Assembly: GCA_019704295.1 (NCBI GenBank)
Contig: AP024596.1
Location: 62,001 to 126,000, forward strand
Origin: Sulfolobales archaeon HS-7
GTDB taxonomy: Archaea; Thermoproteota; Thermoprotei_A; Sulfolobales; Sulfolobaceae
Reading direction: 5' to 3'
Length of the DNA stretch: 64,000 nucleotides
The position numbers and the translations under genes were made by a program. A model generated the notes under the pieces. It did no database searches and was not told the origin of the DNA. It was given only the letters and a program-made list of their open reading frames with translations. Positions 1-64,000 of this stretch are shown here, one piece after another (within the stretch, counting starts at the first letter, position 1; every line of letters begins with the position of its first letter).

Positions 1-510
1 AATGATGCACAAGCTATTTCCCAGCTCTTATCGACCTTATCAGAAAAGGAAAAGGAGGTATATTCTACTCTAATGCAGAACAGAGATTCGCTGGAGAATC
101 AGATGTTAGACGACCTTAAATCTGTACACAAATACGTAATGGACTCCGGTGCTAAAAAGATCGGTGTTATAGGTTTTTGTATGGGAGGAGGTCTATCCTT
201 CCAAATCTCGACTATGGTTCCATTTGATGCAACTGTAGTATATTACGGAAGGAACCCTCGAAACATAGGCGACATATCTAAACTAAAGGGACCGGTTTTA
301 GCCATGTATGCTGGGGAGGACAGCGGTATAAATGCTGGACTTCCTGAACTTATGTCGGCGATCATAAAGTACAAGCCCTCATTTGAAATGAAGCTCTATC
401 CAGGTACTTACCACGCATTTGCAACTGAAGGAGGACCTGTCTATAACGAGGCTGCAGCAAAAGACGCATGGGAAAGAACGGTTAACTTTTACAAGAAGAA
501 CTTAGGGTGA
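1..510 (+). CDS. Dienelactone hydrolase family protein (5' truncated by window)
   Basis: This is an alpha/beta hydrolase of the dienelactone hydrolase family, a cytoplasmic esterase or lactonase type; its substrate cannot be told from the sequence. The frame is open from base 1, so the N-terminus lies outside the window. The nucleophile elbow reads GFCMGG (Cys nucleophile, typical of DLH), followed by the acid region in LAMYAGEDSGI and the catalytic His in YPGTYHAFATEG near the C-terminus. Visible length from base 1 is 169 residues, against about 230-260 usual for the family, so roughly a third is missing. An internal ATG at 73 is not the true start because the family fold begins earlier. A tiny ORF follows 4 bases after the stop. 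Confidence 0.88.
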   Translation, partial: NDAQAISQLLSTLSEKEKEVYSTLMQNRDSLENQMLDDLKSVHKYVMDSGAKKIGVIGFCMGGGLSFQISTMVPFDATVVYYGRNPRNIGDISKLKGPVLAMYAGEDSGINAGLPELMSAIIKYKPSFEMKLYPGTYHAFATEGGPVYNEAAAKDAWERTVNFYKKNLG

Positions 511-514
511 TCAA

Positions 515-625
515 ATGGAGGAAAAGAAGGGAGAAATCATTAATGATTGTTTTAACACGTGGGTAAGGATACTAGAAATGACTGAAAAAGAGATAAAGGG
601 GAAAGATAGTAAGGGAGAAAAATAA
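515..625 (+). CDS. Small hypothetical protein, 36 aa
   Basis: A short ATG-initiated frame (ends GEK, TAA) begins 4 bases after the dienelactone hydrolase stop and could be translationally coupled to it. The peptide is charged (many Lys and Glu) with one Cys and one Trp; no membrane segment or known motif is visible. I do not recognise a family. The tight spacing on the same strand is the main support; it could be a chance frame. Confidence 0.35.
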   Translation: MEEKKGEIINDCFNTWVRILEMTEKEIKGKDSKGEK

Positions 626-694
626 ACCCCTTTTCCTTAAGTGTAGCTAATAGTTTCGTCCTTAACTCTGAAGGTAAAGAATTTAACTTACTTC

Positions 695-1444
695 GTGAAT
701 TCTAGAAGCGTGGATATTACTTTTTCGATGAAACCAGTGGAGATAGGAAAGAAAGTAGTCAACGAATGTGAAAAATACGTAACGGTCCTTTCTCCAAAAA
801 TAGAAGACGAAACGTATAAATTAATACTAACTAAGGCATACGAGGGATGTAACGCTTTCATCTTCTCGCCAGATAGACGCGCTATAACTGCGTTAAATCT
901 GCAAGCCAATAAGTACAGGTGGGAGGAAGAAGAGAGATTAGCGAATGACGCAAGAAAAATTGAAAGAAACCTGAAAATCGTGAATTACCTCTTATATATT
1001 ACCGGAATATTAGCCGCACTGGGAGTGGGGTTAAGTTATTACTTACTGGCGGGATTTCTCTTTTATATAGCCCTTATTGCGATTGTTGCTTCTACTGTGG
1101 CCATATACATCGTAGAATTACGAGAGAAGAAAAACTATAGTTGGAGGATCGCAATAAATAGAAAATTCCTTGAGGACTTCATAGAGGAGGTGAAGGAAGA
1201 TAGGAAAAAGATGAAGAGGAGAATATATGCTAAGGAAATTCCCGATGTAATCAATGACGTTATTATCGTAAACGAGAAGCAAGGTATTTCCTTCTCCGCA
1301 CTTGGATTAGAACAACGGGATAGAATTACTACTGTGTTAAGATTTCAAACCAGTGAAGTAAACATGTCACCTGTCATAAAATCTCTCTGTGGAGCTACGT
1401 GTCTTGAGGAATTTCTAACGGTAATAAACGCAAAGAGCTCGTAA
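695..1444 (+). CDS. Hypothetical protein with two central membrane helices
   Basis: No family recognised. The 249-residue product starts with GTG. It has a soluble N-terminal part of about 90 residues, a charged coiled-coil-like stretch (YRWEEEERLANDARKIE), two adjacent hydrophobic helices at about residues 97-142, and a charged C-terminal domain of about 100 residues. This suggests a membrane hairpin with both soluble domains on the same side. It converges on the ClC gene, which ends 8 bases beyond this stop. The GTG is chosen because no ATG lies near the start of the open frame. Confidence 0.6.
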   Translation: MNSRSVDITFSMKPVEIGKKVVNECEKYVTVLSPKIEDETYKLILTKAYEGCNAFIFSPDRRAITALNLQANKYRWEEEERLANDARKIERNLKIVNYLLYITGILAALGVGLSYYLLAGFLFYIALIAIVASTVAIYIVELREKKNYSWRIAINRKFLEDFIEEVKEDRKKMKRRIYAKEIPDVINDVIIVNEKQGISFSALGLEQRDRITTVLRFQTSEVNMSPVIKSLCGATCLEEFLTVINAKSS

Positions 1445-1452
1445 TACTGGTA

Positions 1453-3219
1453 CTATTCTGTCGTGTTGACGTTTATTTTCTTGATCTCCTTTTCATAGAG
1501 GGACGTTATTTCCTCCATCGTAATTATACCGAAGAATTCCCCCTTTTCTACTACAGGAGCCCATCTAGATTTTGTCCTGGCCATAACGTCCAACGCATCC
1601 TCTAGAGTGCTAGTCCTCCTAACAGAAGGCACCCCACTATGCGCGTACTTTTCAACAGTTCCCTCCTTATTGATAATATCTCTCATGTAAACTATTCCCT
1701 GGAATTTGTTATCCTCAGTTACTACTGGAAGCGAAAGGACAAGGTTCTTCTGCATCAACTCAAGCGCATTATCGACGCGGTCGGATGGTCGTATCATTAG
1801 TTTAACGAGGTTGCATTGTTCAACCCTAAGTTTTTCCATTACTGGCTGTTCGTATTCCCGTGCATGGGCTGGTGATTCCTTGCGTGTTGGTACTTGGGAT
1901 TTATATATAGTGTTATTACCCGTGATTAGGTAGGCGATAGCGACAGCTATCATTGCTCCAGGCAGTAATTGAAAGCTTCCGGTCATCTCCGTAACCATTA
2001 CCATGACAGAGAGTGGAGCCTTTGCCGCTCCTCCGAAAGTAGAGACCATACCTATAATGACAAAGGGGGCTATTGATGGTACTAGGGTGGGAAAAAGTAT
2101 GTGGAATAGAAGACCTATGTCCCCTCCAAGAAATGCGCCTATGAATATACCTGGTGCAAACACCCCCCCGCTACCGCCAGACCCTATCGTTAGCGATGTC
2201 GCTATTATCTTAACAAATGGGAGTAGAGCTAACAAGAGGATAATCGGGATACCTATAGTGTAGAACTCGTTCAGCTTATTAAACTCAAGGAGATCAACCC
2301 AACCGTAACCAGTTGCTATAACTTCCGGAAAAACGAGAGCAATTAAACCCATTGAAAACGCTCCTATAACGGGCTTTAGGTAGTTTGATACTCTTAATCG
2401 CCTAAAGATATTAGTGACTTTGTAAAAGGTCTTGATGTACAGTATTCCCACCAATCCTGCGGCGATGCCCAATACGGCGTAAAGAGGTAGTCGTAGAGGA
2501 TCGAATGGTTCCACGTAATTTCCGAAGATAGGCGTAAAACCGACGACCGAACCAAAAATTGAATACCCGATTGCTGACGCCACAAGTGCCGGGTAAATAA
2601 CCTCTGGTTCCATGTCCCTTTTATAAAGAATCTCAGAAGCTAGAAGCGCGCCTCCAATTGGCGTTTTAAATATGGTACCAATCCCCGCCCCTATACCTAC
2701 AGCTACCGCTCTTCTTCTATCCTCTGGTGATAACTGTAACAAATCCGCTAAGATAGAACCAAGTCCCGCCGAAAGCTGGGCTGTTGGCCCTTCCCTTCCC
2801 GCACTTCCCCCTGACCCTATGGTAATGGCCGATGCAATGAGCTTTATGGGAACTACTCGCCACCTGATTTTTCCCTGCTTGTTATGATAAGCAGAAATCG
2901 CTGCATCAGTTCCATGTCCTTCAGCCTCCGGTGCAAAGGTGTATACTAAAAGACCTGAAATGCCACCACCTATTGCTGTAACCAGAGGGATGAGATAGAA
3001 CCTCTCTGCAGAGAAGGTGTAAGTTAGACTCCCTCCCTCTCCCAAAGGAACGGGTAGGGTTAAACCAACGATCTGTTTCAAAAACAGGTACTCAGCCAAC
3101 CTTATAGCAAAGTAGAACGTGAGAGACGAAAGCCCAGCTATCACCCCTAGGAGTAGTCCGAGCAAGAACCACTTCTCGAAGTATGGGAGGCGGGAGAGAT
3201 TATACATTGGATTAATCAT
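1453..3219 (-). CDS. ClC-family chloride channel or H+/Cl- antiporter with CBS domains
   Basis: A membrane chloride channel or transporter of the ClC family with a cytoplasmic pair of CBS domains. The selectivity signature GREGP is at residues 141-145, with the gating glutamate at 143. The second half carries [17 protein letters not shown] (about residue 345), the conserved GxFxP loop. About ten hydrophobic segments run to residue ~440. Two CBS repeats (about 460-575) could bind adenine nucleotides. At 588 residues it matches prokaryotic ClC-CBS proteins. In an acidophile it could serve acid resistance or charge balance; that is inference. It converges with the hypothetical membrane gene; its start is ATG. 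Confidence 0.93.
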
Positions 3220-3617
3220 TATGTCATTTTGAAATAAAGTTAGGGGTAATTCACGTCTCCTTTGCGAGTTTAGTTTATTTCATGGAACATAACAAATCTA
3301 ATTCAATGCTATCGCAATGACTGAGGGGATTTATGCTTAGTTAGACCTTGAGGGTAAAGGGAAAAATCTCTTATAAGGCACTGCATAACACGTCCTTCTC
3401 TGGGGAATACTAGGAATTATGGTTTGGAATGCTTATTACGTAGAAGCTAATCACCTTGGTTTTTATGGTCTGACAAAGTATAGATTTAGAAATTTATTAT
3501 GTTTTATCTTTCTTTCTCAATTTAATTTACAATAGAACCTGAATAGCCAAAGTTAAGGGACATTCAATGAGGAATTCTTGAAAACCAATTTTTAGTTAGG
3601 ACTATTTATTGTGCCAT
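3220..3617. other. Intergenic stretch, holds one TIR element
   Basis: About 400 bases between divergent genes with no supported coding region. The middle (3332-3482) is a short element with 29-bp terminal inverted repeats, listed separately. The rest is A+T rich and should contain the promoters of the ClC gene (minus) and the FAD oxidoreductase (plus); I see no clear TATA box immediately upstream of 3618. Confidence 0.6.
3332..3482. repeat. 151-bp TIR element (MITE-like), copy 1
   Basis: A non-coding element bounded by imperfect inverted repeats of about 29 bp: the left end starts TATGCTTAGTTAGACC and the right end, read in reverse complement, starts TATACTTTGTCAGACC. The left ~95 bp resemble 33752-33850, including a shared GGCACTGCATAACACG block. 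No target duplication is evident. It looks like a deletion derivative of the element at 33752-34020. Confidence 0.7.
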
Positions 3618-4466
3618 ATGAAAGTAGCAATTATCGGAGCAGGTTATGCAGGACTTAACGCGTATTACTCCTTGAAGGGGAGATCCGTTGAGATCATCTC
3701 GGAAGGGGAAAACTTCACGTTTTACACAAACTCTTACCTGCAAGACAAAATAGCAAGAGTGGATTTCGTAAGGGTAAGTAAAGTAACAGAGGTGGATCTG
3801 AAGGATGGTAGTTTTAAGGCTAAACAAGAGGAAAAGCCTGACGTGCTGATCGTTGCCGTTGGATGTAACCACACTGAACAGCTAAAGGTGATAAGGGATT
3901 ACATATCAAAGGGGGGATGCATATCATCTGAAACGAAATATGACGAGTATATGGCTATACAATCTGCGCTCTACCTGTCAAAGCGTTCAAGGGCCGCTAA
4001 ATATCACGGTGAATTCATGAAGTGGTTAGGAAGGGGGGTTGATCAAAAGTTAAGTAATTTTCTAGAGAGAAATGGAGTAGATACTTGTGAATCCCCATCC
4101 CACGTTATACCTCAATGTAACCCCAATCTCTTTGACGAGTTCATTCCAGTTAATAGTTACCTAATGCATGGTAGAACCTTCGTTATAGGCGATATAGCCG
4201 ACTACGGTCCGAAACTAGGCGAACTTTCCATGCGAATGGGAATTCACGTCGGTAGGGAAATCTCTCACGGATTAAGTCGCTTTATCCCCATTTACATACA
4301 CATGTTTCAGGGAAAGAAACGAGGTCTAAGGATAGTGAGTGACGTTCCGTGGGGAGGTAGAAAAGTAATTGTAAGGGAATCCGTTCTTTACAACTTTATG
4401 AAGTCCTTCATTAACGTCTACTATCCGTTGAGGAAAGGGAGAATGGGTTTCCTGGTAAAGATTTAA
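3618..4466 (+). CDS. FAD-dependent pyridine nucleotide-disulfide type oxidoreductase
   Basis: A small flavoprotein related to type II NADH dehydrogenases and sulfide:quinone oxidoreductases. The N-terminus has the Rossmann dinucleotide fold (MKVAIIGAGYAGLNA) and the second FAD motif is FVIGDIADYG near residue 195. At 282 residues it is shorter than typical NDH-2 or SQR (about 370-400), so the membrane-anchoring C-terminal part is reduced; the electron acceptor cannot be assigned. I chose ATG 3618 rather than the in-frame TTG at 3609, because the Rossmann strand starts immediately after it. It converges on the UbiA gene 12 bases away. Confidence 0.75.
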   Translation: MKVAIIGAGYAGLNAYYSLKGRSVEIISEGENFTFYTNSYLQDKIARVDFVRVSKVTEVDLKDGSFKAKQEEKPDVLIVAVGCNHTEQLKVIRDYISKGGCISSETKYDEYMAIQSALYLSKRSRAAKYHGEFMKWLGRGVDQKLSNFLERNGVDTCESPSHVIPQCNPNLFDEFIPVNSYLMHGRTFVIGDIADYGPKLGELSMRMGIHVGREISHGLSRFIPIYIHMFQGKKRGLRIVSDVPWGGRKVIVRESVLYNFMKSFINVYYPLRKGRMGFLVKI

Positions 4467-4478
4467 CAGGTAAGTTAG

Positions 4479-5387
4479 TTACAGAATTCGCGGGAAACCT
4501 AATATAACGTCGAGAATCACTCCCAACCCTAAGACGATTGATGAGTAAATGTTGAAATAAAACGCCTTTCCGAAGTTTCCAGACGTAGCATAAGCATAAG
4601 CCCTTAGCATGATCAAGCCGTGAAGCAATGTTGCCAAGTAGGATATAGCTCCTAACGAATACCAGTAATCCCCGACGAAGGCTAAGGTAACTGAGGCCAC
4701 CTGATTAAGACCTGCGAAGGCGAGGGCTCTTTTCCCTAACGTGACTGCAAAACTATGTAGGCCCATCTCTCGGTCGAAATCCTCATCAGGTATATGATTG
4801 TAAAGATCAAATCCTACCGCCCAAAAAACAGTTGCAACTATGAAGAACCAAGGAAGTCTGTAAATCAGGGTCGTAAACGAGGAGACATCCCCGCCTATTC
4901 CCGCTACTGCTCCTCCAAACACTGCGAGGGCCTGTATCGATGCCAAGTGGTAGTTTGCAAGAGAAGTTATTCTCTTCATATATGGGTAGGACATTGTAAC
5001 TCCAGCTACTAGGGGGGAGAACAGAAGTGCCCAGAAGTTAATGAAATAGGTCGAAACGAAAAAGCCAATTAGACCTATGGCTATCATAATTTTCGCTTCC
5101 CTAACTGTTATTGCCCCAGTAACCAAGGGTCTATTTTTCGTTCTAGGATTCCTTGAGTCTATATCCCTGTCCGCTAAGTTGTCATTAGTCATTCCAGCTA
5201 TTCTGAGGAAAAATAACGATACAAAGACAAGGATCAGGATCCTTAACGTGGGAATCCCCCTTAACGCTACGAATGCACCCAGGTAGGCCATTGGTAAACT
5301 GAAGAACGTCTGCTCTATTCTAAGGAATTTCATTATAACGTAAAGCTTTCCTTTGTTTCCTCCTAGGCCTCCTGGATCCCACGCCAT
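4479..5387 (-). CDS. UbiA-family prenyltransferase
   Basis: An integral membrane prenyltransferase of the UbiA superfamily, which moves a polyprenyl diphosphate onto an aromatic or glyceryl acceptor. In archaea, members make quinones, heme O/A or archaeal lipids, and the acceptor here is not determined. Two aspartate-rich motifs are visible: NDNLADRDID and DLYNHIPDEDFDRE, and there are about eight hydrophobic helices. The start is uncertain. The frame is open to 5462; ATG 5387 keeps the stretch GKLYVIMKFLRIEQT that aligns with other family N-termini. ATG 5333 would trim it. Confidence 0.85.
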   Translation of the reverse strand: MAWDPGGLGGNKGKLYVIMKFLRIEQTFFSLPMAYLGAFVALRGIPTLRILILVFVSLFFLRIAGMTNDNLADRDIDSRNPRTKNRPLVTGAITVREAKIMIAIGLIGFFVSTYFINFWALLFSPLVAGVTMSYPYMKRITSLANYHLASIQALAVFGGAVAGIGGDVSSFTTLIYRLPWFFIVATVFWAVGFDLYNHIPDEDFDREMGLHSFAVTLGKRALAFAGLNQVASVTLAFVGDYWYSLGAISYLATLLHGLIMLRAYAYATSGNFGKAFYFNIYSSIVLGLGVILDVILGFPRIL

Positions 5388-5537
5388 AGTAAACGATACC
5401 TTGCAAAAGTTAAGAGTTTTACTATTTGGATTTTTTACTAGGAAGGTTTGGGGAGAGAACACTGTTCATAAAAAGAGCAGACGTAATGCGTCCATGATGT
5501 GTAATTGAGGTTTAGTTAAACCAAAATCCGTAGTAAA

Positions 5538-5550
5538 AAAATATAAAATC
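5538..5550 (+). promoter_or_regulatory. TATA box of the 5573 hydrolase
   Basis: An AAATATAAAAT element is centred about 29 bases before ATG 5573, the spacing expected for an archaeal TATA box driving a leaderless transcript. No other gene lies between. Confidence 0.55.
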
Positions 5551-5572
5551 CCTAAAGTTGTTATACTAAACT

Positions 5573-6157
5573 ATGGAAAAATTCATCGAGTTAAGTAGGG
5601 GAAAAATTAGGTTCATTGAGATGGGGGAGGGAGATCGAACGGTTATCCTATTTCATGGTGCCAGATTTACCGCTGATACTTGGAGTCAGGTTGGAACGCT
5701 AGAAGCTATTGCTAACGCGGGATTCAGGGCAGTTGCAGTAGACTTCCCTGGATTCGGTAAGTCTAAGGGAAATTACGCATCGCTCAATCAGTTTGTGGAG
5801 GAATTCGTTAGGATGTTCAATAAACCCGTGTTACTTGGCGCCTCAATGGGAGGCGAGCAGGCTCTCAGCTTCTCAGTGAATCATCCGGATTTGATTAGCG
5901 GACTTATCTTAGTTGGTGCCGTTAGTGTAGCTAATTATTCAAAGGAGTTGAACAAAATAAAGGACATACCTATACTACTGATTTGGGGGAAACGCGATAC
6001 AGTGTCTCCAATTGAAAACGCAAGGTTAATACAGGGAGTTATCCCCCACGCAATACTGGTGCATGTAGGGGAACAACATGCCTGTTACCTCGACGATCCA
6101 AAGGGATTTAACGAAGAGGTGAGAAAATTCCTAACGAACTTGATCAAATTACGTTAA
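5573..6157 (+). CDS. Alpha/beta hydrolase
   Basis: A compact 194-residue alpha/beta hydrolase, probably a carboxylesterase-like enzyme in the cytoplasm. The oxyanion HG motif (LFHGARF) is near residue 28, the nucleophile elbow is GASMGG (Ser about 91), the acidic residue is in WGKRDTVSP (about 142), and the His is in GEQHACYL (about 168). There is little or no cap domain, which explains the short length. It has its own TATA box. Its 3' end overlaps an upstream extension of the DUF2250 frame, which suggests coupling. Confidence 0.85.
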   Translation: MEKFIELSRGKIRFIEMGEGDRTVILFHGARFTADTWSQVGTLEAIANAGFRAVAVDFPGFGKSKGNYASLNQFVEEFVRMFNKPVLLGASMGGEQALSFSVNHPDLISGLILVGAVSVANYSKELNKIKDIPILLIWGKRDTVSPIENARLIQGVIPHAILVHVGEQHACYLDDPKGFNEEVRKFLTNLIKLR

Positions 6158-6207
6158 GGGAAGTTCTCTCAGATCGGAGATACGTCATTATACTCAATCA
6201 CCTTAAG

Positions 6208-6750
6208 ATGGCTAACGTCGATTACGGGAAGTCCATAATGATGAACACCAAAATACCCATAGAGGATGTTGTAATGCTTCTTGAGAAATTAGAGTCCATG
6301 GGTCTTATAGAGAGGGTTATGGGTTCTGCTCTGAAGAACACTAAGGCCAAGTTTAAGTTAAGTCCAGAAGTACATAAACACCACACTTACTACACGCTTA
6401 CTAGAAAAGGGGACATCATCTTAAGGGAATTACAGCACAAAGGAATTGACGCATATGTCGAAATAGTAAAGGAAAAGCCTGAGTACGCGCGTTACCTGAC
6501 GCTTGCTAAGGAACTAAATGCTGATCATGCACTGACCTATGCTAAGCTCTTGCACAGGCCCTTGGAAACCGTTATTAAGGAAATTGAGGAGTTAGTGAGT
6601 TTGGGATTAATGGAGGAGAAAAAGCAGAAGATAATAAAGTTCGGGGAGAGGAAATCCAAGCCTAAAAAGGAAACGAGAACACATCACAAATACTACGGTC
6701 TATCAAGAACGGGCGAACTAGTTGTGAGGAAGATCAACGGTAAAAACTGA
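6208..6750 (+). CDS. DUF2250 tandem winged-helix protein
   Basis: Looks like the archaeal DUF2250 family: two related winged-helix units, each ending in a His-rich wing (HKHHTYYTL and THHKYYGLS), which suggests a DNA-binding regulator. The listed start is the first ATG, but it sits inside the first helix of the fold. The same frame is open back to 6112, overlapping the hydrolase end, and encodes a plausible N-terminus ending in RYVIILNHLK just before this ATG. That extension has no ATG, GTG or TTG; an ATT at 6148 is the best-placed candidate. See findings. Confidence 0.78.
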   Translation: MANVDYGKSIMMNTKIPIEDVVMLLEKLESMGLIERVMGSALKNTKAKFKLSPEVHKHHTYYTLTRKGDIILRELQHKGIDAYVEIVKEKPEYARYLTLAKELNADHALTYAKLLHRPLETVIKEIEELVSLGLMEEKKQKIIKFGERKSKPKKETRTHHKYYGLSRTGELVVRKINGKN

Positions 6751-6779
6751 TATGTCAGGTCGCTCTAGGTGCAGGGAAG

Positions 6780-7145
6780 TTACCTAAGACTTAATATATT
6801 CTCATTTCCCTTAATCCTTTTCCTGTTTGAAAACCCCTCGCCAACGTAGTGCCAGTACATTATCTCCGGTTCACCATATCTCCAGCATAAGTAAGCCGGA
6901 GCGTCGTTAATGACGGCTGGAAAGTCTACTATTCCCTTTTCAACGTCCCTTATTATGATTCCCTTCTTAGCTATTTCGCTTACTATACTATCAACCTCCG
7001 ACACATATATAGACAGAAGTTGCTTTTCCCCCATAACGAGCGACTCCTCTACTTCCCTCCTCAACTTCTTTAATTCTTTTACTCTCTCTCTAACCCATGG
7101 CAGAAGTTCGCTAGCTGTCTCGAGGTCAAAATAAGGATAACTCAT
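6780..7145 (-). CDS. DUF2203 family protein
   Basis: A 121-residue protein of the DUF2203 family, function unknown. The sequence shows an N-terminal helical coiled coil (ERVKELKKLRREVEESL) and the conserved C-terminal part: GIVDFPAVIND followed by YLCWRYGEPEIMYWH, with family-typical Trp, Glu and His residues. It is divergent from the cation exchanger with 38 bases between starts, so the two probably have back-to-back promoters. Confidence 0.85.
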   Translation of the reverse strand: MSYPYFDLETASELLPWVRERVKELKKLRREVEESLVMGEKQLLSIYVSEVDSIVSEIAKKGIIIRDVEKGIVDFPAVINDAPAYLCWRYGEPEIMYWHYVGEGFSNRKRIKGNENILSLR

Positions 7146-7183
7146 AATGGTTATTTATTTTCCTCTATTAAAAATACTCGCTC

Positions 7184-8080
7184 ATGCTCTTGGCTTTAGC
7201 AGTGACTTTAACATCGCTTATAGGCATTGCCTTATCATCGTTCATCCTTTCACGTGGGATCGAAGCTCTAGAGGAGTCCTTTGGACAGGGAACTGCTGGG
7301 GGATTAATACTAGGGTTCATCGAATCGCTACCTGAGACGATTGTGGTAATTGAGGCCCTCGCATTAAAAAGTCCTCAGATTGCAATTGGCGCATCGTTAG
7401 GTGGTAGCATAATTCTTTTTACCTTAATGTCGGGGATTGTAGTACTCTCTTCTTATCTAAAGGAAAGAGGTCCTCTACTCCTTCGGGAAGACTATAAGAC
7501 AGAAGCTATTTTTAACTTAGGTGCTGTTATGTGCGTTCTCATAATTCTGTTTTTCTTTGAAGTAAATCTCGTGAGCGGAGTAATTCTCATTGCCTTTTAC
7601 TTACTATACTCCGCTCTAAGGATCAAAAGGAGAAAAGGAGGAAAGATTAAAATCAGGAATTTAATCCAAATCTTAATAGCGGTTGCATTAACGGTGGTTA
7701 TAGCTCCCTTTTTTCTCTCAAATCTAATTTTACTGTCGACTCAGACTCGGATACCATTAATTTGGCTTTCGTTAGTTATTTCTCCTATAGGCGCTGACGT
7801 GGAGGAATTAATTAACGGATTAATACTAGCACTTATGGGGAAAGGTTCGATAGCGATAGTCAGTTTTCTCGGCGCTAAGCTGGAGAACTTCACCTTACTT
7901 CTAGGATTCACGGGTTTATTCTACGAAGTTAATCTAAGGTTATATTATTCTGAGGTATTTCCCTCGATCTTATTCTCCCTCATATTTATTCTACTAGTAT
8001 TTAGGGGGAAAATAGGAAGGATAGAGGGAGTAATTCTGATACTTCTGTACTTTCTGGCAATATCAATTCCATTCTTGTGA
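7184..8080 (+). CDS. Sodium/calcium (CaCA) exchanger family membrane protein
   Basis: A membrane cation antiporter of the CaCA superfamily, exchanging Ca2+ or another cation against H+ or Na+. Two inverted alpha-repeats are visible: GFIESLPETIVVIEAL (about residues 45-60) followed by GASLGGSI, and SPIGADVEELINGLIL (about 202-217) followed by FLGAKLENF. The acidic residues of LPE and DVEE would bind the ion. About ten hydrophobic helices, 298 residues, within the usual range. Specificity cannot be read from the sequence. Start ATG 7184 is taken because the first helix begins directly after it. Confidence 0.82.
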   Translation: MLLALAVTLTSLIGIALSSFILSRGIEALEESFGQGTAGGLILGFIESLPETIVVIEALALKSPQIAIGASLGGSIILFTLMSGIVVLSSYLKERGPLLLREDYKTEAIFNLGAVMCVLIILFFFEVNLVSGVILIAFYLLYSALRIKRRKGGKIKIRNLIQILIAVALTVVIAPFFLSNLILLSTQTRIPLIWLSLVISPIGADVEELINGLILALMGKGSIAIVSFLGAKLENFTLLLGFTGLFYEVNLRLYYSEVFPSILFSLIFILLVFRGKIGRIEGVILILLYFLAISIPFL

Positions 8081-8264
8081 TTCGCATTTACAGGTATGGG
8101 CAATAAGAATGAGGATTCCTTATTCTATATTTTTGTTGAAAAGTCCAATTAATAATATCTTACTAATGTGAGATTTTCTGTAAAATAACACTAGAAATGA
8201 TACCAATAAGGCGACGTATTTAACAAGGATAAATCTTAAATGACGTTCTTCCGTGCCCTTAAAC

Positions 8265-10736
8265 TTAGTCAATATCATTGATTTTCTCGCAGATCTCCTC
8301 TGCCGATTTTAAATTAACCAATTCCACCTTCTTGTTCTCTTCAAAGGGGATTTCTGAGAGTTTAGGATTAATTATAATTGTCCTGTATTCATTAATTCGT
8401 GAGACCCATAATATAAAGTCAAATACAATTTCGGAGAACGCCTTTACTCTCTCGTAGCTTGAGAAATACCAGGTCGCTTTCTTTAAATCGCTTCTTTGAT
8501 TTAAACACGATTCTAGAATTCTCACAAAGACCATCTCGTTTTCATTAAGTTCCTCCCTCCTAATTCCAACGGAAGGAAAGGGTTTGAATTTTACGAAATG
8601 TGATAGTACTTGTTCGTCTCTAATCTCATTCTTTAGTAATGCTATCTTCTTGAGTGAGATTACTTCCCTTGAGTTCTCCCTACTACCTCTTATTTCGAGT
8701 AACAAGTTAAGAGTGTCGTAATAAGGATCACCAGTACCAACTCCCTCCTTTGACTCACCCCTGTTTTCATCAGAGAATCCCGCGGAATCACAATTACTTA
8801 GCAATTTCATTAGTACCTCTATGTCATGTGGTGTCGCGAAGTCGCTGTAAATTGCATATAATACCTTTTTATCCCCAATCCACTCTACGAATTCCTTCAC
8901 CGAAGCACAGTTAACTTTTAGTTCTCTCCCTTTTTTTCGCTTGACATACGGCAAGTATAAGGGGATCTTCTCCTCTAATGCTGTAATCTTCCTGTCAAAG
9001 TCAATTGACTCTAGGATTCTTCTTACATTATCAGCATCTGTTGCCATAACGAATAACGTCTCGAGGAAGGAGACATCAACCCCTTCAACTTTCTGGAAAT
9101 CATGAGCGAACCTTAACCTTTTCCTAATTCCCTTAACTGGTTCTATCCTTTCTCCTCGCCCTAAGGATTGAAGCACGTATTTCTTAGCGTCTCCCTTCCC
9201 TATATTGAGGAAGAGCATAACATTGGGTCTGTTCGAGTCCCATCCCTCGTAGAACGACCTTGAACCTAAGAGAATATTAACCGAGTTTTCGTTTAGAGTA
9301 GAAAAGAAGCTCTCGTCCTTATAAGTCTGACTTACGTAATATCCAGACAATTTATAAGTTAACCATTTACTTATATCTCCTATTTTTATCATGGCAAAGG
9401 GTCTGCTCGACGTCTTAAGCTTAAATACGAGTTCCTTTGAGTTCTCGGGAATCCGTATTACCTCAATCTCTCCTGGTGCTCTAGTGTTAAAGACGTACCA
9501 TAGCACGTCCTCGTAGGAAATATTTCCTATTTCGTATCGAGAACCTTTTAGTTCCTCCATTAATTCCAAGAGAGACGTCTCATAAATCTCTCGATCCGGT
9601 AAGGTGGCTATTTTCCCCAAAGTTCGGAAGAAGATCTCTAAATCTGAGTTTCGTTTATTAACGGAATTACCTAAAACAACGAGGAGCGGTTCATGGTACG
9701 TAAGACCTTTTTCCCTAATCTTCTCCAACTCCTTTTTAGTTGCAGTGAGAATAATCAGGGACTTAATCACGGTTTTAATTTTATCTCTCTCGCTCAACTC
9801 TCCTACGTTTCCTATGTTACCGCCGAGTACGAATATCTCCTTTCCGTAACCGGAGTTTATGAACTTCGTGAGGTTAAAGTTGTAAACTGTGGTAACGATA
9901 TCCCACGGGTCAGTAAACGTGGCAGAAAAGTTGAAGAGAAACCCATTCCTGGTGAGATATGAGAGGTATACTTGTCGCCTGGAATCCTCCTTGTCACCTT
10001 TATGTGCCTCATCTAAGATAATGTACCACTTTCCCCCGTTATCTACCTCCAGGAATGATATTACCTTCTTTCCAGTATCATCGGATATCAGATCCGAACG
10101 GTATACGAATACATTAATCGAACTCTCCTCTAGTCTACTTTCCAGGCTATTTCTATCTGACAGTTCGTAAAACCTTATCTTCCTGCCGTGATCAGCATTA
10201 TATTCCTCGATATGTCTAATAACCTGATTGATAAGGTCATCCCTGGATGAAAGGATCATGATCTTCCCGAGGGGTATTTTGCCGATCCTCATTAAGTAAT
10301 CCAATAACTCGACGAGCTTTACTATGATGAGAGTTTTCCCAGAACCTGTAGCCATCCAGAACCCAGCTCTATTGACGAAATTTCGAAAGCTAATTCTCCT
10401 TTTCCTCCCAGTGTATTCCACGGGATAGTAATTCCTGATTACCTGAAACGTAGGACTTCCTTCGTTAATCCCTAACTTTGATATCAACGGTTCTACATTT
10501 ACAACCCTTTCGTAAAACCTCTCTTTTATGACGTTAATATCCTCATGGGGGGTATCTCCGTAGAAGCACCATAATAGCTTAATGATATTGTTAAGCGCAT
10601 TAACCTGATGTTCAAAAAGCTCCTTTGATTGAGAGAAAAAGTGGAAATTTTGCGGAATCCACGCGGGACTCACTTCGTCGATCTCATCGACAATTGCCTG
10701 GTATACCGGCCTTAAGATGGGCATTACTCCCACCAA
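8265..10736 (-). CDS. Type III-like restriction subunit: DEAD/DEAH helicase with C-terminal nuclease-like domain (Res)
   Basis: The translocating/cleaving partner of the adjacent methyltransferase. SF2 helicase motifs: Walker A ATGSGKT (residues 129-135), DEAH (242-245), SAT (271-273) and QSLGRGERI (motif VI). The C-terminus has a fold like the PD-(D/E)XK domain of this helicase group: FDFILW (Asp773) then IIINPK (Asn790, Lys792). Relatives as I remember them have an acidic residue two before the Lys, so cleavage may be impaired. At 823 residues it is a little short. The start overlaps the Mod 3' end by 13 bases, so the two are translationally coupled. Confidence 0.85.
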   Translation of the reverse strand: MVGVMPILRPVYQAIVDEIDEVSPAWIPQNFHFFSQSKELFEHQVNALNNIIKLLWCFYGDTPHEDINVIKERFYERVVNVEPLISKLGINEGSPTFQVIRNYYPVEYTGRKRRISFRNFVNRAGFWMATGSGKTLIIVKLVELLDYLMRIGKIPLGKIMILSSRDDLINQVIRHIEEYNADHGRKIRFYELSDRNSLESRLEESSINVFVYRSDLISDDTGKKVISFLEVDNGGKWYIILDEAHKGDKEDSRRQVYLSYLTRNGFLFNFSATFTDPWDIVTTVYNFNLTKFINSGYGKEIFVLGGNIGNVGELSERDKIKTVIKSLIILTATKKELEKIREKGLTYHEPLLVVLGNSVNKRNSDLEIFFRTLGKIATLPDREIYETSLLELMEELKGSRYEIGNISYEDVLWYVFNTRAPGEIEVIRIPENSKELVFKLKTSSRPFAMIKIGDISKWLTYKLSGYYVSQTYKDESFFSTLNENSVNILLGSRSFYEGWDSNRPNVMLFLNIGKGDAKKYVLQSLGRGERIEPVKGIRKRLRFAHDFQKVEGVDVSFLETLFVMATDADNVRRILESIDFDRKITALEEKIPLYLPYVKRKKGRELKVNCASVKEFVEWIGDKKVLYAIYSDFATPHDIEVLMKLLSNCDSAGFSDENRGESKEGVGTGDPYYDTLNLLLEIRGSRENSREVISLKKIALLKNEIRDEQVLSHFVKFKPFPSVGIRREELNENEMVFVRILESCLNQRSDLKKATWYFSSYERVKAFSEIVFDFILWVSRINEYRTIIINPKLSEIPFEENKKVELVNLKSAEEICEKINDID

Positions 10737-13228
10737 ATTAACGGTTTTACATCGTTAAAGTCTACTGCATGGAAGGAAATTATTTCCCCTCCCTCAAGGA
10801 CGCACGATTCCTTCCCTACCTTAACTATTCTCTTCCCTTTTAACAGGGAAACAGTCTCACACACGTCAGCATCAGCGTATAGCTCCCTCAGGTCGACAAG
10901 TGCTCTACCCCCATCGAATTTAATTTTCACAGCTGACAGTAGCTTCGGATCCTTAATAAACGCCCTACTTTCCCTATTAAGCACTGAGGTATCGAACTCG
11001 CATCTCTCCAGCGTTTCCTCAAATTGCTCAAGTTCGCAATATTTAAAGAAGCCACCTGCCTTTCTCTCGTTGTACGCACTCCTTACGTCCTGATCTGAGC
11101 TTATTCCCCCGCTTTCATAGGCCACGACCTTTTTAAGCCTTCGAAGGATGACGGAGTGAAAGTGCTCTCCCATTTCTATCCCAATCCACTTCCTGTGAAG
11201 CTTCTGCGCCACAGCTACCGTAGTTCCAGAACCTAGGAAATAATCTAGAACCAAGTCCCCTCCTCTAGTGGTGGATGTTATTACCCTCTTGAGTAGCTGT
11301 TCCGAATTCTCTGTAGGAAAACCCCAACGCGAGGGTATTACATACGAGGGGATGTCAAGCCAAAGGGAGTCTAACTTTACCTCTTCCCGCTGGAGTACCT
11401 CAGGCATACCCTCTACAACTTTTCCGCTGGTATCTACGTACCTTTTAGAGGTATTGATCCTGATCCACCCCTCTGCTAACCCCCTGTCAATTTCCCTTTG
11501 CGAAAGAGCCCAATGCCTTCCCTTGGGGGGTAATAGCTTCCTCCCGTTAAATTCCCTCACCTGGCGTTCGTAGGTTGCTCTCTCTCCTGGGAGATGCATT
11601 GGTAACCACTTCCTATTCTCCCTTTTCACTTTAGGGGTAACGAAGTAGTACCTATCCGATTTCGAAAAGAACTCTAGGTAATCATTACCAGTGAGTAGGC
11701 GTTTCGCTTCACCCTTAGGGACCGTTCCCCTCCTTATGATGATTTCGTTCCTGAAATTATCCTCACCGAAAATCTCCCCTAATAGTAACCTGAGAAAGGC
11801 GTTTCCATTATAGTCGCACCTGACGAAGATGCATCCTGTGTCGTTGAGGAGATCCTTGGATACGGTTATCCTGTTTTCTAACATGGAAATCCAGGTGGAG
11901 TCCTTAAATCTGACCCTGTACAGGAAGTCGGCTTCCCTCTCTTTATTGAAAGGGGGGTCAATGTAGATCGCTTGCACTTTGCTCAGGAACTTATGCGATA
12001 ATGTCCTCAGTGCCTGATAGTTTTCCGAATGTATCAACCAACCGTCAAGTGAGTCGTCTAAGTTATCGAAAAGGGCTATTATCTTCCACTCAATCTCGTC
12101 GAAGTACTTTGTATCTATAGGAAGAAATGCGTACTTCTCCCTTATCGAACACTCACCGTCTGAGGAGTTGGATTCCCCAATGTGAGAATCCTGAGAAGGT
12201 GACATCTCACTCATCCCCTGCTGAAGTTCCGATCTCGAACTCTCCGAAAGGGTTCCGCACTCTAAAACTTCATTGGGAGAAAACTCCTTTGGAATCAGAC
12301 CCAACTCCTTCCATTCCTCTAGTTGACGTTCAAACCCCTCGCTCGAGATCAACTCCATTATGATGTTGATCCCGCCCTTTCTTTCCTTTATTCTGTTTAG
12401 CGATATTACGTAATGCGAGTTTCTGACGACTTTTGGCTTTTCCCATATTCTAGCGAGTTCCTCTTCGAATTGGCCTATGGCATCAATAAGTAAATACCCT
12501 ACATCCCTAATAGTTCTTATTACCTCTAATCTTTCCCCATCAAATGAGAGGTCATCTACGTACTCTTTCAGCCAAATATCGAATTGTTCCCTTAGGAATT
12601 CCCTTGCCCTCGGATTTATGAAGTAATCCACTTCAACTTGCCTCTCAAACGATGAGAGGATTTCCTCTACCTCTTCCGCGGAAAGTCCTAGCCTTCTAAC
12701 CAGTTGTCTTACAATGCCCTCTCGAGAACCGGAATTAGTCACTCTTATCTTAACTTCGTTATTGGTTACGGACTCCAATTCGTATCCGAAATCCCCTTCA
12801 CTGTATTTTGTCACGTCAAACGAGAATCTGAACTCACGACCTAGTTTAGCGTAACGAACTTCAGTATCCCTTATTCTCCTCACGGTTTTTATGTATATTA
12901 ATCCTCTTGTCCTCCAGTTTAACGCTATGTCGTTGTAATTTACTTTTTCGTAAACTTTCCTATTGGATATTCTCTGGCTGGGAAGGATTAAACCCGAATC
13001 CGAGAACATGAAGGAGAAGAAGTCGTAAAGCTTTTCGTATACCTCTTCTTTAGCTTGTCCGACAACTCTTCCGTCCACAATTTCCCTGACTTTCCTTAAA
13101 ACTAAATCGAAATAAAGCCTCTTTATTTGGATCAGGTTTATAATTCCGGATTTTCCCGTTATTGGTAATCCTATAAACGCTTTCCTGAACTTCTCTACGA
13201 AGAGTTCCTCATTTTCCATATCCTTCAC
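10724..13228 (-). CDS. Type III-like adenine-specific DNA methyltransferase (Mod)
   Basis: A beta-class N6-adenine DNA methyltransferase that would modify host sites and supply specificity to Res. The motif order is catalytic DPPF (residues 424-427) first, then the AdoMet site FLGSGTT (664-670), with the target-recognition region between them. An N-terminal domain of about 280 residues (FSDSGLI, LNWRTRGLIYIKT) and a Ser-rich linker (~335-358) precede the catalytic part; this extension is seen in larger Mod proteins paired with Res helicases. Its start overlaps the TenA stop by 4 bases, and its end overlaps Res. Catalytic residues look intact. Confidence 0.88.
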   Translation of the reverse strand: MKDMENEELFVEKFRKAFIGLPITGKSGIINLIQIKRLYFDLVLRKVREIVDGRVVGQAKEEVYEKLYDFFSFMFSDSGLILPSQRISNRKVYEKVNYNDIALNWRTRGLIYIKTVRRIRDTEVRYAKLGREFRFSFDVTKYSEGDFGYELESVTNNEVKIRVTNSGSREGIVRQLVRRLGLSAEEVEEILSSFERQVEVDYFINPRAREFLREQFDIWLKEYVDDLSFDGERLEVIRTIRDVGYLLIDAIGQFEEELARIWEKPKVVRNSHYVISLNRIKERKGGINIIMELISSEGFERQLEEWKELGLIPKEFSPNEVLECGTLSESSRSELQQGMSEMSPSQDSHIGESNSSDGECSIREKYAFLPIDTKYFDEIEWKIIALFDNLDDSLDGWLIHSENYQALRTLSHKFLSKVQAIYIDPPFNKEREADFLYRVRFKDSTWISMLENRITVSKDLLNDTGCIFVRCDYNGNAFLRLLLGEIFGEDNFRNEIIIRRGTVPKGEAKRLLTGNDYLEFFSKSDRYYFVTPKVKRENRKWLPMHLPGERATYERQVREFNGRKLLPPKGRHWALSQREIDRGLAEGWIRINTSKRYVDTSGKVVEGMPEVLQREEVKLDSLWLDIPSYVIPSRWGFPTENSEQLLKRVITSTTRGGDLVLDYFLGSGTTVAVAQKLHRKWIGIEMGEHFHSVILRRLKKVVAYESGGISSDQDVRSAYNERKAGGFFKYCELEQFEETLERCEFDTSVLNRESRAFIKDPKLLSAVKIKFDGGRALVDLRELYADADVCETVSLLKGKRIVKVGKESCVLEGGEIISFHAVDFNDVKPLIWWE

Positions 13229-13872
13229 TTAACTGGAAACGGAAACCTTTCCATTCTATAGGAACTATCCCAAAAAAGATATTCATAAACTGACGCAATT
13301 CTGAAATTTCTCAGTACACGACCAAAGTCGTCCACCCTTAGCGAGTTCATGAGGTTGATGACTTGTTCTACAGATTCCCTATAAGAGGTCGCGGAGTAGT
13401 TGTTTATCCACCTTTGATACACGGGATTTGGCGAACCGTCCCTTGACAGTTCCTCTCCAACCTTCATGTAAATCACGTAACAAGGCATTATTGCGGCTAA
13501 GGCCTGGGGAAGAGGGGATAGCTGAGTTTCAGCAAGGAGAAAGTTCGTATAAGCTAGATTAGTGGGAGACATGTCCCACTCCTCAGGTTCTACCTTCCAA
13601 TTAGCAATGTAAAATATGTGAAGCTGTCTTTCCTCTGAAAGCGAGGCTTCGACGTGCTTTATGAGTTTTATCATCCACTCGTATTCGCATTTATTAGCTA
13701 CGTTTAGAACGGCCCTCCCAAAACTCTTCAGGTAGAGGTAGTCTTGAAGTATGTAAAACCTAAACCTATCCTCCGATAAGGAGCCCTCCCTTAATTCAGC
13801 GATAAAAGGGTGGAAAAGTATTTTCTCGTATATATCTTTAACGTGATCCCACATCACCTGAAAATTTTCCAT
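13225..13872 (-). CDS. tenA: TenA/PqqC-like thiaminase II family protein
   Basis: TenA-family protein, normally a hydrolase salvaging the aminopyrimidine moiety of degraded thiamine. Visible active-site features: Asp44 in LQDYLYLK and Cys131 in AAIMPCYVIYMKVG, the Cys that marks the TenA_C subclass; a C-terminal Glu sits in ASVYEYLFW. Length 215 is normal. It is the first gene of an operon with Mod and Res (4-base overlap with Mod), an odd partnership since no thiamine gene is near. A TATA-like CATTTAAAAC lies about 20-30 bases upstream of the start, supporting a leaderless operon transcript. Confidence 0.85.
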   Translation of the reverse strand: MENFQVMWDHVKDIYEKILFHPFIAELREGSLSEDRFRFYILQDYLYLKSFGRAVLNVANKCEYEWMIKLIKHVEASLSEERQLHIFYIANWKVEPEEWDMSPTNLAYTNFLLAETQLSPLPQALAAIMPCYVIYMKVGEELSRDGSPNPVYQRWINNYSATSYRESVEQVINLMNSLRVDDFGRVLRNFRIASVYEYLFWDSSYRMERFPFPVK

Positions 13873-13904
13873 AATCGGAGTAAGTTACATCAGTTTTAAA
13901 TGTT

Positions 13905-14906
13905 TTAGGGAGTGACGAGAATTTTACCTACTCTACTTGGTTCGTGAAGGGAGTTAAGACCTTCCTTTACATTCGCCAGAGGAACTTCCTCACCGATAAT
14001 GGGGGTTATTTTTCCAGACGCCTCAAGTTCCATTGTCTCCCTCACGTCTGCAGAAGTTACAGAGGCATTTCCCACGAACTTAATATCCTTTAGTATGAGG
14101 GAGCCAAATCGAATAGGGGCTGACGACGACGGATCCAGATTTCCCACCTGTAGAATCGAGCCCCCTGCTGAAATCGCCTTTACGTTTTCGAAAAACGTCT
14201 GTACGCCCACTGTGTCTACTATTAAAGTAACGTCCTCCTTTTTGATCTGTTCCGCGTATTTCTCTCCCACCACGACTAAGTCCGAGAACCTTTTAACGAC
14301 TCTTGCCTTTTCCTCGCTTCTCACTTGAGCTATTACCCTAGCTCCTAATGCTTTGAGGAGTTGTACGGCGTGAATTCCAACTCCGCCCGCTGCGCCCGTA
14401 ACTAAAACCGTTGAGTCTTTCACATTAGGGGAGGATCTCTTTACACCCCTGTATATCATTGCAGTAACACAGGGAGTTATTACGGCTAATTCGTCTGTTA
14501 AATTCGTGGGAACTCTAACTGCACTTTTCGCACTTATCGTTGCGTATTCGCTGAAAAAGCCATCCAATTCCTCAGAATAGCCTAACTTATTTCTGCAGTA
14601 ATTCTCAAAGCCTAATTTACACTTATCACATGTCATGTCCGGTGCATATAACAGGGAGACAACTCTATCTCCTGGAGTAAAGTTCGTCATTGAACCGGCC
14701 TTAACAACCTCGCCTACCATTTCATGACCCAGAATTACGGGATACTTCATTCTAGGATAATATCCCTCTAACTGAAGGAGATCCCTATAGCAAATAGACG
14801 CTTTCCTTACTTTTACGAGAAGCTCGTCGTTATTAGGACTCCTTATAGGTACGTCAGTTACTTCCAATTTTCCGCGTTCCTTAACAACAGCTGCTAACAT
14901 ACCCAT
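13905..14906 (-). CDS. Zn-dependent alcohol dehydrogenase family; probable acryloyl-CoA reductase
   Basis: A medium-chain dehydrogenase/reductase closely resembling, from memory, the Metallosphaera sedula acryloyl-CoA reductase of the 3-hydroxypropionate/4-hydroxybutyrate CO2 fixation cycle (acryloyl-CoA + NADPH to propionyl-CoA). Shared features: CYRDLLQLEGYYPRMKYPVI, GHEMVGEVV, a structural zinc Cys cluster CDKCKLGFENYC, the stretch LGYSEELDGFFSEYA, and the nucleotide-binding VTGAAGGVGIHAVQLL. Length 333 fits. No other cycle gene is adjacent. It could be a paralogue with another enoyl-CoA or alcohol substrate. Confidence 0.82.
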   Translation of the reverse strand: MGMLAAVVKERGKLEVTDVPIRSPNNDELLVKVRKASICYRDLLQLEGYYPRMKYPVILGHEMVGEVVKAGSMTNFTPGDRVVSLLYAPDMTCDKCKLGFENYCRNKLGYSEELDGFFSEYATISAKSAVRVPTNLTDELAVITPCVTAMIYRGVKRSSPNVKDSTVLVTGAAGGVGIHAVQLLKALGARVIAQVRSEEKARVVKRFSDLVVVGEKYAEQIKKEDVTLIVDTVGVQTFFENVKAISAGGSILQVGNLDPSSSAPIRFGSLILKDIKFVGNASVTSADVRETMELEASGKITPIIGEEVPLANVKEGLNSLHEPSRVGKILVTP

Positions 14907-15418
14907 CTCGCAAATTTACTTTAAGTTATGCATCCTTAAGTCTTTCTGAATCCTAAACATCGTAATGAGGAAATTAGTCCCTTCCTTCACGGGGGCTTAT
15001 GGTAATAGTGTGCTAGGTTACAAGTTTCTATAGAGAATTGGGGTTAAGGGGACGTAAAGCCTTTGCCTTTTTAAGGCTGGATTGATAGCCCCTTTACATT
15101 AATATATCCCCTTTATTGTTTTTCAGTGACGTTAACGACGCTCCTTCCGGGCTCCATTAAGCGTTTAACGGGACTGAGGGAGGGGCACTTATCATTTCTC
15201 TTTCTTTCACGGGGATCCAGAGGCATTCTATGACAGATCCCCACTTTCCATATGGGAATGGGTTTCTGTCCCGCTTGACTGACCACTAAACGAGATGTAA
15301 CACCAAATCGATAGTGGGAACGATGAGCCCTCTGGGAGGGAACCCTTGGCCTTCAATGCAAGGAGGAAGTCAGACTAGATCCTGAAGCTCTTAAACTCCT
15401 CATTAAAAAACATTGAAT
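14907..15418. other. Gene-free stretch with stem-loop repeat and possible IS relic
   Basis: About 510 bases without a supported gene. It contains one copy of the GATAGCCCC stem-loop family (15041-15100). The part from about 15180 to 15400 is G+C-richer than typical intergenic DNA here. It ends in an open stretch (GTLGLQCKEEVRLDPEALK, 15327 onward) that reminds me of the 3' part of IS605-type orfB genes, but that resemblance is weak. Confidence 0.4.
15041..15100 (+). repeat. GATAGCCCC stem-loop repeat, copy 1
   Basis: AAGGGG at 15046-15051 can pair with CCCCTT at 15089-15094, enclosing a second perfect hairpin (GCCTT 15065-15069 with AAGGC 15073-15077). The TTAAGGGG and GATAGCCCCTT blocks are shared with copies near 22020, 34610 and 55790. 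Confidence 0.5.
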
Positions 15419-17371
15419 ATGAAACTTGTTATTACTGAGAAGCCTAGTGTTGCGATGGACATAGCTAGGGCACTTAATGCTACGTCGAAAGGTGATGGTT
15501 ATCTCTACAACGACGAATACGTGATAACTTGGGCTTTAGGTCATCTATTTAACATTGACGACTCAATAGCACCGGCAAAGTGGGACATTAAATCCCTTCC
15601 TATTTTCCCGGAGAAATTTTCTTACTCATTAATACGAGGAAAAGAAAAGCAGTTTAAGGTTATCCGATCCCTCCTATCCAAATCCGAGGTAGTAATTAAC
15701 TGTGGTGACGCGGGGAGAGAGGGCGAACTTATAATAAGGGAAATCCTGAGAGAGGCAAATTACGTCGGTAAGGTGTTAAGGTTCTGGACGTCTGAAGCCC
15801 TAACCAGAGAGGTTATACATAGAGAGTTCGGAAACCTAAAACCCTCACAAGCCTTTGACGACCTGTACTATAGTGCCCTTGCCAGGCAGCAGAGCGATTG
15901 GTTGGTTGGGATAAACCTCACTAGGTTAATAACGTTAAGGGCAGGAGGTAGGGAGGTCTGGAGTATAGGAAGGGTTCAGACCCCTACCTTAAATATAGTT
16001 GTAATGAGGGATAAGGAAATAGAGGAATTTAAGCCTCAGGTATACTACGTGGTCAAGGCTGAATTTGAGGGATATGAGGGAATACTCGTAAAAGATGGGA
16101 AGATATTACAGTTAACTGAGGAAGATGCTGACAAGATAGTACGGGGTCTTTCAAAATACAGTACGGGGATAGTGGACTCAATTAACGAAGAACTTCATTC
16201 AGAACCTCCCCCTTTCCTACACTCCCTTACATCTCTTCAGCGAGAGGCTAATACGGTTTACGGAATTTCCGCTCAAAAGACCCTGGACTCCGCCCAGAGA
16301 CTTTACGAGGAATTCAAGGTAATCAGTTACCCGAGAACTGATGCAAGGCATATGGGCGATGACGCCAGGGGATTAGTAACGAATGTGCTGAAGAAGCTGG
16401 GACTTGAGGAACTGATCCCCAACGTTAACAAGGTCGGGAAGAGAGTTTTCGACTCGTCAAAGTTAACGGATCACCACGCAATAATTCCGCTTGACGTCCT
16501 ACCTTCTAACGTGACGGGCATTGATAAAGAGATTTACGATCTAATCCTGAGGAAATTTAAGGGTGTATTCATGCCCGACCATAAATTCGTTGAGAAAAAG
16601 CTGATTACTCAAGTGGGAGGATTTGATTTCCTAACTGAGGAGAAATTTGATGTTCAAATGGGATGGATGTCGCTATATAGAAAACCTACTATGTCCACTC
16701 TCCCCACACTAAGGAGGGGAGATTCCGTAAGGATTAGGCGGATATACAAGGAGAAGAGAACGACCAAACCTCCCCCTAGATTTAACGAGGCTTCGCTACT
16801 GAGGGAAATGGAAAAGCTCTCTTTAGGGACTCCGTCTACAAGGGCTTCTATAATTGAGACTCTATTAAGGAGGAAATACATCGTGAGGAGAGGAAAAACC
16901 CTGTACTCTACACCTAAGGGGAGGGAGGTGATCTCTAAACTCGGAGAAAGTAAGTTAGCAGATCCCTCAATGACAAGCGAGTGGGAAAAAGAGCTTGAGG
17001 CGATCTACATTAAGAAAATGGGTGAGGAAGGACACAGGGCTTTCCTGAAGAAGATCAAGGAATTCGTTAATCAGGAAATGAAAAGGCTGATAACCGTTTC
17101 CTTTACTTATGAAGATGAGGTTAAGCAGCTAAGGTGTTTTTGCGGGGGAGATGTAAAGTTCGTTAATGGGGTATGGAAGTGTGAGAGATGTAATACTTCA
17201 ATCAAAGAGTATATCTTAGGTAAGAGGCTTACCGAATCCCAAATAAGGGGGTTGTTTGAGGGAAAGAGGGTTAAAGTGAGCGGTTTACGAAGTAAGAAGG
17301 GTAAAAAGTTTTCCGCTACGTTATTTCTGAGTGAGGGTAAGTTGAAGTTCGATTTCAGTAAAAAATCGTAA
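15419..17371 (+). CDS. DNA topoisomerase III (type IA)
   Basis: A type IA topoisomerase that relaxes negative supercoils and resolves single-stranded junctions by cutting one strand. It has an N-terminal TOPRIM domain (TEKPSVA at residues 6-12 and GDAGREGEL at 96-104), the catalytic tyrosine in VISYPRTDARHM (Tyr304), and a C-terminal zinc ribbon with CFCGG and CERC. The 650-residue length agrees with Sulfolobus topoisomerase III. No reverse gyrase helicase domain is present. ATG 15419 is preferred over the in-frame TTG at 15413 because the family begins MKLVITEKPS. The deacetylase-like gene follows 26 bases later. Confidence 0.92.
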   Translation: MKLVITEKPSVAMDIARALNATSKGDGYLYNDEYVITWALGHLFNIDDSIAPAKWDIKSLPIFPEKFSYSLIRGKEKQFKVIRSLLSKSEVVINCGDAGREGELIIREILREANYVGKVLRFWTSEALTREVIHREFGNLKPSQAFDDLYYSALARQQSDWLVGINLTRLITLRAGGREVWSIGRVQTPTLNIVVMRDKEIEEFKPQVYYVVKAEFEGYEGILVKDGKILQLTEEDADKIVRGLSKYSTGIVDSINEELHSEPPPFLHSLTSLQREANTVYGISAQKTLDSAQRLYEEFKVISYPRTDARHMGDDARGLVTNVLKKLGLEELIPNVNKVGKRVFDSSKLTDHHAIIPLDVLPSNVTGIDKEIYDLILRKFKGVFMPDHKFVEKKLITQVGGFDFLTEEKFDVQMGWMSLYRKPTMSTLPTLRRGDSVRIRRIYKEKRTTKPPPRFNEASLLREMEKLSLGTPSTRASIIETLLRRKYIVRRGKTLYSTPKGREVISKLGESKLADPSMTSEWEKELEAIYIKKMGEEGHRAFLKKIKEFVNQEMKRLITVSFTYEDEVKQLRCFCGGDVKFVNGVWKCERCNTSIKEYILGKRLTESQIRGLFEGKRVKVSGLRSKKGKKFSATLFLSEGKLKFDFSKKS

Positions 17372-17397
17372 ATACTCCTTTCTCCACAATACGACTA

Positions 17398-18375
17398 TTG
17401 AAGGTCGTATTCGATCAGATATACCTGAAACACGATCCCATATTCGAGCACGTAGAGAATTCTAAAAGAGCCGAAATTGTCCTGAAGACTTTAAACGAAT
17501 TCAACCCCGAGATCATACCACCCATTAAGATCGACGTCAAGGAGATCTACACAATTCACGACCCAGAGTACGTCGAGATGATAAGATTAAAAAGCAAATT
17601 GGGGGACGACATCGATCCCGACACCTACACAAACGCCTATACTTTTGAGGCTGCGCTGAGCGCATTAGGAGGAGCGCTAACAGCGTATGAGAACTCAGCT
17701 ATAGCTATGCTTAGGCCTCCAGGTCATCATGCCGGTATAAGAGGATGCGCTCTTGGCGCACCGACACAGGGTTTCTGCATATTCAATAACATGGCTTTTG
17801 CGGTTTCCAAGAGGAGGGAAAAGAGAATTGCGATTGTCGATTTCGATGTTCATCACGGGAACGGGACGCAGGAGATATTTTACTACGACCCAAATGTTCT
17901 TCATATTGATATTCACCAATCGCCCCTGTATCCAGGAACGGGCAGCGTTTTCGAAAACGGAGGGGGAGAAGCTAAGGGAACAAAGGTTAATATCATCCTC
18001 CCTCCACTGTCATCTGATGACGTTATGGATGACGTTTTCCCAATCATCGAGGAGATCTTATCCGAGTTTAATCCTGAGGTTATGGCATTTTCAGCGGGAT
18101 TTGACGGATACGTAAATGACGGTCTCGCTGAATTAGCTCTAACCGAAAAGACCTTTTACAGATACGGACTTTTGGGAAGAAAAATGAAGAACTTCGTCGT
18201 AATCGAGGGAGGATATTCTATAGGACTTGAAAGGGGGTTAAGGGCCTTTGTACAAGGACTTCTTGGCATCCAAGAGGACTATAAGGGCGGGAAGACCTCC
18301 CCTCCTGTAAGGTCGAGGTTTGAACAAAACCTAAAGGAGTTTAAGGCTATATACTCTAATTATTGGGGTGTGTAA
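17398..18375 (+). CDS. Histone deacetylase / acetoin utilisation (AcuC-like) family protein
   Basis: A zinc-dependent deacetylase of the arginase/HDAC fold; archaeal members are proposed to remove acetyl groups from lysines or polyamines. Active-site motifs: RPPGHHAG (tandem His), GFCIFNN, VDFDVHHGNG (zinc Asp and His), FSAGFDGY (second zinc Asp), and EGGYS near the end with the normal HDAC order. The length, 325, is typical. The start is TTG at 17398, since MKVVFDQ aligns with the family. The stop overlaps the next gene's GTG by 8 bases, so the two are probably co-transcribed. Confidence 0.9.
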   Translation: MKVVFDQIYLKHDPIFEHVENSKRAEIVLKTLNEFNPEIIPPIKIDVKEIYTIHDPEYVEMIRLKSKLGDDIDPDTYTNAYTFEAALSALGGALTAYENSAIAMLRPPGHHAGIRGCALGAPTQGFCIFNNMAFAVSKRREKRIAIVDFDVHHGNGTQEIFYYDPNVLHIDIHQSPLYPGTGSVFENGGGEAKGTKVNIILPPLSSDDVMDDVFPIIEEILSEFNPEVMAFSAGFDGYVNDGLAELALTEKTFYRYGLLGRKMKNFVVIEGGYSIGLERGLRAFVQGLLGIQEDYKGGKTSPPVRSRFEQNLKEFKAIYSNYWGV

Positions 18376-20143
18376 TGTGATCGCGTGTACGAGGGACTGT
18401 TACGATACCTGTGTATTCGATCAAAACTATAGACCAATAAGGGATTTCCCATTCAACGGATTTACATGCTCTAGGGGGAACAGCGACTTAAAACGCAATG
18501 ATCTCAATAGAGTTAACAATCCCGTAATTGAGGGAAAGGAGGTTGATCTGAAAACTGCAGTAACTTACCTGGTTAAGGAATTGAAGAAGACTAAAATAAG
18601 TGAGGTAATTCACGTGGATTACGACGGAAATCAAGGACTATTAACGTGGTACTTTCCCGCAAGGTTATGGAACGTCCTTGGGGCTGTAACGACCGATTAC
18701 TCGATATGTAGTTCTGAAGGTCATAAGGCCCTTTCAATGCATTACGGAACTAGTTTCGGAGCATTACCAGAGGACTTCGCCAATCAGAAGGCATTTGTCT
18801 TCTGGGGTTCGGAGGCTTCAGTAAGCTTCATTCACGGATGGTTTTTAGCTAAGGATAAGTATAAGGTCACTATAGACGTTAGAATAAGCGAAACGGCGAG
18901 GAAAAGCGATAGGTATTTCATAATTAAACCATCGAGTGACGCCTATCTGGCTGTGGGTATAATCAAACTTCTTTCTAAAAAGTTCAAGATTGATGATAAC
19001 CTGCTCAATTTCGTAGAAAGGTTTTCTATGGATCAAATAGTCTCAATCACCGGCCTTTCAGAAGGTGAGATAGAGGAGATAGCAGGGATATATTCAGAGA
19101 TGTCTCCCCTTACGGTGTTGGGATTCGCCCTGGGAAGGACTTTAAACGGTGGAGAGGCGATAAGGCTTATCTCCTTAATAAGTCACATAATAGGTAAGGG
19201 AAGAAAAGGTTTCTTCTACTCTAACACTTACGGCTGGGGAATCGATTTCGATTACTTAAGGGGGACTCACGAACACAGTCCGTCAAGGGTTGTGGGAATG
19301 GCAGAGGTAGGAAAGGAGGTTGAGGAAGGTAAATTAAAGTTCATGTTCGTATGGAACTCCAATCCGATTCACTCCCTACCGGGCGCTGACAGAATCGTTG
19401 ATGCCGTAAGGGAGGGAGGACTTTTCCTTGTGGTACATGACCCATTCTGGTCTGAAACCGCAAAGCTAGCTAACGTAGTTATTCCCGCCTCGACTTTCCT
19501 TGAGAAACATGACGTGGTTTACAGCTATTGGCATCAGTTTTTAGTTTACAACGCTCCAATAAGGCAACCTAAAGGCGTAACCGAAGTAGAGCTAATGAGA
19601 GAAATTTCAAAGGAATTGGGAATTAACGAGAGATGTTTAACCGAAGACGAATGGGATGCGATAGATTATGCCATTAGGAATACTGGCGTCACTTTAACTC
19701 AGTTAAAGGAAAAGGGTCTAGCCAAAATGATCCCTCATTATCTAGAGAAGTTTTCGATAACTCCTCTGCCAGAGAAGCTGATCCCTCCTGAGGAAAAACT
19801 TCTCGTCTATGGAGGGCATCCCAATTACACGAACTCCCAATTTAAGGAGATCTATGGGGATAGGGAAGCAGTTATATATAATTCCGAATATGAGGGGGAG
19901 GGATATCTAATTACGGAAAAAGGGGAGGTTAGAGTTACTTTTAGGAAAGGAAACTTACCTAAAGGCGTATTCTTTGCGTACAAGAACTTCTTGTTTGATA
20001 AGGAGGGCAGGCCGATCAATTCTCTGTCAAGCTGGGAAAAGGGGAAGTATGGGGGCACTCCGTTACTTAACTACACTAAGATAATTGGGGTAAGAATTGA
20101 AGAAAGGAAAGAAGAACCGAAAATTGTTGGAGATTCTCTATAA
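18368..20143 (+). CDS. Molybdopterin-dependent oxidoreductase, DMSO reductase family
   Basis: A bis-molybdopterin oxidoreductase with an N-terminal [4Fe-4S] site: CTRDCYDTC followed by CSRG about 35 residues on. It resembles the formate dehydrogenase/assimilatory nitrate reductase branch. The cofactor-binding middle and the C-terminal dinucleotide-like domain (about 490-570) are present. At 591 residues it is shorter than most (650-900). No FeS or membrane partner gene is near, so the electron acceptor and substrate are unknown. A GTG start at 18368 overlaps the upstream stop; a second GTG at 18377 would leave the Cys cluster intact and is equally possible. Confidence 0.85.
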   Translation: MCNVIACTRDCYDTCVFDQNYRPIRDFPFNGFTCSRGNSDLKRNDLNRVNNPVIEGKEVDLKTAVTYLVKELKKTKISEVIHVDYDGNQGLLTWYFPARLWNVLGAVTTDYSICSSEGHKALSMHYGTSFGALPEDFANQKAFVFWGSEASVSFIHGWFLAKDKYKVTIDVRISETARKSDRYFIIKPSSDAYLAVGIIKLLSKKFKIDDNLLNFVERFSMDQIVSITGLSEGEIEEIAGIYSEMSPLTVLGFALGRTLNGGEAIRLISLISHIIGKGRKGFFYSNTYGWGIDFDYLRGTHEHSPSRVVGMAEVGKEVEEGKLKFMFVWNSNPIHSLPGADRIVDAVREGGLFLVVHDPFWSETAKLANVVIPASTFLEKHDVVYSYWHQFLVYNAPIRQPKGVTEVELMREISKELGINERCLTEDEWDAIDYAIRNTGVTLTQLKEKGLAKMIPHYLEKFSITPLPEKLIPPEEKLLVYGGHPNYTNSQFKEIYGDREAVIYNSEYEGEGYLITEKGEVRVTFRKGNLPKGVFFAYKNFLFDKEGRPINSLSSWEKGKYGGTPLLNYTKIIGVRIEERKEEPKIVGDSL

Positions 20144-20371
20144 GGTGAATTATGACGTTGGCCTCCTTTTTCAAACGCCTTAGTTAGCTTCACTTAATAA
20201 GGACTTCTACAGTCTATCGACTTTTTTAGAATTACTTTTACATATAGAGGAAAAATGCGACACCTACTAGCTTTTCGAGATTATAAATCACCACCCCCCA
20301 GAAGATGAGCAGTAGAGGTATATCACAGGAGGATGTTCTTTCCCCAGTTCGTCAGGCCTATACAGAATTCG

Positions 20372-21190
20372 TTAAGTTACAAGCGAATGTAAGAGTTTAA
20401 GCGCATTATCCTTTAATATCTCACCTTTAATCTCATCGGGTATGTTAATTTCAGAGAATTCCCTAATCCATCTCTCTTGACTAATTAGCGGATAGTCTGA
20501 ACCGAAAAGTAACTTGCCGCGTAATCTCTTAGCGTTTTTCCAGATAACATCAGGAATGTATTTCGGCGACCACCCTGACAGATCTAAATAAACGTTAGGT
20601 TTATGTAGGGATATCGCTATTGCCTCGTCTGTCCATGGCCATCCGAAGTGAGCTAGAACGATCTTAGCGTTCTGGAACTCTACAGCGATCTCATCAAAGT
20701 AGATAGGCCTTCCATAATCGAGTCGTATCCCAGACTTAACGCCACTACCCACCCCAGAAGTACCTGTGTGAAAAACGATAATCATTCCCTCATCGTCTAT
20801 TACCTTATATAGTCTCTTAGCCCTTTCATCAAGAGGGTGAAATCCCTGAAGTTCTGGATGCAGCTTAACTCCTTTAGGTTCAAACCTTTTTATCGCCTCT
20901 CTTAGTTCGGTTTCAGCGTTTTGCTTTAAGGGGTCTACAGAAACGAACCTCACAATTCTATCGTCTTTTTCAATAACATCGTTAGGAATCCTTCTACCCA
21001 GAAAGGTAGATGCATCTATCGGTAGAAGCACGAACTGATTAATTCCCAGTGTTTGTCCCTCATCTAGGGAATCCTTAAGGGATTTTACATCGAATTTAGA
21101 ATTGAAGTACTTCAATGTGCTGTCCTTAAACTCCCCAAGGAAATCTAAGAATTCCCTTACTGGCGCATGAAAGTGGAAATCAACCGACAT
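20372..21190 (-). CDS. Amidohydrolase family protein (TIM barrel)
   Basis: A metal-dependent amidohydrolase/decarboxylase-like protein of the amidohydrolase-2 group. The first strand gives FHFHAP (HxH). Later features are KLHPELQGFHP, VFHTG, LAHFGWPW and the terminal-barrel Asp in LLFGSDYPL. The substrate is unknown. The start is ATG 21190, which overlaps the upstream SDR stop region; a GTG nine bases earlier would overlap the SDR gene further. Together with the SDR it forms a two-gene minus-strand operon. Confidence 0.85.
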   Translation of the reverse strand: MSVDFHFHAPVREFLDFLGEFKDSTLKYFNSKFDVKSLKDSLDEGQTLGINQFVLLPIDASTFLGRRIPNDVIEKDDRIVRFVSVDPLKQNAETELREAIKRFEPKGVKLHPELQGFHPLDERAKRLYKVIDDEGMIIVFHTGTSGVGSGVKSGIRLDYGRPIYFDEIAVEFQNAKIVLAHFGWPWTDEAIAISLHKPNVYLDLSGWSPKYIPDVIWKNAKRLRGKLLFGSDYPLISQERWIREFSEINIPDEIKGEILKDNALKLLHSLVT

Positions 21191-21191
21191 G

Positions 21192-21947
21192 TCAAACACC
21201 GTGAGTTAAATTGTCGATTCTTCCTCCATCAATAACAATAGTCTGCCCTGTCATATATCTCGAATCCTCAGAAAGGAGGAATACCACTAAAGGGGATATA
21301 TCAGAGGGCTTTCCAGTAATTCCCAGAGACGTTTTAGATCTAAAGGAGGCCTTTATCCTTTCGACCTCCTCTTGGCTTTTTCCAGTTACAGTCATATCTG
21401 TTTCAATCCAACCGGGAGCTACTGCATTAACCCTTATTCCATATTTACCTAATTCAAAAGCCAATCTTTTCGTAAGTATTATTACAGAACTCTTAGTTAT
21501 GGCGTAAAAGGTAGTCCCCTCCGCTGCAGTGCCAATACCCGCATTTGACGCAATGTTAACAATAGAACCCCTAGTTCTCTTTAAGTGAGGAAGGAACTCT
21601 AATGTTGAGTATATTGTCCCCATTAAGTTGATTTTCAGCATCTCCATGAACGCAGTTTCATCATAGTTTTCGAAGTTCATCAATTTCATAATCCCTGCGT
21701 TATTTACAAGTCCGGATACTGTAATTCCTTCGCCCTCTATTTTCTCTCTAACTCTAGCTAGATCCTCCCTTTTGCTTACATCTGCCTTTTCCATGTGAAT
21801 TCCCGTTTGGGTTAATTCCTGAGCGTTTTCCTTTGACGAGTTGTAAGTTCCGTAGACGATATAACCTCTTTTCACCAAGTCTATGGCAATTTGCCTCCCA
21901 ATACCCCTCGAACTTCCGGTAACTAATACTGCGTGACTGGAATCCAT
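21192..21947 (-). CDS. Short-chain dehydrogenase/reductase (FabG-like)
   Basis: A classical NAD(P)-dependent SDR, 251 residues. It has cofactor motif TGSSRGIGRQ near the N-terminus, NNAG near residue 87, the catalytic Ser in IVNIASNAG, YAITK with the active Tyr and Lys, and the PG motif with VNAVAPGWIETDM. It resembles FabG or glucose/sugar dehydrogenases; the substrate is not predictable. The stop codon touches the ATG of the amidohydrolase downstream, suggesting both act on the same substrate or are made together. Confidence 0.9.
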   Translation of the reverse strand: MDSSHAVLVTGSSRGIGRQIAIDLVKRGYIVYGTYNSSKENAQELTQTGIHMEKADVSKREDLARVREKIEGEGITVSGLVNNAGIMKLMNFENYDETAFMEMLKINLMGTIYSTLEFLPHLKRTRGSIVNIASNAGIGTAAEGTTFYAITKSSVIILTKRLAFELGKYGIRVNAVAPGWIETDMTVTGKSQEEVERIKASFRSKTSLGITGKPSDISPLVVFLLSEDSRYMTGQTIVIDGGRIDNLTHGV

Positions 21948-22004
21948 AATAGTTTACTTACAATAGGATTTTTACGATTATGGTTATCCCATATCATTTC
22001 CCTC

Positions 22005-22117
22005 ACCTTTAACTTAATTGGGTTAAGGAGGCGAAAGTCCCCTTCCATGAGGATAGCCCCCTTATAGGAGGGTTTTTGTATTCATATGTCAAAATTTTCT
22101 TAGACCTTGGCTGAAAG
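22005..22117 (+). repeat. GATAGCCCC stem-loop repeat, copy 2
   Basis: Aligns along about 100 bases with 34590-34713. AAGGAGGC (22025-22032) pairs with GCCCCCTT (22056-22063) at 7 of 8 positions. The same CCCTT can instead pair with the following GAGGG (across an ATAG loop), which is followed by TTTTT. The shared tail TCAAAATTTTCTT follows. Confidence 0.6.
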
Positions 22118-22166
22118 AACTGGGACAGTACCATCGGGACTGGGGGAACTCAAGCCCCTGGAGAGA

Positions 22167-22388
22167 AAACCCTTCATAACCTATCTTCTACATGGGCATC
22201 ACAGAATGGTTCCAATCGATTGAACTTACGTTGTGGGTGAATGGAGATCATGTCTCTGAGAAGCAGGAAATCGCGATGCGGAGATACTTCGTCCGTGATG
22301 CTGGGGGTACTCTAAAGCATTTTCTACATTTAGCGATTTATTCCCTTCCTTCATGTCTTCTTAAACGTGTTTAACAAATGAAGGGTTT
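22167..22388. repeat. 222-bp unit bounded by an 11-bp inverted repeat
   Basis: AAACCCTTCAT at 22167-22177 is the exact reverse complement of ATGAAGGGTTT at 22378-22388. The inner sequence is non-coding as far as I can tell. It may be a MITE or decayed insertion element; no second copy was found by eye. Confidence 0.4.
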
Positions 22389-22427
22389 CCATTACTAAAC
22401 AAGAGGTATAAAAAGGAGAGAGAGGGT

Positions 22428-23333
22428 TTACTCGAAAATTGGTTTTTTCTCCCTTACAAAGGTACCTCTTTTCAGGTCTAAGAGTGCCTCAGCTATCTGA
22501 TCTTGAGTGTTCATAACTATGGGACCATACCACGCTATGGGTTCCCTCAAGGGTCTCCCAGAAAGGAAGATTACATTAGCCCCTCTCTCGGTTCTTACAT
22601 AGACACTATCGCCGTCTTCAAGTATTATTAAATGACCTTTGGGTATACCTGTAGAATTCTCCCTCGACACTTTGATGGAGCCACTTACGACGTAAATTAA
22701 CGAAGTGTATCCATTTTTTACAGGTATCGTTATGTCCTTTTCCGGTGAAAGCGTTATATCCAAATAAGTTGGATCAGCATCGAAACCCGCCTTTATGTCA
22801 CTTTTAACTCCGTCGAATTCCCCACCTATTACCTTCACAATTCCACCATCTATTTTAAGGGTAGGAATTTCGTTTCTCCTCTTATCCCTGTAAATCGGTG
22901 TAGTCATTTTTCTATTTGCAGGAAGGTTTATCCATAGTTGAAGCCCCATAACCGCTGTATCTGGAATTGGGGTCTGTAAGATTCCCTTATCAGAAGGGTC
23001 TAAGGGTCGCGGCATTTCCTGATGGTAAATTCCGCTTCCAGCAGTCATCCACTGAGTATCTCCAGGGTAAAGAACGCCAGCATTTCCCTCGCTATCCTGA
23101 TGTTCCACTTTACCCCTTGTAAGGTAAGTAACGGTCTCTATGCCTCTATGCGGATGCCATGGAAATCCAGCTATGTAATCTTCTATATTTGTTGACCCGA
23201 AGAAATCGAGTAAGAGGAAAGGGTCAGTTAAATCGTAAGTATTTGGACCCCCGAACACCCTATATAATTTAACCCCAGCACCGTCTATTGTTGATCTTCC
23301 TTCAATTAATCCCGAGACCTTTCTGTAATCCAT
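22428..23333 (-). CDS. Pirin family protein
   Basis: A bicupin pirin; homologues act as quercetin dioxygenases or metal-dependent regulators. The metal site of the N-terminal cupin is visible: FPWHPHRGIETVTYL and VEHQDSEG, then GSGIYHQEMP. The 301-residue length is usual. The stretch LQLWINLP and the C-terminal cupin are both present. The start is ATG 23333. It is divergent from the small winged-helix regulator, with a 7-bp inverted repeat (23390-23415) between them that could be a shared operator. Confidence 0.9.
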   Translation of the reverse strand: MDYRKVSGLIEGRSTIDGAGVKLYRVFGGPNTYDLTDPFLLLDFFGSTNIEDYIAGFPWHPHRGIETVTYLTRGKVEHQDSEGNAGVLYPGDTQWMTAGSGIYHQEMPRPLDPSDKGILQTPIPDTAVMGLQLWINLPANRKMTTPIYRDKRRNEIPTLKIDGGIVKVIGGEFDGVKSDIKAGFDADPTYLDITLSPEKDITIPVKNGYTSLIYVVSGSIKVSRENSTGIPKGHLIILEDGDSVYVRTERGANVIFLSGRPLREPIAWYGPIVMNTQDQIAEALLDLKRGTFVREKKPIFE

Positions 23334-23389
23334 TTTACATCTTTAAGTAAATTGCCCCCAGATAATTTAATAGCGAGTTATGAAAGTTA

Positions 23390-23415
23390 CACGGTATTAT
23401 TCAGGACTTACCGTG
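23390..23415. promoter_or_regulatory. Inverted repeat between pirin and regulator genes
   Basis: CACGGTA (23390-23396) and TACCGTG (23409-23415) form a perfect 7-bp inverted repeat with a 12-base spacer, in the 200-base divergent region. The half-site distance of about 19 bp, near two helical turns, would suit a dimeric regulator such as the neighbouring winged-helix protein. Confidence 0.4.
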
Positions 23416-23533
23416 CACTAATATGTTTAAATAACTACAAAAGTTCATATATTTCCTTATTGCAGTATAAACATGTATAGAAAAATATTGGGGGTTTATT
23501 AACTAATATTCTGATCTATTATTTAGATAAACA

Positions 23534-23905
23534 ATGTCGTTAACTAATATAGAGAAAATAAAACTCCCTGGAGGAAGAGAGGTGAGCATTAATGAATTGC
23601 TTTCCTTCATTTATGGTGTACCTAAAGCTGATATAGAGATCCTGAGAATTATAGAGAAGAAGGGTAAGGCCACTACCGATGAAATATCTGAAATGTTGAG
23701 GACTACTAAACCCTCAGTGAGTAAGTCGTTAAATAACCTGGTCAAAAAGGGACTTATTGAAAGAGAAAAGTTAAGGGACGGCACCAGAAGGGGAAGACCT
23801 GTGTTTATATATAAGGTCTCATCAAATCTACTAGACGAGAAAATCATTGCCGATCTTAATCAGGTAACCTCTGATATAAGGGAGAAATTAAAAAAAGCTA
23901 ATTAA
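23534..23905 (+). CDS. Winged-helix transcriptional regulator (MarR/TrmB-like)
   Basis: A 123-residue DNA-binding protein. A winged helix-turn-helix spans about residues 30-100: ILRIIEKKGKATTDEISEML, then TTKPSVSKSLNNLVKKGLIE (recognition helix) and a basic wing RDGTRRGRPVF. The short helical tail would be a dimerisation arm. No ligand domain is visible. It may control itself and pirin through the inverted repeat upstream; this is inference. The stop overlaps the convergent membrane gene by 4 bases. Confidence 0.82.
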   Translation: MSLTNIEKIKLPGGREVSINELLSFIYGVPKADIEILRIIEKKGKATTDEISEMLRTTKPSVSKSLNNLVKKGLIEREKLRDGTRRGRPVFIYKVSSNLLDEKIIADLNQVTSDIREKLKKAN

Positions 23906-24390
23906 ACTTCTTTTTTTCTGTAAAGTAAACTTCTCAATATTAAGTAGGCCAAAAACAGCCCACCGAAAAGCATGAGCAGTTCTGATGTAATCACAATAGC
24001 GTAATTTCCATATTCCTCAGCATAGGCTTCCCCGGGGGACGCTAGAATTAAACTGACGAGGACATTTTGAGTAGGACCAGCGTAGACTAATGAGTAGTTA
24101 CCTACTGATAAATAGACAAAGGGAGGGGGAAGAGTCAGGTTAGCCTCTAATTCACCATTTTTATATAATAGAATGTTCCCATCACTTACGTTAATGTACA
24201 TAACCATAACCCTTGATATGGTTACATTAAGCGAATACAATACAGTCCCATTAGTTAGCGTTACAATCCTCTTGTTTCCCAAAAGTTGATGTTCGAATGT
24301 AAAGTAGTATGGCGTTAAATACGGAGTAAGGACAAATAGAGTTAGTCCTATCGCAAAAATTAGAAGAGATGAAATGATTTTCTTATCCAC
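23902..24390 (-). CDS. Hypothetical membrane-anchored extracytoplasmic protein
   Basis: Not recognised. The 162-residue product has an N-terminal hydrophobic helix (about residues 5-28, signal-anchor-like), a beta-rich middle with several N-glycosylation-type sequons (NGT, NVT, NVS, NLT), and a C-terminal helix (about 132-156) followed by YRKKEV. The topology implies an outside-facing domain held at both ends. This layout is common among Sulfolobales surface proteins. Confidence 0.65.
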   Translation of the reverse strand: MDKKIISSLLIFAIGLTLFVLTPYLTPYYFTFEHQLLGNKRIVTLTNGTVLYSLNVTISRVMVMYINVSDGNILLYKNGELEANLTLPPPFVYLSVGNYSLVYAGPTQNVLVSLILASPGEAYAEEYGNYAIVITSELLMLFGGLFLAYLILRSLLYRKKEV

Positions 24391-24618
24391 TTAATACTCT
24401 TTTAGGCAGGGCAATATAAATTAAGATGTTACTGTTAACTTGCACTTTTACCATTGTCATGACGGAGGCTTTACGATAAATATGTCGATTGAACTTACGA
24501 CATTGTGCTAGCAAAGATCACCACATAAAGGGTAATGTATGTGCCATAAGGAAGAATTAGGCCATTAAAACATTCACCTTAATTGGGGAACTTAAGGATT
24601 GGGATGTATAGATCCTTA

Positions 24619-24630
24619 TGCTTAAATATG
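24619..24630 (+). promoter_or_regulatory. BRE/TATA element ahead of the candidate RNA
   Basis: TGCTTAAATATG is a near-ideal BRE plus TATA box. Transcription would start about 25 bases on, near 24651, with no protein start following. Confidence 0.5.
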
Positions 24631-24650
24631 GGTCCTTACTAAACTACTAA

Positions 24651-25085
24651 TAACAGCCATTGAGGTAGTCGCAGAGACGACCTAGGGAGAACTTTAGTAT
24701 ACCTCGGCTCCGCTCGAGTATCATTGAGAACATAGTGAAAGTAAAATAGTAGTGGTACTTAGTATCGGTAGAGTTACCTGGGCAAGACGAGTGGGCGCGA
24801 AATCCTGTCCGTAGGATAGGTAGCAGTTATTGGAGAATGACATATATCTCGAAGGCGTCGTATATCACAGCTGGACTTTGACCGATTAGGATCGTAAGGA
24901 GGTTACGCGACCTCTGTTAGATAGGTAAAATACTATAGTGGAATCCCTACCATACAAAATTCATTCCAGCAAAGGCAGAAATGTGTGAGGCTACGCTACA
25001 CGGTTCACCTGTCGCATGACGCAAAAATCCGTTAAAGCGCAACGTCTCTGAGGAGATGATGCACGATCCTTGGAGACGTCAAAAA
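24651..25085 (+). ncRNA. Candidate structured non-coding RNA, family unknown
   Basis: The stretch is richer in G+C than most gene-free DNA here and holds several strong local stems: GTCG/CGAC at 24668-24681; CCTGTCC/GGATAGG closing a GTA loop at 24804-24820; GAGGT/ACCTC at 24899-24914; and ACGTCTC/GAGACGT at 25042-25079 with an inner AGGA/TCCT stem. I looked for SRP RNA and RNase P RNA signatures and did not see them. It could instead be a decayed insertion element. Confidence 0.32.
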
Positions 25086-25132
25086 CTCTTACGCTGACTG
25101 ATGAGGAATGAGGTGATCTCTGAATGGTGATG

Positions 25133-27856
25133 TCAATCAATCCAGTATTTCCTATTCCTAATGAAGTTCCTCTCAGCATCCAATAGGGTCTTATAAAACG
25201 CATCCTCCCCTTGGGAGAGCTTAGATAACATCCTACCCATGTTGTGAGGTCCAACCCCAGGCGTAACGAAAGCCACAGCAGCTAGCTTCCTATACGTCGA
25301 GAATAGCGAAGAAGTAATCTTTATTTCCTCAATTTTCTCTCTCTCCTCTTTATGTAACTTTCCATTTGTCTTAACCTTGTCCAAGAGCTTTTTATCGATC
25401 GTGTCCTCAGGCTCGTGAAGTGATAGGAATACGGAGCCGCACTTGGGGCATTTCTCAGGTACATCCTTCACCTTAAATACGCTGTTCCAGTAACATATGC
25501 TACATAAAAGCTTGACACTTCTCTGCTGCAGCTTTCGTTTAAATATTTCCAGCATAAAGGGTTCACCACTATCACGAACCATTATTTTCTCTAGGAACTG
25601 CTTTGAGAGCGGAGAGGGGTCAACAGTTTCAACAACGGCAAATTTCCACTTCTTTACCTCAGTAAAGACGTTAACGTCATAGCTGTACTTCTCGAGCTCA
25701 TTAACTGCCTCCTCACCTATTATAGTATTAACGTACGCGTCGAGCATCGTTTTAGTAATCTTTACGTTGGCGTCCTTGTCTATTGCTCCAAACCTTATAG
25801 CCTCGGTTACTATCTTCCACTTATACTGAGGACTGTTAATTATGGCCTTTCTCAACCACCCCCTTAATACTTCCTCTGAATTCTGCGTAAGGAATTCCAG
25901 AGCCTGTTCCACATCATTCTTCGATATTAGGTAGGGGGACGCAATGGCTATGTGGTAAGCGTCAGATCTATATGTAACTCTTCCCCCAGTTCTGTTTAAG
26001 AGAAAGAGGGAAATCAATGCACCTATTGTGTTGTTTCCCCTAGTCCCCATGGGGAGGTTAATGACAACTAAACCACCTTTTAATACCTCCGTCAACGCCG
26101 TATCCTCAGCAGGACTTGGAAATCCCCTTCTCCTCAACTCGGCAAGCATTTTGTTTATTTCCTCCTTTACTTTTTCGTCTTGAATATCCGAACTCGCTAT
26201 AAATCTCCTGTAAACTTCAGTTGCTACCTGAATCTCTACAGGTATCGTCTCTCCATACCATGAGGGGAGATGTCCTGACGAGGTCTGAGTTCTCTCTAAG
26301 AAGACTTTATCGTTCTCTATACTTATAACTCTCCATAACTTTCCGCTAAGTACTATTACGTCGTCCTCGGAAAGCGTGGAGACGAAGTCCTTATCTAGAG
26401 TGCCTATTTTCTGGTCACTAACCATGTCAATTGCCAGGAAATTCGACGAGCTTTCAGGTATCATTGAGACAGAAAAAGCGTACTTCCAGATTCTTCTAGA
26501 CTTACCTAGTTTTCCATTCTTTTCCGATATTATGTAGGCCGACTTTAGGAACTCCACGACATTCATGAACCTCTCATACTCTAAGGTCCTAAAGTAAAAG
26601 GACTTCCTTACGATATCATATATTTTCTCAGGTTCTGAATACCCTTCCATTACCATAAGCGCTATTTGATGTGCAACTACGTCAAGCGCATCTTCTTCCG
26701 TTATTGGCTTCTCGAGTTTTCCCTCCTTTGCGAAGTCGGTTATCACAATACACTCTACTACGTCCTCTACCTGACTTGTCGGCACAACCACACCATTAGG
26801 CACCTTTTTAAAAAAATGACCGCTTCTCCCAACCCTCTGGATTAATCTTAATGCCTGTCTTGGGGACGAGTATTGTATCACAGTATTTATTGTTCCTACG
26901 TCTATACCAAGCTCAAGGCTGGATGTGGCCACTAAGGCGTCTAGTTTGCCTGCCTTAAACTCCTTTTCTGCGGAAACTCTCACATCTCTTGATAATGAGC
27001 CGTGATGAACCTCAACGTTTAACTTGAATAAATTTCTCAAAACATTGGAGAGGTACTCCGCAGTCTCCCTTGTATTAGTAAATAGTAAAACAGGTTTCCT
27101 TGTCCTAATGATGTCACTTATGTATTTAACCCTAGCGTAGGTTTCAGGACTTAAACCGCTCTCTACGACCTTATCTACTTCCTCCCCGGGGTTAGGAATT
27201 GCCACTTCTATTTTCATCTCCCTTGATATGTTAACTAACGCTATATCAACGTCTCCCTCAGGATGGAGGAAATGCTTTGCCGCTTCAATTTCTCCAATAG
27301 TAGCTGAAATCCCTATTACCTGAATCTTCTGTTTCGCTCTTATCTTAAGCCTTTCAACGGCTATTGACATTTCGTATCCCCTTTTATCGTCAAGCATTTC
27401 TTGAACTTCGTCTATTATGAGCCACCTTACGTTGGACAAGTATTCCCTTAGCTTCTGATTTATTAGCAGGAACTCAAAAGTTTCAGGGGTGGTGATCAGG
27501 AGATCCGGAGGTTCTTTCTCTATACGCCTTCTGTCTCTCTCAGTTGAATCTCCGTGTCTAACTCCTACAGATACTCCGAAAGCCGATGCTATTTTCGTTA
27601 ATCGTACCTCTATATCTCTGTTTAACGCCCTAAGTGGAGTTACATATATGCCAGATATCTTCTCAGGCCTTTCTATTAGAATTTCCGTGAATACAGGTAT
27701 TACCGCCGCTTCGGTTTTCCCGAATCCTGTAGGGGCCACTATTAACGTGTTCTTTCCGCTGAGAACCTTAGGTATGGCTATCTTCTGGATCGGCGTTAAC
27801 TCGGTGTAGCCCAGCAATTTCATTCTAGTTGCTAATATTTCCAACGTCTCCTGCAT
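25133..27856 (-). CDS. Lhr-type SF2 DNA/RNA helicase
   Basis: A large helicase of the Lhr family, in archaea linked to DNA repair or recombination. N-terminal RecA domain: APTGFGKTE (Walker A, about residue 41), TPLRALNRD, TTPETFEFLL, the box II variant DEVQ (usually DEVH or DEIH), and SATIGE. Second RecA domain: LFTNTRETAEYLS, TSSLELGIDVG and QRVGRSGH. A long C-terminal Lhr region follows, with a zinc finger made of CSIC and CPKCG near residue 790-815. At 907 residues it matches archaeal Lhr2-like proteins. It is divergent from the HerA-like ATPase with only 40 bases between. Confidence 0.88.
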   Translation of the reverse strand: MQETLEILATRMKLLGYTELTPIQKIAIPKVLSGKNTLIVAPTGFGKTEAAVIPVFTEILIERPEKISGIYVTPLRALNRDIEVRLTKIASAFGVSVGVRHGDSTERDRRRIEKEPPDLLITTPETFEFLLINQKLREYLSNVRWLIIDEVQEMLDDKRGYEMSIAVERLKIRAKQKIQVIGISATIGEIEAAKHFLHPEGDVDIALVNISREMKIEVAIPNPGEEVDKVVESGLSPETYARVKYISDIIRTRKPVLLFTNTRETAEYLSNVLRNLFKLNVEVHHGSLSRDVRVSAEKEFKAGKLDALVATSSLELGIDVGTINTVIQYSSPRQALRLIQRVGRSGHFFKKVPNGVVVPTSQVEDVVECIVITDFAKEGKLEKPITEEDALDVVAHQIALMVMEGYSEPEKIYDIVRKSFYFRTLEYERFMNVVEFLKSAYIISEKNGKLGKSRRIWKYAFSVSMIPESSSNFLAIDMVSDQKIGTLDKDFVSTLSEDDVIVLSGKLWRVISIENDKVFLERTQTSSGHLPSWYGETIPVEIQVATEVYRRFIASSDIQDEKVKEEINKMLAELRRRGFPSPAEDTALTEVLKGGLVVINLPMGTRGNNTIGALISLFLLNRTGGRVTYRSDAYHIAIASPYLISKNDVEQALEFLTQNSEEVLRGWLRKAIINSPQYKWKIVTEAIRFGAIDKDANVKITKTMLDAYVNTIIGEEAVNELEKYSYDVNVFTEVKKWKFAVVETVDPSPLSKQFLEKIMVRDSGEPFMLEIFKRKLQQRSVKLLCSICYWNSVFKVKDVPEKCPKCGSVFLSLHEPEDTIDKKLLDKVKTNGKLHKEEREKIEEIKITSSLFSTYRKLAAVAFVTPGVGPHNMGRMLSKLSQGEDAFYKTLLDAERNFIRNRKYWID

Positions 27857-27896
27857 GAATGATATTTAACATCAATCTCACAAATATAAGAGTAAA
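27857..27896. promoter_or_regulatory. Compact divergent promoter, lhr-like / HerA-like
   Basis: Forty bases separate two ATG starts. A plus-strand TATA-like GATATTTAAC is about 30 bases before ATG 27897, and a minus-strand CTTATATTTG is about 30 bases before ATG 27856. Both transcripts should be leaderless, and the promoters interlock, so opposing initiation may compete. Confidence 0.5.
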
Positions 27897-29501
27897 ATGA
27901 ACGAAGTGCGACATGGACTAATACTGACTACGTTGATCGCTGTACTTTTTCTTTCACAGAAACTTGAGATCATGTTCTTTGCAGGGATTGCAGTGTTTAT
28001 TGCACTAGGATTTCTTTCCTCCTGGTACTATAGTTCGCCTTTTACAGCTATGTTCTACCTTCCGGTAATATTAGTTACGGGTTATCTCTTAGGAAAATTC
28101 ACCAGTCCTTTCCTTATACTCGGCTTCTTATTCGGTATAGCTCTTTACTTAATTTGGAATACTGCCCTATCACGTGGTTTTTCCGATGCTGTTATAAGGA
28201 ATTTAAGGTACTTTAGGACTCCCTCAAAGAGGTTAATTATTTCGTCTACGATCGGATTGGTTGTATGTGCGGTATACCTTTTTTCCTCAAAAACTTGGAT
28301 TCTCTTCCCAGGAAGCGTAATAAACCTCTATCTCTTAATCACGAGCGATTACTCTCCTACCGATGCGATAATTCTGATCATGCTTAACTGGTTTTCAATT
28401 CCCTTTTTACTGTCGGATAGAGAAGTTTCAATTGGAAGAGGGGAATACTGCTTTTCCATCATTGCGATAATCCAGAAGGGGCTAGGTCATTCCCCCGTGA
28501 AAACGGAGGGAAGATATCATTGGGTTAAGTCGAGAGGTCGCTTATGCCTAAGCGTAACGGATAGGGAGAATTACAATACCACGATAATAGGTTCTAGCGG
28601 TACCGGAAAATCCCATCTAGTTAAGAAAACGCTTAGAGACATTTCACTCAACTACATTATCATTGATATTCATGGGGAATACGACATTCCTGGGGCGCTT
28701 CACGTAGATATGGCTTCCAACGGAATAAACCCCTTTTCGCTTTTCGGAAAAACTCCCCATGACAGAAGTCTTGAGATCGCCTCAATGCTGGCTTCGGTAT
28801 TTAACCTCGGAAGCATCCAAACCGTAACTTTAGCCAATCTGATCCACGAACTATATCAGACGGTTGAAACTAGTAAAGGGGATTTAAGTGCGTTACCTAC
28901 ATTTGAGGACCTTAAAAAGCTAATGGAAGCAAAGGTAAGGTTCGGTGGAGATATGCAGGAAATTGCGGTAATTCAACGACTACTTCCTTACGTTAATTTC
29001 CTCTCGGCTTATACCAATTTCAGTGAGTCTGAGTTTAACGTAGAGGGAGGAAGAGTTGTGATAGACTTCTCTAAAGTTGTCTCTGACGAATTAAGGTATA
29101 TACTCCTAGAAACGTTCTTATCCTCGATCCTGGGTCAAGCGTACAGAAGAGGTCCTTCACCTCTTCACACAATTTTAGTAATAGACGAAGCACCTTTTTT
29201 GCTCAGTAGGGAATCCGGAAGAAATATAGCTCTTAGATTTTTTGCTGAGGGGAGGAAGTTTGGGATCGGAACAATAATTGTATCCCAGTTCGGAAAACTA
29301 GTTAAGGAAGCAATTAATAACTCTTCCACGATAATCTGCTTTAAAGTTAACGATCCTGAGGACATAGATTACATGTCAAGGGTATTTAGCTCTGGGAACA
29401 ACGAAATGGCTAATGTCGTTAAATCCGCTCTGAACACGTTAAAAAGAGGGGAATTTATAATAAAGGAGAAAAGCGAATTAATATTAGGAAGGAGTTATTA
29501 G
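27897..29501 (+). CDS. Membrane-anchored HerA/VirB4-like ATPase (CedB candidate)
   Basis: An N-terminal membrane part of about five to six helices (residues ~8-175), then a HerA/DUF87-type ATPase. Walker A is GSSGTGKSHLV (about 235-245), Walker B is ILVIDEAPFLL, followed by AEGRKFGIGTIIVSQ and a C-terminal arginine-containing region. In Sulfolobales a membrane-bound HerA/VirB4 homologue, CedB, powers DNA import; the architecture agrees, but I cannot align it here, so the name stays a candidate. It sits upstream of Rpo13 and PCNA1 on the same strand with 16 bases to the next start. Confidence 0.75.
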   Translation: MNEVRHGLILTTLIAVLFLSQKLEIMFFAGIAVFIALGFLSSWYYSSPFTAMFYLPVILVTGYLLGKFTSPFLILGFLFGIALYLIWNTALSRGFSDAVIRNLRYFRTPSKRLIISSTIGLVVCAVYLFSSKTWILFPGSVINLYLLITSDYSPTDAIILIMLNWFSIPFLLSDREVSIGRGEYCFSIIAIIQKGLGHSPVKTEGRYHWVKSRGRLCLSVTDRENYNTTIIGSSGTGKSHLVKKTLRDISLNYIIIDIHGEYDIPGALHVDMASNGINPFSLFGKTPHDRSLEIASMLASVFNLGSIQTVTLANLIHELYQTVETSKGDLSALPTFEDLKKLMEAKVRFGGDMQEIAVIQRLLPYVNFLSAYTNFSESEFNVEGGRVVIDFSKVVSDELRYILLETFLSSILGQAYRRGPSPLHTILVIDEAPFLLSRESGRNIALRFFAEGRKFGIGTIIVSQFGKLVKEAINNSSTIICFKVNDPEDIDYMSRVFSSGNNEMANVVKSALNTLKRGEFIIKEKSELILGRSY

Positions 29502-29517
29502 AGAATAATGAGTAGTT

Positions 29518-29763
29518 ATGTCTTCAGAGGAGGATAGTGAGGGGGAAGACAAAAGGGAGGAGGAGGAAGATGAGGATGAGGGCTTTTCAAGTTCAATGTC
29601 TATAAATGATATTGAGTACTTTGTAGAGAGAACGCAGTTACTCGAGGATATTGTAAGCGGTAGGAAAACTATAGAACAGGCATCAAAGGATACTGTGCAC
29701 AAAGAGGTAAAAACTAGAAAAAGAAACACCAGGAGAGGGAAGAAAAAGGAGGAAGATGAATGA
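29518..29763 (+). CDS. rpo13: Rpo13-like RNA polymerase subunit
   Basis: An 81-residue protein with a strongly acidic N-terminus (residues ~4-22, almost all Glu and Asp), a short helix-turn-helix core (INDIEYFVERTQLLEDIVSG) and a basic tail (RKRNTRRGKKK). This is the layout of Rpo13, the crenarchaeal RNA polymerase subunit whose basic tail contacts downstream DNA. As I remember, Rpo13 also lies beside PCNA1 in Saccharolobus. It is shorter than the roughly 104 residues of the characterised protein, mainly in the acidic part. The stop overlaps the PCNA start by 4 bases. Confidence 0.72.
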   Translation: MSSEEDSEGEDKREEEEDEDEGFSSSMSINDIEYFVERTQLLEDIVSGRKTIEQASKDTVHKEVKTRKRNTRRGKKKEEDE

Positions 29764-30497
29764 GAATAGAATACTCGAACGTAGGTAACCTTACAGAACT
29801 TCTTCAATCAATGGGGAAATTTACCGATAAAATTACTCTTAATTTCACCGGGGATAAGCTCTACTCAATCCACCTCACTGAAGATAAATCTGTCCTTTTA
29901 ATCTTAGAACTAAAAAAGGAGGCATTTAACGAATATTCTGTTGATGAAAACATTTCGATCTCCATTCCGTCAGATAACGTGAAATCTATACTTGGTAAGT
30001 TCAGGAGAGGAACGGTAGAAATGGCAATAACTAACGATAGGTTAAGATTTGTTGTTAGGGAGTCAAAGGGTGTAAAAAACACAGTGAGCGTGAAAATTGA
30101 GAAGGAGGAACAGCAAAAAATCATCGAACTAAAGGTAAAGAGTGGGTTTACATTTACCTTGCCAGATGGGGGCATGTTAAGGAGAGTAGTTGAGGACGCA
30201 GGGACTATAGGGGAGACGGTGAAAGTAGAGGGTAAAAAGGACGCAGTGATATTCTCCACCTCCGAGTTAGGAAAAAGCTACGTTGCTGCTTTAAAGCAGG
30301 GAAAACCTCTAGAATCTCTATCCGTTGAAGAGGAGGGGTATTCTAATTACGCTGTAGAGATCTTAGATTCAACGGTGAGCGCAATTACGAAATTAGGAAA
30401 GCTTGAGGTGTCGTCTGGTAATAACATTCCCATAAAACTTAAAGCTATAGTCTCTGACTTCGCCTCTTTGACAGCGTGGGTGGCTCCTAGAGCATAA
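29760..30497 (+). CDS. pcn1: DNA polymerase sliding clamp subunit, PCNA1-type
   Basis: One of the three distinct clamp subunits that make the heterotrimeric Sulfolobales PCNA ring. The stretches KITLNFTGDKLYSIHLTED and EAFNEYSVDENISI match the PCNA1 subunit rather than PCNA2 or PCNA3. The interdomain connector and the C-terminal AWVAPRA typical of clamps are present. The length of 245 residues is normal. It overlaps rpo13 (ATGA), so the replication clamp and a transcription subunit are translationally coupled. It converges on cbiP 3 bases away. Confidence 0.9.
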   Translation: MRIEYSNVGNLTELLQSMGKFTDKITLNFTGDKLYSIHLTEDKSVLLILELKKEAFNEYSVDENISISIPSDNVKSILGKFRRGTVEMAITNDRLRFVVRESKGVKNTVSVKIEKEEQQKIIELKVKSGFTFTLPDGGMLRRVVEDAGTIGETVKVEGKKDAVIFSTSELGKSYVAALKQGKPLESLSVEEEGYSNYAVEILDSTVSAITKLGKLEVSSGNNIPIKLKAIVSDFASLTAWVAPRA

Positions 30498-30500
30498 TCT

Positions 30501-31871
30501 TTAGCTCTCAACTATAGCCTTTATCTCATCTAAGTATATGCGTTTTTTTACAATCTCGGTAATCTTTTGGATTGCCTCATAATAAGCCTCCTCTTCCTGA
30601 GTTGGAGAGTGAGTTAACCCGAAGTACTTCAACAGTTTCCCTGATGCTTCGGAGAAGAGAAATCCGTGGACGCTGATTCCTACTTTATCATCATGAAAAT
30701 CTCCGTCGTATTCTAACGTACTGTGTCCATTCCTCCTCACTATCTTTAGTATCCCTCTATTTCCAGACACTCTACCTCTCCTGATTTCGTATCCCTTAAA
30801 TGGAAGAGAATCGAAAAACCCTTCTATCTGCGAAACGATCTTGTCGTAGTAAATGTTAACTTTTCCATTAAATATTGAGAGTCCTTTCTCACTTCTAGGC
30901 AGTCCCGATTCCATTCCTAATGGATCTGAGATCTCACTGTTCATTATCTGATAACCCCCACATATTCCTAGAAGGGGATACCTCGATATTTTAGGGAAAT
31001 ACTTCTTTATCCATGCTAGCGACTCGAATACGTTTCTTGACCCTGGGAGTATTACTAGGTAGGGATCAATGATTTCCTCCTCTCTTCTCACAAACCTCAA
31101 GTAAGCGTCTGAAAATTTGAGAGCGTAAAACTCATTGAAGTTGCTCATGAATGGATATGCGATTACATCAACCTCTTTCTTTCCATTAATTGAGAAAATG
31201 TCCTCCGAATCCTCAGGAGGAATTGGTTTTTCCTCCAGTAATGGAATACTTCCAAGATACTTCATTCCCGTTTTGGTCTCTAACCATTTACATGCCGGTT
31301 CCACGAATTTCTCTTCACCTAAGTACTTATTGATGATAAACCCCTTAATCCTGGTTCTCACCTCCTCAGGCAACATGTTATACGCCCCGTAAGCTGAGGC
31401 AAACGCCCCTCCCTTGCTTATGTCCAGGACTAGGATTATCGGAAACCCGAACTCCTTTGCAATCAAGGTCCCCGATATATCCCTCTCTAAATAATTAGGT
31501 TCAGCTATACCTCCTGCGCTTTCTATTACGTTTTCACCTATTGCATTCCTAGCGCTAAACCAAATATCTGGAAGGATTGAAACGTAATCCTGATAATTAA
31601 GTACTCCAAGAGAGTTTCCATTCAAAATTACCTCTATCCCGTTACCCATGTATTTTATGAGAACGGGATTTAGCTTTCTGGTGGGTTTAATTTTATTTCC
31701 CATTGCTTGGAACGCCTGAATGAAGGCTATTTCCCCTCCGTCTTCCGTAGAGTAACTGTTGAGCGAGATGTTTTGAACCTTAAGCGGGGGTTTTCCCAGT
31801 ATTCGAACAAGGGAGGACGTTATTAACGATTTCCCTGCACCGCTCTGAGTTGATGCTACGATTACGCTCAC
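30501..31871 (-). CDS. cbiP: Cobyric acid synthase (CbiP/CobQ)
   Basis: Glutamine-dependent amidation of side chains b, d, e and g of adenosyl-cobyrinate a,c-diamide, in B12 synthesis. The N-terminal dethiobiotin-synthetase-like domain has a P-loop (STQSGAGKSLI) and the CobQ signature QNISLNSYST plus NPVLIKYMGNG. The C-terminal glutaminase domain has the nucleophile Cys in LLGICGGYQIM and the His in GISVHGFLF. At 456 residues it is slightly short (about 485). No other cobalamin gene is nearby. The start is 9 bases after the DUF47 stop, so they probably share a transcript. Confidence 0.9.
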   Translation of the reverse strand: MSVIVASTQSGAGKSLITSSLVRILGKPPLKVQNISLNSYSTEDGGEIAFIQAFQAMGNKIKPTRKLNPVLIKYMGNGIEVILNGNSLGVLNYQDYVSILPDIWFSARNAIGENVIESAGGIAEPNYLERDISGTLIAKEFGFPIILVLDISKGGAFASAYGAYNMLPEEVRTRIKGFIINKYLGEEKFVEPACKWLETKTGMKYLGSIPLLEEKPIPPEDSEDIFSINGKKEVDVIAYPFMSNFNEFYALKFSDAYLRFVRREEEIIDPYLVILPGSRNVFESLAWIKKYFPKISRYPLLGICGGYQIMNSEISDPLGMESGLPRSEKGLSIFNGKVNIYYDKIVSQIEGFFDSLPFKGYEIRRGRVSGNRGILKIVRRNGHSTLEYDGDFHDDKVGISVHGFLFSEASGKLLKYFGLTHSPTQEEEAYYEAIQKITEIVKKRIYLDEIKAIVES

Positions 31872-31880
31872 GTTAAACCC

Positions 31881-32543
31881 TTATGATTTCAGAGTTGCAT
31901 AAAGAACTTCTACGCTTACAGTCCCTTCCTCAAGGTTATCTAGAATGTCGTCTGTAAAGAGTATAATATCCTTAAATTGAAGAAGGCTCACCACGTCTAT
32001 CTCCGACTCTATTTCGTAAAGTTTGAGGAGGAGGGTGTCCTTGATCTCGTCTCCATTTCTCTCTAACATCTGTATTTCCCGACCTAATTTTATTGCCCTC
32101 CTTATATCGTGATTAAGGCTATTTACTACATCAACCATTTTTGACGTAGCTTCAGACACTATTACTAAGTAAGCCTCCATTTGATCACCCATTGATTGAA
32201 GGCATTTTTCTGAAACTCTTCTAGTTACGTAAGCCCTAGCTGTGTCCTTTATCGCCTTTGATGTGTAGTAGAGCGACTGCGTAAGCATGACCATGGACTC
32301 CTTGAAATCTGGAAGAAACGCCTCTCCGAAAAGCAAAGACATAACGTCCTCTCTCTCCATCGCAACCCGTTCGTAGGCAGATCTTATCCTCACGGAGTTA
32401 CCTATCGAGTCGTTTTTGTCTCCATTTCTAACTCCCATATAGAGACTTCTGAGAGAACTACTCATTTCCTTTAATGAGACCGAAATAGCTAATAGCCTCT
32501 TGAAGATCTCGTCCTCTCTAGTTATTTTAAATATCCTTACCAC
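31881..32543 (-). CDS. DUF47 / PhoU-like protein
   Basis: An all-helical PhoU-like protein of the DUF47 family, often linked with phosphate transporters. The length, 220, is usual; the family signature near the C-terminus reads ILFTDDILDNLEEGT, which may bind metal. The rest is heptad-like helices. No phosphate transporter gene is adjacent, so its partner is elsewhere. Encoded upstream of cbiP on the same strand. Confidence 0.82.
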   Translation of the reverse strand: MVRIFKITREDEIFKRLLAISVSLKEMSSSLRSLYMGVRNGDKNDSIGNSVRIRSAYERVAMEREDVMSLLFGEAFLPDFKESMVMLTQSLYYTSKAIKDTARAYVTRRVSEKCLQSMGDQMEAYLVIVSEATSKMVDVVNSLNHDIRRAIKLGREIQMLERNGDEIKDTLLLKLYEIESEIDVVSLLQFKDIILFTDDILDNLEEGTVSVEVLYATLKS

Positions 32544-32922
32544 GGAAATAACTATTTTCTCCTTAATATAAAAACCTCAAGATTGGGGAGGTTCTTACAA
32601 TTTTGTTCCATTTAAGTAAGATTGTATGTTTTTAAAATATCTTATACTGAGATAATTAACCCTCCGTCCTGATAGGAGTAAACGGGTGGTAACTCCTAGT
32701 GATGGAACCCCACACTTAAGCACGAGCTTTGCCCAGAGTTCTAGGAGATTTAGGAATACCTGACGTAAAGCAATTAGGGGTTTTCAATTCCAATCAGGTT
32801 ACCATAATAACGCCTAACGCAATTAGCGCGAAACGAAGGAAAGTTATATGTTAAGTTGAGGACATTTGAGGGCAATGCAAAGTAGTATTCAACTCTTAGA
32901 ATAGTGAACTCAAACGCGGATT
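32544..32922. other. Gene-free stretch, nothing recognised
   Basis: About 380 bases. I see short hairpin potential (GGAGT with ACTCC near 32680) but no coding frame, repeat family member or RNA gene that I can name. It may be a decayed mobile element. Confidence 0.5.
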
Positions 32923-33714
32923 TCAAGAATCCATCTTTACGGTATTTCTAAGGGTACCTATTCTAGAAATTTCTACCTCCACCACATCTCCATCCTTTAG
33001 GTATTTCTCTCCTGTAAATTTACCTACCCCTGACGGAGTCCCGCTGGTTATTACGTCGCCAGGAAGAAGGGTTATTACCTTCGTTAAGTCGGAGATCATC
33101 CTCTCGAAAGAGAATATCATGTCTTCAGTAGTTCCACTTTGCCGTACCTCCCCATTTACCCTGGTTTCTATCTTCAAAGGAAAGCTTATCTCATCCTTAG
33201 TTACTAGTACTGGTCCCAGTGGAAGAGCTGAATCAGCTCCTTTTCCTAAAACCCAATCTTTTCCTAGACCCTCTACGGAGTCAAACTGAAACTCCCTAAT
33301 GCTAATGTCGTTGGCTATCGTGTATCCGTAAATGCACTGAGCTGCTTCATCAACAGATACGTACTTACACTTCCTTCCTATTACCACAGCTAGTTCCCCC
33401 TCGTAGTCTAACGTCGTAACCCCCCTAGGTATAATTATACTTTCCTCATGACCTATTAACGAATTGTGAAACTTCGTGAAGAAGTACGGTTTCTTTGGAG
33501 TCTTGACGGACGTTTCCGCTGAATGAGATCTGAAGTTCACCGCAGGCAGGTAGATTTTAGATGGTGATACTGGAGGAAGGAATTTGATAGGGTTTACGAT
33601 CCTTCCAGTTGTCGTAATACCCTCGGAAAACGAGAAGGATATTTCCTCGTATTTCTCTCCTTTAACTAATACGTAGGTTTCTTGTTCCTTGGTAAAAATT
33701 CGGGCTATCCTCAT
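32923..33714 (-). CDS. Fumarylacetoacetate hydrolase family protein
   Basis: An FAH-superfamily enzyme, cleaving or isomerising a beta-diketo or 2-oxo acid. The metal-binding core is visible: TTLDYEGELAVVIGRK (Glu ligands), IANDISIREFQ (Asp), and later GDVITSGTPSGVG. At 263 residues it fits the fumarylpyruvate/acylpyruvase-like type. It lacks the longer N-terminal domain of the 2-keto-3-deoxy-D-arabinonate dehydratase known from Saccharolobus. The start is ATG 33714. The gene ends just before an empty region and its start faces a TIR element. Confidence 0.85.
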   Translation of the reverse strand: MRIARIFTKEQETYVLVKGEKYEEISFSFSEGITTTGRIVNPIKFLPPVSPSKIYLPAVNFRSHSAETSVKTPKKPYFFTKFHNSLIGHEESIIIPRGVTTLDYEGELAVVIGRKCKYVSVDEAAQCIYGYTIANDISIREFQFDSVEGLGKDWVLGKGADSALPLGPVLVTKDEISFPLKIETRVNGEVRQSGTTEDMIFSFERMISDLTKVITLLPGDVITSGTPSGVGKFTGEKYLKDGDVVEVEISRIGTLRNTVKMDS

Positions 33715-33751
33715 ATGTTAAAGATGTTTTAAGGAGATTTATTTTCTCCAT

Positions 33752-34020
33752 TATATTTAGTCAGACCCTGAGAGTCAAGGGAGATCTTTCATGTGGCACT
33801 GCATAACACGCCTAACTATGTGGTACACTAGGAATCATATTTTAGAAGGCACTAGATGCTTCGCCTCTAACACGACAGTGGGAACATTAAGTCCAGAACG
33901 ATGCCTACATTAACAGCGTAGTGAATCGCTATCTCCATTCCTAGTGTTATGTGTTTTCCCCGCGGAAGGTTTATCATATACAAAGTAAGAACCTTGGTTT
34001 TCAAGGTCTGACGAAGTATA
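33752..34020 (-). mobile_element. 269-bp insertion-element relic with 29-bp TIRs, copy 2
   Basis: The ends are imperfect inverted repeats of about 29 bp (left TATATTTAGTCAGACCC; right, reversed, TATACTTCGTCAGACCT). The left part matches the 151-bp element at 3332-3482. The inner part (about 33840-33980), read on the minus strand, resembles segments of the transposase relic at 42723-43010, for instance the TTTTCCCCGYGGAAG block. Frames are broken by stops. Confidence 0.68.
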
Positions 34021-34083
34021 ACTAAAGAGACTCAAAATCGAAAGACTTTTGAGGTAAGCATTGTGTAAACAATAAGGGACAAA

Positions 34084-34094
34084 CCTTTTAAAAG
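34084..34094 (+). promoter_or_regulatory. TATA box of the 34114 DsrE-like gene
   Basis: CCTTTTAAAAG is centred about 25 bases before ATG 34114, giving a leaderless transcript. It lies 64 bases outside the TIR element. Confidence 0.5.
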
Positions 34095-34113
34095 TTTAGA
34101 AGGAAGGCACTAT

Positions 34114-34476
34114 ATGGAGCAAAAATACGCATTTATAATATTTTCAGATCCAGATATAAGATCTGAGTTAGTTAAGGCGGCTCATGCATTACATTATGCT
34201 ATAAATCTGAAGAAGAAAGGTAAGGACGTTTTCCTTTATTTTGAAGGATTAGGAGAGAAGCTTCTGGTTAACGACATACCGTATATAAAACCACTCATTG
34301 ATGAGGCGATTAGGATGAACCTGATTTACGGCGTGTGTGGATATTGTGCTAGTCCTCCGCATCTTAACGTCAAAGACAAGCTCTTAGCCAAGAACTTTGA
34401 ACTAATTGGAGATGAAACCGATCACAAGGACATTTCAACCTTCCTTGATGAGGGATATAACGTAATTATAGTCTAA
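34114..34476 (+). CDS. DsrE-like family protein
   Basis: A small 120-residue DsrE/DsrF-like protein. The fold starts YAFIIFSDPDI and continues with AHALHYAINLKKKGKDVFLYFEG. A CGYCAS motif near residue 76 supplies two Cys that could carry sulfur, and a helix-strand end follows (DEGYNVIIV). It stands alone, about 12 kb from the sulfur-transfer cluster, so the role may be sulfur trafficking or something else. It has a leaderless promoter. Confidence 0.7.
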   Translation: MEQKYAFIIFSDPDIRSELVKAAHALHYAINLKKKGKDVFLYFEGLGEKLLVNDIPYIKPLIDEAIRMNLIYGVCGYCASPPHLNVKDKLLAKNFELIGDETDHKDISTFLDEGYNVIIV

Positions 34477-34947
34477 TAATGAGATAGTTTTTCCTTTCCT
34501 GTAATCAGATAATCCAACAAGGAGTTTTTCAGTAAAAGTTCCACTCCTCTACTTCAAAATGTCTGACTGCGGAAAATCTATACATTTAACGCTTTCAACC
34601 TAATGAGGGATTAAGGGGGCAAAAGTCATCTTCCGTGAAGGAGCAGATGGATAGCCCCTTATAGAAGGGTCTTTATACTTCAATATCAAAATTTTCTTGA
34701 CCATAGCTGTAAAGGCTGCTAATAAGCTTATCTAACTCTAAGTTAAGTGTGTGGAGGACCTTTCGATCTGGACTGACATCCCATATACCTCTTCGAATTC
34801 TAAAGATCAACGTATCTCCCTCTACCTCCTTTAGCATTAACCGTGTTCAAAAATGATCTTGAGAAGGAGAAGTTTGGTTCTTTTAAGGTATGAAGATATA
34901 TATTTTAAGGACGTTAACTCTTTTTTAAACTAAGTTCACTATTCAGC
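34477..34947. other. Gene-free stretch with stem-loop repeat copy 3
   Basis: About 470 bases. Repeat copy 3 lies at 34590-34713. The remainder is A+T rich and unassigned, ending with TTTTTTAAAC (34921-34930) as a possible TATA element for the creatininase gene. Confidence 0.5.
34590..34713 (+). repeat. GATAGCCCC stem-loop repeat, copy 3
   Basis: AAGGGG (34613-34618) pairs with CCCCTT (34655-34660). The same bases can pair with the downstream AAGGG (34665-34669) over an ATAG loop. It shares its outer sequence and the TCAAAATTTTCTT tail with copy 2 at 22005-22117. Confidence 0.6.
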
Positions 34948-35631
34948 ATGAAGGCAATTTACCTTACTAAAGACGAAATTAAGAGCATAGCAGTTCTTCC
35001 TATAGGTTCTTTAGAACAGCATGGACCACACCTCCCCATGGGGACTGATACCATAAAATCCCTTTACATAGCTGAGTTAGTGGAGCGTAACTATTCAGGG
35101 GGCATAATGATATTACCGCCGATTTATTACGGCGTCTCTATTGAGCATTCTGGTTTCCCCTACTTAGGGGTTAACTATGACGTATTTATTTCGTATGTTA
35201 AGCAAGTTTTACTCTCCGCTAGAGAGAGTGGAGTAAAGTGCGTAATAGTAATTAACGGTCATGGGGGAAATGTGCCCGCATTAGATATAGTGGCTAGGGA
35301 AATCAACTTTTCACTTCGTAATTTCAGGGTAATAAATTACTACCTTAAGTCAACAATGGAAAGCGATCTTCACGCCGGAACTGAGGAGACGTCAACCATT
35401 CACGTAATCGATCAATCTCTGATCAGAGTGAATGAAATTCCTCAGAGGAGCTACGAAATTCCTAAAGGAATCTTCTCATACATAGGAGTTAGAGAGGCGT
35501 CTCCTGACGGAATTATCGTCCAAGGGAAAATACTGATTGATAGCCAATTGGCAAGAAAGGCAATTGCTCAATGGGTTAAGGATGTAGAGGAATTGGTAGA
35601 GGAGTGTGATAGGTTTTCCAAAAGCTCGTAA
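34948..35631 (+). CDS. Creatininase / MftE-like amidohydrolase
   Basis: A creatininase-fold metal hydrolase, possibly peptidase-like. The metal-binding residues are in LPIGSLEQHGPHLPMGTD (Glu, His, Asp), EHSGFPY, and INGHGGN, followed by a Glu in HAGTEETS. The length, 227, is normal. Family members include creatininase, riboflavin-pathway amidohydrolases and MftE peptidase; neighbours do not decide among them. The MMPL transporter starts 45 bases downstream. Confidence 0.85.
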   Translation: MKAIYLTKDEIKSIAVLPIGSLEQHGPHLPMGTDTIKSLYIAELVERNYSGGIMILPPIYYGVSIEHSGFPYLGVNYDVFISYVKQVLLSARESGVKCVIVINGHGGNVPALDIVAREINFSLRNFRVINYYLKSTMESDLHAGTEETSTIHVIDQSLIRVNEIPQRSYEIPKGIFSYIGVREASPDGIIVQGKILIDSQLARKAIAQWVKDVEELVEECDRFSKSS

Positions 35632-35676
35632 AGCTTTTGAACATGAGCTTTATATCATTTCCACTTATCATCATTA

Positions 35677-38130
35677 ATGAAGTCATTGCTGATTGTCGTA
35701 ATACTTGTCATCTTGCTACTCCCCTTAGCCATTTCCCTAGAAAACACCGTAGTTTACTCTGATTCTCCCTTTCTCTCTAACTCCCTTTCCAGCTTCCGAA
35801 CTGATCTCCTAGTACAGAAGTACTTTCACAGACAGGAATACAGCGATCTATTCATTATAACTAGCGGGAATTCCTCTTATTCGAGTATATGTAACGCTTC
35901 AAAGGTTTTAAGTGGTGCAAAGGTTATTTTCCCCTCACAGGAACAATACAATTTCAGGTCATATCTCCTCACTCAAATCGAGGAAGCATTTAATGGTACA
36001 ATAAACTTCTGTCTAAAGAAGTATACTGAAATCCATGCACTTTACGTAAAGCTACTTAACGAGAAGAACTACGCGATATCGAATCTCTCATTGGATGAGA
36101 AAATACTGAACGTTACTTTCGGAGTCCCCACGGGAAAGGTGAGTTGTAAACCCCTCCTTAGCATTTACCTCAACTTGTCAAAGAGATATGGAGAAGTGAA
36201 GGGAGCTCAGATCGCAGGTAGTGAATTCTTCAATAGTACCCTTCCCCTGCACTTCTCATTCTCAAACTACACTAATCTCTCCCTTATAATGAAATTCATA
36301 CCTTATTCGTATCTTATACCATTAAATTCTCCTGCGGATTTCGCTTCGTATATTTCCTCAAGTTTAGGTACTCCGGTTAATTCAACGTTTATGCAGAACC
36401 CCGCACTTGTTTACACCTTATTTCTCTCTCGCCTGAAAGTAAATCTAAACACGAACAATCTTGTGATTGTCCAGGTACCGAGGAATGAAAGCCTGACCAA
36501 CGTAATAAAATTCATGCACTTAGTGAACGGTACAGTAACTGGGCATTTAGCGATTTACGCAGACTCAGCATACTATACGGAAAAGCAAATAGAGATAATC
36601 GATTTAACTACCGTCGTTCTCGTCGGGATTTTACTTCTCATACTAGTGAGGTCTATATTACCGATACTCGTTCTGGTGGGAACTGCGGGTTTCGGTATAG
36701 AATTAACGCTTGCCCTTCTTCGATTATTGGAGTTCGCAGGATATCAGGTTTACTACATTTCTAGCATAGTGGCAATTCCGATAGTTTTCGGGGTGACTAT
36801 TGACTATTCCCTCCTGATTCTGTACAGATATCTCGAGGGGCTTTCTAAGGGTTATAATTCCCTTAAAGAAGCTTATCAAAGAGGAAGCAAAGCGGTTCTG
36901 GTAAGCGGGGTTTCCGTAATTCTAGGCTTTACAATATTTACTCTATCTCCCTCAAGATTACTATTTAATATTGGTGTAGCCTTAGTTACTGCTGCGTTAA
37001 GCGCCTTGACATCTTCCCTTTTCATATCGAGGGCACTGCTCTCGAATATTAAGGTCGAGTGGTTGAAATTTCCCAGGAAAACGCTACCTTCGCCCGAGGA
37101 CGCGAGGGAGAAATATCTCGAAAAAGCAGCCGAGTTTTCCGTTAAGAGGAAATTCACAATTCTTGGGGTAATGATCTTGACCGGTGTGATCTGTCTCTCA
37201 GTTGTGCTTTTGACTCACACTAACGTTAGTGTAACACAAATCGTGCCCTCAGGCGCTGAGTCAATAGTTGGATTAAATCAACTCTCGAGACTCTACCCAT
37301 ACAGCACGGAACCGATTCTCATTAAGGCTAATCCTAACGTGAGCTATATTACTATTTACGATATATCGAATGAGCTGATCTCAAAGGGAATGCTAGTTTT
37401 TGGCCCCGCATCAATAGGAAATTTGACGATACCTTATCCTACGGCTCTTACTAATTATTATTACTCTCATAACTACACTCTTTTATGCGTATACATTCCC
37501 TATCCGGTTTTCTCAAAGGGGGCTATAACGATAACCGACGCACTAATAAGGAATTTCTCGATGGTAGGAGGTGCTAATGCACAAAGGGTTGACATAGTAA
37601 ATCAGACTACTAACGCTTATTTCTACTTTACGTTACCCGTAACAGTAGTGGCTGTACTAGTTTACGTTGCTTTTGTCCTAAAAACCGTCGTAATACCTCC
37701 ACGTCTAGTAGCGACCATACTTGTAAGCTCGCTCTTCGGGCTTGCAATAGCTGAAGTAATTTTTCCGACATACTGGTTAACGCCTCCTGTAGTGTTCGCT
37801 CTCATGTTCTCCCTCGGAATAGATTACGATATATTTATAGTTCTGAGGATTGCTGAGGAAGAAGGTAATGAAGAGGAGGAGAGAATAATTAATGGGGTTA
37901 AGAAGGCAGGACTAGTAATTACCGCTTCAGGACTAATTCTAGGAGGCGCTTTCCTTTCCCTATTAACCGCAAATATGATCTTCTTGAGGGAAATAGGAGT
38001 TGCAGTAGGTTCGTCAGTATTATTCGACACCTTTGTTGTAAGGACCTATTTCGTCCCCGCTATAATGTCGATATTAAAGAAGTATAACTGGTATCCTAGA
38101 GGACGTTCCCCTCAACAATCCACAAGATAA
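35677..38130 (+). CDS. MMPL/RND superfamily transporter
   Basis: A proton-driven membrane transporter of the MMPL/RND group, 817 residues. An N-terminal helix (about 2-20) is followed by a large outside loop (about 21-305), a block of five to six helices (about 305-460), a second outside loop (about 505-650) and a second helix block. Each block has the GxxxDY proton-relay motif: GVTIDYSLLILYR and SLGIDYDIFIVLR. Many NxS/T sequons in the loops fit a glycosylated surface. Archaeal members may move lipids, hopanoid-like compounds or drugs; the substrate is unknown. Confidence 0.88.
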   Translation: MKSLLIVVILVILLLPLAISLENTVVYSDSPFLSNSLSSFRTDLLVQKYFHRQEYSDLFIITSGNSSYSSICNASKVLSGAKVIFPSQEQYNFRSYLLTQIEEAFNGTINFCLKKYTEIHALYVKLLNEKNYAISNLSLDEKILNVTFGVPTGKVSCKPLLSIYLNLSKRYGEVKGAQIAGSEFFNSTLPLHFSFSNYTNLSLIMKFIPYSYLIPLNSPADFASYISSSLGTPVNSTFMQNPALVYTLFLSRLKVNLNTNNLVIVQVPRNESLTNVIKFMHLVNGTVTGHLAIYADSAYYTEKQIEIIDLTTVVLVGILLLILVRSILPILVLVGTAGFGIELTLALLRLLEFAGYQVYYISSIVAIPIVFGVTIDYSLLILYRYLEGLSKGYNSLKEAYQRGSKAVLVSGVSVILGFTIFTLSPSRLLFNIGVALVTAALSALTSSLFISRALLSNIKVEWLKFPRKTLPSPEDAREKYLEKAAEFSVKRKFTILGVMILTGVICLSVVLLTHTNVSVTQIVPSGAESIVGLNQLSRLYPYSTEPILIKANPNVSYITIYDISNELISKGMLVFGPASIGNLTIPYPTALTNYYYSHNYTLLCVYIPYPVFSKGAITITDALIRNFSMVGGANAQRVDIVNQTTNAYFYFTLPVTVVAVLVYVAFVLKTVVIPPRLVATILVSSLFGLAIAEVIFPTYWLTPPVVFALMFSLGIDYDIFIVLRIAEEEGNEEEERIINGVKKAGLVITASGLILGGAFLSLLTANMIFLREIGVAVGSSVLFDTFVVRTYFVPAIMSILKKYNWYPRGRSPQQSTR

Positions 38131-38160
38131 TAATAAAACCTTCCAAGGGACATTTTGCTT

Positions 38161-38676
38161 ATGAAGGTTCTTTTCATAATAGGAGAGGAATTCGAGGACA
38201 TAGAGGTGCTTTACCCCTTCTACAGGTTAATCGAAGAGGGATTTACTCCGGTCATAGCCTGGAAGCAGGCAAAGTCAAAAGTCGAGGGTAAACATGGCTA
38301 TGCTGTCACATCTGACATAGCGTTTACTGAGGTGAGGCCAGAAGAATACGCTGCACTAGTAATTCCAGGGGGAAGAGGGCCGGAGAGAATAAGGAATTTA
38401 CAGGAGGTAAAGGAGATTACCAGGAAATTCTTCGAACTTAAGAAACCCGTAGCCGCAATATGCCATGGGCCACAGGTTCTCATATCTGCTGGGACTGTAA
38501 AGGGTAGGAAACTAACGGCAGTTAGTTCGATAAAGGACGATGTCATAGCTGCTGGAGGGGAATACGTTGATGATGTTGTAGTCACCGATGAAAACTTAGT
38601 CTCATCAAGGCATCCCGGCGATCTACCTTTCTTTGCCTCTTCGTTAATAAAGCAATTGAAGTCACTCAAACAGTAA
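38161..38676 (+). CDS. DJ-1/PfpI family protein
   Basis: A PfpI/DJ-1 family protein, 171 residues, with roles as a protease or deglycase in the family. The nucleophile Cys101 and His102 lie in AAICHGPQVL, and Glu12 sits in EEFEDIE, forming the usual triad. ATG 38161 is used instead of the TTG six bases earlier, since it leaves the first strand MKVLFII intact. Downstream of the MMPL gene with 30 bases between. Confidence 0.9.
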   Translation: MKVLFIIGEEFEDIEVLYPFYRLIEEGFTPVIAWKQAKSKVEGKHGYAVTSDIAFTEVRPEEYAALVIPGGRGPERIRNLQEVKEITRKFFELKKPVAAICHGPQVLISAGTVKGRKLTAVSSIKDDVIAAGGEYVDDVVVTDENLVSSRHPGDLPFFASSLIKQLKSLKQ

Positions 38677-38724
38677 TCCCCAAAGCTCACGAAGCGTTGA
38701 ATAGTACGTATTCAAATTTGCACT

Positions 38725-39561
38725 TCAACTGGAAGCCTTTATCCCCATCCACTGGCTCAAAAACACTCCGGTTATTGCAATCGCAGAACCTATAGCTTGA
38801 ATTAAAGTGGGTAAAACTCCTAGAATGGCAGCCGTTAACAAATACGCCGTAACGGGGACTAGAAGAGATATGGCTCCAGCGTTAACAGGTCCTATATCCC
38901 TCACTGCGCCAAACCAAAAGATGTATCCGAGAACTTGTGCTGTAGCCGTTACTCCAAGTGCTAGTAGTATGGGTATTGCACCAAAGGTGAAATGGGGAGA
39001 GAAGGCAATGGTAGGTAATACAAGAATTGCGGAAATTATTGCAAGGGACGCGTTCGTCTTTATGAGGGACTCTCCTGAAAGATTCTTCCTAAAGTATACA
39101 GTTCCGAAAGCCCAAAGGATTGCAGCTGATAACGCTATAAGAACCCCCAGATTAGGCCCACTTAACCCTGCAGATATAGTTATTCCAAGAAAGGAAAGGA
39201 GGATTCCGCTAATTTGGAGTCTATTAACCTTGGTCTTGAATACCACTGCGTATATTATTAGAACGAAAATCGGTTGAGAGTAGATTAGGACAGAAGCGAA
39301 AGCTGGGTTCTCCGAGAACATGATGGCTAAATTCAAAAGTAAAACGAAAAACGCCCCATTAAGCGCGGAGTTAACGAAGTCCCTAATCGTCAGTGAAATT
39401 CCTCTTGAGTAAATTGCCAGTATTATGCCTCCTACAGCAAATCTGAAAAAAGTCAATGTAAATGGGGACATGTAAAGTAGCGCTAGCTTAGTAAGGGGGT
39501 AGGAGAGTCCCCAGCAGATCAGAACGCCAAGCATGAAAAGGTATCCGTTGCCCTGTTTCAA
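38725..39561 (-). CDS. EamA/DMT family transporter
   Basis: A ten-helix drug/metabolite transporter of the EamA type: two repeats of five hydrophobic helices, with LCWGLSYPLTKLAL in the first helix and the sixth helix marking the second repeat (ILWAFGTVYFRKNL). The length, 278, is standard. It probably exports an amino acid or other metabolite; direction and substrate cannot be inferred. Convergent with pfpI, divergent from the small membrane protein at 39654. Confidence 0.88.
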   Translation of the reverse strand: MKQGNGYLFMLGVLICWGLSYPLTKLALLYMSPFTLTFFRFAVGGIILAIYSRGISLTIRDFVNSALNGAFFVLLLNLAIMFSENPAFASVLIYSQPIFVLIIYAVVFKTKVNRLQISGILLSFLGITISAGLSGPNLGVLIALSAAILWAFGTVYFRKNLSGESLIKTNASLAIISAILVLPTIAFSPHFTFGAIPILLALGVTATAQVLGYIFWFGAVRDIGPVNAGAISLLVPVTAYLLTAAILGVLPTLIQAIGSAIAITGVFLSQWMGIKASS

Positions 39562-39653
39562 TGCGGAGGTTATTTTTCCCTTAATGTAAATAAACCCATC
39601 TGTTGCAGGTTTTTAAGAAAAAGTCTTTAATCACTCATTCCTCCTTTCATTTG

Positions 39654-40046
39654 ATGTCACAATTCCTTAGAGGCAATTACGATCTCTTTAGATATTATAT
39701 AGTAATATTACTGATTGTTTGGGCAATTCTCCACTTCATTCTAGCGATATCTTACCTGAATTCCTCTCCTGTGCTAGGGGACTTCTTTATTTTTGACTCT
39801 CTTCTTGCCATAATAGCTGCAGTCGTGGTATACCTCGACGTCAGGCTACTTTACATTCCTGTTATAGTTTACAGCTGGATTAACTATTTGCTTTTAGCCG
39901 AGTCTAGGTACTTTCCTGCACCTGTTCTTGGATATCCTCTGAGGGTTATAGGCTCTTTTGCTGTAGCCACGTTTGCAATAGACGTTGCTTTGATCGTACT
40001 AACGTTGCTTATCTGGTTGGCCTCGAGAAGGATAGGTAATGAGTAG
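39654..40046 (+). CDS. Small membrane protein, four helices
   Basis: An unrecognised membrane protein of 130 residues with about four hydrophobic helices (near 14-35, 43-63, 66-83 and 98-123), ending WLASRRIGNE. ATG 39654 is chosen over a TTG at 39603, because a TATA-like GTTTTTAAG (about 39609) then sits roughly 40 bases upstream and because the extra residues are polar. Its end overlaps the next membrane gene by 8 bases, so the pair may form one complex. Confidence 0.6.
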   Translation: MSQFLRGNYDLFRYYIVILLIVWAILHFILAISYLNSSPVLGDFFIFDSLLAIIAAVVVYLDVRLLYIPVIVYSWINYLLLAESRYFPAPVLGYPLRVIGSFAVATFAIDVALIVLTLLIWLASRRIGNE

Positions 40047-41067
40047 GAAACTTCTCCTTCTAACTTTCGCACTGGTTTCGGTTGCACCCCTAACATACGT
40101 AGGAACTGTGACAGGTTTCACGAATGGGCTGTTAGGAGGTCTCCTTTCGCTATCTTACTTTGTAGTGATTTACGTTCTCTTTACCAAGAAGGGATGGAAA
40201 AGTACGGGTTTCTATGGTTACCTTGAGCAAAATAAATTCCTCGCAACTCTTCAGACGTTATCTTGGATCGGAAGTTATTCGTTATATGTTATCTATACGC
40301 CTTATTATATTTCCCTATACGTTCTTGGCTTATCGGGTATGTCGGCTATATTACTCTCCGTGATACTGTATTTCGTATCAGCAGTAATAGTGAAGTCGAA
40401 ATACGCTTACTACTCCTTAATTCCGATAGCTGTAGTTAATGTAATAGGTCTAATTTTTCCTAGAATTTCCTTTTCCACCTCATTACCCACAGTTAACGGG
40501 CTGTTGTCTGCTTCCCTTATACCTGTTTGCATAAACCTGCTACTCTATAACAAAGGGGATAAGACAGACTCATGGGTAGTTCTCCCAGCATTCGTGCTAT
40601 CCTTTATAGGGATAATTATCGCTTCACTATCCCACTATACAGCTCCCGCCTTCTCCTATCTTTTGGGAATATCAAACTTAGGACTCATATTGGCGGAGTT
40701 CATAGCCTTACGCAATCTCATCAGTGGAATTACAGTGAAAGGAGATACATTTTTCAACGTGCTTATCCTTATCGGAGGAGTGGTAACTTTAATTGGTTCG
40801 ATTAATCCCTACGCTTTTTATCAGCTGACTATTGTTCCCTCCCTAACATTACTCTACTTCTCGTTAATTCTGGGTTTCGGATTTCTTGGAACTTTTCGTA
40901 GGGTTTTCCTGTTATCTTTTATACCTGCATTTCTCTTCGGTTACGGTCTGTACTCCGTTATTTCAACGGCATCCGGCATACTTCTGTATGAGAGCCTCTT
41001 CTCAATGCTCATAATTTCAGGCTTATCTGTTTCACTATATCTTATGCAGTCCAAGATGACGGATTAG
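40039..41067 (+). CDS. Hypothetical multi-pass membrane protein
   Basis: Not recognised. 342 residues with around eleven hydrophobic helices and few charged residues, no signature motif. It starts inside the end of the 39654 gene (ATGAGTAG overlap), suggesting translational coupling. The 3' end overlaps the convergent gene 41042-41347 by 26 bases. It could be a transporter or a scaffold protein; the sequence does not decide. Confidence 0.65.
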   Translation: MSRKLLLLTFALVSVAPLTYVGTVTGFTNGLLGGLLSLSYFVVIYVLFTKKGWKSTGFYGYLEQNKFLATLQTLSWIGSYSLYVIYTPYYISLYVLGLSGMSAILLSVILYFVSAVIVKSKYAYYSLIPIAVVNVIGLIFPRISFSTSLPTVNGLLSASLIPVCINLLLYNKGDKTDSWVVLPAFVLSFIGIIIASLSHYTAPAFSYLLGISNLGLILAEFIALRNLISGITVKGDTFFNVLILIGGVVTLIGSINPYAFYQLTIVPSLTLLYFSLILGFGFLGTFRRVFLLSFIPAFLFGYGLYSVISTASGILLYESLFSMLIISGLSVSLYLMQSKMTD

Positions 41068-41347
41068 CTGCCTTTTCCCTTTTCTTATGTCTATTCTTTG
41101 AATCTATTGCTTCAAGAATGAGCCATAGTTCTGACGCGTCGCGTGTCTTCAGAATCTCCCATATCCTCTTAGCCGTCTTATTAAACCCTATCGGGATCAG
41201 GCCGTGGCTGGTAATGAACTTAATCTCGCAAATCTTACCGTATAGGTAAGCTAATTCCACGCTCTTAGGATTACCGTTAAAGATCTCCATCAGTAAATCC
41301 CGCCCTATCACATCTGCTCGTACGAAAATTTCCTTGTGTGTCCTCAT
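41042..41347 (-). CDS. Hypothetical protein, 101 aa
   Basis: Not recognised. A soluble, mixed-charge protein with a core such as SVELAYLYGKICEIKFITSHGLIPIG and a helical middle (AKRIWEILKTRDASELWLILEAI). The C-terminal tail is basic (KNRHKKREKAA). It overlaps the membrane gene tail-to-tail. A real gene is supported by the ATG start followed by well-formed helices, but no family is recalled. Confidence 0.5.
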   Translation of the reverse strand: MRTHKEIFVRADVIGRDLLMEIFNGNPKSVELAYLYGKICEIKFITSHGLIPIGFNKTAKRIWEILKTRDASELWLILEAIDSKNRHKKREKAANPSSWTA

Positions 41348-41702
41348 GTTTAATATAATTGATTAAAATTCCTTATAAGGCGGAGTACGAAGTGTTTTAA
41401 TAGATTTGCCTACTACTCATCTTACCTAGTTATGTTATATAAAGTGAGTGCCTCAGTATTTCCCTGAGGTCCTCTGTTTGATATCTCTAAGTATCTCCTT
41501 TTGGCTCTCCATCAAGTCAATCTCCATAATGTTGTAGATTTTATCACGTGTTCATTACGAATTTAGTTTATTTAGAAAAATAGAATGAATTTGATTGAAT
41601 GTCGTTGTGTGGACTAGGTAGAGATTCGCACTTAACAATTTCTTTTATTTAATTGCAATTTGCAATAATTACAATTCGCAATGGAAGCTGAATCGCCGCA
41701 CC
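41348..41702. other. Gene-free stretch with 135-bp MITE copy
   Basis: About 355 bases. The last 150 bases before the Mrr gene's stop codon are a MITE copy (41551-41685). The rest is A+T rich with no supported gene. Confidence 0.55.
41551..41685 (-). repeat. 135-bp MITE, copy 1
   Basis: Ends in imperfect inverted repeats (TTCATTACGAATT and, reversed, TCCATTGCGAATT). By hand alignment it is ungapped against the reverse complement of 56098-56232, with 20 differences in 135 bases (about 85% identity). The nearest gene is the Mrr-type nuclease, which ends 18 bases away. Confidence 0.8.
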
Positions 41703-42638
41703 CTATAAAGATTCGAAATAATCTTTATCTATTTCCTTCAAAGAGTAACTCTGAATTTCTCTGACACCTACCATATTTTCGATCATTAATGACGCCAATT
41801 GAATACCATCAATGAGAATTATAATGTGGTCAGAATCTTTTTTAGCCGTCTCTATGGCTTCTTTGCTAAATTTTGCCGTAGTTATAAATATCCCCTTTTT
41901 GGCATGTTTAATCGTTAATGCACCTATGAAGTCCCTTATTTCTTTAGCTCCCACAGTTTGGTTTCTATTCCAACGCTTTGCTTGAAGGTATATCTTGTCA
42001 AATCCTAATTTATCTTGTGAAATTTCGCCATCGATTCCTTGGTCATTCGGTTGGCCAAGAACATTTGCCAATTCCTCGAAATTCTTTCCATATCCTAATG
42101 CCAATACTAGGTCTATTATAATTCGTTCAAAATCGGCTGGTTTTACATTCGATAAAACATTTAGTAAATCATTCGCTAATATCTTGTCTCTTTTTTTGAA
42201 AATCTCGGCAATTTCTTCATCGGGAGTAGATTCAGGTTCTTTCATTTCTTTTTGATAATTGGGCTTGTTCCTTCCCTTATTTCGCTTTGTTCCTATGAAC
42301 TCGACAAACGAGGGGAACTTTTCCAAATAAGTATAACGCACTCTCTCCGGAATAATCTTTGCCTCATTTTTCCCCTCATCAGAAATCTTGTACTTCGAAC
42401 GTCCTGTTCTGATTAAAAGGCCAGCCTGAACTAAGTAGGTGATGGCCCAGGATATCCTATCATAAATATACGTTCTCGTACCATTTGGCATTAGGCGATT
42501 CCTCTGCTCTTCATTTAGATTAAATTGCCTTGACATCTCTTCAATGGTTTCAGATAAGTCGTGCTCCTTACCATCACTGGCAAATCTTAATATGGGGGCT
42601 AAAAACTCATCAAATCTTGGTAGATCTATTTCCGTCAT
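41703..42638 (-). CDS. Mrr-type restriction endonuclease family protein
   Basis: A two-domain protein of 311 residues: an N-terminal Mrr-like winged helix (RTYIYDRISWAITYLVQAGLL), a charged linker, and a C-terminal Mrr_cat nuclease with LVLALGYGKNFEELA, the catalytic Asp in DQGIDGEI and the QxK in IYLQAKRWNR. Such proteins cut modified or foreign DNA. The gene is more A+T and Lys/Ile rich than its neighbours and lies between a MITE and a transposase relic, pointing to acquisition by transfer. Confidence 0.85.
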   Translation of the reverse strand: MTEIDLPRFDEFLAPILRFASDGKEHDLSETIEEMSRQFNLNEEQRNRLMPNGTRTYIYDRISWAITYLVQAGLLIRTGRSKYKISDEGKNEAKIIPERVRYTYLEKFPSFVEFIGTKRNKGRNKPNYQKEMKEPESTPDEEIAEIFKKRDKILANDLLNVLSNVKPADFERIIIDLVLALGYGKNFEELANVLGQPNDQGIDGEISQDKLGFDKIYLQAKRWNRNQTVGAKEIRDFIGALTIKHAKKGIFITTAKFSKEAIETAKKDSDHIIILIDGIQLASLMIENMVGVREIQSYSLKEIDKDYFESL

Positions 42639-42722
42639 TCAATCTTCACCTTTGTCTTATCATACGTCTTTGTGGTCTTGGCTTCTTTATTTTCTTTTGT
42701 CTATACCATAACGTAGATTTAT

Positions 42723-43010
42723 TCAGTTTCCAGAAATTCCATTGCTGAGTAATCTACAACGGAACAATTCCTGTAGATCGTAAACGAGAGGCCCTACGCG
42801 CTTCGTCCCTAACACAGTTATGGGGATAAAGAGTCCAGAACCACCTACATCAACATGACAGTCCTTAACGTTCTTAGGCTTAGGTAACTTGGACTTACTC
42901 ACGACTAAACCCTTATACACCACCTCTGTAATAACGTGGTCACTGACGCTAGTGCTTGATTTTCCCCGTGGAAGAAGCCTAAACGGATTGAACATCTTCG
43001 CCAGCCTCAT
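42723..43010 (-). pseudogene. Transposase relic (family not assigned)
   Basis: A 95-codon open frame that reads like part of a transposase: NPFRLLPRGKSSTSV, VVYKGLVVSKSKLPKPKNVK and CHVDVGGSGLFIPITVLG. Similar DNA, broken by stops, is inside the TIR element at 33752-34020. It is far too short to be a full transposase, and I see no intact TIRs around it. I could not assign an IS family from memory. Confidence 0.55.
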
Positions 43011-43353
43011 AGGTCTATCTTATAAAATTCAGCGGTTTATGACCCTCAAGAACGTTGAACTCTAAGCTAAAACCTCGCTAGAAAAGCTCGTTGCTAGCCT
43101 TGATTATCGAAAATCACAAAATTATTTGTGATTATATTTAATAAATTAATTTTATATTATTGTTCTCCTCGTAATTAAACGAATTTGATTCTAGACTAAC
43201 GTGTTTATAATTTTTTACTTTATCTAGTTAATTACATTAATTATACATTGAACATTTTCACGTTTACCACCAGATGAGAAAGTGGATAATAGAATCACCT
43301 TTATAATATATATCTGATAAAGTTTGAGTCGTCAGTGAATAAAATTGTGGACA
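43011..43353. other. A+T-rich promoter region with palindrome
   Basis: About 340 bases of very A+T-rich DNA without a gene. A 22-bp palindrome is at 43112-43133. A TATA-like TTTATAATATAT (about 43300) precedes the small membrane protein at 43354. Confidence 0.55.
43112..43133. promoter_or_regulatory. 22-bp palindrome, possible operator
   Basis: AATCACAAA and TTTGTGATT form a perfect 9-bp inverted repeat around ATTA. It is isolated in A+T-rich DNA about 190 bases before the TATA box of the downstream gene. It could be a binding site for a dimeric regulator or simply a hairpin. Confidence 0.4.
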
Positions 43354-43524
43354 ATGGCATTACTAGGAGGGTTAGTATTAGAACAGTATTGGTACTTATT
43401 CGTAGTTATTGCCCTGATCCCGTTCATTATAGGGATAGTCTTTGGAATTGTATTGCCCGCGTTTCAAGAGAGACGTAGTAAACCTGTGAAGAAACCCCAG
43501 GTTAAGAAGAAAGCCAAAAAGTAA
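43354..43524 (+). CDS. Small single-helix membrane protein, 56 aa
   Basis: An ATG frame of 56 codons: one strong hydrophobic helix (YLFVVIALIPFIIGIVFGIV, about residues 14-33) and a basic, Lys-rich tail (KKPQVKKKAKK). This is a typical small tail-in membrane protein; no family is recalled. It has a plausible TATA box upstream (about 43300) and lies 53 bases before the molybdenum hydroxylase gene. Confidence 0.6.
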   Translation: MALLGGLVLEQYWYLFVVIALIPFIIGIVFGIVLPAFQERRSKPVKKPQVKKKAKK

Positions 43525-43577
43525 TATAGGAAATTTCAACTCTAATTTATAATCCTGACGAACTATCACAGTAGTTA

Positions 43578-45653
43578 ATGAAAAGAACGGATGTGGTTGA
43601 ACCTCTTCGAGGAAGAGGAGGATTTGTGGACGATTTCGACTATAAGGGAAAATACGTTTCGTTTGTAAGGAGTCCTTATCCACACGCAAGGATTTTGAAG
43701 ATCGATTACACCGACGTTACAAGAAAAGGGGGACACGTTTTTACCGGTAAGGATATCCGACTCTCCGCTGTGAGAGCGGGAGAAAGGGAAGGAGGTGAAA
43801 CCTCTTCAATTTTAGCTAGGGACAAGGTAAGATACCTAGGAGAACCCGTAACAATGATTGTAGGGGACGATCCCTATCTACTTGAGGATTTAAAGGAATT
43901 AGTTGTAGTTGATTATGAGCCTCTCGAGCCTATTTCCTCCATAGAAAGGGCACTTAAAGACGACGTATTAGTATTCGAGAATTTAAAATCGAATTTGGTG
44001 CTTAGCAGGGAAACCTCATTTGGTTCCCTCCCAAAGAATGATAAACAGATAGAGCTTGAACTTTACTGGTCTAGAAGCTCTGGAAACCCGATCGAACCCT
44101 ACGCTGCAGTTGTTATTCCCCAAGGGGACTCATTAAAGATAATATCTAATCAGCAAGCCCCTTATGCCGTTATTCAGGAAGTAGAGAAAGCTGTTGGCGT
44201 TAAAATAAATCACATCCCTGCAAGACATGGTGGAAGTTTCGGCGCTAAATTCTCCCTTTCTAAATACCTGACCGTTCTAGCATACGCCTCTAAAAAACTG
44301 GATCTACCTCTTAAGTGGATCGAGACCAGAACGGAACATTTGCTCGCCTCTAACTCCAGTGGGCCAGAAAGGAAGTTCAAGGCTAGAGCGTACTTTAAAC
44401 CTTCAGGTGAGGTCACTGGACTGGACTTCGAGATATGGGAGGATATCGGGGCGTCCACTTTTGCAGGACAGCCATTCAAGCCTACCGGCATCTTAGCAGG
44501 TCCTTACAAAATAAGGAATATCAGGTACTTAGTAAATCTAGTGGCCACTAATAAGAATCCTCCTGGTGCATTTAGAGGAGCTGGTACTCCTCCTCATACT
44601 TGGGCTTTAGAAAGGGTCATGGATAACATAGCCGACGAATTGGGTATTGAACGCAGTACCGTAAGAAAGATTAACTTAATCGACTCCTTTCCATACGAAG
44701 CCCCATATGCAGTATACGAATCGGGTAATCCGAGAAAATTACTGGAGCTGGCTCTATCAAGGAATGACCTTTTCTCGCTTCGTAATAACAATATAGGTGT
44801 AGGTATAGCAACCTCGACAGATCCCAGTACACCCTCGGGTTCTGAGGGAGTCAGACTGTCAATTAAGAATGGAAAAATCGTCATAGGTCTAGGATATGGC
44901 CCTGAGGGTCAGGGAAATGAGGACAGTGCGCGGATCTTAGTGTCGAAGTTTCTAGATATACCGATAGACATGGTGGAATATCAGATAATGGATAACATGA
45001 CAGCACCGCAGTCATTCGGACCAGGCGGAAGTAGAATGGCGGCTTTCCTGTCAGGCGCAATAGCAGGAGCTAGTGAGGAATTATTAGCGAGACTCAGAAG
45101 AAAGGCCTTCTCAATACTAGGTGAAGGGTTGGAGTACAAGAGCGGTCATTTCTATAACGATAGGGGAAAGCTATCAATAACCCAACTCGGGGAGGAGAAT
45201 GTGGATTTCATATTCTCCTTGCAGAGTAAAACTAGGTTCAATGCCTATCCCTTTGCATGCGACGTTGCCGTTGTTAGAGTAGACGAGGATAAGATAACGC
45301 CAATCAAGCAGGTCGTATACATTGATTCAGGAGTTCCGATAGATGAAGATCTCGTAAAGGAACAGGTAATAGGAGGGACCGCAATAGGCATTTCCCTAGC
45401 TCTCTATGAATCATATAAGTACTCAGATGACGGATACCTCTTAACAACATCCCTTGCTGATTACGGAATGCCCTCAGCCGCTGACCTCCCAGAAATAGAG
45501 GTCAACATTGAGTATACCCCCTCTACGTCAAACCCTTATGGCGCAAAGGGAATAGGGGAGATCCCTGTAGGTGTTGCAGCTGCGGCGGTAACCAGTGCCG
45601 TAGAAGACGTAATAAAAAGGAAAATCACCAAGATACCTATAGTGCCCCTCTAG
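43578..45653 (+). CDS. Molybdenum hydroxylase large subunit (aldehyde oxidase / xanthine dehydrogenase family)
   Basis: Molybdopterin-binding subunit of the xanthine oxidase family, 691 residues. Sulfolobales members oxidise aldehydes such as glyceraldehyde. Visible: DFDYKGKYVSFVRSPYPHA (family N-terminus), the RGAGTPP-like AFRGAGTPPHTWALE, GQGNEDS in the Mo pocket, GPGGSRM, and the active Glu in GAKGIGEIPVG near the C-terminus. No FeS or FAD subunit gene lies beside it, so the partners must be elsewhere or it works differently. It ends 3 bases from the convergent dsrE gene. Confidence 0.87.
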   Translation: MKRTDVVEPLRGRGGFVDDFDYKGKYVSFVRSPYPHARILKIDYTDVTRKGGHVFTGKDIRLSAVRAGEREGGETSSILARDKVRYLGEPVTMIVGDDPYLLEDLKELVVVDYEPLEPISSIERALKDDVLVFENLKSNLVLSRETSFGSLPKNDKQIELELYWSRSSGNPIEPYAAVVIPQGDSLKIISNQQAPYAVIQEVEKAVGVKINHIPARHGGSFGAKFSLSKYLTVLAYASKKLDLPLKWIETRTEHLLASNSSGPERKFKARAYFKPSGEVTGLDFEIWEDIGASTFAGQPFKPTGILAGPYKIRNIRYLVNLVATNKNPPGAFRGAGTPPHTWALERVMDNIADELGIERSTVRKINLIDSFPYEAPYAVYESGNPRKLLELALSRNDLFSLRNNNIGVGIATSTDPSTPSGSEGVRLSIKNGKIVIGLGYGPEGQGNEDSARILVSKFLDIPIDMVEYQIMDNMTAPQSFGPGGSRMAAFLSGAIAGASEELLARLRRKAFSILGEGLEYKSGHFYNDRGKLSITQLGEENVDFIFSLQSKTRFNAYPFACDVAVVRVDEDKITPIKQVVYIDSGVPIDEDLVKEQVIGGTAIGISLALYESYKYSDDGYLLTTSLADYGMPSAADLPEIEVNIEYTPSTSNPYGAKGIGEIPVGVAAAAVTSAVEDVIKRKITKIPIVPL

Positions 45654-45656
45654 CCC

Positions 45657-46034
45657 TTAGAAGAAAAGCGATCTGTCAGCATCTAATGTAAGGTCTATGA
45701 GCGTGGAACCCCCTACTATACTTACGTCAGATATTACCTGGTCTTCTCTCATATGGCACATATCCTTCAAACTCTGAATACAAACGTACATTTTAACTCC
45801 GTTATCTTTTGCCATATCAAAAAACCTGATAAACGGGTTATCCCCTTTTTTCCTCTCCTCCTCTTGCCACTTTTTATCTAATAGAAGAGGTCCCTTTATC
45901 ATGAAAAATACTGACGTGTCCATTTCCATGGAGGCTGCTATCGATGCCATAAACATTGGGGCATACGTCCTGTCTATATCCTCTGGACCGTGGGTAACTA
46001 CAATCAATATTTTCTTCTTCTCTTCCTCAGCCAT
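45657..46034 (-). CDS. dsrE: DsrE family sulfur-carrier-like protein
   Basis: A 125-residue DsrE-like protein of the type encoded next to Hdr-like clusters, which handles persulfide or thiosulfonate sulfur. Features: [22 protein letters not shown] at the N-terminus, and two Cys near [13 protein letters not shown], the second of them the likely active Cys. The start ATG 46034 follows the site GGTGA five bases upstream; earlier GTG/TTG codons in frame are rejected. Divergent from dsrE2 across 176 bases of A+T-rich DNA. Confidence 0.82.
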
Positions 46035-46167
46035 AAACTTCACCAAAAAGATGTTACTAATACTAGATTAAATTTCTTTCTTTTAGCATTAACTAGATTA
46101 TGTCATAAACTTTACGAAATTTGTGTAGTAATAAAAATCAATAATATTTTTGTTTATCTAAATAAGG

Positions 46168-46182
46168 GAAAACTTAAAAATT
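46168..46182 (+). promoter_or_regulatory. TATA box of the dsrE2-tusA operon
   Basis: AACTTAAAAAT sits about 35 bases before TTG 46211. With transcription starting about 25 bases on, there is a short leader holding the GGTGA ribosome site. Confidence 0.45.
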
Positions 46183-46210
46183 AATACTCAAATAATGAAA
46201 TGGTGAAAGT

Positions 46211-46633
46211 TTGTCTCAGGACAAGAAAAAAGTCTCAATAATAGTTTTCTCCGGTCAACTGGATAAACTAATGCCCGTTGGGATAATAGCGAGTGGAGCT
46301 GCTGCGAGCGGATGGGAGGTTAATTTGTTTTTCACTTTTTGGGGACTCAACGCGCTAAGAAAGGACATGTTGGAAAAGAACACAGTAATTAGTAAGGAAT
46401 TTGAAAGTTACGCTCCTGCAATAATGGATGCAATGAAGAAAATGAATTACCCTCCATGGTTCGAATTAGTCAAGCAGGCTAAGGAGGTAGGGGAAGTTAA
46501 GGTATTTGCGTGCTCTACTACAATGGAGATGATGGGTGTTAAGAGAGAGATGTTACCAGAATTCGTTGATGACATTGTGGGTGTAGCGACTTTTCTAGAT
46601 AGAGCCGAGGGAGGAATCACCTTATTCATTTGA
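46211..46633 (+). CDS. dsrE2: DsrE2 family protein
   Basis: A 140-residue DsrE2-type protein, a membrane-associated or soluble sulfur carrier in Dsr- and Hdr-type oxidation. The motif VSIIVFSGQLDKLMPVGIIASGAA is followed by EVNLFFTFWGL, and the active Cys lies in VKVFACSTTMEMMG. The start is TTG, four bases after GGTGA. It ends one base before tusA with a ribosome site in between, so the two are co-translated. Confidence 0.85.
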   Translation: MSQDKKKVSIIVFSGQLDKLMPVGIIASGAAASGWEVNLFFTFWGLNALRKDMLEKNTVISKEFESYAPAIMDAMKKMNYPPWFELVKQAKEVGEVKVFACSTTMEMMGVKREMLPEFVDDIVGVATFLDRAEGGITLFI

Positions 46634-46643
46634 GGTGGTAGAG

Positions 46644-46880
46644 GTGAGCGTAAAACCTGTGAAAACGGTCGATGCAAGGGGCATGTATTGTCCAGGACCT
46701 GTTATGGAAACTGCAAAGGCAATTAAACAGATTAATGTAGGCGAAGTGTTGGAAATTTTAGCAACGGATCCCGCAGCGAAGCCGGATATTGAAGCTTGGG
46801 CAAGAAGAACAGGAAACGAGATTTTGAATATAGAACAGCAGGGAGATGCTACCAGAATACTTATTAAAAGAGTTAAATAA
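46644..46880 (+). CDS. tusA: TusA sulfur carrier protein
   Basis: A small TusA protein that accepts sulfane sulfur and delivers it to the Hdr-like complex. The CPGP active motif (MYCPGPVMETAKAI) is present, and the rest matches the family (VLEILATDPAAKPDIEAWA). The GTG at 46644 is preferred over the GTG at 46635, because the ribosome site GGTGG is then five bases upstream. An 8-bp inverted repeat (46891-46911) follows the stop. Confidence 0.92.
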   Translation: MSVKPVKTVDARGMYCPGPVMETAKAIKQINVGEVLEILATDPAAKPDIEAWARRTGNEILNIEQQGDATRILIKRVK

Positions 46881-46890
46881 GAGTTTTTAT

Positions 46891-46911
46891 AATATAAAGG
46901 TTTTTTATATT
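46891..46911 (+). terminator. Possible hairpin after tusA
   Basis: AATATAAA and TTTATATT pair perfectly across a short loop, between tusA and hdrC1. It is A+T only, so it could be a weak hairpin or a TATA-rich promoter of hdrC1 instead. Confidence 0.3.
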
Positions 46912-46940
46912 GTTTGAAAGTACGTTATTAGGTGTTTGAG

Positions 46941-47774
46941 TTGGCCACAGTAAAGTTATCCTTACCCGAGGACCCAAGATATCTCGACATGTCATATGCT
47001 GAGCAAGGACCTCTACCAGAGGAAATGAGAAATTTGGATCAGCTTTCGGAAAAAGATAGAAAACTAGCACTAGAATTTTACCAATCGCTTGCTTCCGACT
47101 TTAGATATAACGAATACTTAAGGGGATGCCTCAATTGCGGGGTTTGTACTTCGAGCTGTCCCGCTGCTAAATTTTACGATTTCGGTCCTCGTGAAATGAT
47201 ACAATACATGATGCGAGGCGAGTACGACAAAATTTATGAGTTCACTAACGAGAAGGTTTGGGCATGTGTCCAGTGCTATACCTGTAGTATGAGGTGTCCT
47301 TTCAACAATGAGATAGCCGGATTGATCATGCTACTGAGGGAGTACGCAGTTAAGTTCGGCTTGGAGTCCGCTAAACAAATACTTGCTCCTTATAGACGAA
47401 TATTGTTAACAGTTCTCACTACGGGTAATCAAGTTACGCCAGATATGATACAACCGGAAACATTTGCGGACTGGGGACCGCAGGCCTTAGAGGAATCAAA
47501 AAACATGGATGTCTACAGAAAAGCTATACCTGTGGACCTAATGCAGAGAACGGATATCGGATGGCATGCCTCCTTACAAACTGCAGTGGAACTCATGACT
47601 ATAATGATTGAAGCCGGGGTTATAGAAAGCCTGAAAAATATTGATAAAGATCTATACGATATGATCATCGACATTTATGAGGAAAGGAAGCAATTCCTTG
47701 AGGAAATAAAGGAGAAATATCAGAAAGGTGAATTAAACGAGGAAGAGCTACCCGATAGCTGGCTAGATTTATAA
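46941..47774 (+). CDS. hdrC1: Sulfur-oxidising Hdr-like complex subunit C1
   Basis: An iron-sulfur protein of the heterodisulfide reductase C type. Two [4Fe-4S] motifs, CLNCGVCTSSCP and CVQCYTCSMRCP, lie at about residues 60-75 and 110-125. The C-terminal half is helical and unusually long. It would pass electrons from the HdrB active site. The start is taken as TTG 46941, five bases after GGTGT; a GTG at 46932 would lie inside the ribosome site. Confidence 0.9.
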   Translation: MATVKLSLPEDPRYLDMSYAEQGPLPEEMRNLDQLSEKDRKLALEFYQSLASDFRYNEYLRGCLNCGVCTSSCPAAKFYDFGPREMIQYMMRGEYDKIYEFTNEKVWACVQCYTCSMRCPFNNEIAGLIMLLREYAVKFGLESAKQILAPYRRILLTVLTTGNQVTPDMIQPETFADWGPQALEESKNMDVYRKAIPVDLMQRTDIGWHASLQTAVELMTIMIEAGVIESLKNIDKDLYDMIIDIYEERKQFLEEIKEKYQKGELNEEELPDSWLDL

Positions 47775-47857
47775 CATAAAGTTCGTCAGTTGTGCAATTT
47801 ACTCATTTTGTCATTTTTTTGTGATTTAGACAGAAATCATGATATTTTATTAATAAA

Positions 47858-47881
47858 AACTTTTTAAGTATCAATGATACT
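47858..47881 (+). promoter_or_regulatory. hdrB1 promoter with overlapping 15-bp palindrome
   Basis: A TATA-like CTTTTTAAGT (about 47860-47869) overlaps the perfect palindrome AGTATCA-A-TGATACT at 47867-47881. The TTG start of hdrB1 follows 21 bases after the palindrome. Binding here would block or assist TBP/TFB loading, so it is a good operator candidate. Confidence 0.5.
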
Positions 47882-47902
47882 ATTTTGATTAGGTGAATTT
47901 GT

Positions 47903-49201
47903 TTGGAAAGTTCAGTAGAACAGAACCCTGAGAGGGAGATGGAGAGAGCATTTCCCAATGACCTGGATTGGGAGGAAATATATCAAAGGGTTATTTACAA
48001 GTATAGCTCACCCCATGGTATTCAACATATTAAAGAACTTATGTACAAGCTCGAGGATAAAGGGGAAATTATAGTCCAACACATAAAACCCAGCAATAAC
48101 CCAGTGGAATATCAAACAATAAATGGAAACCCCAAGAAAATTCCAACTACCAAATTGTGGAACCATAAGTCGTGCGGGCAATGCGGACATATCCCAGGGT
48201 ATCCGACGTCGGTTTTCTGGATAATGAATAAACTCGAGACTGATTACGTTGACGAACCACACCAAACATCATGTACAGGTTGGAATTATCATGCCTCAGG
48301 CGCTTCTAATCCCGTTGCACTAGCAGGTGTCATGGTTAGGAATTTCTGGAGAGCCTACGAAATAGATTATTACCCCCTAATTCATTGCGGAACTTCGTTC
48401 GGTCATTACAAGGAAATCAGAAACATGCTAATACTTCACGACGAAGTAAGGCAAAAGCTTAGACCAATAATGAGAAAACTTGATATGGACATAGTGATCC
48501 CTGAAGAAATTGTTCACTATAGTGAGTGGCTTTACGTAAATAGCAAAAGGGCTGCGTCTCATAAGAGATACGACCTGTCTGAAATAAAGGCCGCGGTCCA
48601 TACGCCATGCCATGTATATAAGTTAGTACCAGATGATACAATTTACGATCCAATAGTGTATCAGGGGAGAAGACCAGCAGCACCTACCGGAACAGTGATT
48701 AATTTCGGTGCAAAACCAGTGGACTACTCCACATGGTGGGACTGCTGTGGTTTCGGATTCAGGCATATACTTACTGAGAGGGAATTCACGCGATCTTTTG
48801 CACTTTTCAAAAAGGTTGTCCCAGCAGTAGAGGAAGCAAATGCTGACGTGTTTGTCACAAGCGATACTGGATGTGTTACTACGCTTGACAAGAGTCAGTG
48901 GGTTGGCAAGGCCCATGGATACAACTATAATCTCCCTGTTTTAGCTGACGCTCAGTTCGCAGCACTTGCTATGGGTGCTGATCCATATAAAATAGGTCAG
49001 ATTCATTGGCATGCTACAGACGTCGAAGGATTCCTAAGGAAGATAGGGGTTCCCATCCAGGAGTATAAGGAACAATTTATTCAATATCTTCAAGATATTA
49101 AAGAGGGAAAGGCTGAAACGGAGTTCCTCTATAAACCTCATAGGAAAATAGACTTTTACTTAGCCCTTCCTGACAGAGTTCAGTATGAAAGACCTCAATA
49201 G
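47903..49201 (+). CDS. hdrB1: Sulfur-oxidising Hdr-like complex subunit B1
   Basis: An HdrB-type subunit with two CCG domains, in the complex oxidising sulfane sulfur to sulfite. The second CCG domain is complete: WWDCCGFGFRH and TSDTGCVTT with TPCHVYK before them. The first is altered: SCGQCGHIPG then TSCTGWNYHASG, without the CC pair. The length, 432, is larger than canonical HdrB. The start is TTG, six bases after GGTGA. Confidence 0.88.
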   Translation: MESSVEQNPEREMERAFPNDLDWEEIYQRVIYKYSSPHGIQHIKELMYKLEDKGEIIVQHIKPSNNPVEYQTINGNPKKIPTTKLWNHKSCGQCGHIPGYPTSVFWIMNKLETDYVDEPHQTSCTGWNYHASGASNPVALAGVMVRNFWRAYEIDYYPLIHCGTSFGHYKEIRNMLILHDEVRQKLRPIMRKLDMDIVIPEEIVHYSEWLYVNSKRAASHKRYDLSEIKAAVHTPCHVYKLVPDDTIYDPIVYQGRRPAAPTGTVINFGAKPVDYSTWWDCCGFGFRHILTEREFTRSFALFKKVVPAVEEANADVFVTSDTGCVTTLDKSQWVGKAHGYNYNLPVLADAQFAALAMGADPYKIGQIHWHATDVEGFLRKIGVPIQEYKEQFIQYLQDIKEGKAETEFLYKPHRKIDFYLALPDRVQYERPQ

Positions 49202-49209
49202 GTGTCATT

Positions 49210-50292
49210 ATGGAGAAGAAAGTATTAGTTATAGGAGCAGGGCCAGCAGGACTTTCAGCCACTAGAGAATTAGTTAATATGGACGTGGATGTAATACTTG
49301 TCGAAAGAGAGGCATGCCTTGGAGGAACACCGAAGAAACTTAATTACAGCCTTCTATTCCCTGAGTTAAGACCCGCTTCAGAGGTAATTGATCCCCTAAT
49401 TAAGGTCGCTAAGGAAAGTCCACGAGTTAAAAAATACGTAAACAGCATAATAGACTCAGTTAAAGAGAGTGAGGACGGATTTGAAGTCTCAATCAAAGAT
49501 AAGGAACAAAAGGTCTCCACAGAAAGAGTTTCGGCAATAATAGCGGCTTCAGGTTTTGAACACTTTGACTCTAGAAGGAAATACGAATACGGTTATGGAT
49601 TAATTCCTAATATATATCAAATCTCCGATATTGAGAGAATGCTAAGTGAAAACAAATTAGTGACGACTCGTGGAGTTCCCCCAAAAAGAGTGGCGATACT
49701 ACTCTGCGTTGGTTCTAGGGATGCAACGGTAGGGAATACCTATTGTTCTAGGGTTTGCTGTGCGGTCTCTATAAAGCAGGCCATGGAGATAAAGGAGAGG
49801 GTACCTGATGCAATAGTACATATCTACTATATGGACATAAGGACGTATGGACTAATGGAAGATAAGCTGTATTGGAGATCGCAATTGGAACACAGAGTGG
49901 GTTACATAAGAGGTAGAATTTCCGAATTCATGAGAGGACCAAACGACACCGTCATTATAAAAGGAGAGGACACTATGAATCTCAACAGAGCTCTTGTTGT
50001 GCCATATGATATGGTTATACTCGCTAACGGAATGGAATTAGGTTTAGGTTCTGCACAGGTGGCAAAGGTCTTAGGACTGCGGTTAGAGGAACACGGATTT
50101 ATAAAACCTTTAGATCCGGATAGACTTCCTGTAGTATCTCAAAGGAAGGGAGTATTCCTGGCGGGTGCATTAACGGGACCGAAGACAATGTCGGATTCCA
50201 TAACTGAAGGTCAAGCTGCAGCCATGAAAGCTTACGAATACGTAACGAAGGGTATATGGGAATACGAAGAGATAAAGGTGACTGCACATTAA
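49210..50292 (+). CDS. hdrA: Sulfur-oxidising Hdr-like complex subunit A
   Basis: The FAD-binding flavoprotein of the Hdr-like complex. GAGPAGLSATREL is the N-terminal dinucleotide motif, with EACLGGTPKK after it. The Hdr signature LLCVGSRD and NTYCSRVCCAVSIKQA is present, supplying Cys for an iron-sulfur cluster. At 360 residues it is a short form. It follows hdrB1 by 8 bases with a GGTGT ribosome site four bases before the ATG. Confidence 0.92.
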   Translation: MEKKVLVIGAGPAGLSATRELVNMDVDVILVEREACLGGTPKKLNYSLLFPELRPASEVIDPLIKVAKESPRVKKYVNSIIDSVKESEDGFEVSIKDKEQKVSTERVSAIIAASGFEHFDSRRKYEYGYGLIPNIYQISDIERMLSENKLVTTRGVPPKRVAILLCVGSRDATVGNTYCSRVCCAVSIKQAMEIKERVPDAIVHIYYMDIRTYGLMEDKLYWRSQLEHRVGYIRGRISEFMRGPNDTVIIKGEDTMNLNRALVVPYDMVILANGMELGLGSAQVAKVLGLRLEEHGFIKPLDPDRLPVVSQRKGVFLAGALTGPKTMSDSITEGQAAAMKAYEYVTKGIWEYEEIKVTAH

Positions 50293-50344
50293 GCAGACAC
50301 TGAATTTAGTTGACATTCATAGTATTACCGAAATTTATAATGCA

Positions 50345-51025
50345 ATGATGGCCAAGGACATAAAGAACACTGGAGGAAATCCAAAGGAATCGATAGAAAT
50401 AATTAGAAAAGCCATGGAAGTTAAGAGCGATTTACTGAAAAATAAGCGAATTTCGAGTGCTAAAGACGTAATGGAAATTTTTTCGATGATATTTTACCTG
50501 AGGAGAAGTGTAAATTCAATAGTGGAGCAGAATAGTATCGCGGAAATCGCGTCAGCTATTGAGAAACTAAGGGATACATCCCTTCCATACGAGGAAAGAG
50601 AAAAGGCATTGATCACTGTCAAGGGGGCTGAAAAAGAGGACTTAGAGGACGCTTCTAGAGAGATAATTCACTTTATCCAACCAGGGGTTTATCCGCTTTG
50701 GACAAGATGGATATGGAATCCTATGAGGAATACAGGTTCACTTACCTACGTTCTTAAGGAGGGTGTAAGGCTAGAAAATAAAGAGCAACTGTTTTCTGCA
50801 TTTAATGAAATCAGAACTGTTCTCGAAACGTTTAATCTAAACACAGGTAACTACTACGGCCTCTCCATATTCTTAGTTTACGCGTATGTTAGGTACTTGG
50901 ATTACACCACACTACTCGCAGTTGATAAGAAGGCAGCAGGACTTCTTCCAACCCACCTAAGTACAACGGCGATGGTGTTAGGGGTAAAACAGTTAATAAG
51001 GGGGATCAATTACGCCAATAGCTGA
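50345..51025 (+). CDS. Hypothetical protein of the Hdr-like cluster (Hyp)
   Basis: The protein of unknown function regularly found between hdrA and hdrC2 in sulfur-oxidising Hdr-like clusters. It is 226 residues, helical, and has no Cys, so it is probably a structural or adapter subunit. Blocks such as IREI-type helices and [16 protein letters not shown] look well conserved. ATG 50345 follows no obvious ribosome site; frames upstream stay open to 50282. Confidence 0.75.
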
Positions 51026-51083
51026 AGTCGAGAAGAAAATAATCAAGGGGTTAATAGAGAAAGATAAGGTAATAGTTGACGGT

Positions 51084-51701
51084 GTGGAAGTTGATGGCAC
51101 ATGGAATGCATTCATCATAGACAGGACTCAAACTGGCTTTGATACGTCTGTATGGGATAAAATAGCCTCAACAGTAGAAGGTAATACGATCAGTCTGTGT
51201 TGGCAATGCGGAACATGTACTAGTGGTTGTACGGCGCGTGAATACGACCCCAATTTCAGTCCGCGGAGATTTATCGATTTAGCAAGGAAGGGAGATAAGC
51301 AATCATTACAGGAACTGGAATCTAGTCTATGGAGATGCTTCTCGTGCCAGAAGTGCACACATAGATGCCCTAAAGGCGTACTTGTGGAGGAGGTAGTTCA
51401 CGCCATTCACAACTACGCTCTGGAGGAAGGCTTAGTCAGAAAAGATCCAGGAACTAAGTTTGATGAGCTATTCCTAAAGGCCGTTATGGATAACGGAGGG
51501 AGGATTTCTGAATTACTCCTAGGTTCTATGGCGGCGAAATACGGTATGGTGTCGTTAAGCCTTAAAGATCTAATCAACGTTTCGTCTGCTCTTCTTAAAA
51601 CAGGTCTGATAAAAACTGTAATGAATCCGGAAAAAGTAAGAAACTGGGAGAAGATTAGAAAAGTATTGGAAAATGCAATGAAGGAGGAGATTAAACTATG
51701 A
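51084..51701 (+). CDS. hdrC2: Sulfur-oxidising Hdr-like complex subunit C2
   Basis: Second HdrC-like iron-sulfur subunit, with [12 protein letters not shown] and [12 protein letters not shown]. The second motif keeps CxxCxxCxxxCP. The listed GTG start 51084 is likely internal: the same frame is open upstream across [19 protein letters not shown], which reads as a natural N-terminus, but no ATG, GTG or TTG precedes it; only ATT (51009) and ATA (51018) are available. The ATA overlaps the end of the previous gene. See findings. Confidence 0.85.
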
Positions 51702-52606
51702 CCGAAACCTATGGAAAAGTCGCATTCTATCCGGGATGTGCCCTCGACGGGCTGGGAAAGCCTTATGAGGTTTCAATTCAATTGGTTGCTAACGATTTAG
51801 GTTTAAAGTACGAGAGGTTAGATGACTATAATTGCTGCGGTGCACTCGAAGTTAAGAACGTAAACACAATGGCAGGTTTCCTATTACCAGCAAGAAACCT
51901 CTCCTTGGCAAATAGGGTAAAAGCGAACACGGTAATGTCGGCATGCCCAGGTTGTCACTACTCCCTATCAAGGACTCACTACTTCATGTCCAAATACGTT
52001 AAGGTTAAGGATAGGGTCAACTTCTACCTAAAAGAAATGGGAGAACTTCCATATGAGAACAACTTATTTATGATCCATGTAGTTGAATTCATTAGGAACG
52101 CTTTCGGACCTGAAAAACTTAAAGCAATTGTAAAGAGACGGTTCGATGGACTAAAAGTTGCACCTTATTATGGTTGTCTCTATGTGAGGCCGAAGCAATA
52201 TCTTCAAACTGGGTATATGAAAATTAAAGACGATCCTGAGAGACCGGTTTTCATGGACGAGCTACTACAATCGATAGGAGCGGAGCCGGTCCAATTTGAG
52301 GCTAAGGTGATGTGCTGCGGTGGTCCACACGTATATTCCGACGCCGAAACCTCAATGCATTTGGAGGCAAGGATCATAAAGGAGGCAGTCAGGAACGGTG
52401 CTGAACTGCTTATCACGGACTGTCCATTAGGACATGTTGCAATAGAGACTAACATGACAAAAATTGAGAAAAAATACGGCGTAAGGATATCTCTAGTTTA
52501 CTTTACTCAGTTACTGGCGCTAGCATTGGGACATTCCCCAGAGGAGGTAATGTTAGATGCTAACATCACAAGACCAATGGACGTTCTCAAAAAATATTTA
52601 CGATGA
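51698..52606 (+). CDS. hdrB2: Sulfur-oxidising Hdr-like complex subunit B2
   Basis: A CCG-domain HdrB-like subunit, 302 residues. First domain: [16 protein letters not shown] and SACPGCH, complete. Second domain: [17 protein letters not shown] and TDCPLGH, where the last Cys of CxxC seems to be Gly-His. It would bind the [4Fe-4S]-type active clusters. ATGA overlap with hdrC2. The stop is 45 bases before lbpA, with a TATA box between, so a second promoter may exist. Confidence 0.9.
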
Positions 52607-52608
52607 AA

Positions 52609-52620
52609 GGATTTATAAAA
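52609..52620 (+). promoter_or_regulatory. Internal TATA box before lbpA
   Basis: GATTTATAAAAA lies about 37 bases before TTG 52652. It would give lbpA and the ligase their own transcript, with a short leader holding GGTGA. Confidence 0.45.
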
Positions 52621-52651
52621 AATGAAGAGTAGAGAGGAGTGGTGAGAGAAT

Positions 52652-53095
52652 TTGGTAGTAGAAGCTGGGTGTGAGATTCCTGAGGATCTAAGTTATTACA
52701 TAGAGGGTAAAAACACTGTATGGGTAAAGCCTGAGGGCGACGTGATAATTGTCGGTATAACTGATATTGCCCAAACTATGGCTGGAAAAGTAGTAAAGGT
52801 AAGGGTAAAGAGGAAGGGAATAAAGGTCGATAAGGGGAGACCAGTAGCGACTATGGAGAGTGGTAAATGGGCAGGACCTGTACCTGCGCCCGTGTCAGGG
52901 GAGGTGATCGAAGTAAACGAAGCTGTTGAGAAAACTCCTGTTATCGTAAATCAAGATCCTTATGGAAAGGGATGGCTGGTTAAGATTAAACCAAATAGCT
53001 CAGATGAGGTAAAGCAGCTATTATCAGGTCAACAGGCTCTTGACAAGCTAAGGCAGATAATATCATCTGAAAAAGTTCAGTGTAAGAGGCTATGA
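52652..53095 (+). CDS. lbpA: Lipoate-binding protein LbpA (GcvH-like)
   Basis: A lipoyl-carrier protein dedicated to the sulfur-oxidising Hdr-like complex. The lipoylated Lys72 is in ATMESGKWAGPVPAP. The fold is the GcvH hammerhead, with an N-terminal beta part starting at EGKNTVWVKPEGDVIIVGIT. At 147 residues it fits. The TTG start is six bases after GGTGA. The lipoate-protein ligase follows directly. Confidence 0.93.
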   Translation: MVVEAGCEIPEDLSYYIEGKNTVWVKPEGDVIIVGITDIAQTMAGKVVKVRVKRKGIKVDKGRPVATMESGKWAGPVPAPVSGEVIEVNEAVEKTPVIVNQDPYGKGWLVKIKPNSSDEVKQLLSGQQALDKLRQIISSEKVQCKRL

Positions 53096-53096
53096 T

Positions 53097-54191
53097 ATGA
53101 GCTGGAGGTACGTCAGGTTACCTCCTCAAGATCCTTATCATATGATTACATCTTTTCTGGCTGTAGGGGATCACGTCTCAAAAGGTACTAAAAACACCAT
53201 GTTAGTTTTTAACTCTTTGGAAACATTCGTTAATGTCGGTTTCCATCAAGAAGTATGGCTTGAAGTAGATCTGGATTACGTAAGGAAAAACGGAATACCT
53301 GTAGTTAGGAGGGATGTCGGAGGGGGAACAGTGGTGATTACCCCTGGCGAGGTAGATTACTTCCTGGTTATGAAAAGCGAAGACGCTCCAACAAACCAAT
53401 CGGAACTCTATAAAAAGTTCTTAAGCCCAGTTGCTAGTTTCCTTAATTCTTACGGAGTAAAAGCGGAGATCAGGGAGCAGGATATAGTAGTTGGAGGAAG
53501 GAAAATAAGTGGAAACGGCGCTATGACACGAGGTAAGTCAGTTATCCTTGCTGGAAACGTTTTAGTTGACGTTGACGTAAACGTTATTGCTAAGTGCCTC
53601 AGAGTTCCCAGTGCGAAATTCAGGGATAAACTAGCTAAGGAAATGAGTGAATGGATAACTAGTATGAAAAGGGAAACAGGAAAAACGCCATCTGTGGAGG
53701 AGGTTGCAAAAGGGTTGAAAAAAGCATTTGAAGAGGCGGGTTTTTCATTTTCTGAGGAGGAGCTAACCGAGGATGAAGTGAGAGATTGGAACCGCTTGGC
53801 AGAGGAGAAGATGAGGGAAAGCTGGATATACTATAAGGATTTAAGACATCCCGAATTAAGGAGTGAAAGATGCGTTAAAATAAACTTCTCAGTGACGTTG
53901 TGTCATGTCGATTATAAGGCAAGGAAACTGATAAGAATTACCGCTAAATTCTCTAAGGAAAAAGTAGAAGAGGTCTCTATATCAGGGGACTTCTTCGTTT
54001 TAACTCCTAGAGATTTCGTTGAGAGATTAGAGGATAGAATAAGGGGAATAAGGGTCGGGGACATAGAACAAGTTATACGAGATACGTTTAACGAATTCCG
54101 CCCCACAATATTCGGATTTGACGAGAACGATTTAATTAACGCCTTTAACGAGATGTTGATAAAGCCTGAAGTACAGGAAATAATTAGTTAG
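53097..54191 (+). CDS. Lipoate-protein ligase of the Hdr-like system
   Basis: A ligase that attaches lipoate or octanoate to LbpA. LplA motifs: [10 protein letters not shown] (substrate loop) and [14 protein letters not shown] (adenylate-binding Lys). It continues into a C-terminal domain of about 170 residues ([12 protein letters not shown] onward) typical of two-domain ligases. The length, 364, is a little more than bacterial LplA. The gene starts one base after lbpA and converges with the aminotransferase gene, overlapping it by 8 bases. Confidence 0.88.
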
Positions 54192-55476
54192 CATTCCCTT
54201 TTATGTGGTCTATAACCTTTCTTATCTTAGATAGTCCACTTTTTGCATCTTCCTCTGAGATTATTAACGGCGGAATGAGTCGAATGGAACTCTCGCCTGC
54301 AGGCAATGCGATTATTTTTTCCTTATAAAGTTCTTTTATAACTTCATCACGAGTCTTAGGATCGGGTTTTTCGTTCTTAACGAATTCTAGGCCCCAAGCT
54401 AACCCTAATCCCCTTACGTCGTCGGCCTTCACTACACTTAACTCATCTTTAAATACCCCCTCTAATCGCTTGACGTTAGGCAGAACTTCTTCAATAACGT
54501 CTATAGTTTCACTTGCTATTGCACATGTTAAAGCATTCCCTCCAAAAGTGTTGCTATGTCCTCCCCTTTGAAAATCCAGCTCACTTCTAAAAACAGTTGC
54601 GCCTATTGGGACTAAACCGCCACCTAAAGCTTTAGCTAATGTGAATACGTCTGGGTTCAAGTGATAATGATGTATTGCAAGCATCTCCCCCGTTCTTCCC
54701 ATTCCCATTTGTACTTCATCGTCAATTAGCAATACCTTCCGCTTAGATGCAAATGAGTTCAAATGAGAGAAAAACTGGGGAGGAGGTACGACGTAACCTC
54801 CTTCTCCCTGGATAGGTTCGAAAAAGATAGCGCTAAGCTCATCTTCAGGTATTACCTTATTAAGTATCCATTCTTCAATATATTCGAAAACCCTATTCAC
54901 TAACTCTTCTGGTTCCTCGTAGCCGTTGATATGCCATGGATTTCTAAAGGGATTAGGATACGGTACGTGAATAACTCCTGGAATTAATGGGAAAAACCCC
55001 TTTCTTTGAACCCCCTTGCTTGCTGTTAAAGAGAGCGAACCTAAAGTTCTACCGTGAAATCCTCCTATGAAAGAAATAACATATTTACCGTTATTAGATT
55101 TTACGAGTTTAAGTGCAGCCTCTATCGTCTCCGTCCCGCTATTACTTAAAAAGACCTTCCTCTCTCCTGGTAGGAGAGGGACAAGTTTCTTTGCCAACTC
55201 TAACTGTTCTATATTGTAAAAGTCATTAGCTGCGGAATGCGCTAACTTCCTCATTTGCTTTTCCGCCCTTTCGATCACTCTGGGATGAGATGGCCACCCC
55301 AAGTTGTTTACTCCTATACCTGATGAAAAGTCGAGAAATTTCTCTCCATTAATGTCGTAAATCCACACACCTTCTCCACGTTCAATTACCAGGGGAAATT
55401 CATTAGGATCGCGTGTACTAATTGAAAGATATCTCTCTGTTTCTTCAATTACCGAGTTGTTTTTTTCGGTTAACAT
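54184..55476 (-). CDS. Class III aminotransferase
   Basis: A PLP-dependent class III transaminase, 430 residues, similar to 4-aminobutyrate or acetylornithine aminotransferases. Active-site features: [13 protein letters not shown], the [17 protein letters not shown] loop, [14 protein letters not shown] (PLP Asp), [15 protein letters not shown] (Schiff-base Lys) and [11 protein letters not shown]. Substrate is uncertain. It is alone on the minus strand next to the repeat-rich tract. Confidence 0.9.
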
Positions 55477-55559
55477 AATAGAACTTATGTTTAACCTTTA
55501 TAATATTGTTGACGAAAGTACTTTGTTCATACGTAACTTAGTTGTCAGTCACTCACGAC

Positions 55560-55690
55560 TTCATTGAGATTTGTAATTTGTGAGAATGATTATAAAATAA
55601 AGTAAAGTTTTAGGTGATGACGCGTAGTCGTTATGGTAGCGTCCAATTAAATTTCGTTCAATTCTTTAAATAAACCGAATACTTAATAGA
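55560..55690 (+). repeat. 135-bp MITE, degenerate copy 2
   Basis: A diverged plus-strand copy: TCATTGAGATTTGTAATT at its left and TCCAATTAAATTTCGTTC in its right half match the other copies in order, with indels. The right terminus is eroded, so its end is approximate. Confidence 0.5.
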
Positions 55691-55784
55691 GAAAGGATTA
55701 CCTCGTCAGGGCTACTTATATCCCTATTACTACTTTAGTCTATTTCCATTAATGGTTCAACCATATAGGTTCACGGTAATGGAA

Positions 55785-55810
55785 AATCAGGGGTAGATAG
55801 CCCCCTTTGT
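55785..55810 (+). repeat. GATAGCCCC stem-loop repeat, copy 4 (short)
   Basis: AGGGG (55789-55793) pairs with CCCCCT (55801-55806) over TAGATAG. The outer sequence shared by the other copies is not evident. Confidence 0.35.
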
Positions 55811-56097
55811 ACTAGTTTAAGTCGGTTCGCAACCAGTATATCAATGACATTCATCGACGGGGTAAGCGTTACCAAGATACCCAAGCGGGGGTCTATGTGG
55901 CATACTTCTGCTCCAACTAAAGTCCCATATAGAACATTGCCTTTAATTTCGGACTACGACCCTCAGGACCTCTTTACCTCTTGGATAATACGATGCTACG
56001 AAGCAGGAAGCCTCTTCTAGGGCGTAGTGAGTTCACATTTTGCGTATTATGATTCGCAAAAAACCCTTAACTGCACTAAATAAGACCGATTCAGGTT

Positions 56098-56232
56098 TCC
56101 ATTGTGAATTGTAATTATTGTAAATAGCGATTAAATAAAGGAAATTGTTAAGAGTAAATCTCTACCTAGTTCACACGATGGGACTCAATTAAATTCATTC
56201 TATTTTTCTAAACAAATAGAATTCGCAATGAA
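56098..56232 (+). repeat. 135-bp MITE, copy 3
   Basis: The intact partner of 41551-41685 in inverted orientation: same length, about 85% identity, ends TCCATTGTGAATT and (reversed) TTCATTGCGAATT. It lies 39 bases before the upsX start, so the upsX promoter may be inside or next to it. Confidence 0.8.
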
Positions 56233-56271
56233 CGCGTGAATGGCCCCTAGATAAATACGAATACAGTTTCA

Positions 56272-58260
56272 ATGGGGAGGGCGCTAAATAAAAGATCTTT
56301 TCAATTCATGTATCTCTCGTTTAACGACTTCAGAGCTCTAAAAATTCCTCCACTACTAACGTATTGGTTCGACGTAGTGAAAGAAAATATTTACTTAAGA
56401 TCGAACGCTCTTACCTCTCCTAGAATAAAGGTTTTTCCCACCTTTGAACAAGAAGGTAATAAATGGATTTATACCGATAATGAAAAATTGGTAGAATTCT
56501 ATGATGGGAAAACAGAGGTAATTGGGAAAAACACACCGGGAGATATTGCGAATATATTAGGGCTGGATATAACCCCTGATAAGGTTTTTACTTTTTCTTG
56601 GTACACCTTGACCGTTGCTGGAAAAAAAGTGTTAATACACTCATCAAATGGAATAGAAGAATTCCCACACCCGAAAAATTTGATCCCTAGGGAATACGGT
56701 TCTATCCTTAAGTATAAGGAAAAATGTATATTGTATACGAAGGCTGGGAAAATTGAACTTAATTCTGCGGAGGAGGTGATTTACTCCGATAATGACAACC
56801 TTATTTACAGCGAAAATGGAGGTATATGGTCATTAACCAGGAGAGGCATTAATTATATAGGATATTGTGAAAAACCTTCTTTCTTTCTCGGAATGGGAAG
56901 GCTTGGGTACACTTTTTCATGCAATGGTCTCGTCAAGGTCTTTCTTGGAGATTCTTGGAAGATTATAGGAAGGATTTCAAATCCCTACGCCTCTTACTCC
57001 AATTTTTATTTAACTATGCTCACTGGAACCTCAACGGAAGTGTTCGATAGTTCGTTCTATAGAAGGCTGAAGGAGATAAACAGAATAAGCGCAGGTATAA
57101 TCTACATGGATAACATAATAATGTTATCTAAGAATAAATCATATTTTGGAGTGGCTAAGCTAGAAAATGAGATAAAATGTATTAATATTAACAGTAAAAA
57201 CAACTTTAATTCCCCTGCATTCATCGAGGTAGATAAGAGCGTATGCCCTGGGGAGGTAATATTATCTGGAGAGATTGATGAGTTGAACAGGGAGTATAAA
57301 GAAAATACCGAGAGGATCTTTGTAGTTCCGAGGAAACTAACTGATACGGTAACTAAGATTACACTAATTAATCCCTTCGATTCATTTCAAAGAGACGTTA
57401 CAATAGAATCTGTTCCATATGAATTCACCGTGTTAAAGGCTGAATTGAGGAAGTCGATTAATGGGGTGTTGAAAGAAGATCGTTCTAAAAACTCACTACT
57501 CCTTTTAGAGTTTTCATCTAAGGTTCCCTCTCCAATTTCTCCTGTACTTCATATCGAAATAGGGGACTACGAATTTGAGTATAAGATTATGGACGACGGT
57601 AGCAACATTTTGAAAGTACCTGTTAGCCACTACTCAAGTAACGAAAAGGAGACTGTAAACTTTAGGTTGATTCATGCCGGTTCAATTTTATTTTCCGGTG
57701 GTGTAGAAGCAAAAGTAATAGAGGTAAGGGCATCAGGGGAAGAGATCATTAAAGTGGTACCGGGTTTAGGACGCATCGAGTACATAGCCTCACAGAGTGA
57801 TGGTTTATTCGTCTGGGAGAAAAGGAGAGTAGTTCCTATGACTCCAGTAATAAGAGTAATTAGAAATGGCGGTACACTACCTACTCAACATGAATCTAAA
57901 ACTAAGGTAAATACTCTAAACGAAAGAAACGAGATTGAGATATTAGCAGCTGATCCGTTGCATGAAGTTGGATTTAAGATTGTGAAGGACGGTATAGCCG
58001 TCGTGACAAGATTTACCGAAAACGTGATCCCTATAATAATAAACGGTCCTAATGTCGCTTTAGGAAATAATACAGGGGAAACCATACTTCCTATAGAGCC
58101 CACATATCCTCAGTTCGACATAAAATATGTCTATTATGGAATAGAATGGTCCAGGTCCTTTAGAATTAACGTCCTTGAGAGCTCAATAGCTATTGCAAGG
58201 AGAAACGCTGAGGACTTGTTAAGGAAAATAGATATTTTCGGCTACCCCATAACGGTTTAA
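56272..58260 (+). CDS. upsX: UpsX-like protein of the ups pilus operon
   Basis: First gene of a ups-type operon (UV-inducible pili of Sulfolobales, used for cell aggregation and DNA exchange). UpsX has unknown function; I assign it from position before the ATPase and membrane genes and its length of 662. The sequence is beta-rich and soluble, without signal peptide or helices. ATG 56308 (MYLSFNDF) is an alternative start. An AGTTTC hexamer, matching the ANTTTC motif reported for UV-induced promoters, lies at 56265-56270. Confidence 0.72.
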   Translation: MGRALNKRSFQFMYLSFNDFRALKIPPLLTYWFDVVKENIYLRSNALTSPRIKVFPTFEQEGNKWIYTDNEKLVEFYDGKTEVIGKNTPGDIANILGLDITPDKVFTFSWYTLTVAGKKVLIHSSNGIEEFPHPKNLIPREYGSILKYKEKCILYTKAGKIELNSAEEVIYSDNDNLIYSENGGIWSLTRRGINYIGYCEKPSFFLGMGRLGYTFSCNGLVKVFLGDSWKIIGRISNPYASYSNFYLTMLTGTSTEVFDSSFYRRLKEINRISAGIIYMDNIIMLSKNKSYFGVAKLENEIKCININSKNNFNSPAFIEVDKSVCPGEVILSGEIDELNREYKENTERIFVVPRKLTDTVTKITLINPFDSFQRDVTIESVPYEFTVLKAELRKSINGVLKEDRSKNSLLLLEFSSKVPSPISPVLHIEIGDYEFEYKIMDDGSNILKVPVSHYSSNEKETVNFRLIHAGSILFSGGVEAKVIEVRASGEEIIKVVPGLGRIEYIASQSDGLFVWEKRRVVPMTPVIRVIRNGGTLPTQHESKTKVNTLNERNEIEILAADPLHEVGFKIVKDGIAVVTRFTENVIPIIINGPNVALGNNTGETILPIEPTYPQFDIKYVYYGIEWSRSFRINVLESSIAIARRNAEDLLRKIDIFGYPITV

Positions 58261-58276
58261 ATTCTACTGAATTGTC

Positions 58277-59683
58277 ATGGAAGAGAACCAATTAGATCAA
58301 TATCAAATTGGAATGGCCAAGTTTACCTTACTAGAAAAAGCAGACATTCCATATCTTCTCGTTAACGAACCTCTTCTCTCTCAAGAAGAAGAGGAAGCGG
58401 TAGAGAGAATAGTTAGCAAGATTCTCGCATACAATTCCTCAGAACCCTTTGAATTTCAACTATCGAAGGTGATAAATGAAGAGAATCTTGAACCTACAAT
58501 GCAGGAAAAAATTATTTATTATATAAAGAAAAGAATGTTTTACGGAAAATTAACTCCCTTTCTTGAAGATCCCGATATAGAGGAAATCGAATGTAGGGGT
58601 TATGGATATCCCATTACCGTTATTCATAGGAAATATCCTTACAAGCGACTTATCACTAACGTAATATTTACTTCGGAAGAGGAGATAGTTAATACAATTG
58701 AGAAATTAATCAACAGAGCGGAGAAGACTGTGTCATTAGCGAAACCATATGCCGAGTTTTCTCTCCCTGAAGGCCATCGAGTAGCCCTAACTCTCTCTAA
58801 CGAAATATCAATACCCGGTTCTACTTTTGATATAAGAAAGTTTCCCAAGACGCCATTGAGTATATTCGATTTGCTCTCAATGAAGGTGTTAACTCCCTCC
58901 ATTCTATCGTATATATGGTCTTCCCTTGAACACACTCCATTTATTTTCATAGTAGGGGCAACGGGGAGTGGTAAAACGACGCTCTTAAATGCGTTGCTGC
59001 AACTAGTAAATCCTCTATCGAAAATCGTAACAATAGAGGATACTCCGGAAATATCCCTCCTTAATTCGAACTGGGTGCGATTTGTAACAAGAACTTCCTT
59101 TGACGAAGGATATAGCATTACCCTCTCGGATCTAGCGCGGTTAGCACTTAGGTATAGACCAGATTACTTGGTCATAGGTGAAGTCAGAGGAAGGGAAATA
59201 GAATCTCTTGTTCACGCGTCAGCCACGGGTCACGGTTCTCTCTCTACTTTTCATGGTGCACATCCTAATGACGTAATAACGAGGGTAAAGGGGTTACTCA
59301 ATCAGGAGCTAGCTACGCTCTTCATTCATAATATTAAAATGATTATAGTAATGGACGCTGGACGGAGAAGAGGGGTTAAAGCAATATATGAAAACTTCGG
59401 TTACAGGACAGGCTTTAAAAAAGTAATTTATTACGATCCTATGAAAAAGGAATTTGTAAATGATAACTTTGTTGAACTTCTAACTACGTCAAAGGTAATC
59501 CGTAGAATTATGTTGGAGAGAGGAATTACTGAGGAGGAAATGAAATTACAGTTTGAAGAAAAGGCAAAGGTATTATCCGAAGGAACGGGAAGGCATCACT
59601 ACACGCCGGAGGATATCACCAGTATGATAGCTAATTATTACAAGAGTGGGGATAACTACGAAGCTGTTATTAGACAAAAATAA
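58277..59683 (+). CDS. upsE: Type IV pilus / ups secretion ATPase
   Basis: A type II/IV secretion ATPase of the GspE/VirB11 family, powering pilus assembly. P-loop GATGSGKTT is at residues 227-235, the Asp box EDTPEIS follows (~260), Walker B VIGEVRGRE (~298) and the His box HASATGHGSLSTFHGA (~318). The N-terminal half is the usual n2-type domain. Length 468. The start is 16 bases after upsX; the membrane partner overlaps its 3' end by 38 bases. Confidence 0.9.
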   Translation: MEENQLDQYQIGMAKFTLLEKADIPYLLVNEPLLSQEEEEAVERIVSKILAYNSSEPFEFQLSKVINEENLEPTMQEKIIYYIKKRMFYGKLTPFLEDPDIEEIECRGYGYPITVIHRKYPYKRLITNVIFTSEEEIVNTIEKLINRAEKTVSLAKPYAEFSLPEGHRVALTLSNEISIPGSTFDIRKFPKTPLSIFDLLSMKVLTPSILSYIWSSLEHTPFIFIVGATGSGKTTLLNALLQLVNPLSKIVTIEDTPEISLLNSNWVRFVTRTSFDEGYSITLSDLARLALRYRPDYLVIGEVRGREIESLVHASATGHGSLSTFHGAHPNDVITRVKGLLNQELATLFIHNIKMIIVMDAGRRRGVKAIYENFGYRTGFKKVIYYDPMKKEFVNDNFVELLTTSKVIRRIMLERGITEEEMKLQFEEKAKVLSEGTGRHHYTPEDITSMIANYYKSGDNYEAVIRQK

Positions 59684-61154
59684 GCTGAGAATCTTATTGA
59701 TACAGAAAGTTCTCAACGAAAGAATTTTGGCTATGGCTAAATATACGGATATTTCTAGCGTTAAAAAGATTGTGAAATTAACACATTTCTCGACTTATTT
59801 CGCGCTAGCTACACTTGGAGTTTCTGCTCTTCTAACGGTATTATTCTCATCTTATTTCCCCCTATTTCTTTTAGTTACCATACCGTTAATTTATTTAGGG
59901 CCTGTGTTATACCTCAACTATAAGAAATACGAACATATTAATAAAATTAATTCAGAATTTCCTTTTTTTCTAATATTGGCTATGATAAATGAAAATATTG
60001 GAAAAAATATAGTGGACACATTCAAGGAAATATCCTCAGTGAGTCTGTTTCCAGCGTTATCAAAGGAGTGGCAATATATCCAGAAGAGAATGTCACTTAC
60101 TGGGGAACTTTTAGGTACAGTACTAATGAAGATAGGAGGAGAGATTGGCGGAGAAGTTGGAAATTTCTTTTATAGATATGGTTTGTTGAAAACGCAAGGC
60201 ATCACTAGAGAGTTAGTAAATGAAATGTCAAAGGAAAGTCTGTCAAACCTTAGTCAAAGATTCGCGGATTACCTATCTCATCTTGAGGAATTAATTGAAA
60301 TAGCATTCATGATATATCTCCTTTTACCTCTAACGATAATTGCCTTCTCCATAACTTTTTCTATAAACTACTTTATCCTAATGTTACCCCTACTCTTCGT
60401 CCCCGCTATCTTGATGTATGTAGATCAGCTTTCGCCCTTAAGGATGTATAACGTTCCATTAAAAAAGAGAGATTTCCTTCCTTTTATGTCAACTATTGTG
60501 TTTCTACCCTTCATTCACTTAACATTGGATGTCAAAATCTTAATCCTTTCATTAACTCTAGAACTCTGGTTTACTAATTATTACTTAGTTATAAGAAAAG
60601 CGGACAAAATGCAGTCGGAATTACCACTTCTTATTGAAAACACTATTAATTACTTTAGGACTGGGAAAAGTATAAAATATTCCTTAATAAAGTTGGGGGA
60701 AAGAAAGCTATCGTTAAGTCGGATAATCAGAGAAATAAAGAATGGCATATTTAAAGGAGGGCAAATCCCTGTAGTGAATAGCCCATCCACCATTGTAAAT
60801 TACGTCATTTCGATAATGAGAATATTAGATGAGAGAGGAGGTAGGAACGAAATCTCGTTAATTAGGCTTAGCGAATTTGTCCAATCGCTTAACATGTCAA
60901 CTAAGGTTTTCCTCAAGAAAATTAACTTGTACGAAGCCCTCTCCATAATTTCTCCACTAATACTAGTATATGCTTTTTCCATTATGAAATCTATTGGAAC
61001 TACTAATGATGCCTACTTACTGAAGCCGTTCATAATGATATACTCAATATCATTATCAGTTATTTTTACAAAGGCCTCTAGGTTTACTATTTTCTACACC
61101 CCTATAATAATTCTGACGACAGTAGTAAGCTATTTAGCCCTTCACTTTATATAG
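59646..61154 (+). CDS. upsF: Pilus assembly membrane protein (TadC/PilC-like)
   Basis: The membrane platform for the pilus, 502 residues with eight to nine hydrophobic helices in two clusters and cytoplasmic loops like EMSKESLSNLSQRFADYLSHL, as in T2SF proteins. A GTG at 59646 overlapping upsE by 38 bases is listed; TTG 59697 or ATG 59733 are alternatives. The operon ends here: the next 245 bases hold no room for pilin genes. Confidence 0.87.
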   Translation: MGITTKLLLDKNKLRILLIQKVLNERILAMAKYTDISSVKKIVKLTHFSTYFALATLGVSALLTVLFSSYFPLFLLVTIPLIYLGPVLYLNYKKYEHINKINSEFPFFLILAMINENIGKNIVDTFKEISSVSLFPALSKEWQYIQKRMSLTGELLGTVLMKIGGEIGGEVGNFFYRYGLLKTQGITRELVNEMSKESLSNLSQRFADYLSHLEELIEIAFMIYLLLPLTIIAFSITFSINYFILMLPLLFVPAILMYVDQLSPLRMYNVPLKKRDFLPFMSTIVFLPFIHLTLDVKILILSLTLELWFTNYYLVIRKADKMQSELPLLIENTINYFRTGKSIKYSLIKLGERKLSLSRIIREIKNGIFKGGQIPVVNSPSTIVNYVISIMRILDERGGRNEISLIRLSEFVQSLNMSTKVFLKKINLYEALSIISPLILVYAFSIMKSIGTTNDAYLLKPFIMIYSISLSVIFTKASRFTIFYTPIIILTTVVSYLALHFI

Positions 61155-61399
61155 TAGTAATTTTCTGAATCGCTATAACTTACGTGAATAGGTATTTGAA
61201 CGGACTCTGGATTGAAATCTTTCAATTACTTTTAGTGCTTCCTAAAGTAACTCAGAAAAGTAATGCATAACGTAATAACCTTCCCGGATCTATTTACTCC
61301 CCCTGTGTAAAAATCGCGCCGTAGCCGTAACAGTAAAAGCTTATTTGAAACTAAATAAACCATTGAAAAAAGTAACAAACGATAGTCATTACCAGCCAC
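61155..61399. other. Intergenic stretch after upsF
   Basis: About 245 bases between convergent genes. No open frame with a class III signal peptide is present. Nothing else recognised. Confidence 0.5.
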
Positions 61400-62491
61400 C
61401 TAAAATCTCAATATCCTAGAGTCGTCATTTTGTGGGATATTAGTTGGAGCTATCCCTAATCCCTCTCCTCCTAGTGTAATCTTATTGGCATCTATAACTA
61501 CGTCGCTTTTGAAGAATTCTAGGGGAATTTCATTAGGAGGTGTTTCAATGATGGCACTATTTAGCCCTAACCCAGCGACGACATGACTTCCAACCAGTAT
61601 TCCTAACCAACCGTTATGAGGTCTATTGTGCAGTGCTATGGACACGTCCTTCAGTTTCAGAAACGTTAATACGTCAAGTAAGGGAGTTATTCCACCTATT
61701 TTAGTTACGTCAGGTTGAAGAAATGTTGCGGAATTAAGTTCTACTGCTCTCATGAAGTCGAATACACTGAACAGATTTTCACCTATTGCTATAGGTAAGA
61801 GCTTATTTAACTTCGAAAGACCTTCAAGATCGTCTGGGGGCCAAAGTGGTTCCTCTATCCACTTCAATTCATACCTCTGAACCTTATTAATGAAATTAAG
61901 CGACTCTTCAAACGTGAAACCACAGTTGAGGTCTACCATTAATTCGAAGTTATAGCCGTATTTTAGCCTGATTTCCTTTACAGCCTCTAAAGTTTCACGT
62001 GGAGGTTGATGCAATTTAATCTCCTTATATCCCTTTTCTAAAAGCCTTTCTATGACCTTCACTACATCTGGACCCTTATATCTCGATAACGATACATATC
62101 TTCTGACTTCGTTTCCTCCGCCAAATATTGAGTAAATGGGCAATCCGCTTCTTCTGCCCAAAATGTCCCAGAGGGCGATATCTACAGAGGATATCGCACC
62201 CGATACTACACCATATCCTCCTGTAAATGTGGCTCTCCTCATCTCATAATGAATTTCCCTGATCCTCCTTTCATCCATTCCTATTATTACGCTTTTTAGT
62301 CTCCTCACCAAGTCGATATAAGGTTCTCTCGTATTACCAGCTGCAGGTAGAGTCTCTCCCCAACCACAAATATCCTCAGTACAAACCTTTACGAGAAGCT
62401 GATTACTCCATTCCTCAAGCCATAACTGTTTTGGCTCTGTCTGTGTCAATGGAATGCTAGCTCTATAGATCTCAAGGGACTTTATTGTCAT
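61400..62491 (-). CDS. Mandelate racemase / enolase superfamily sugar-acid dehydratase-like protein
   Basis: An enolase-superfamily member, 363 residues, probably a dehydratase of a sugar acid. Metal ligands: Asp187 in MVDLNCG, Glu213 in WIEEPL, Glu238 in IAIGENLF. The second-strand Lys159 is in KEIKLHQ, and His288/His292 lie in ALHNRPHNG. Its gene overlaps the partial glycosidase by 20 bases, so the two are coupled and likely act on the same sugar. Known Saccharolobus relatives dehydrate arabinonate or gluconate. Confidence 0.83.
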   Translation of the reverse strand: MTIKSLEIYRASIPLTQTEPKQLWLEEWSNQLLVKVCTEDICGWGETLPAAGNTREPYIDLVRRLKSVIIGMDERRIREIHYEMRRATFTGGYGVVSGAISSVDIALWDILGRRSGLPIYSIFGGGNEVRRYVSLSRYKGPDVVKVIERLLEKGYKEIKLHQPPRETLEAVKEIRLKYGYNFELMVDLNCGFTFEESLNFINKVQRYELKWIEEPLWPPDDLEGLSKLNKLLPIAIGENLFSVFDFMRAVELNSATFLQPDVTKIGGITPLLDVLTFLKLKDVSIALHNRPHNGWLGILVGSHVVAGLGLNSAIIETPPNEIPLEFFKSDVVIDANKITLGGEGLGIAPTNIPQNDDSRILRF

Positions 62492-64000
62492 TAATCAACA
62501 CCTTCTGTCCGCGTTTAAGATTGATATGAGTTATTCCTTCATATTTAGTTCCTTCAATCGTCATGCCGTTCTGAGAGTAAAGTAAGTACTCCCCATCATC
62601 GAGGGTAACACACTGTTCCCCTGTACAAGATAACCCCTTTGGCATAACATACACTCTCTTCAATCCAAATGGAATGAACTCCTTTAACGGCGATATGAGA
62701 AAATATTTAAATTCAAGTTCATTTAATTCAAATGAAATTCTGTCAGTTGATAATACTCTATCCTCAAAGTAGTCATAGGAGATCAAGTTTTCCTCAGGGA
62801 AAACCTGTCTCAGTTCTACTTCACCCCTAATTTTCCCTTCCATTTTAACGTTTGCGATCAGTAGTAAGGCTATTCCATTAGCCCAATTAATACCGACTAG
62901 GGGGGTATCCTCGTTATAGGGGTCAACAACGATGTCCCCTAAAGGCGTTAACAACGAATCTGGGAGTGCTAACTTTCCTTGGGGCAGAGTCAATTTCTCT
63001 ATTATATCCCTTCTACTCAATCCTGGAATATCTGTAATGTATACGGGACCACCAGAGAGGACTCTGAGCAGGGAATGAAACTCAGAATACCTATCATGAG
63101 TCATAAACATATCGTAATCCGGTATTCCGAAATATCTAGTTAAAAGGGAATTATATAAATTAAAAATGGCATGAAGCTTGGCGAAATCGGGCGAATTTGG
63201 AATGTAATCGTCACTATTCCTTATAACATGGGAACCGTAAAAGAAAAACATATTCTCTGGGTTCATTGCCATACAATCTATTATGGACATACCTAGTGCG
63301 CATGCCGCTCCATGTAATGCCAATTCGATGGATCTGGAGACTGAAACGGGACGACCTAGGTAGTAGGAATCAGTAACTAACCCAGATTGATTATCTACTT
63401 TTAGGAAGTCCACCCCCTCAGTTTTAAGATAACTTATATAATCTTGGAAGAATTCGAAGCTTCTTTTGGGATCTGGAATTAGTCTGTCCTTTCCCATTAC
63501 TTTCTGATAGGGTAAGTCTTTCGTTAATCCGTTCCAGTAACCCTGAATCGTCAACCATACGCCTACATAAGGTACATGTTTCTTAATTTCCGAGATCAGT
63601 TCTCCTAAGTCCCCAATTTTCTCGTTGGGGTTAAAGGAAATTAACTGTCCTTTTGCATCAACGTTCTGCCATCCGTCATCTATAAGTAACCACTTTGCAC
63701 CAAGGTCACTAATAATTTTTGCTGAATTAATTATTTTCTCTCTGTCTATCTTTTGTAAAAACGCGTTCCAGGAGCACCACCCAAGATAATCGAACATAGA
63801 GGGCTTATTCACAATCCTCTTCCCGAAAAGCCTTAGGGTAAGATCCCTCATGCAATTTTCTACAGGTTGTAATGGATCATCGCCAGAACAGTAATTACCG
63901 ATGAAGATTTTCTTGTCGAATTGATTTTCGACATTTATGTAGTATTCTAATCTAGAAATGGTAGAAATGTAAACTTGGCCCGCTCCTATAGTGAAGAAAT
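62472..64000 (-). CDS. GH36 alpha-galactosidase-like glycosidase (5' truncated by window)
   Basis: Glycoside hydrolase family 36/raffinose synthase type, hydrolysing alpha-galactosides. The frame is open to the window end, so the N-terminus is missing; the ATG at 63851 is internal, since GNYCSGDDPLQPVENC comes before it. Motifs: GWCSWNAF, LIDDGWQNV, FLKVDNQSG (nucleophile Asp) and RNSDDYIPN (acid/base Asp). The C-terminal beta-domain (residues after ~330) is present. About 510 residues of an expected 650 are seen. First gene of an operon with the dehydratase. Confidence 0.86.
   Translation of the reverse strand, partial: FFTIGAGQVYISTISRLEYYINVENQFDKKIFIGNYCSGDDPLQPVENCMRDLTLRLFGKRIVNKPSMFDYLGWCSWNAFLQKIDREKIINSAKIISDLGAKWLLIDDGWQNVDAKGQLISFNPNEKIGDLGELISEIKKHVPYVGVWLTIQGYWNGLTKDLPYQKVMGKDRLIPDPKRSFEFFQDYISYLKTEGVDFLKVDNQSGLVTDSYYLGRPVSVSRSIELALHGAACALGMSIIDCMAMNPENMFFFYGSHVIRNSDDYIPNSPDFAKLHAIFNLYNSLLTRYFGIPDYDMFMTHDRYSEFHSLLRVLSGGPVYITDIPGLSRRDIIEKLTLPQGKLALPDSLLTPLGDIVVDPYNEDTPLVGINWANGIALLLIANVKMEGKIRGEVELRQVFPEENLISYDYFEDRVLSTDRISFELNELEFKYFLISPLKEFIPFGLKRVYVMPKGLSCTGEQCVTLDDGEYLLYSQNGMTIEGTKYEGITHINLKRGQKVLINDNKVP

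Follow-up and report, generated by a model that had tools for sequence, protein, structure and literature searches.

The question about positions 24619-25085 is whether a strong promoter motif followed by local stems marks a gene for a structured RNA. The initial annotation proposed an RNA gene of a family it could not name, or a worn mobile element. The organism, HS-7, comes from an acidic spring (65-68.5 C), has a genomic GC content of 39.6% and carries a 16S rRNA less than 88% similar to that of every type strain of the order (PMC8459659). It represents a novel genus of Sulfolobales. The genome is one contig of 2,151,177 bases, of which a 64-kb stretch, here called the window, was analysed; coordinates are those of the window unless another stretch is named. 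The region lies in an intergenic gap of 742 bp (24391-25132), between the genes of a 162-aa protein and an Lhr-type helicase (Table 1).

All the features that had been listed for 24619-25085 are indeed there. The sequence TGCTTAAATATG (24619-24630) had been called a near-ideal BRE/TATA. The TATA half of this description stands, since no site on either strand of the window scores higher against a fixed consensus TATA matrix, but the BRE half does not, the TTATG in front being weak. The stem closing a GTA loop and the GAGGT/ACCTC pairing (24899-24914) are present, and the ACGTCTC...GAGACGT stem is in fact 13 bp long, with two G-U pairs. The region is also non-coding, as proposed: a coding signal is absent from every frame, and none of its open stretches matches Pfam. 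A decayed ordinary gene was rejected on the codon signal, Pfam and a six-frame read-through search in sampled HS-7 sequence. Phage or plasmid DNA was likewise rejected, the whole region being without a match.

If 24651-25085 were a real gene for a structured non-coding RNA, about 430 nt long, belonging to an unnamed family and transcribed from the TATA box at 24621, this would agree with the unsurpassed TATA box, with the three local hairpins, and with a GC content of 45.7%, above the intergenic mean of 36%, in DNA that lacks a coding signal. This GC content is equalled or exceeded in a number of other long HS-7 intergenic stretches. The fold stability, however, is not that of a real HS-7 RNA. 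As a whole the region does not fold clearly better than chance (z -1.4, with 7 of 100 shuffles as stable). For the + strand, the folding energy gives z -1.76 at 37 C and -0.58 at 75 C; the controls at the same two temperatures were the RNase P RNA of HS-7 (-3.75 and -4.85) and its SRP RNA (-8.24 and -5.73). Two of the hairpins reach z -4.3 and -3.9 when folded in isolation, but these were chosen after the fact. Moreover, the + strand has no terminator-like T5 run before 25389. The two T5 runs of the gap lie on the - strand, where they might be expected if the helicase transcript ends there.

Searches for RNA relatives gave little. No Rfam covariance model matches the region at its gathering cut-off; a permissive threshold was also tried, and a known RNA family was rejected. 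Signatures of SRP or RNase P RNA had not been recognised in the region, and both identities were rejected, as the two genes lie elsewhere in the genome (SRP RNA at G000:C1 2127485-2127789). In blastn searches of 30 genomes of the family the sole convincing match was 25093-25132. Missing blastn matches weigh little for the rest of the region, since the RNase P RNA of HS-7 was itself largely missed in the relatives, with just two matches under 0.005 outside HS-7 among these genomes. A syntenic RNA gene in the relatives was rejected as well. In most of them the 3' flank of the helicase is occupied by short genes that form a conserved set rather than by an RNA, and the relatives of the 162-aa neighbour are mostly about 60 bp from another gene. 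With the 5' part accounted for by a mobile element that would have brought both the promoter and a hairpin, as described below, an RNA gene of an unnamed family is not supported and appears very unlikely.

By blastn the candidate region appeared to be single copy in HS-7, a result that nhmmer overturned. The sample searched combined the window with 16 stretches of 20 kb from HS-7. It is rich in long intergenic regions (a crude gene call gives 96 that reach 350 nt), and those of the sampled stretches share diverged repeats. With nhmmer the candidate was linked to 13769-13982 of stretch L080 (E 1.4e-5), a link missed by blastn, and this segment belongs to a dispersed repeat family of about 290 nt. 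A six-copy profile built without the candidate detects 24591-24810 (E 4e-4). When 30 family copies were used as single queries in nhmmer, six matched the candidate, all on one strand and in one register (best E 6.8e-6, from the copy in L118). The controls for these searches (400 dinucleotide shuffles, 97 control segments and the reversed sequence) gave no match. Plain intergenic DNA with chance stems and a spurious resemblance to the family might explain why the candidate is absent from the results of two broader models, one a profile of 30 copies searched with E up to 10, the other the 8-copy model R1 searched with E up to 1. It does not sit well with six matches in the same register, against none from shuffles or control segments, or with both ends and the promoter lying where the family predicts them, and is very unlikely indeed. 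The two misses are better read as the mark of an outlying copy. We consider 24578-24831 to be a diverged, transposase-free copy of a tnpB-derived (PATE-like) element of HS-7, with a probability of roughly 0.85.

Other repeats were seen along the way. A sequence-only eight-copy model finds 92 matches to the family across the HS-7 genome (E up to 1). The window contains a well-kept copy of the tnpB-derived element at 55765-56040 (+, 175 bits), and weak matches to the family left end only at 15038-15101, 22006-22064 and 34592-34661 (all +, E 0.003-0.013), which are possibly other subfamilies or remnants. Four family matches follow one another in tandem order over 2.3 kb at G000:C1 2124440-2126724, near the SRP RNA gene. 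Another dispersed repeat, roughly 155 nt long, is found at about 41544-41698 and 56087-56246, and eight or more further copies (74-86% identical) lie elsewhere in the sampled HS-7 sequence. Diverged repeats are also common to the intergenic segments 3220-3608 and 33715-34113, and likewise to 21948-22427 and 34477-34947; these repeats recur elsewhere in HS-7. A long CRISPR array with the repeat GTTTCAAGCCCTCATAGGAAAGCTACAAAC occupies 15552-18697 of stretch L084 (G000:C1 about 1445552-1448697).

The origin of the family can be read from its ends. The 3' end of the consensus is GTGAAGCAGGAAGCCCCTTCTGTCAGGAAGGGGTGAGTTCAC, which reads in frame as VKQEAPSVRKG-stop, and two plasmids, pNOB8 and one from S. 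tengchongensis, carry a tnpB whose 3' end the consensus matches. Pfam/NCBIfam searches with the consensus peptide gave no significant match. Three tnpB genes of HS-7 are intact, and its genome also contains many broken pieces of tnpB; two of its TnpB proteins are 71-75% identical to that of pNOB8, and the third is more distant. The first 90 or so positions of the repeat match the DNA just upstream of one intact tnpB gene (L123), palindrome and promoter included, and the last 110 or so match the tnpB 3' end and the right end of the same element. As both ends match L123, the repeat is a left end plus a right end with most of tnpB gone, and with a middle part not accounted for by either end. In the family, the left end comprises TTTAT, the palindrome and the tnpB promoter, and the right end the last tnpB codons, the stop codon and a hairpin. 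TTTAT precedes many family copies, and is found at the left ends of the solo-tnpB elements of S. islandicus, in which the 3' end of tnpB holds a putative gene for omega-RNA (PMC10640517). In Haloquadratum, transposase-free derivatives have been named PATEs (palindrome-associated transposable elements), and some apparently came from core deletion of IS605-type transposons (PMC3119063). Judged by its ends, the HS-7 family is a transposase-free, PATE-like derivative of an IS200/IS605 tnpB element, which HS-7 also has in intact form. The family as a conserved structured RNA was rejected, RNAalifold giving only a weak 11-pair consensus from nine copies. Taken copy by copy, the end hairpins are no more than mildly better than shuffles (mean z -0.7 at the right end and -0.6 at the left).

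The candidate has the palindromes and promoter at the places predicted from the family (Table 1). Its predicted promoter at 24621 corresponds to the left-end promoter of tnpB, and the stem with the GTA loop at 24804-24820 to the right-end hairpin. The worn mobile element of the initial annotation was thus the right choice for the 5' part of the region. Near-terminal palindromes are represented by AAGGAT/ATCCTT and CCTGTCC/GGATAGG. The ends of a tnpB-bearing IS605-type element are recognisable in the family through L123, and in the candidate through the six single-copy matches and the aligned ends. At 254 bp, with no open frame or coding signal, the copy is too short for a transposase. The target motif TTTAT does not precede its left end; TTCAC stands there instead, which we read as decay, and hence we call the copy worn rather than intact. 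The copy is far from the family consensus over the part that matches the tnpB 3' end. Both of its end stems are paired, with letters unlike those of the family, so that some of the divergence may date from a time when the lineage could still move. Membership in the family, the link to intact tnpB elements and the order of the parts are established at the level of sequence.

Table 1. Features in and beside the gap 24391-25132 (window coordinates).
Feature	Positions	Strand	Basis or remark
162-aa protein gene	23902-24390	-	divergent neighbour of the gap
TTCAC, where TTTAT precedes the left end of many family copies	24573-24577	+	alignment of ends
Probable worn copy of the transposase-free element	24578-24831	+	nhmmer; boundaries from alignment with the intact and consensus ends
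Left-end palindrome AAGGAT/ATCCTT (family: AAAGGGGG/CCCCCTTT)	24594-24617	+	left-end alignment, fold
TATA box CTTAAATA, counterpart of the TTAAATA that precedes tnpB in L123 and also stands in the family consensus	24621-24628	+	predicted promoter
Right-end hairpin CCTGTCC-GTA-GGATAGG, corresponding to the hairpin around the tnpB stop codon	24804-24820	+	alignment, fold
GGAGGTT/GACCTCT-type stem	24898-24915	+	outside the element; z -1.4, 23 of 200 shuffles equally good
T5 run	25023-25027	-	possible terminator of the helicase transcript (inferred role)
13-bp hairpin with 12-nt loop	25042-25079	+	z -4.3 in isolation; origin unexplained
T5 run, about 50 nt beyond the helicase stop codon	25081-25085	-	possible terminator (inferred role)
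Predicted C/D-box guide RNA	25097-25132	+	kept in about ten relatives; Rfam sRNA models match weakly, short of their cut-off
C box TGATGA	25099-25104	+	in the C/D-box guide RNA
Guide ATGAGGTGATCT (12 nt, before CTGA)	25108-25119	+	in the C/D-box guide RNA
D' box CTGA	25120-25123	+	in the C/D-box guide RNA
C' box GTGATG	25127-25132	+	in the C/D-box guide RNA
Lhr-type helicase gene	25133-27856	-	convergent neighbour of the gap

In a transposase-free copy the left end, with its palindrome and tnpB promoter, is joined to the right end, which consists of the final tnpB codons and the hairpin at the terminus. Copies of this type can be mobilised solely in trans, through a transposase that acts on their end hairpins. 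The copy at 24578-24831 has lost TTTAT and most of its sequence identity, and is therefore very probably immobile. Its TATA box may start transcription near 24650, yielding at most a by-product RNA, and we infer that the worn copy is without function. Alternatively, the worn element might be transcribed to provide an omega-RNA-like guide for an intact HS-7 TnpB in trans, in which case some 20 bases following 24831 would form the guide. The family retains the tnpB 3' end, where S. islandicus encodes its omega-RNA (PMC10640517), HS-7 has intact TnpBs, and the copy has kept a predicted promoter and the right-end hairpin. But the copy is far from the consensus across the tnpB 3'-end part, so that the scaffold would be poorly kept, and this role is barely credible for it. 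The 90 or so elements of HS-7, which have kept the tnpB 3' end though not the gene, might together be dispersed guide RNAs serving the few intact TnpBs in trans, the worn copy being diverged and still transcribed. This, too, has very little chance of being right, and the worn copy is a poor example of the idea.

The worn element leaves 24832-25096 as intergenic DNA that it does not explain; nhmmer found no match for this segment in about 594 kb of HS-7 sequence. The 12-nt loop GATGATGCACGA of the hairpin at 25042-25079 (+) could, by eye, form a kink-loop with a GAT bulge and GA/GA pairs, and might bind L7Ae. An H/ACA-like kink loop at this hairpin, also seen by eye, was rejected because the pocket is too small.

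The blastn match to other genomes has a different source. At 25097-25132, C, D' and C' boxes and a guide are conserved in relatives, as is characteristic of C/D-box sRNAs, a known kind of guide for rRNA modification; a clear terminal D box was not found there. About ten Sulfolobaceae genomes carry the guide ATGAGGTGATCT followed by CTGA in a different gene neighbourhood; in several of them it comes directly after another C/D sRNA. Its complement, GATCACCTCAT, is what we take to be the 3' end of archaeal 16S rRNA. A search for the 16S gene in HS-7 found none, and the same search also missed the 16S gene of S. acidocaldarius. The segment is predicted to be a genuine, separate C/D-box guide RNA gene lying just beyond 24619-25085, and the RNA may extend into the antisense of the helicase end.

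Like the HS-7 family, the PATEs and core-deleted IS605-type transposons of Haloquadratum walsbyi (PMC3119063) are transposase-free, have near-terminal palindromes, ends like those of tnpB-bearing IS605-type transposons and a remnant of the tnpB C terminus, and occur as many diverged copies in a single archaeal genome. Unlike them, the HS-7 family resides in a Sulfolobales genome and has a middle part that its two ends do not account for, and the copy at 24578-24831 is heavily worn. With the solo-tnpB IS200/IS605 elements of Sulfolobales (S. islandicus, PMC10640517; the pNOB8 tnpB; L123 of HS-7) are shared a left end placed after TTTAT, a promoter upstream of tnpB, and a hairpin right end overlapping the tnpB 3' end, whereas 24578-24831 lacks the tnpB gene and the motif before the left end. 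The segment 25097-25132 resembles archaeal C/D-box sRNAs in its three boxes, its 12-nt guide before CTGA and its retention in other Sulfolobaceae, but falls below Rfam cut-offs, and is separate from the element. The candidate is like RNase P RNA and SRP RNA in its length class of a few hundred nucleotides and in a GC content above the intergenic mean, but not in fold stability.

A candidate new RNA family is thereby removed, and the locus illustrates how the promoter and end hairpins that a transposon copy inherits can mimic an RNA gene. In this novel Sulfolobales genus, some 90 transposase-free elements derived from tnpB appear to retain the omega-RNA-bearing end. The family would offer a good starting point for finding out whether elements of this kind supply TnpB with guides in trans.
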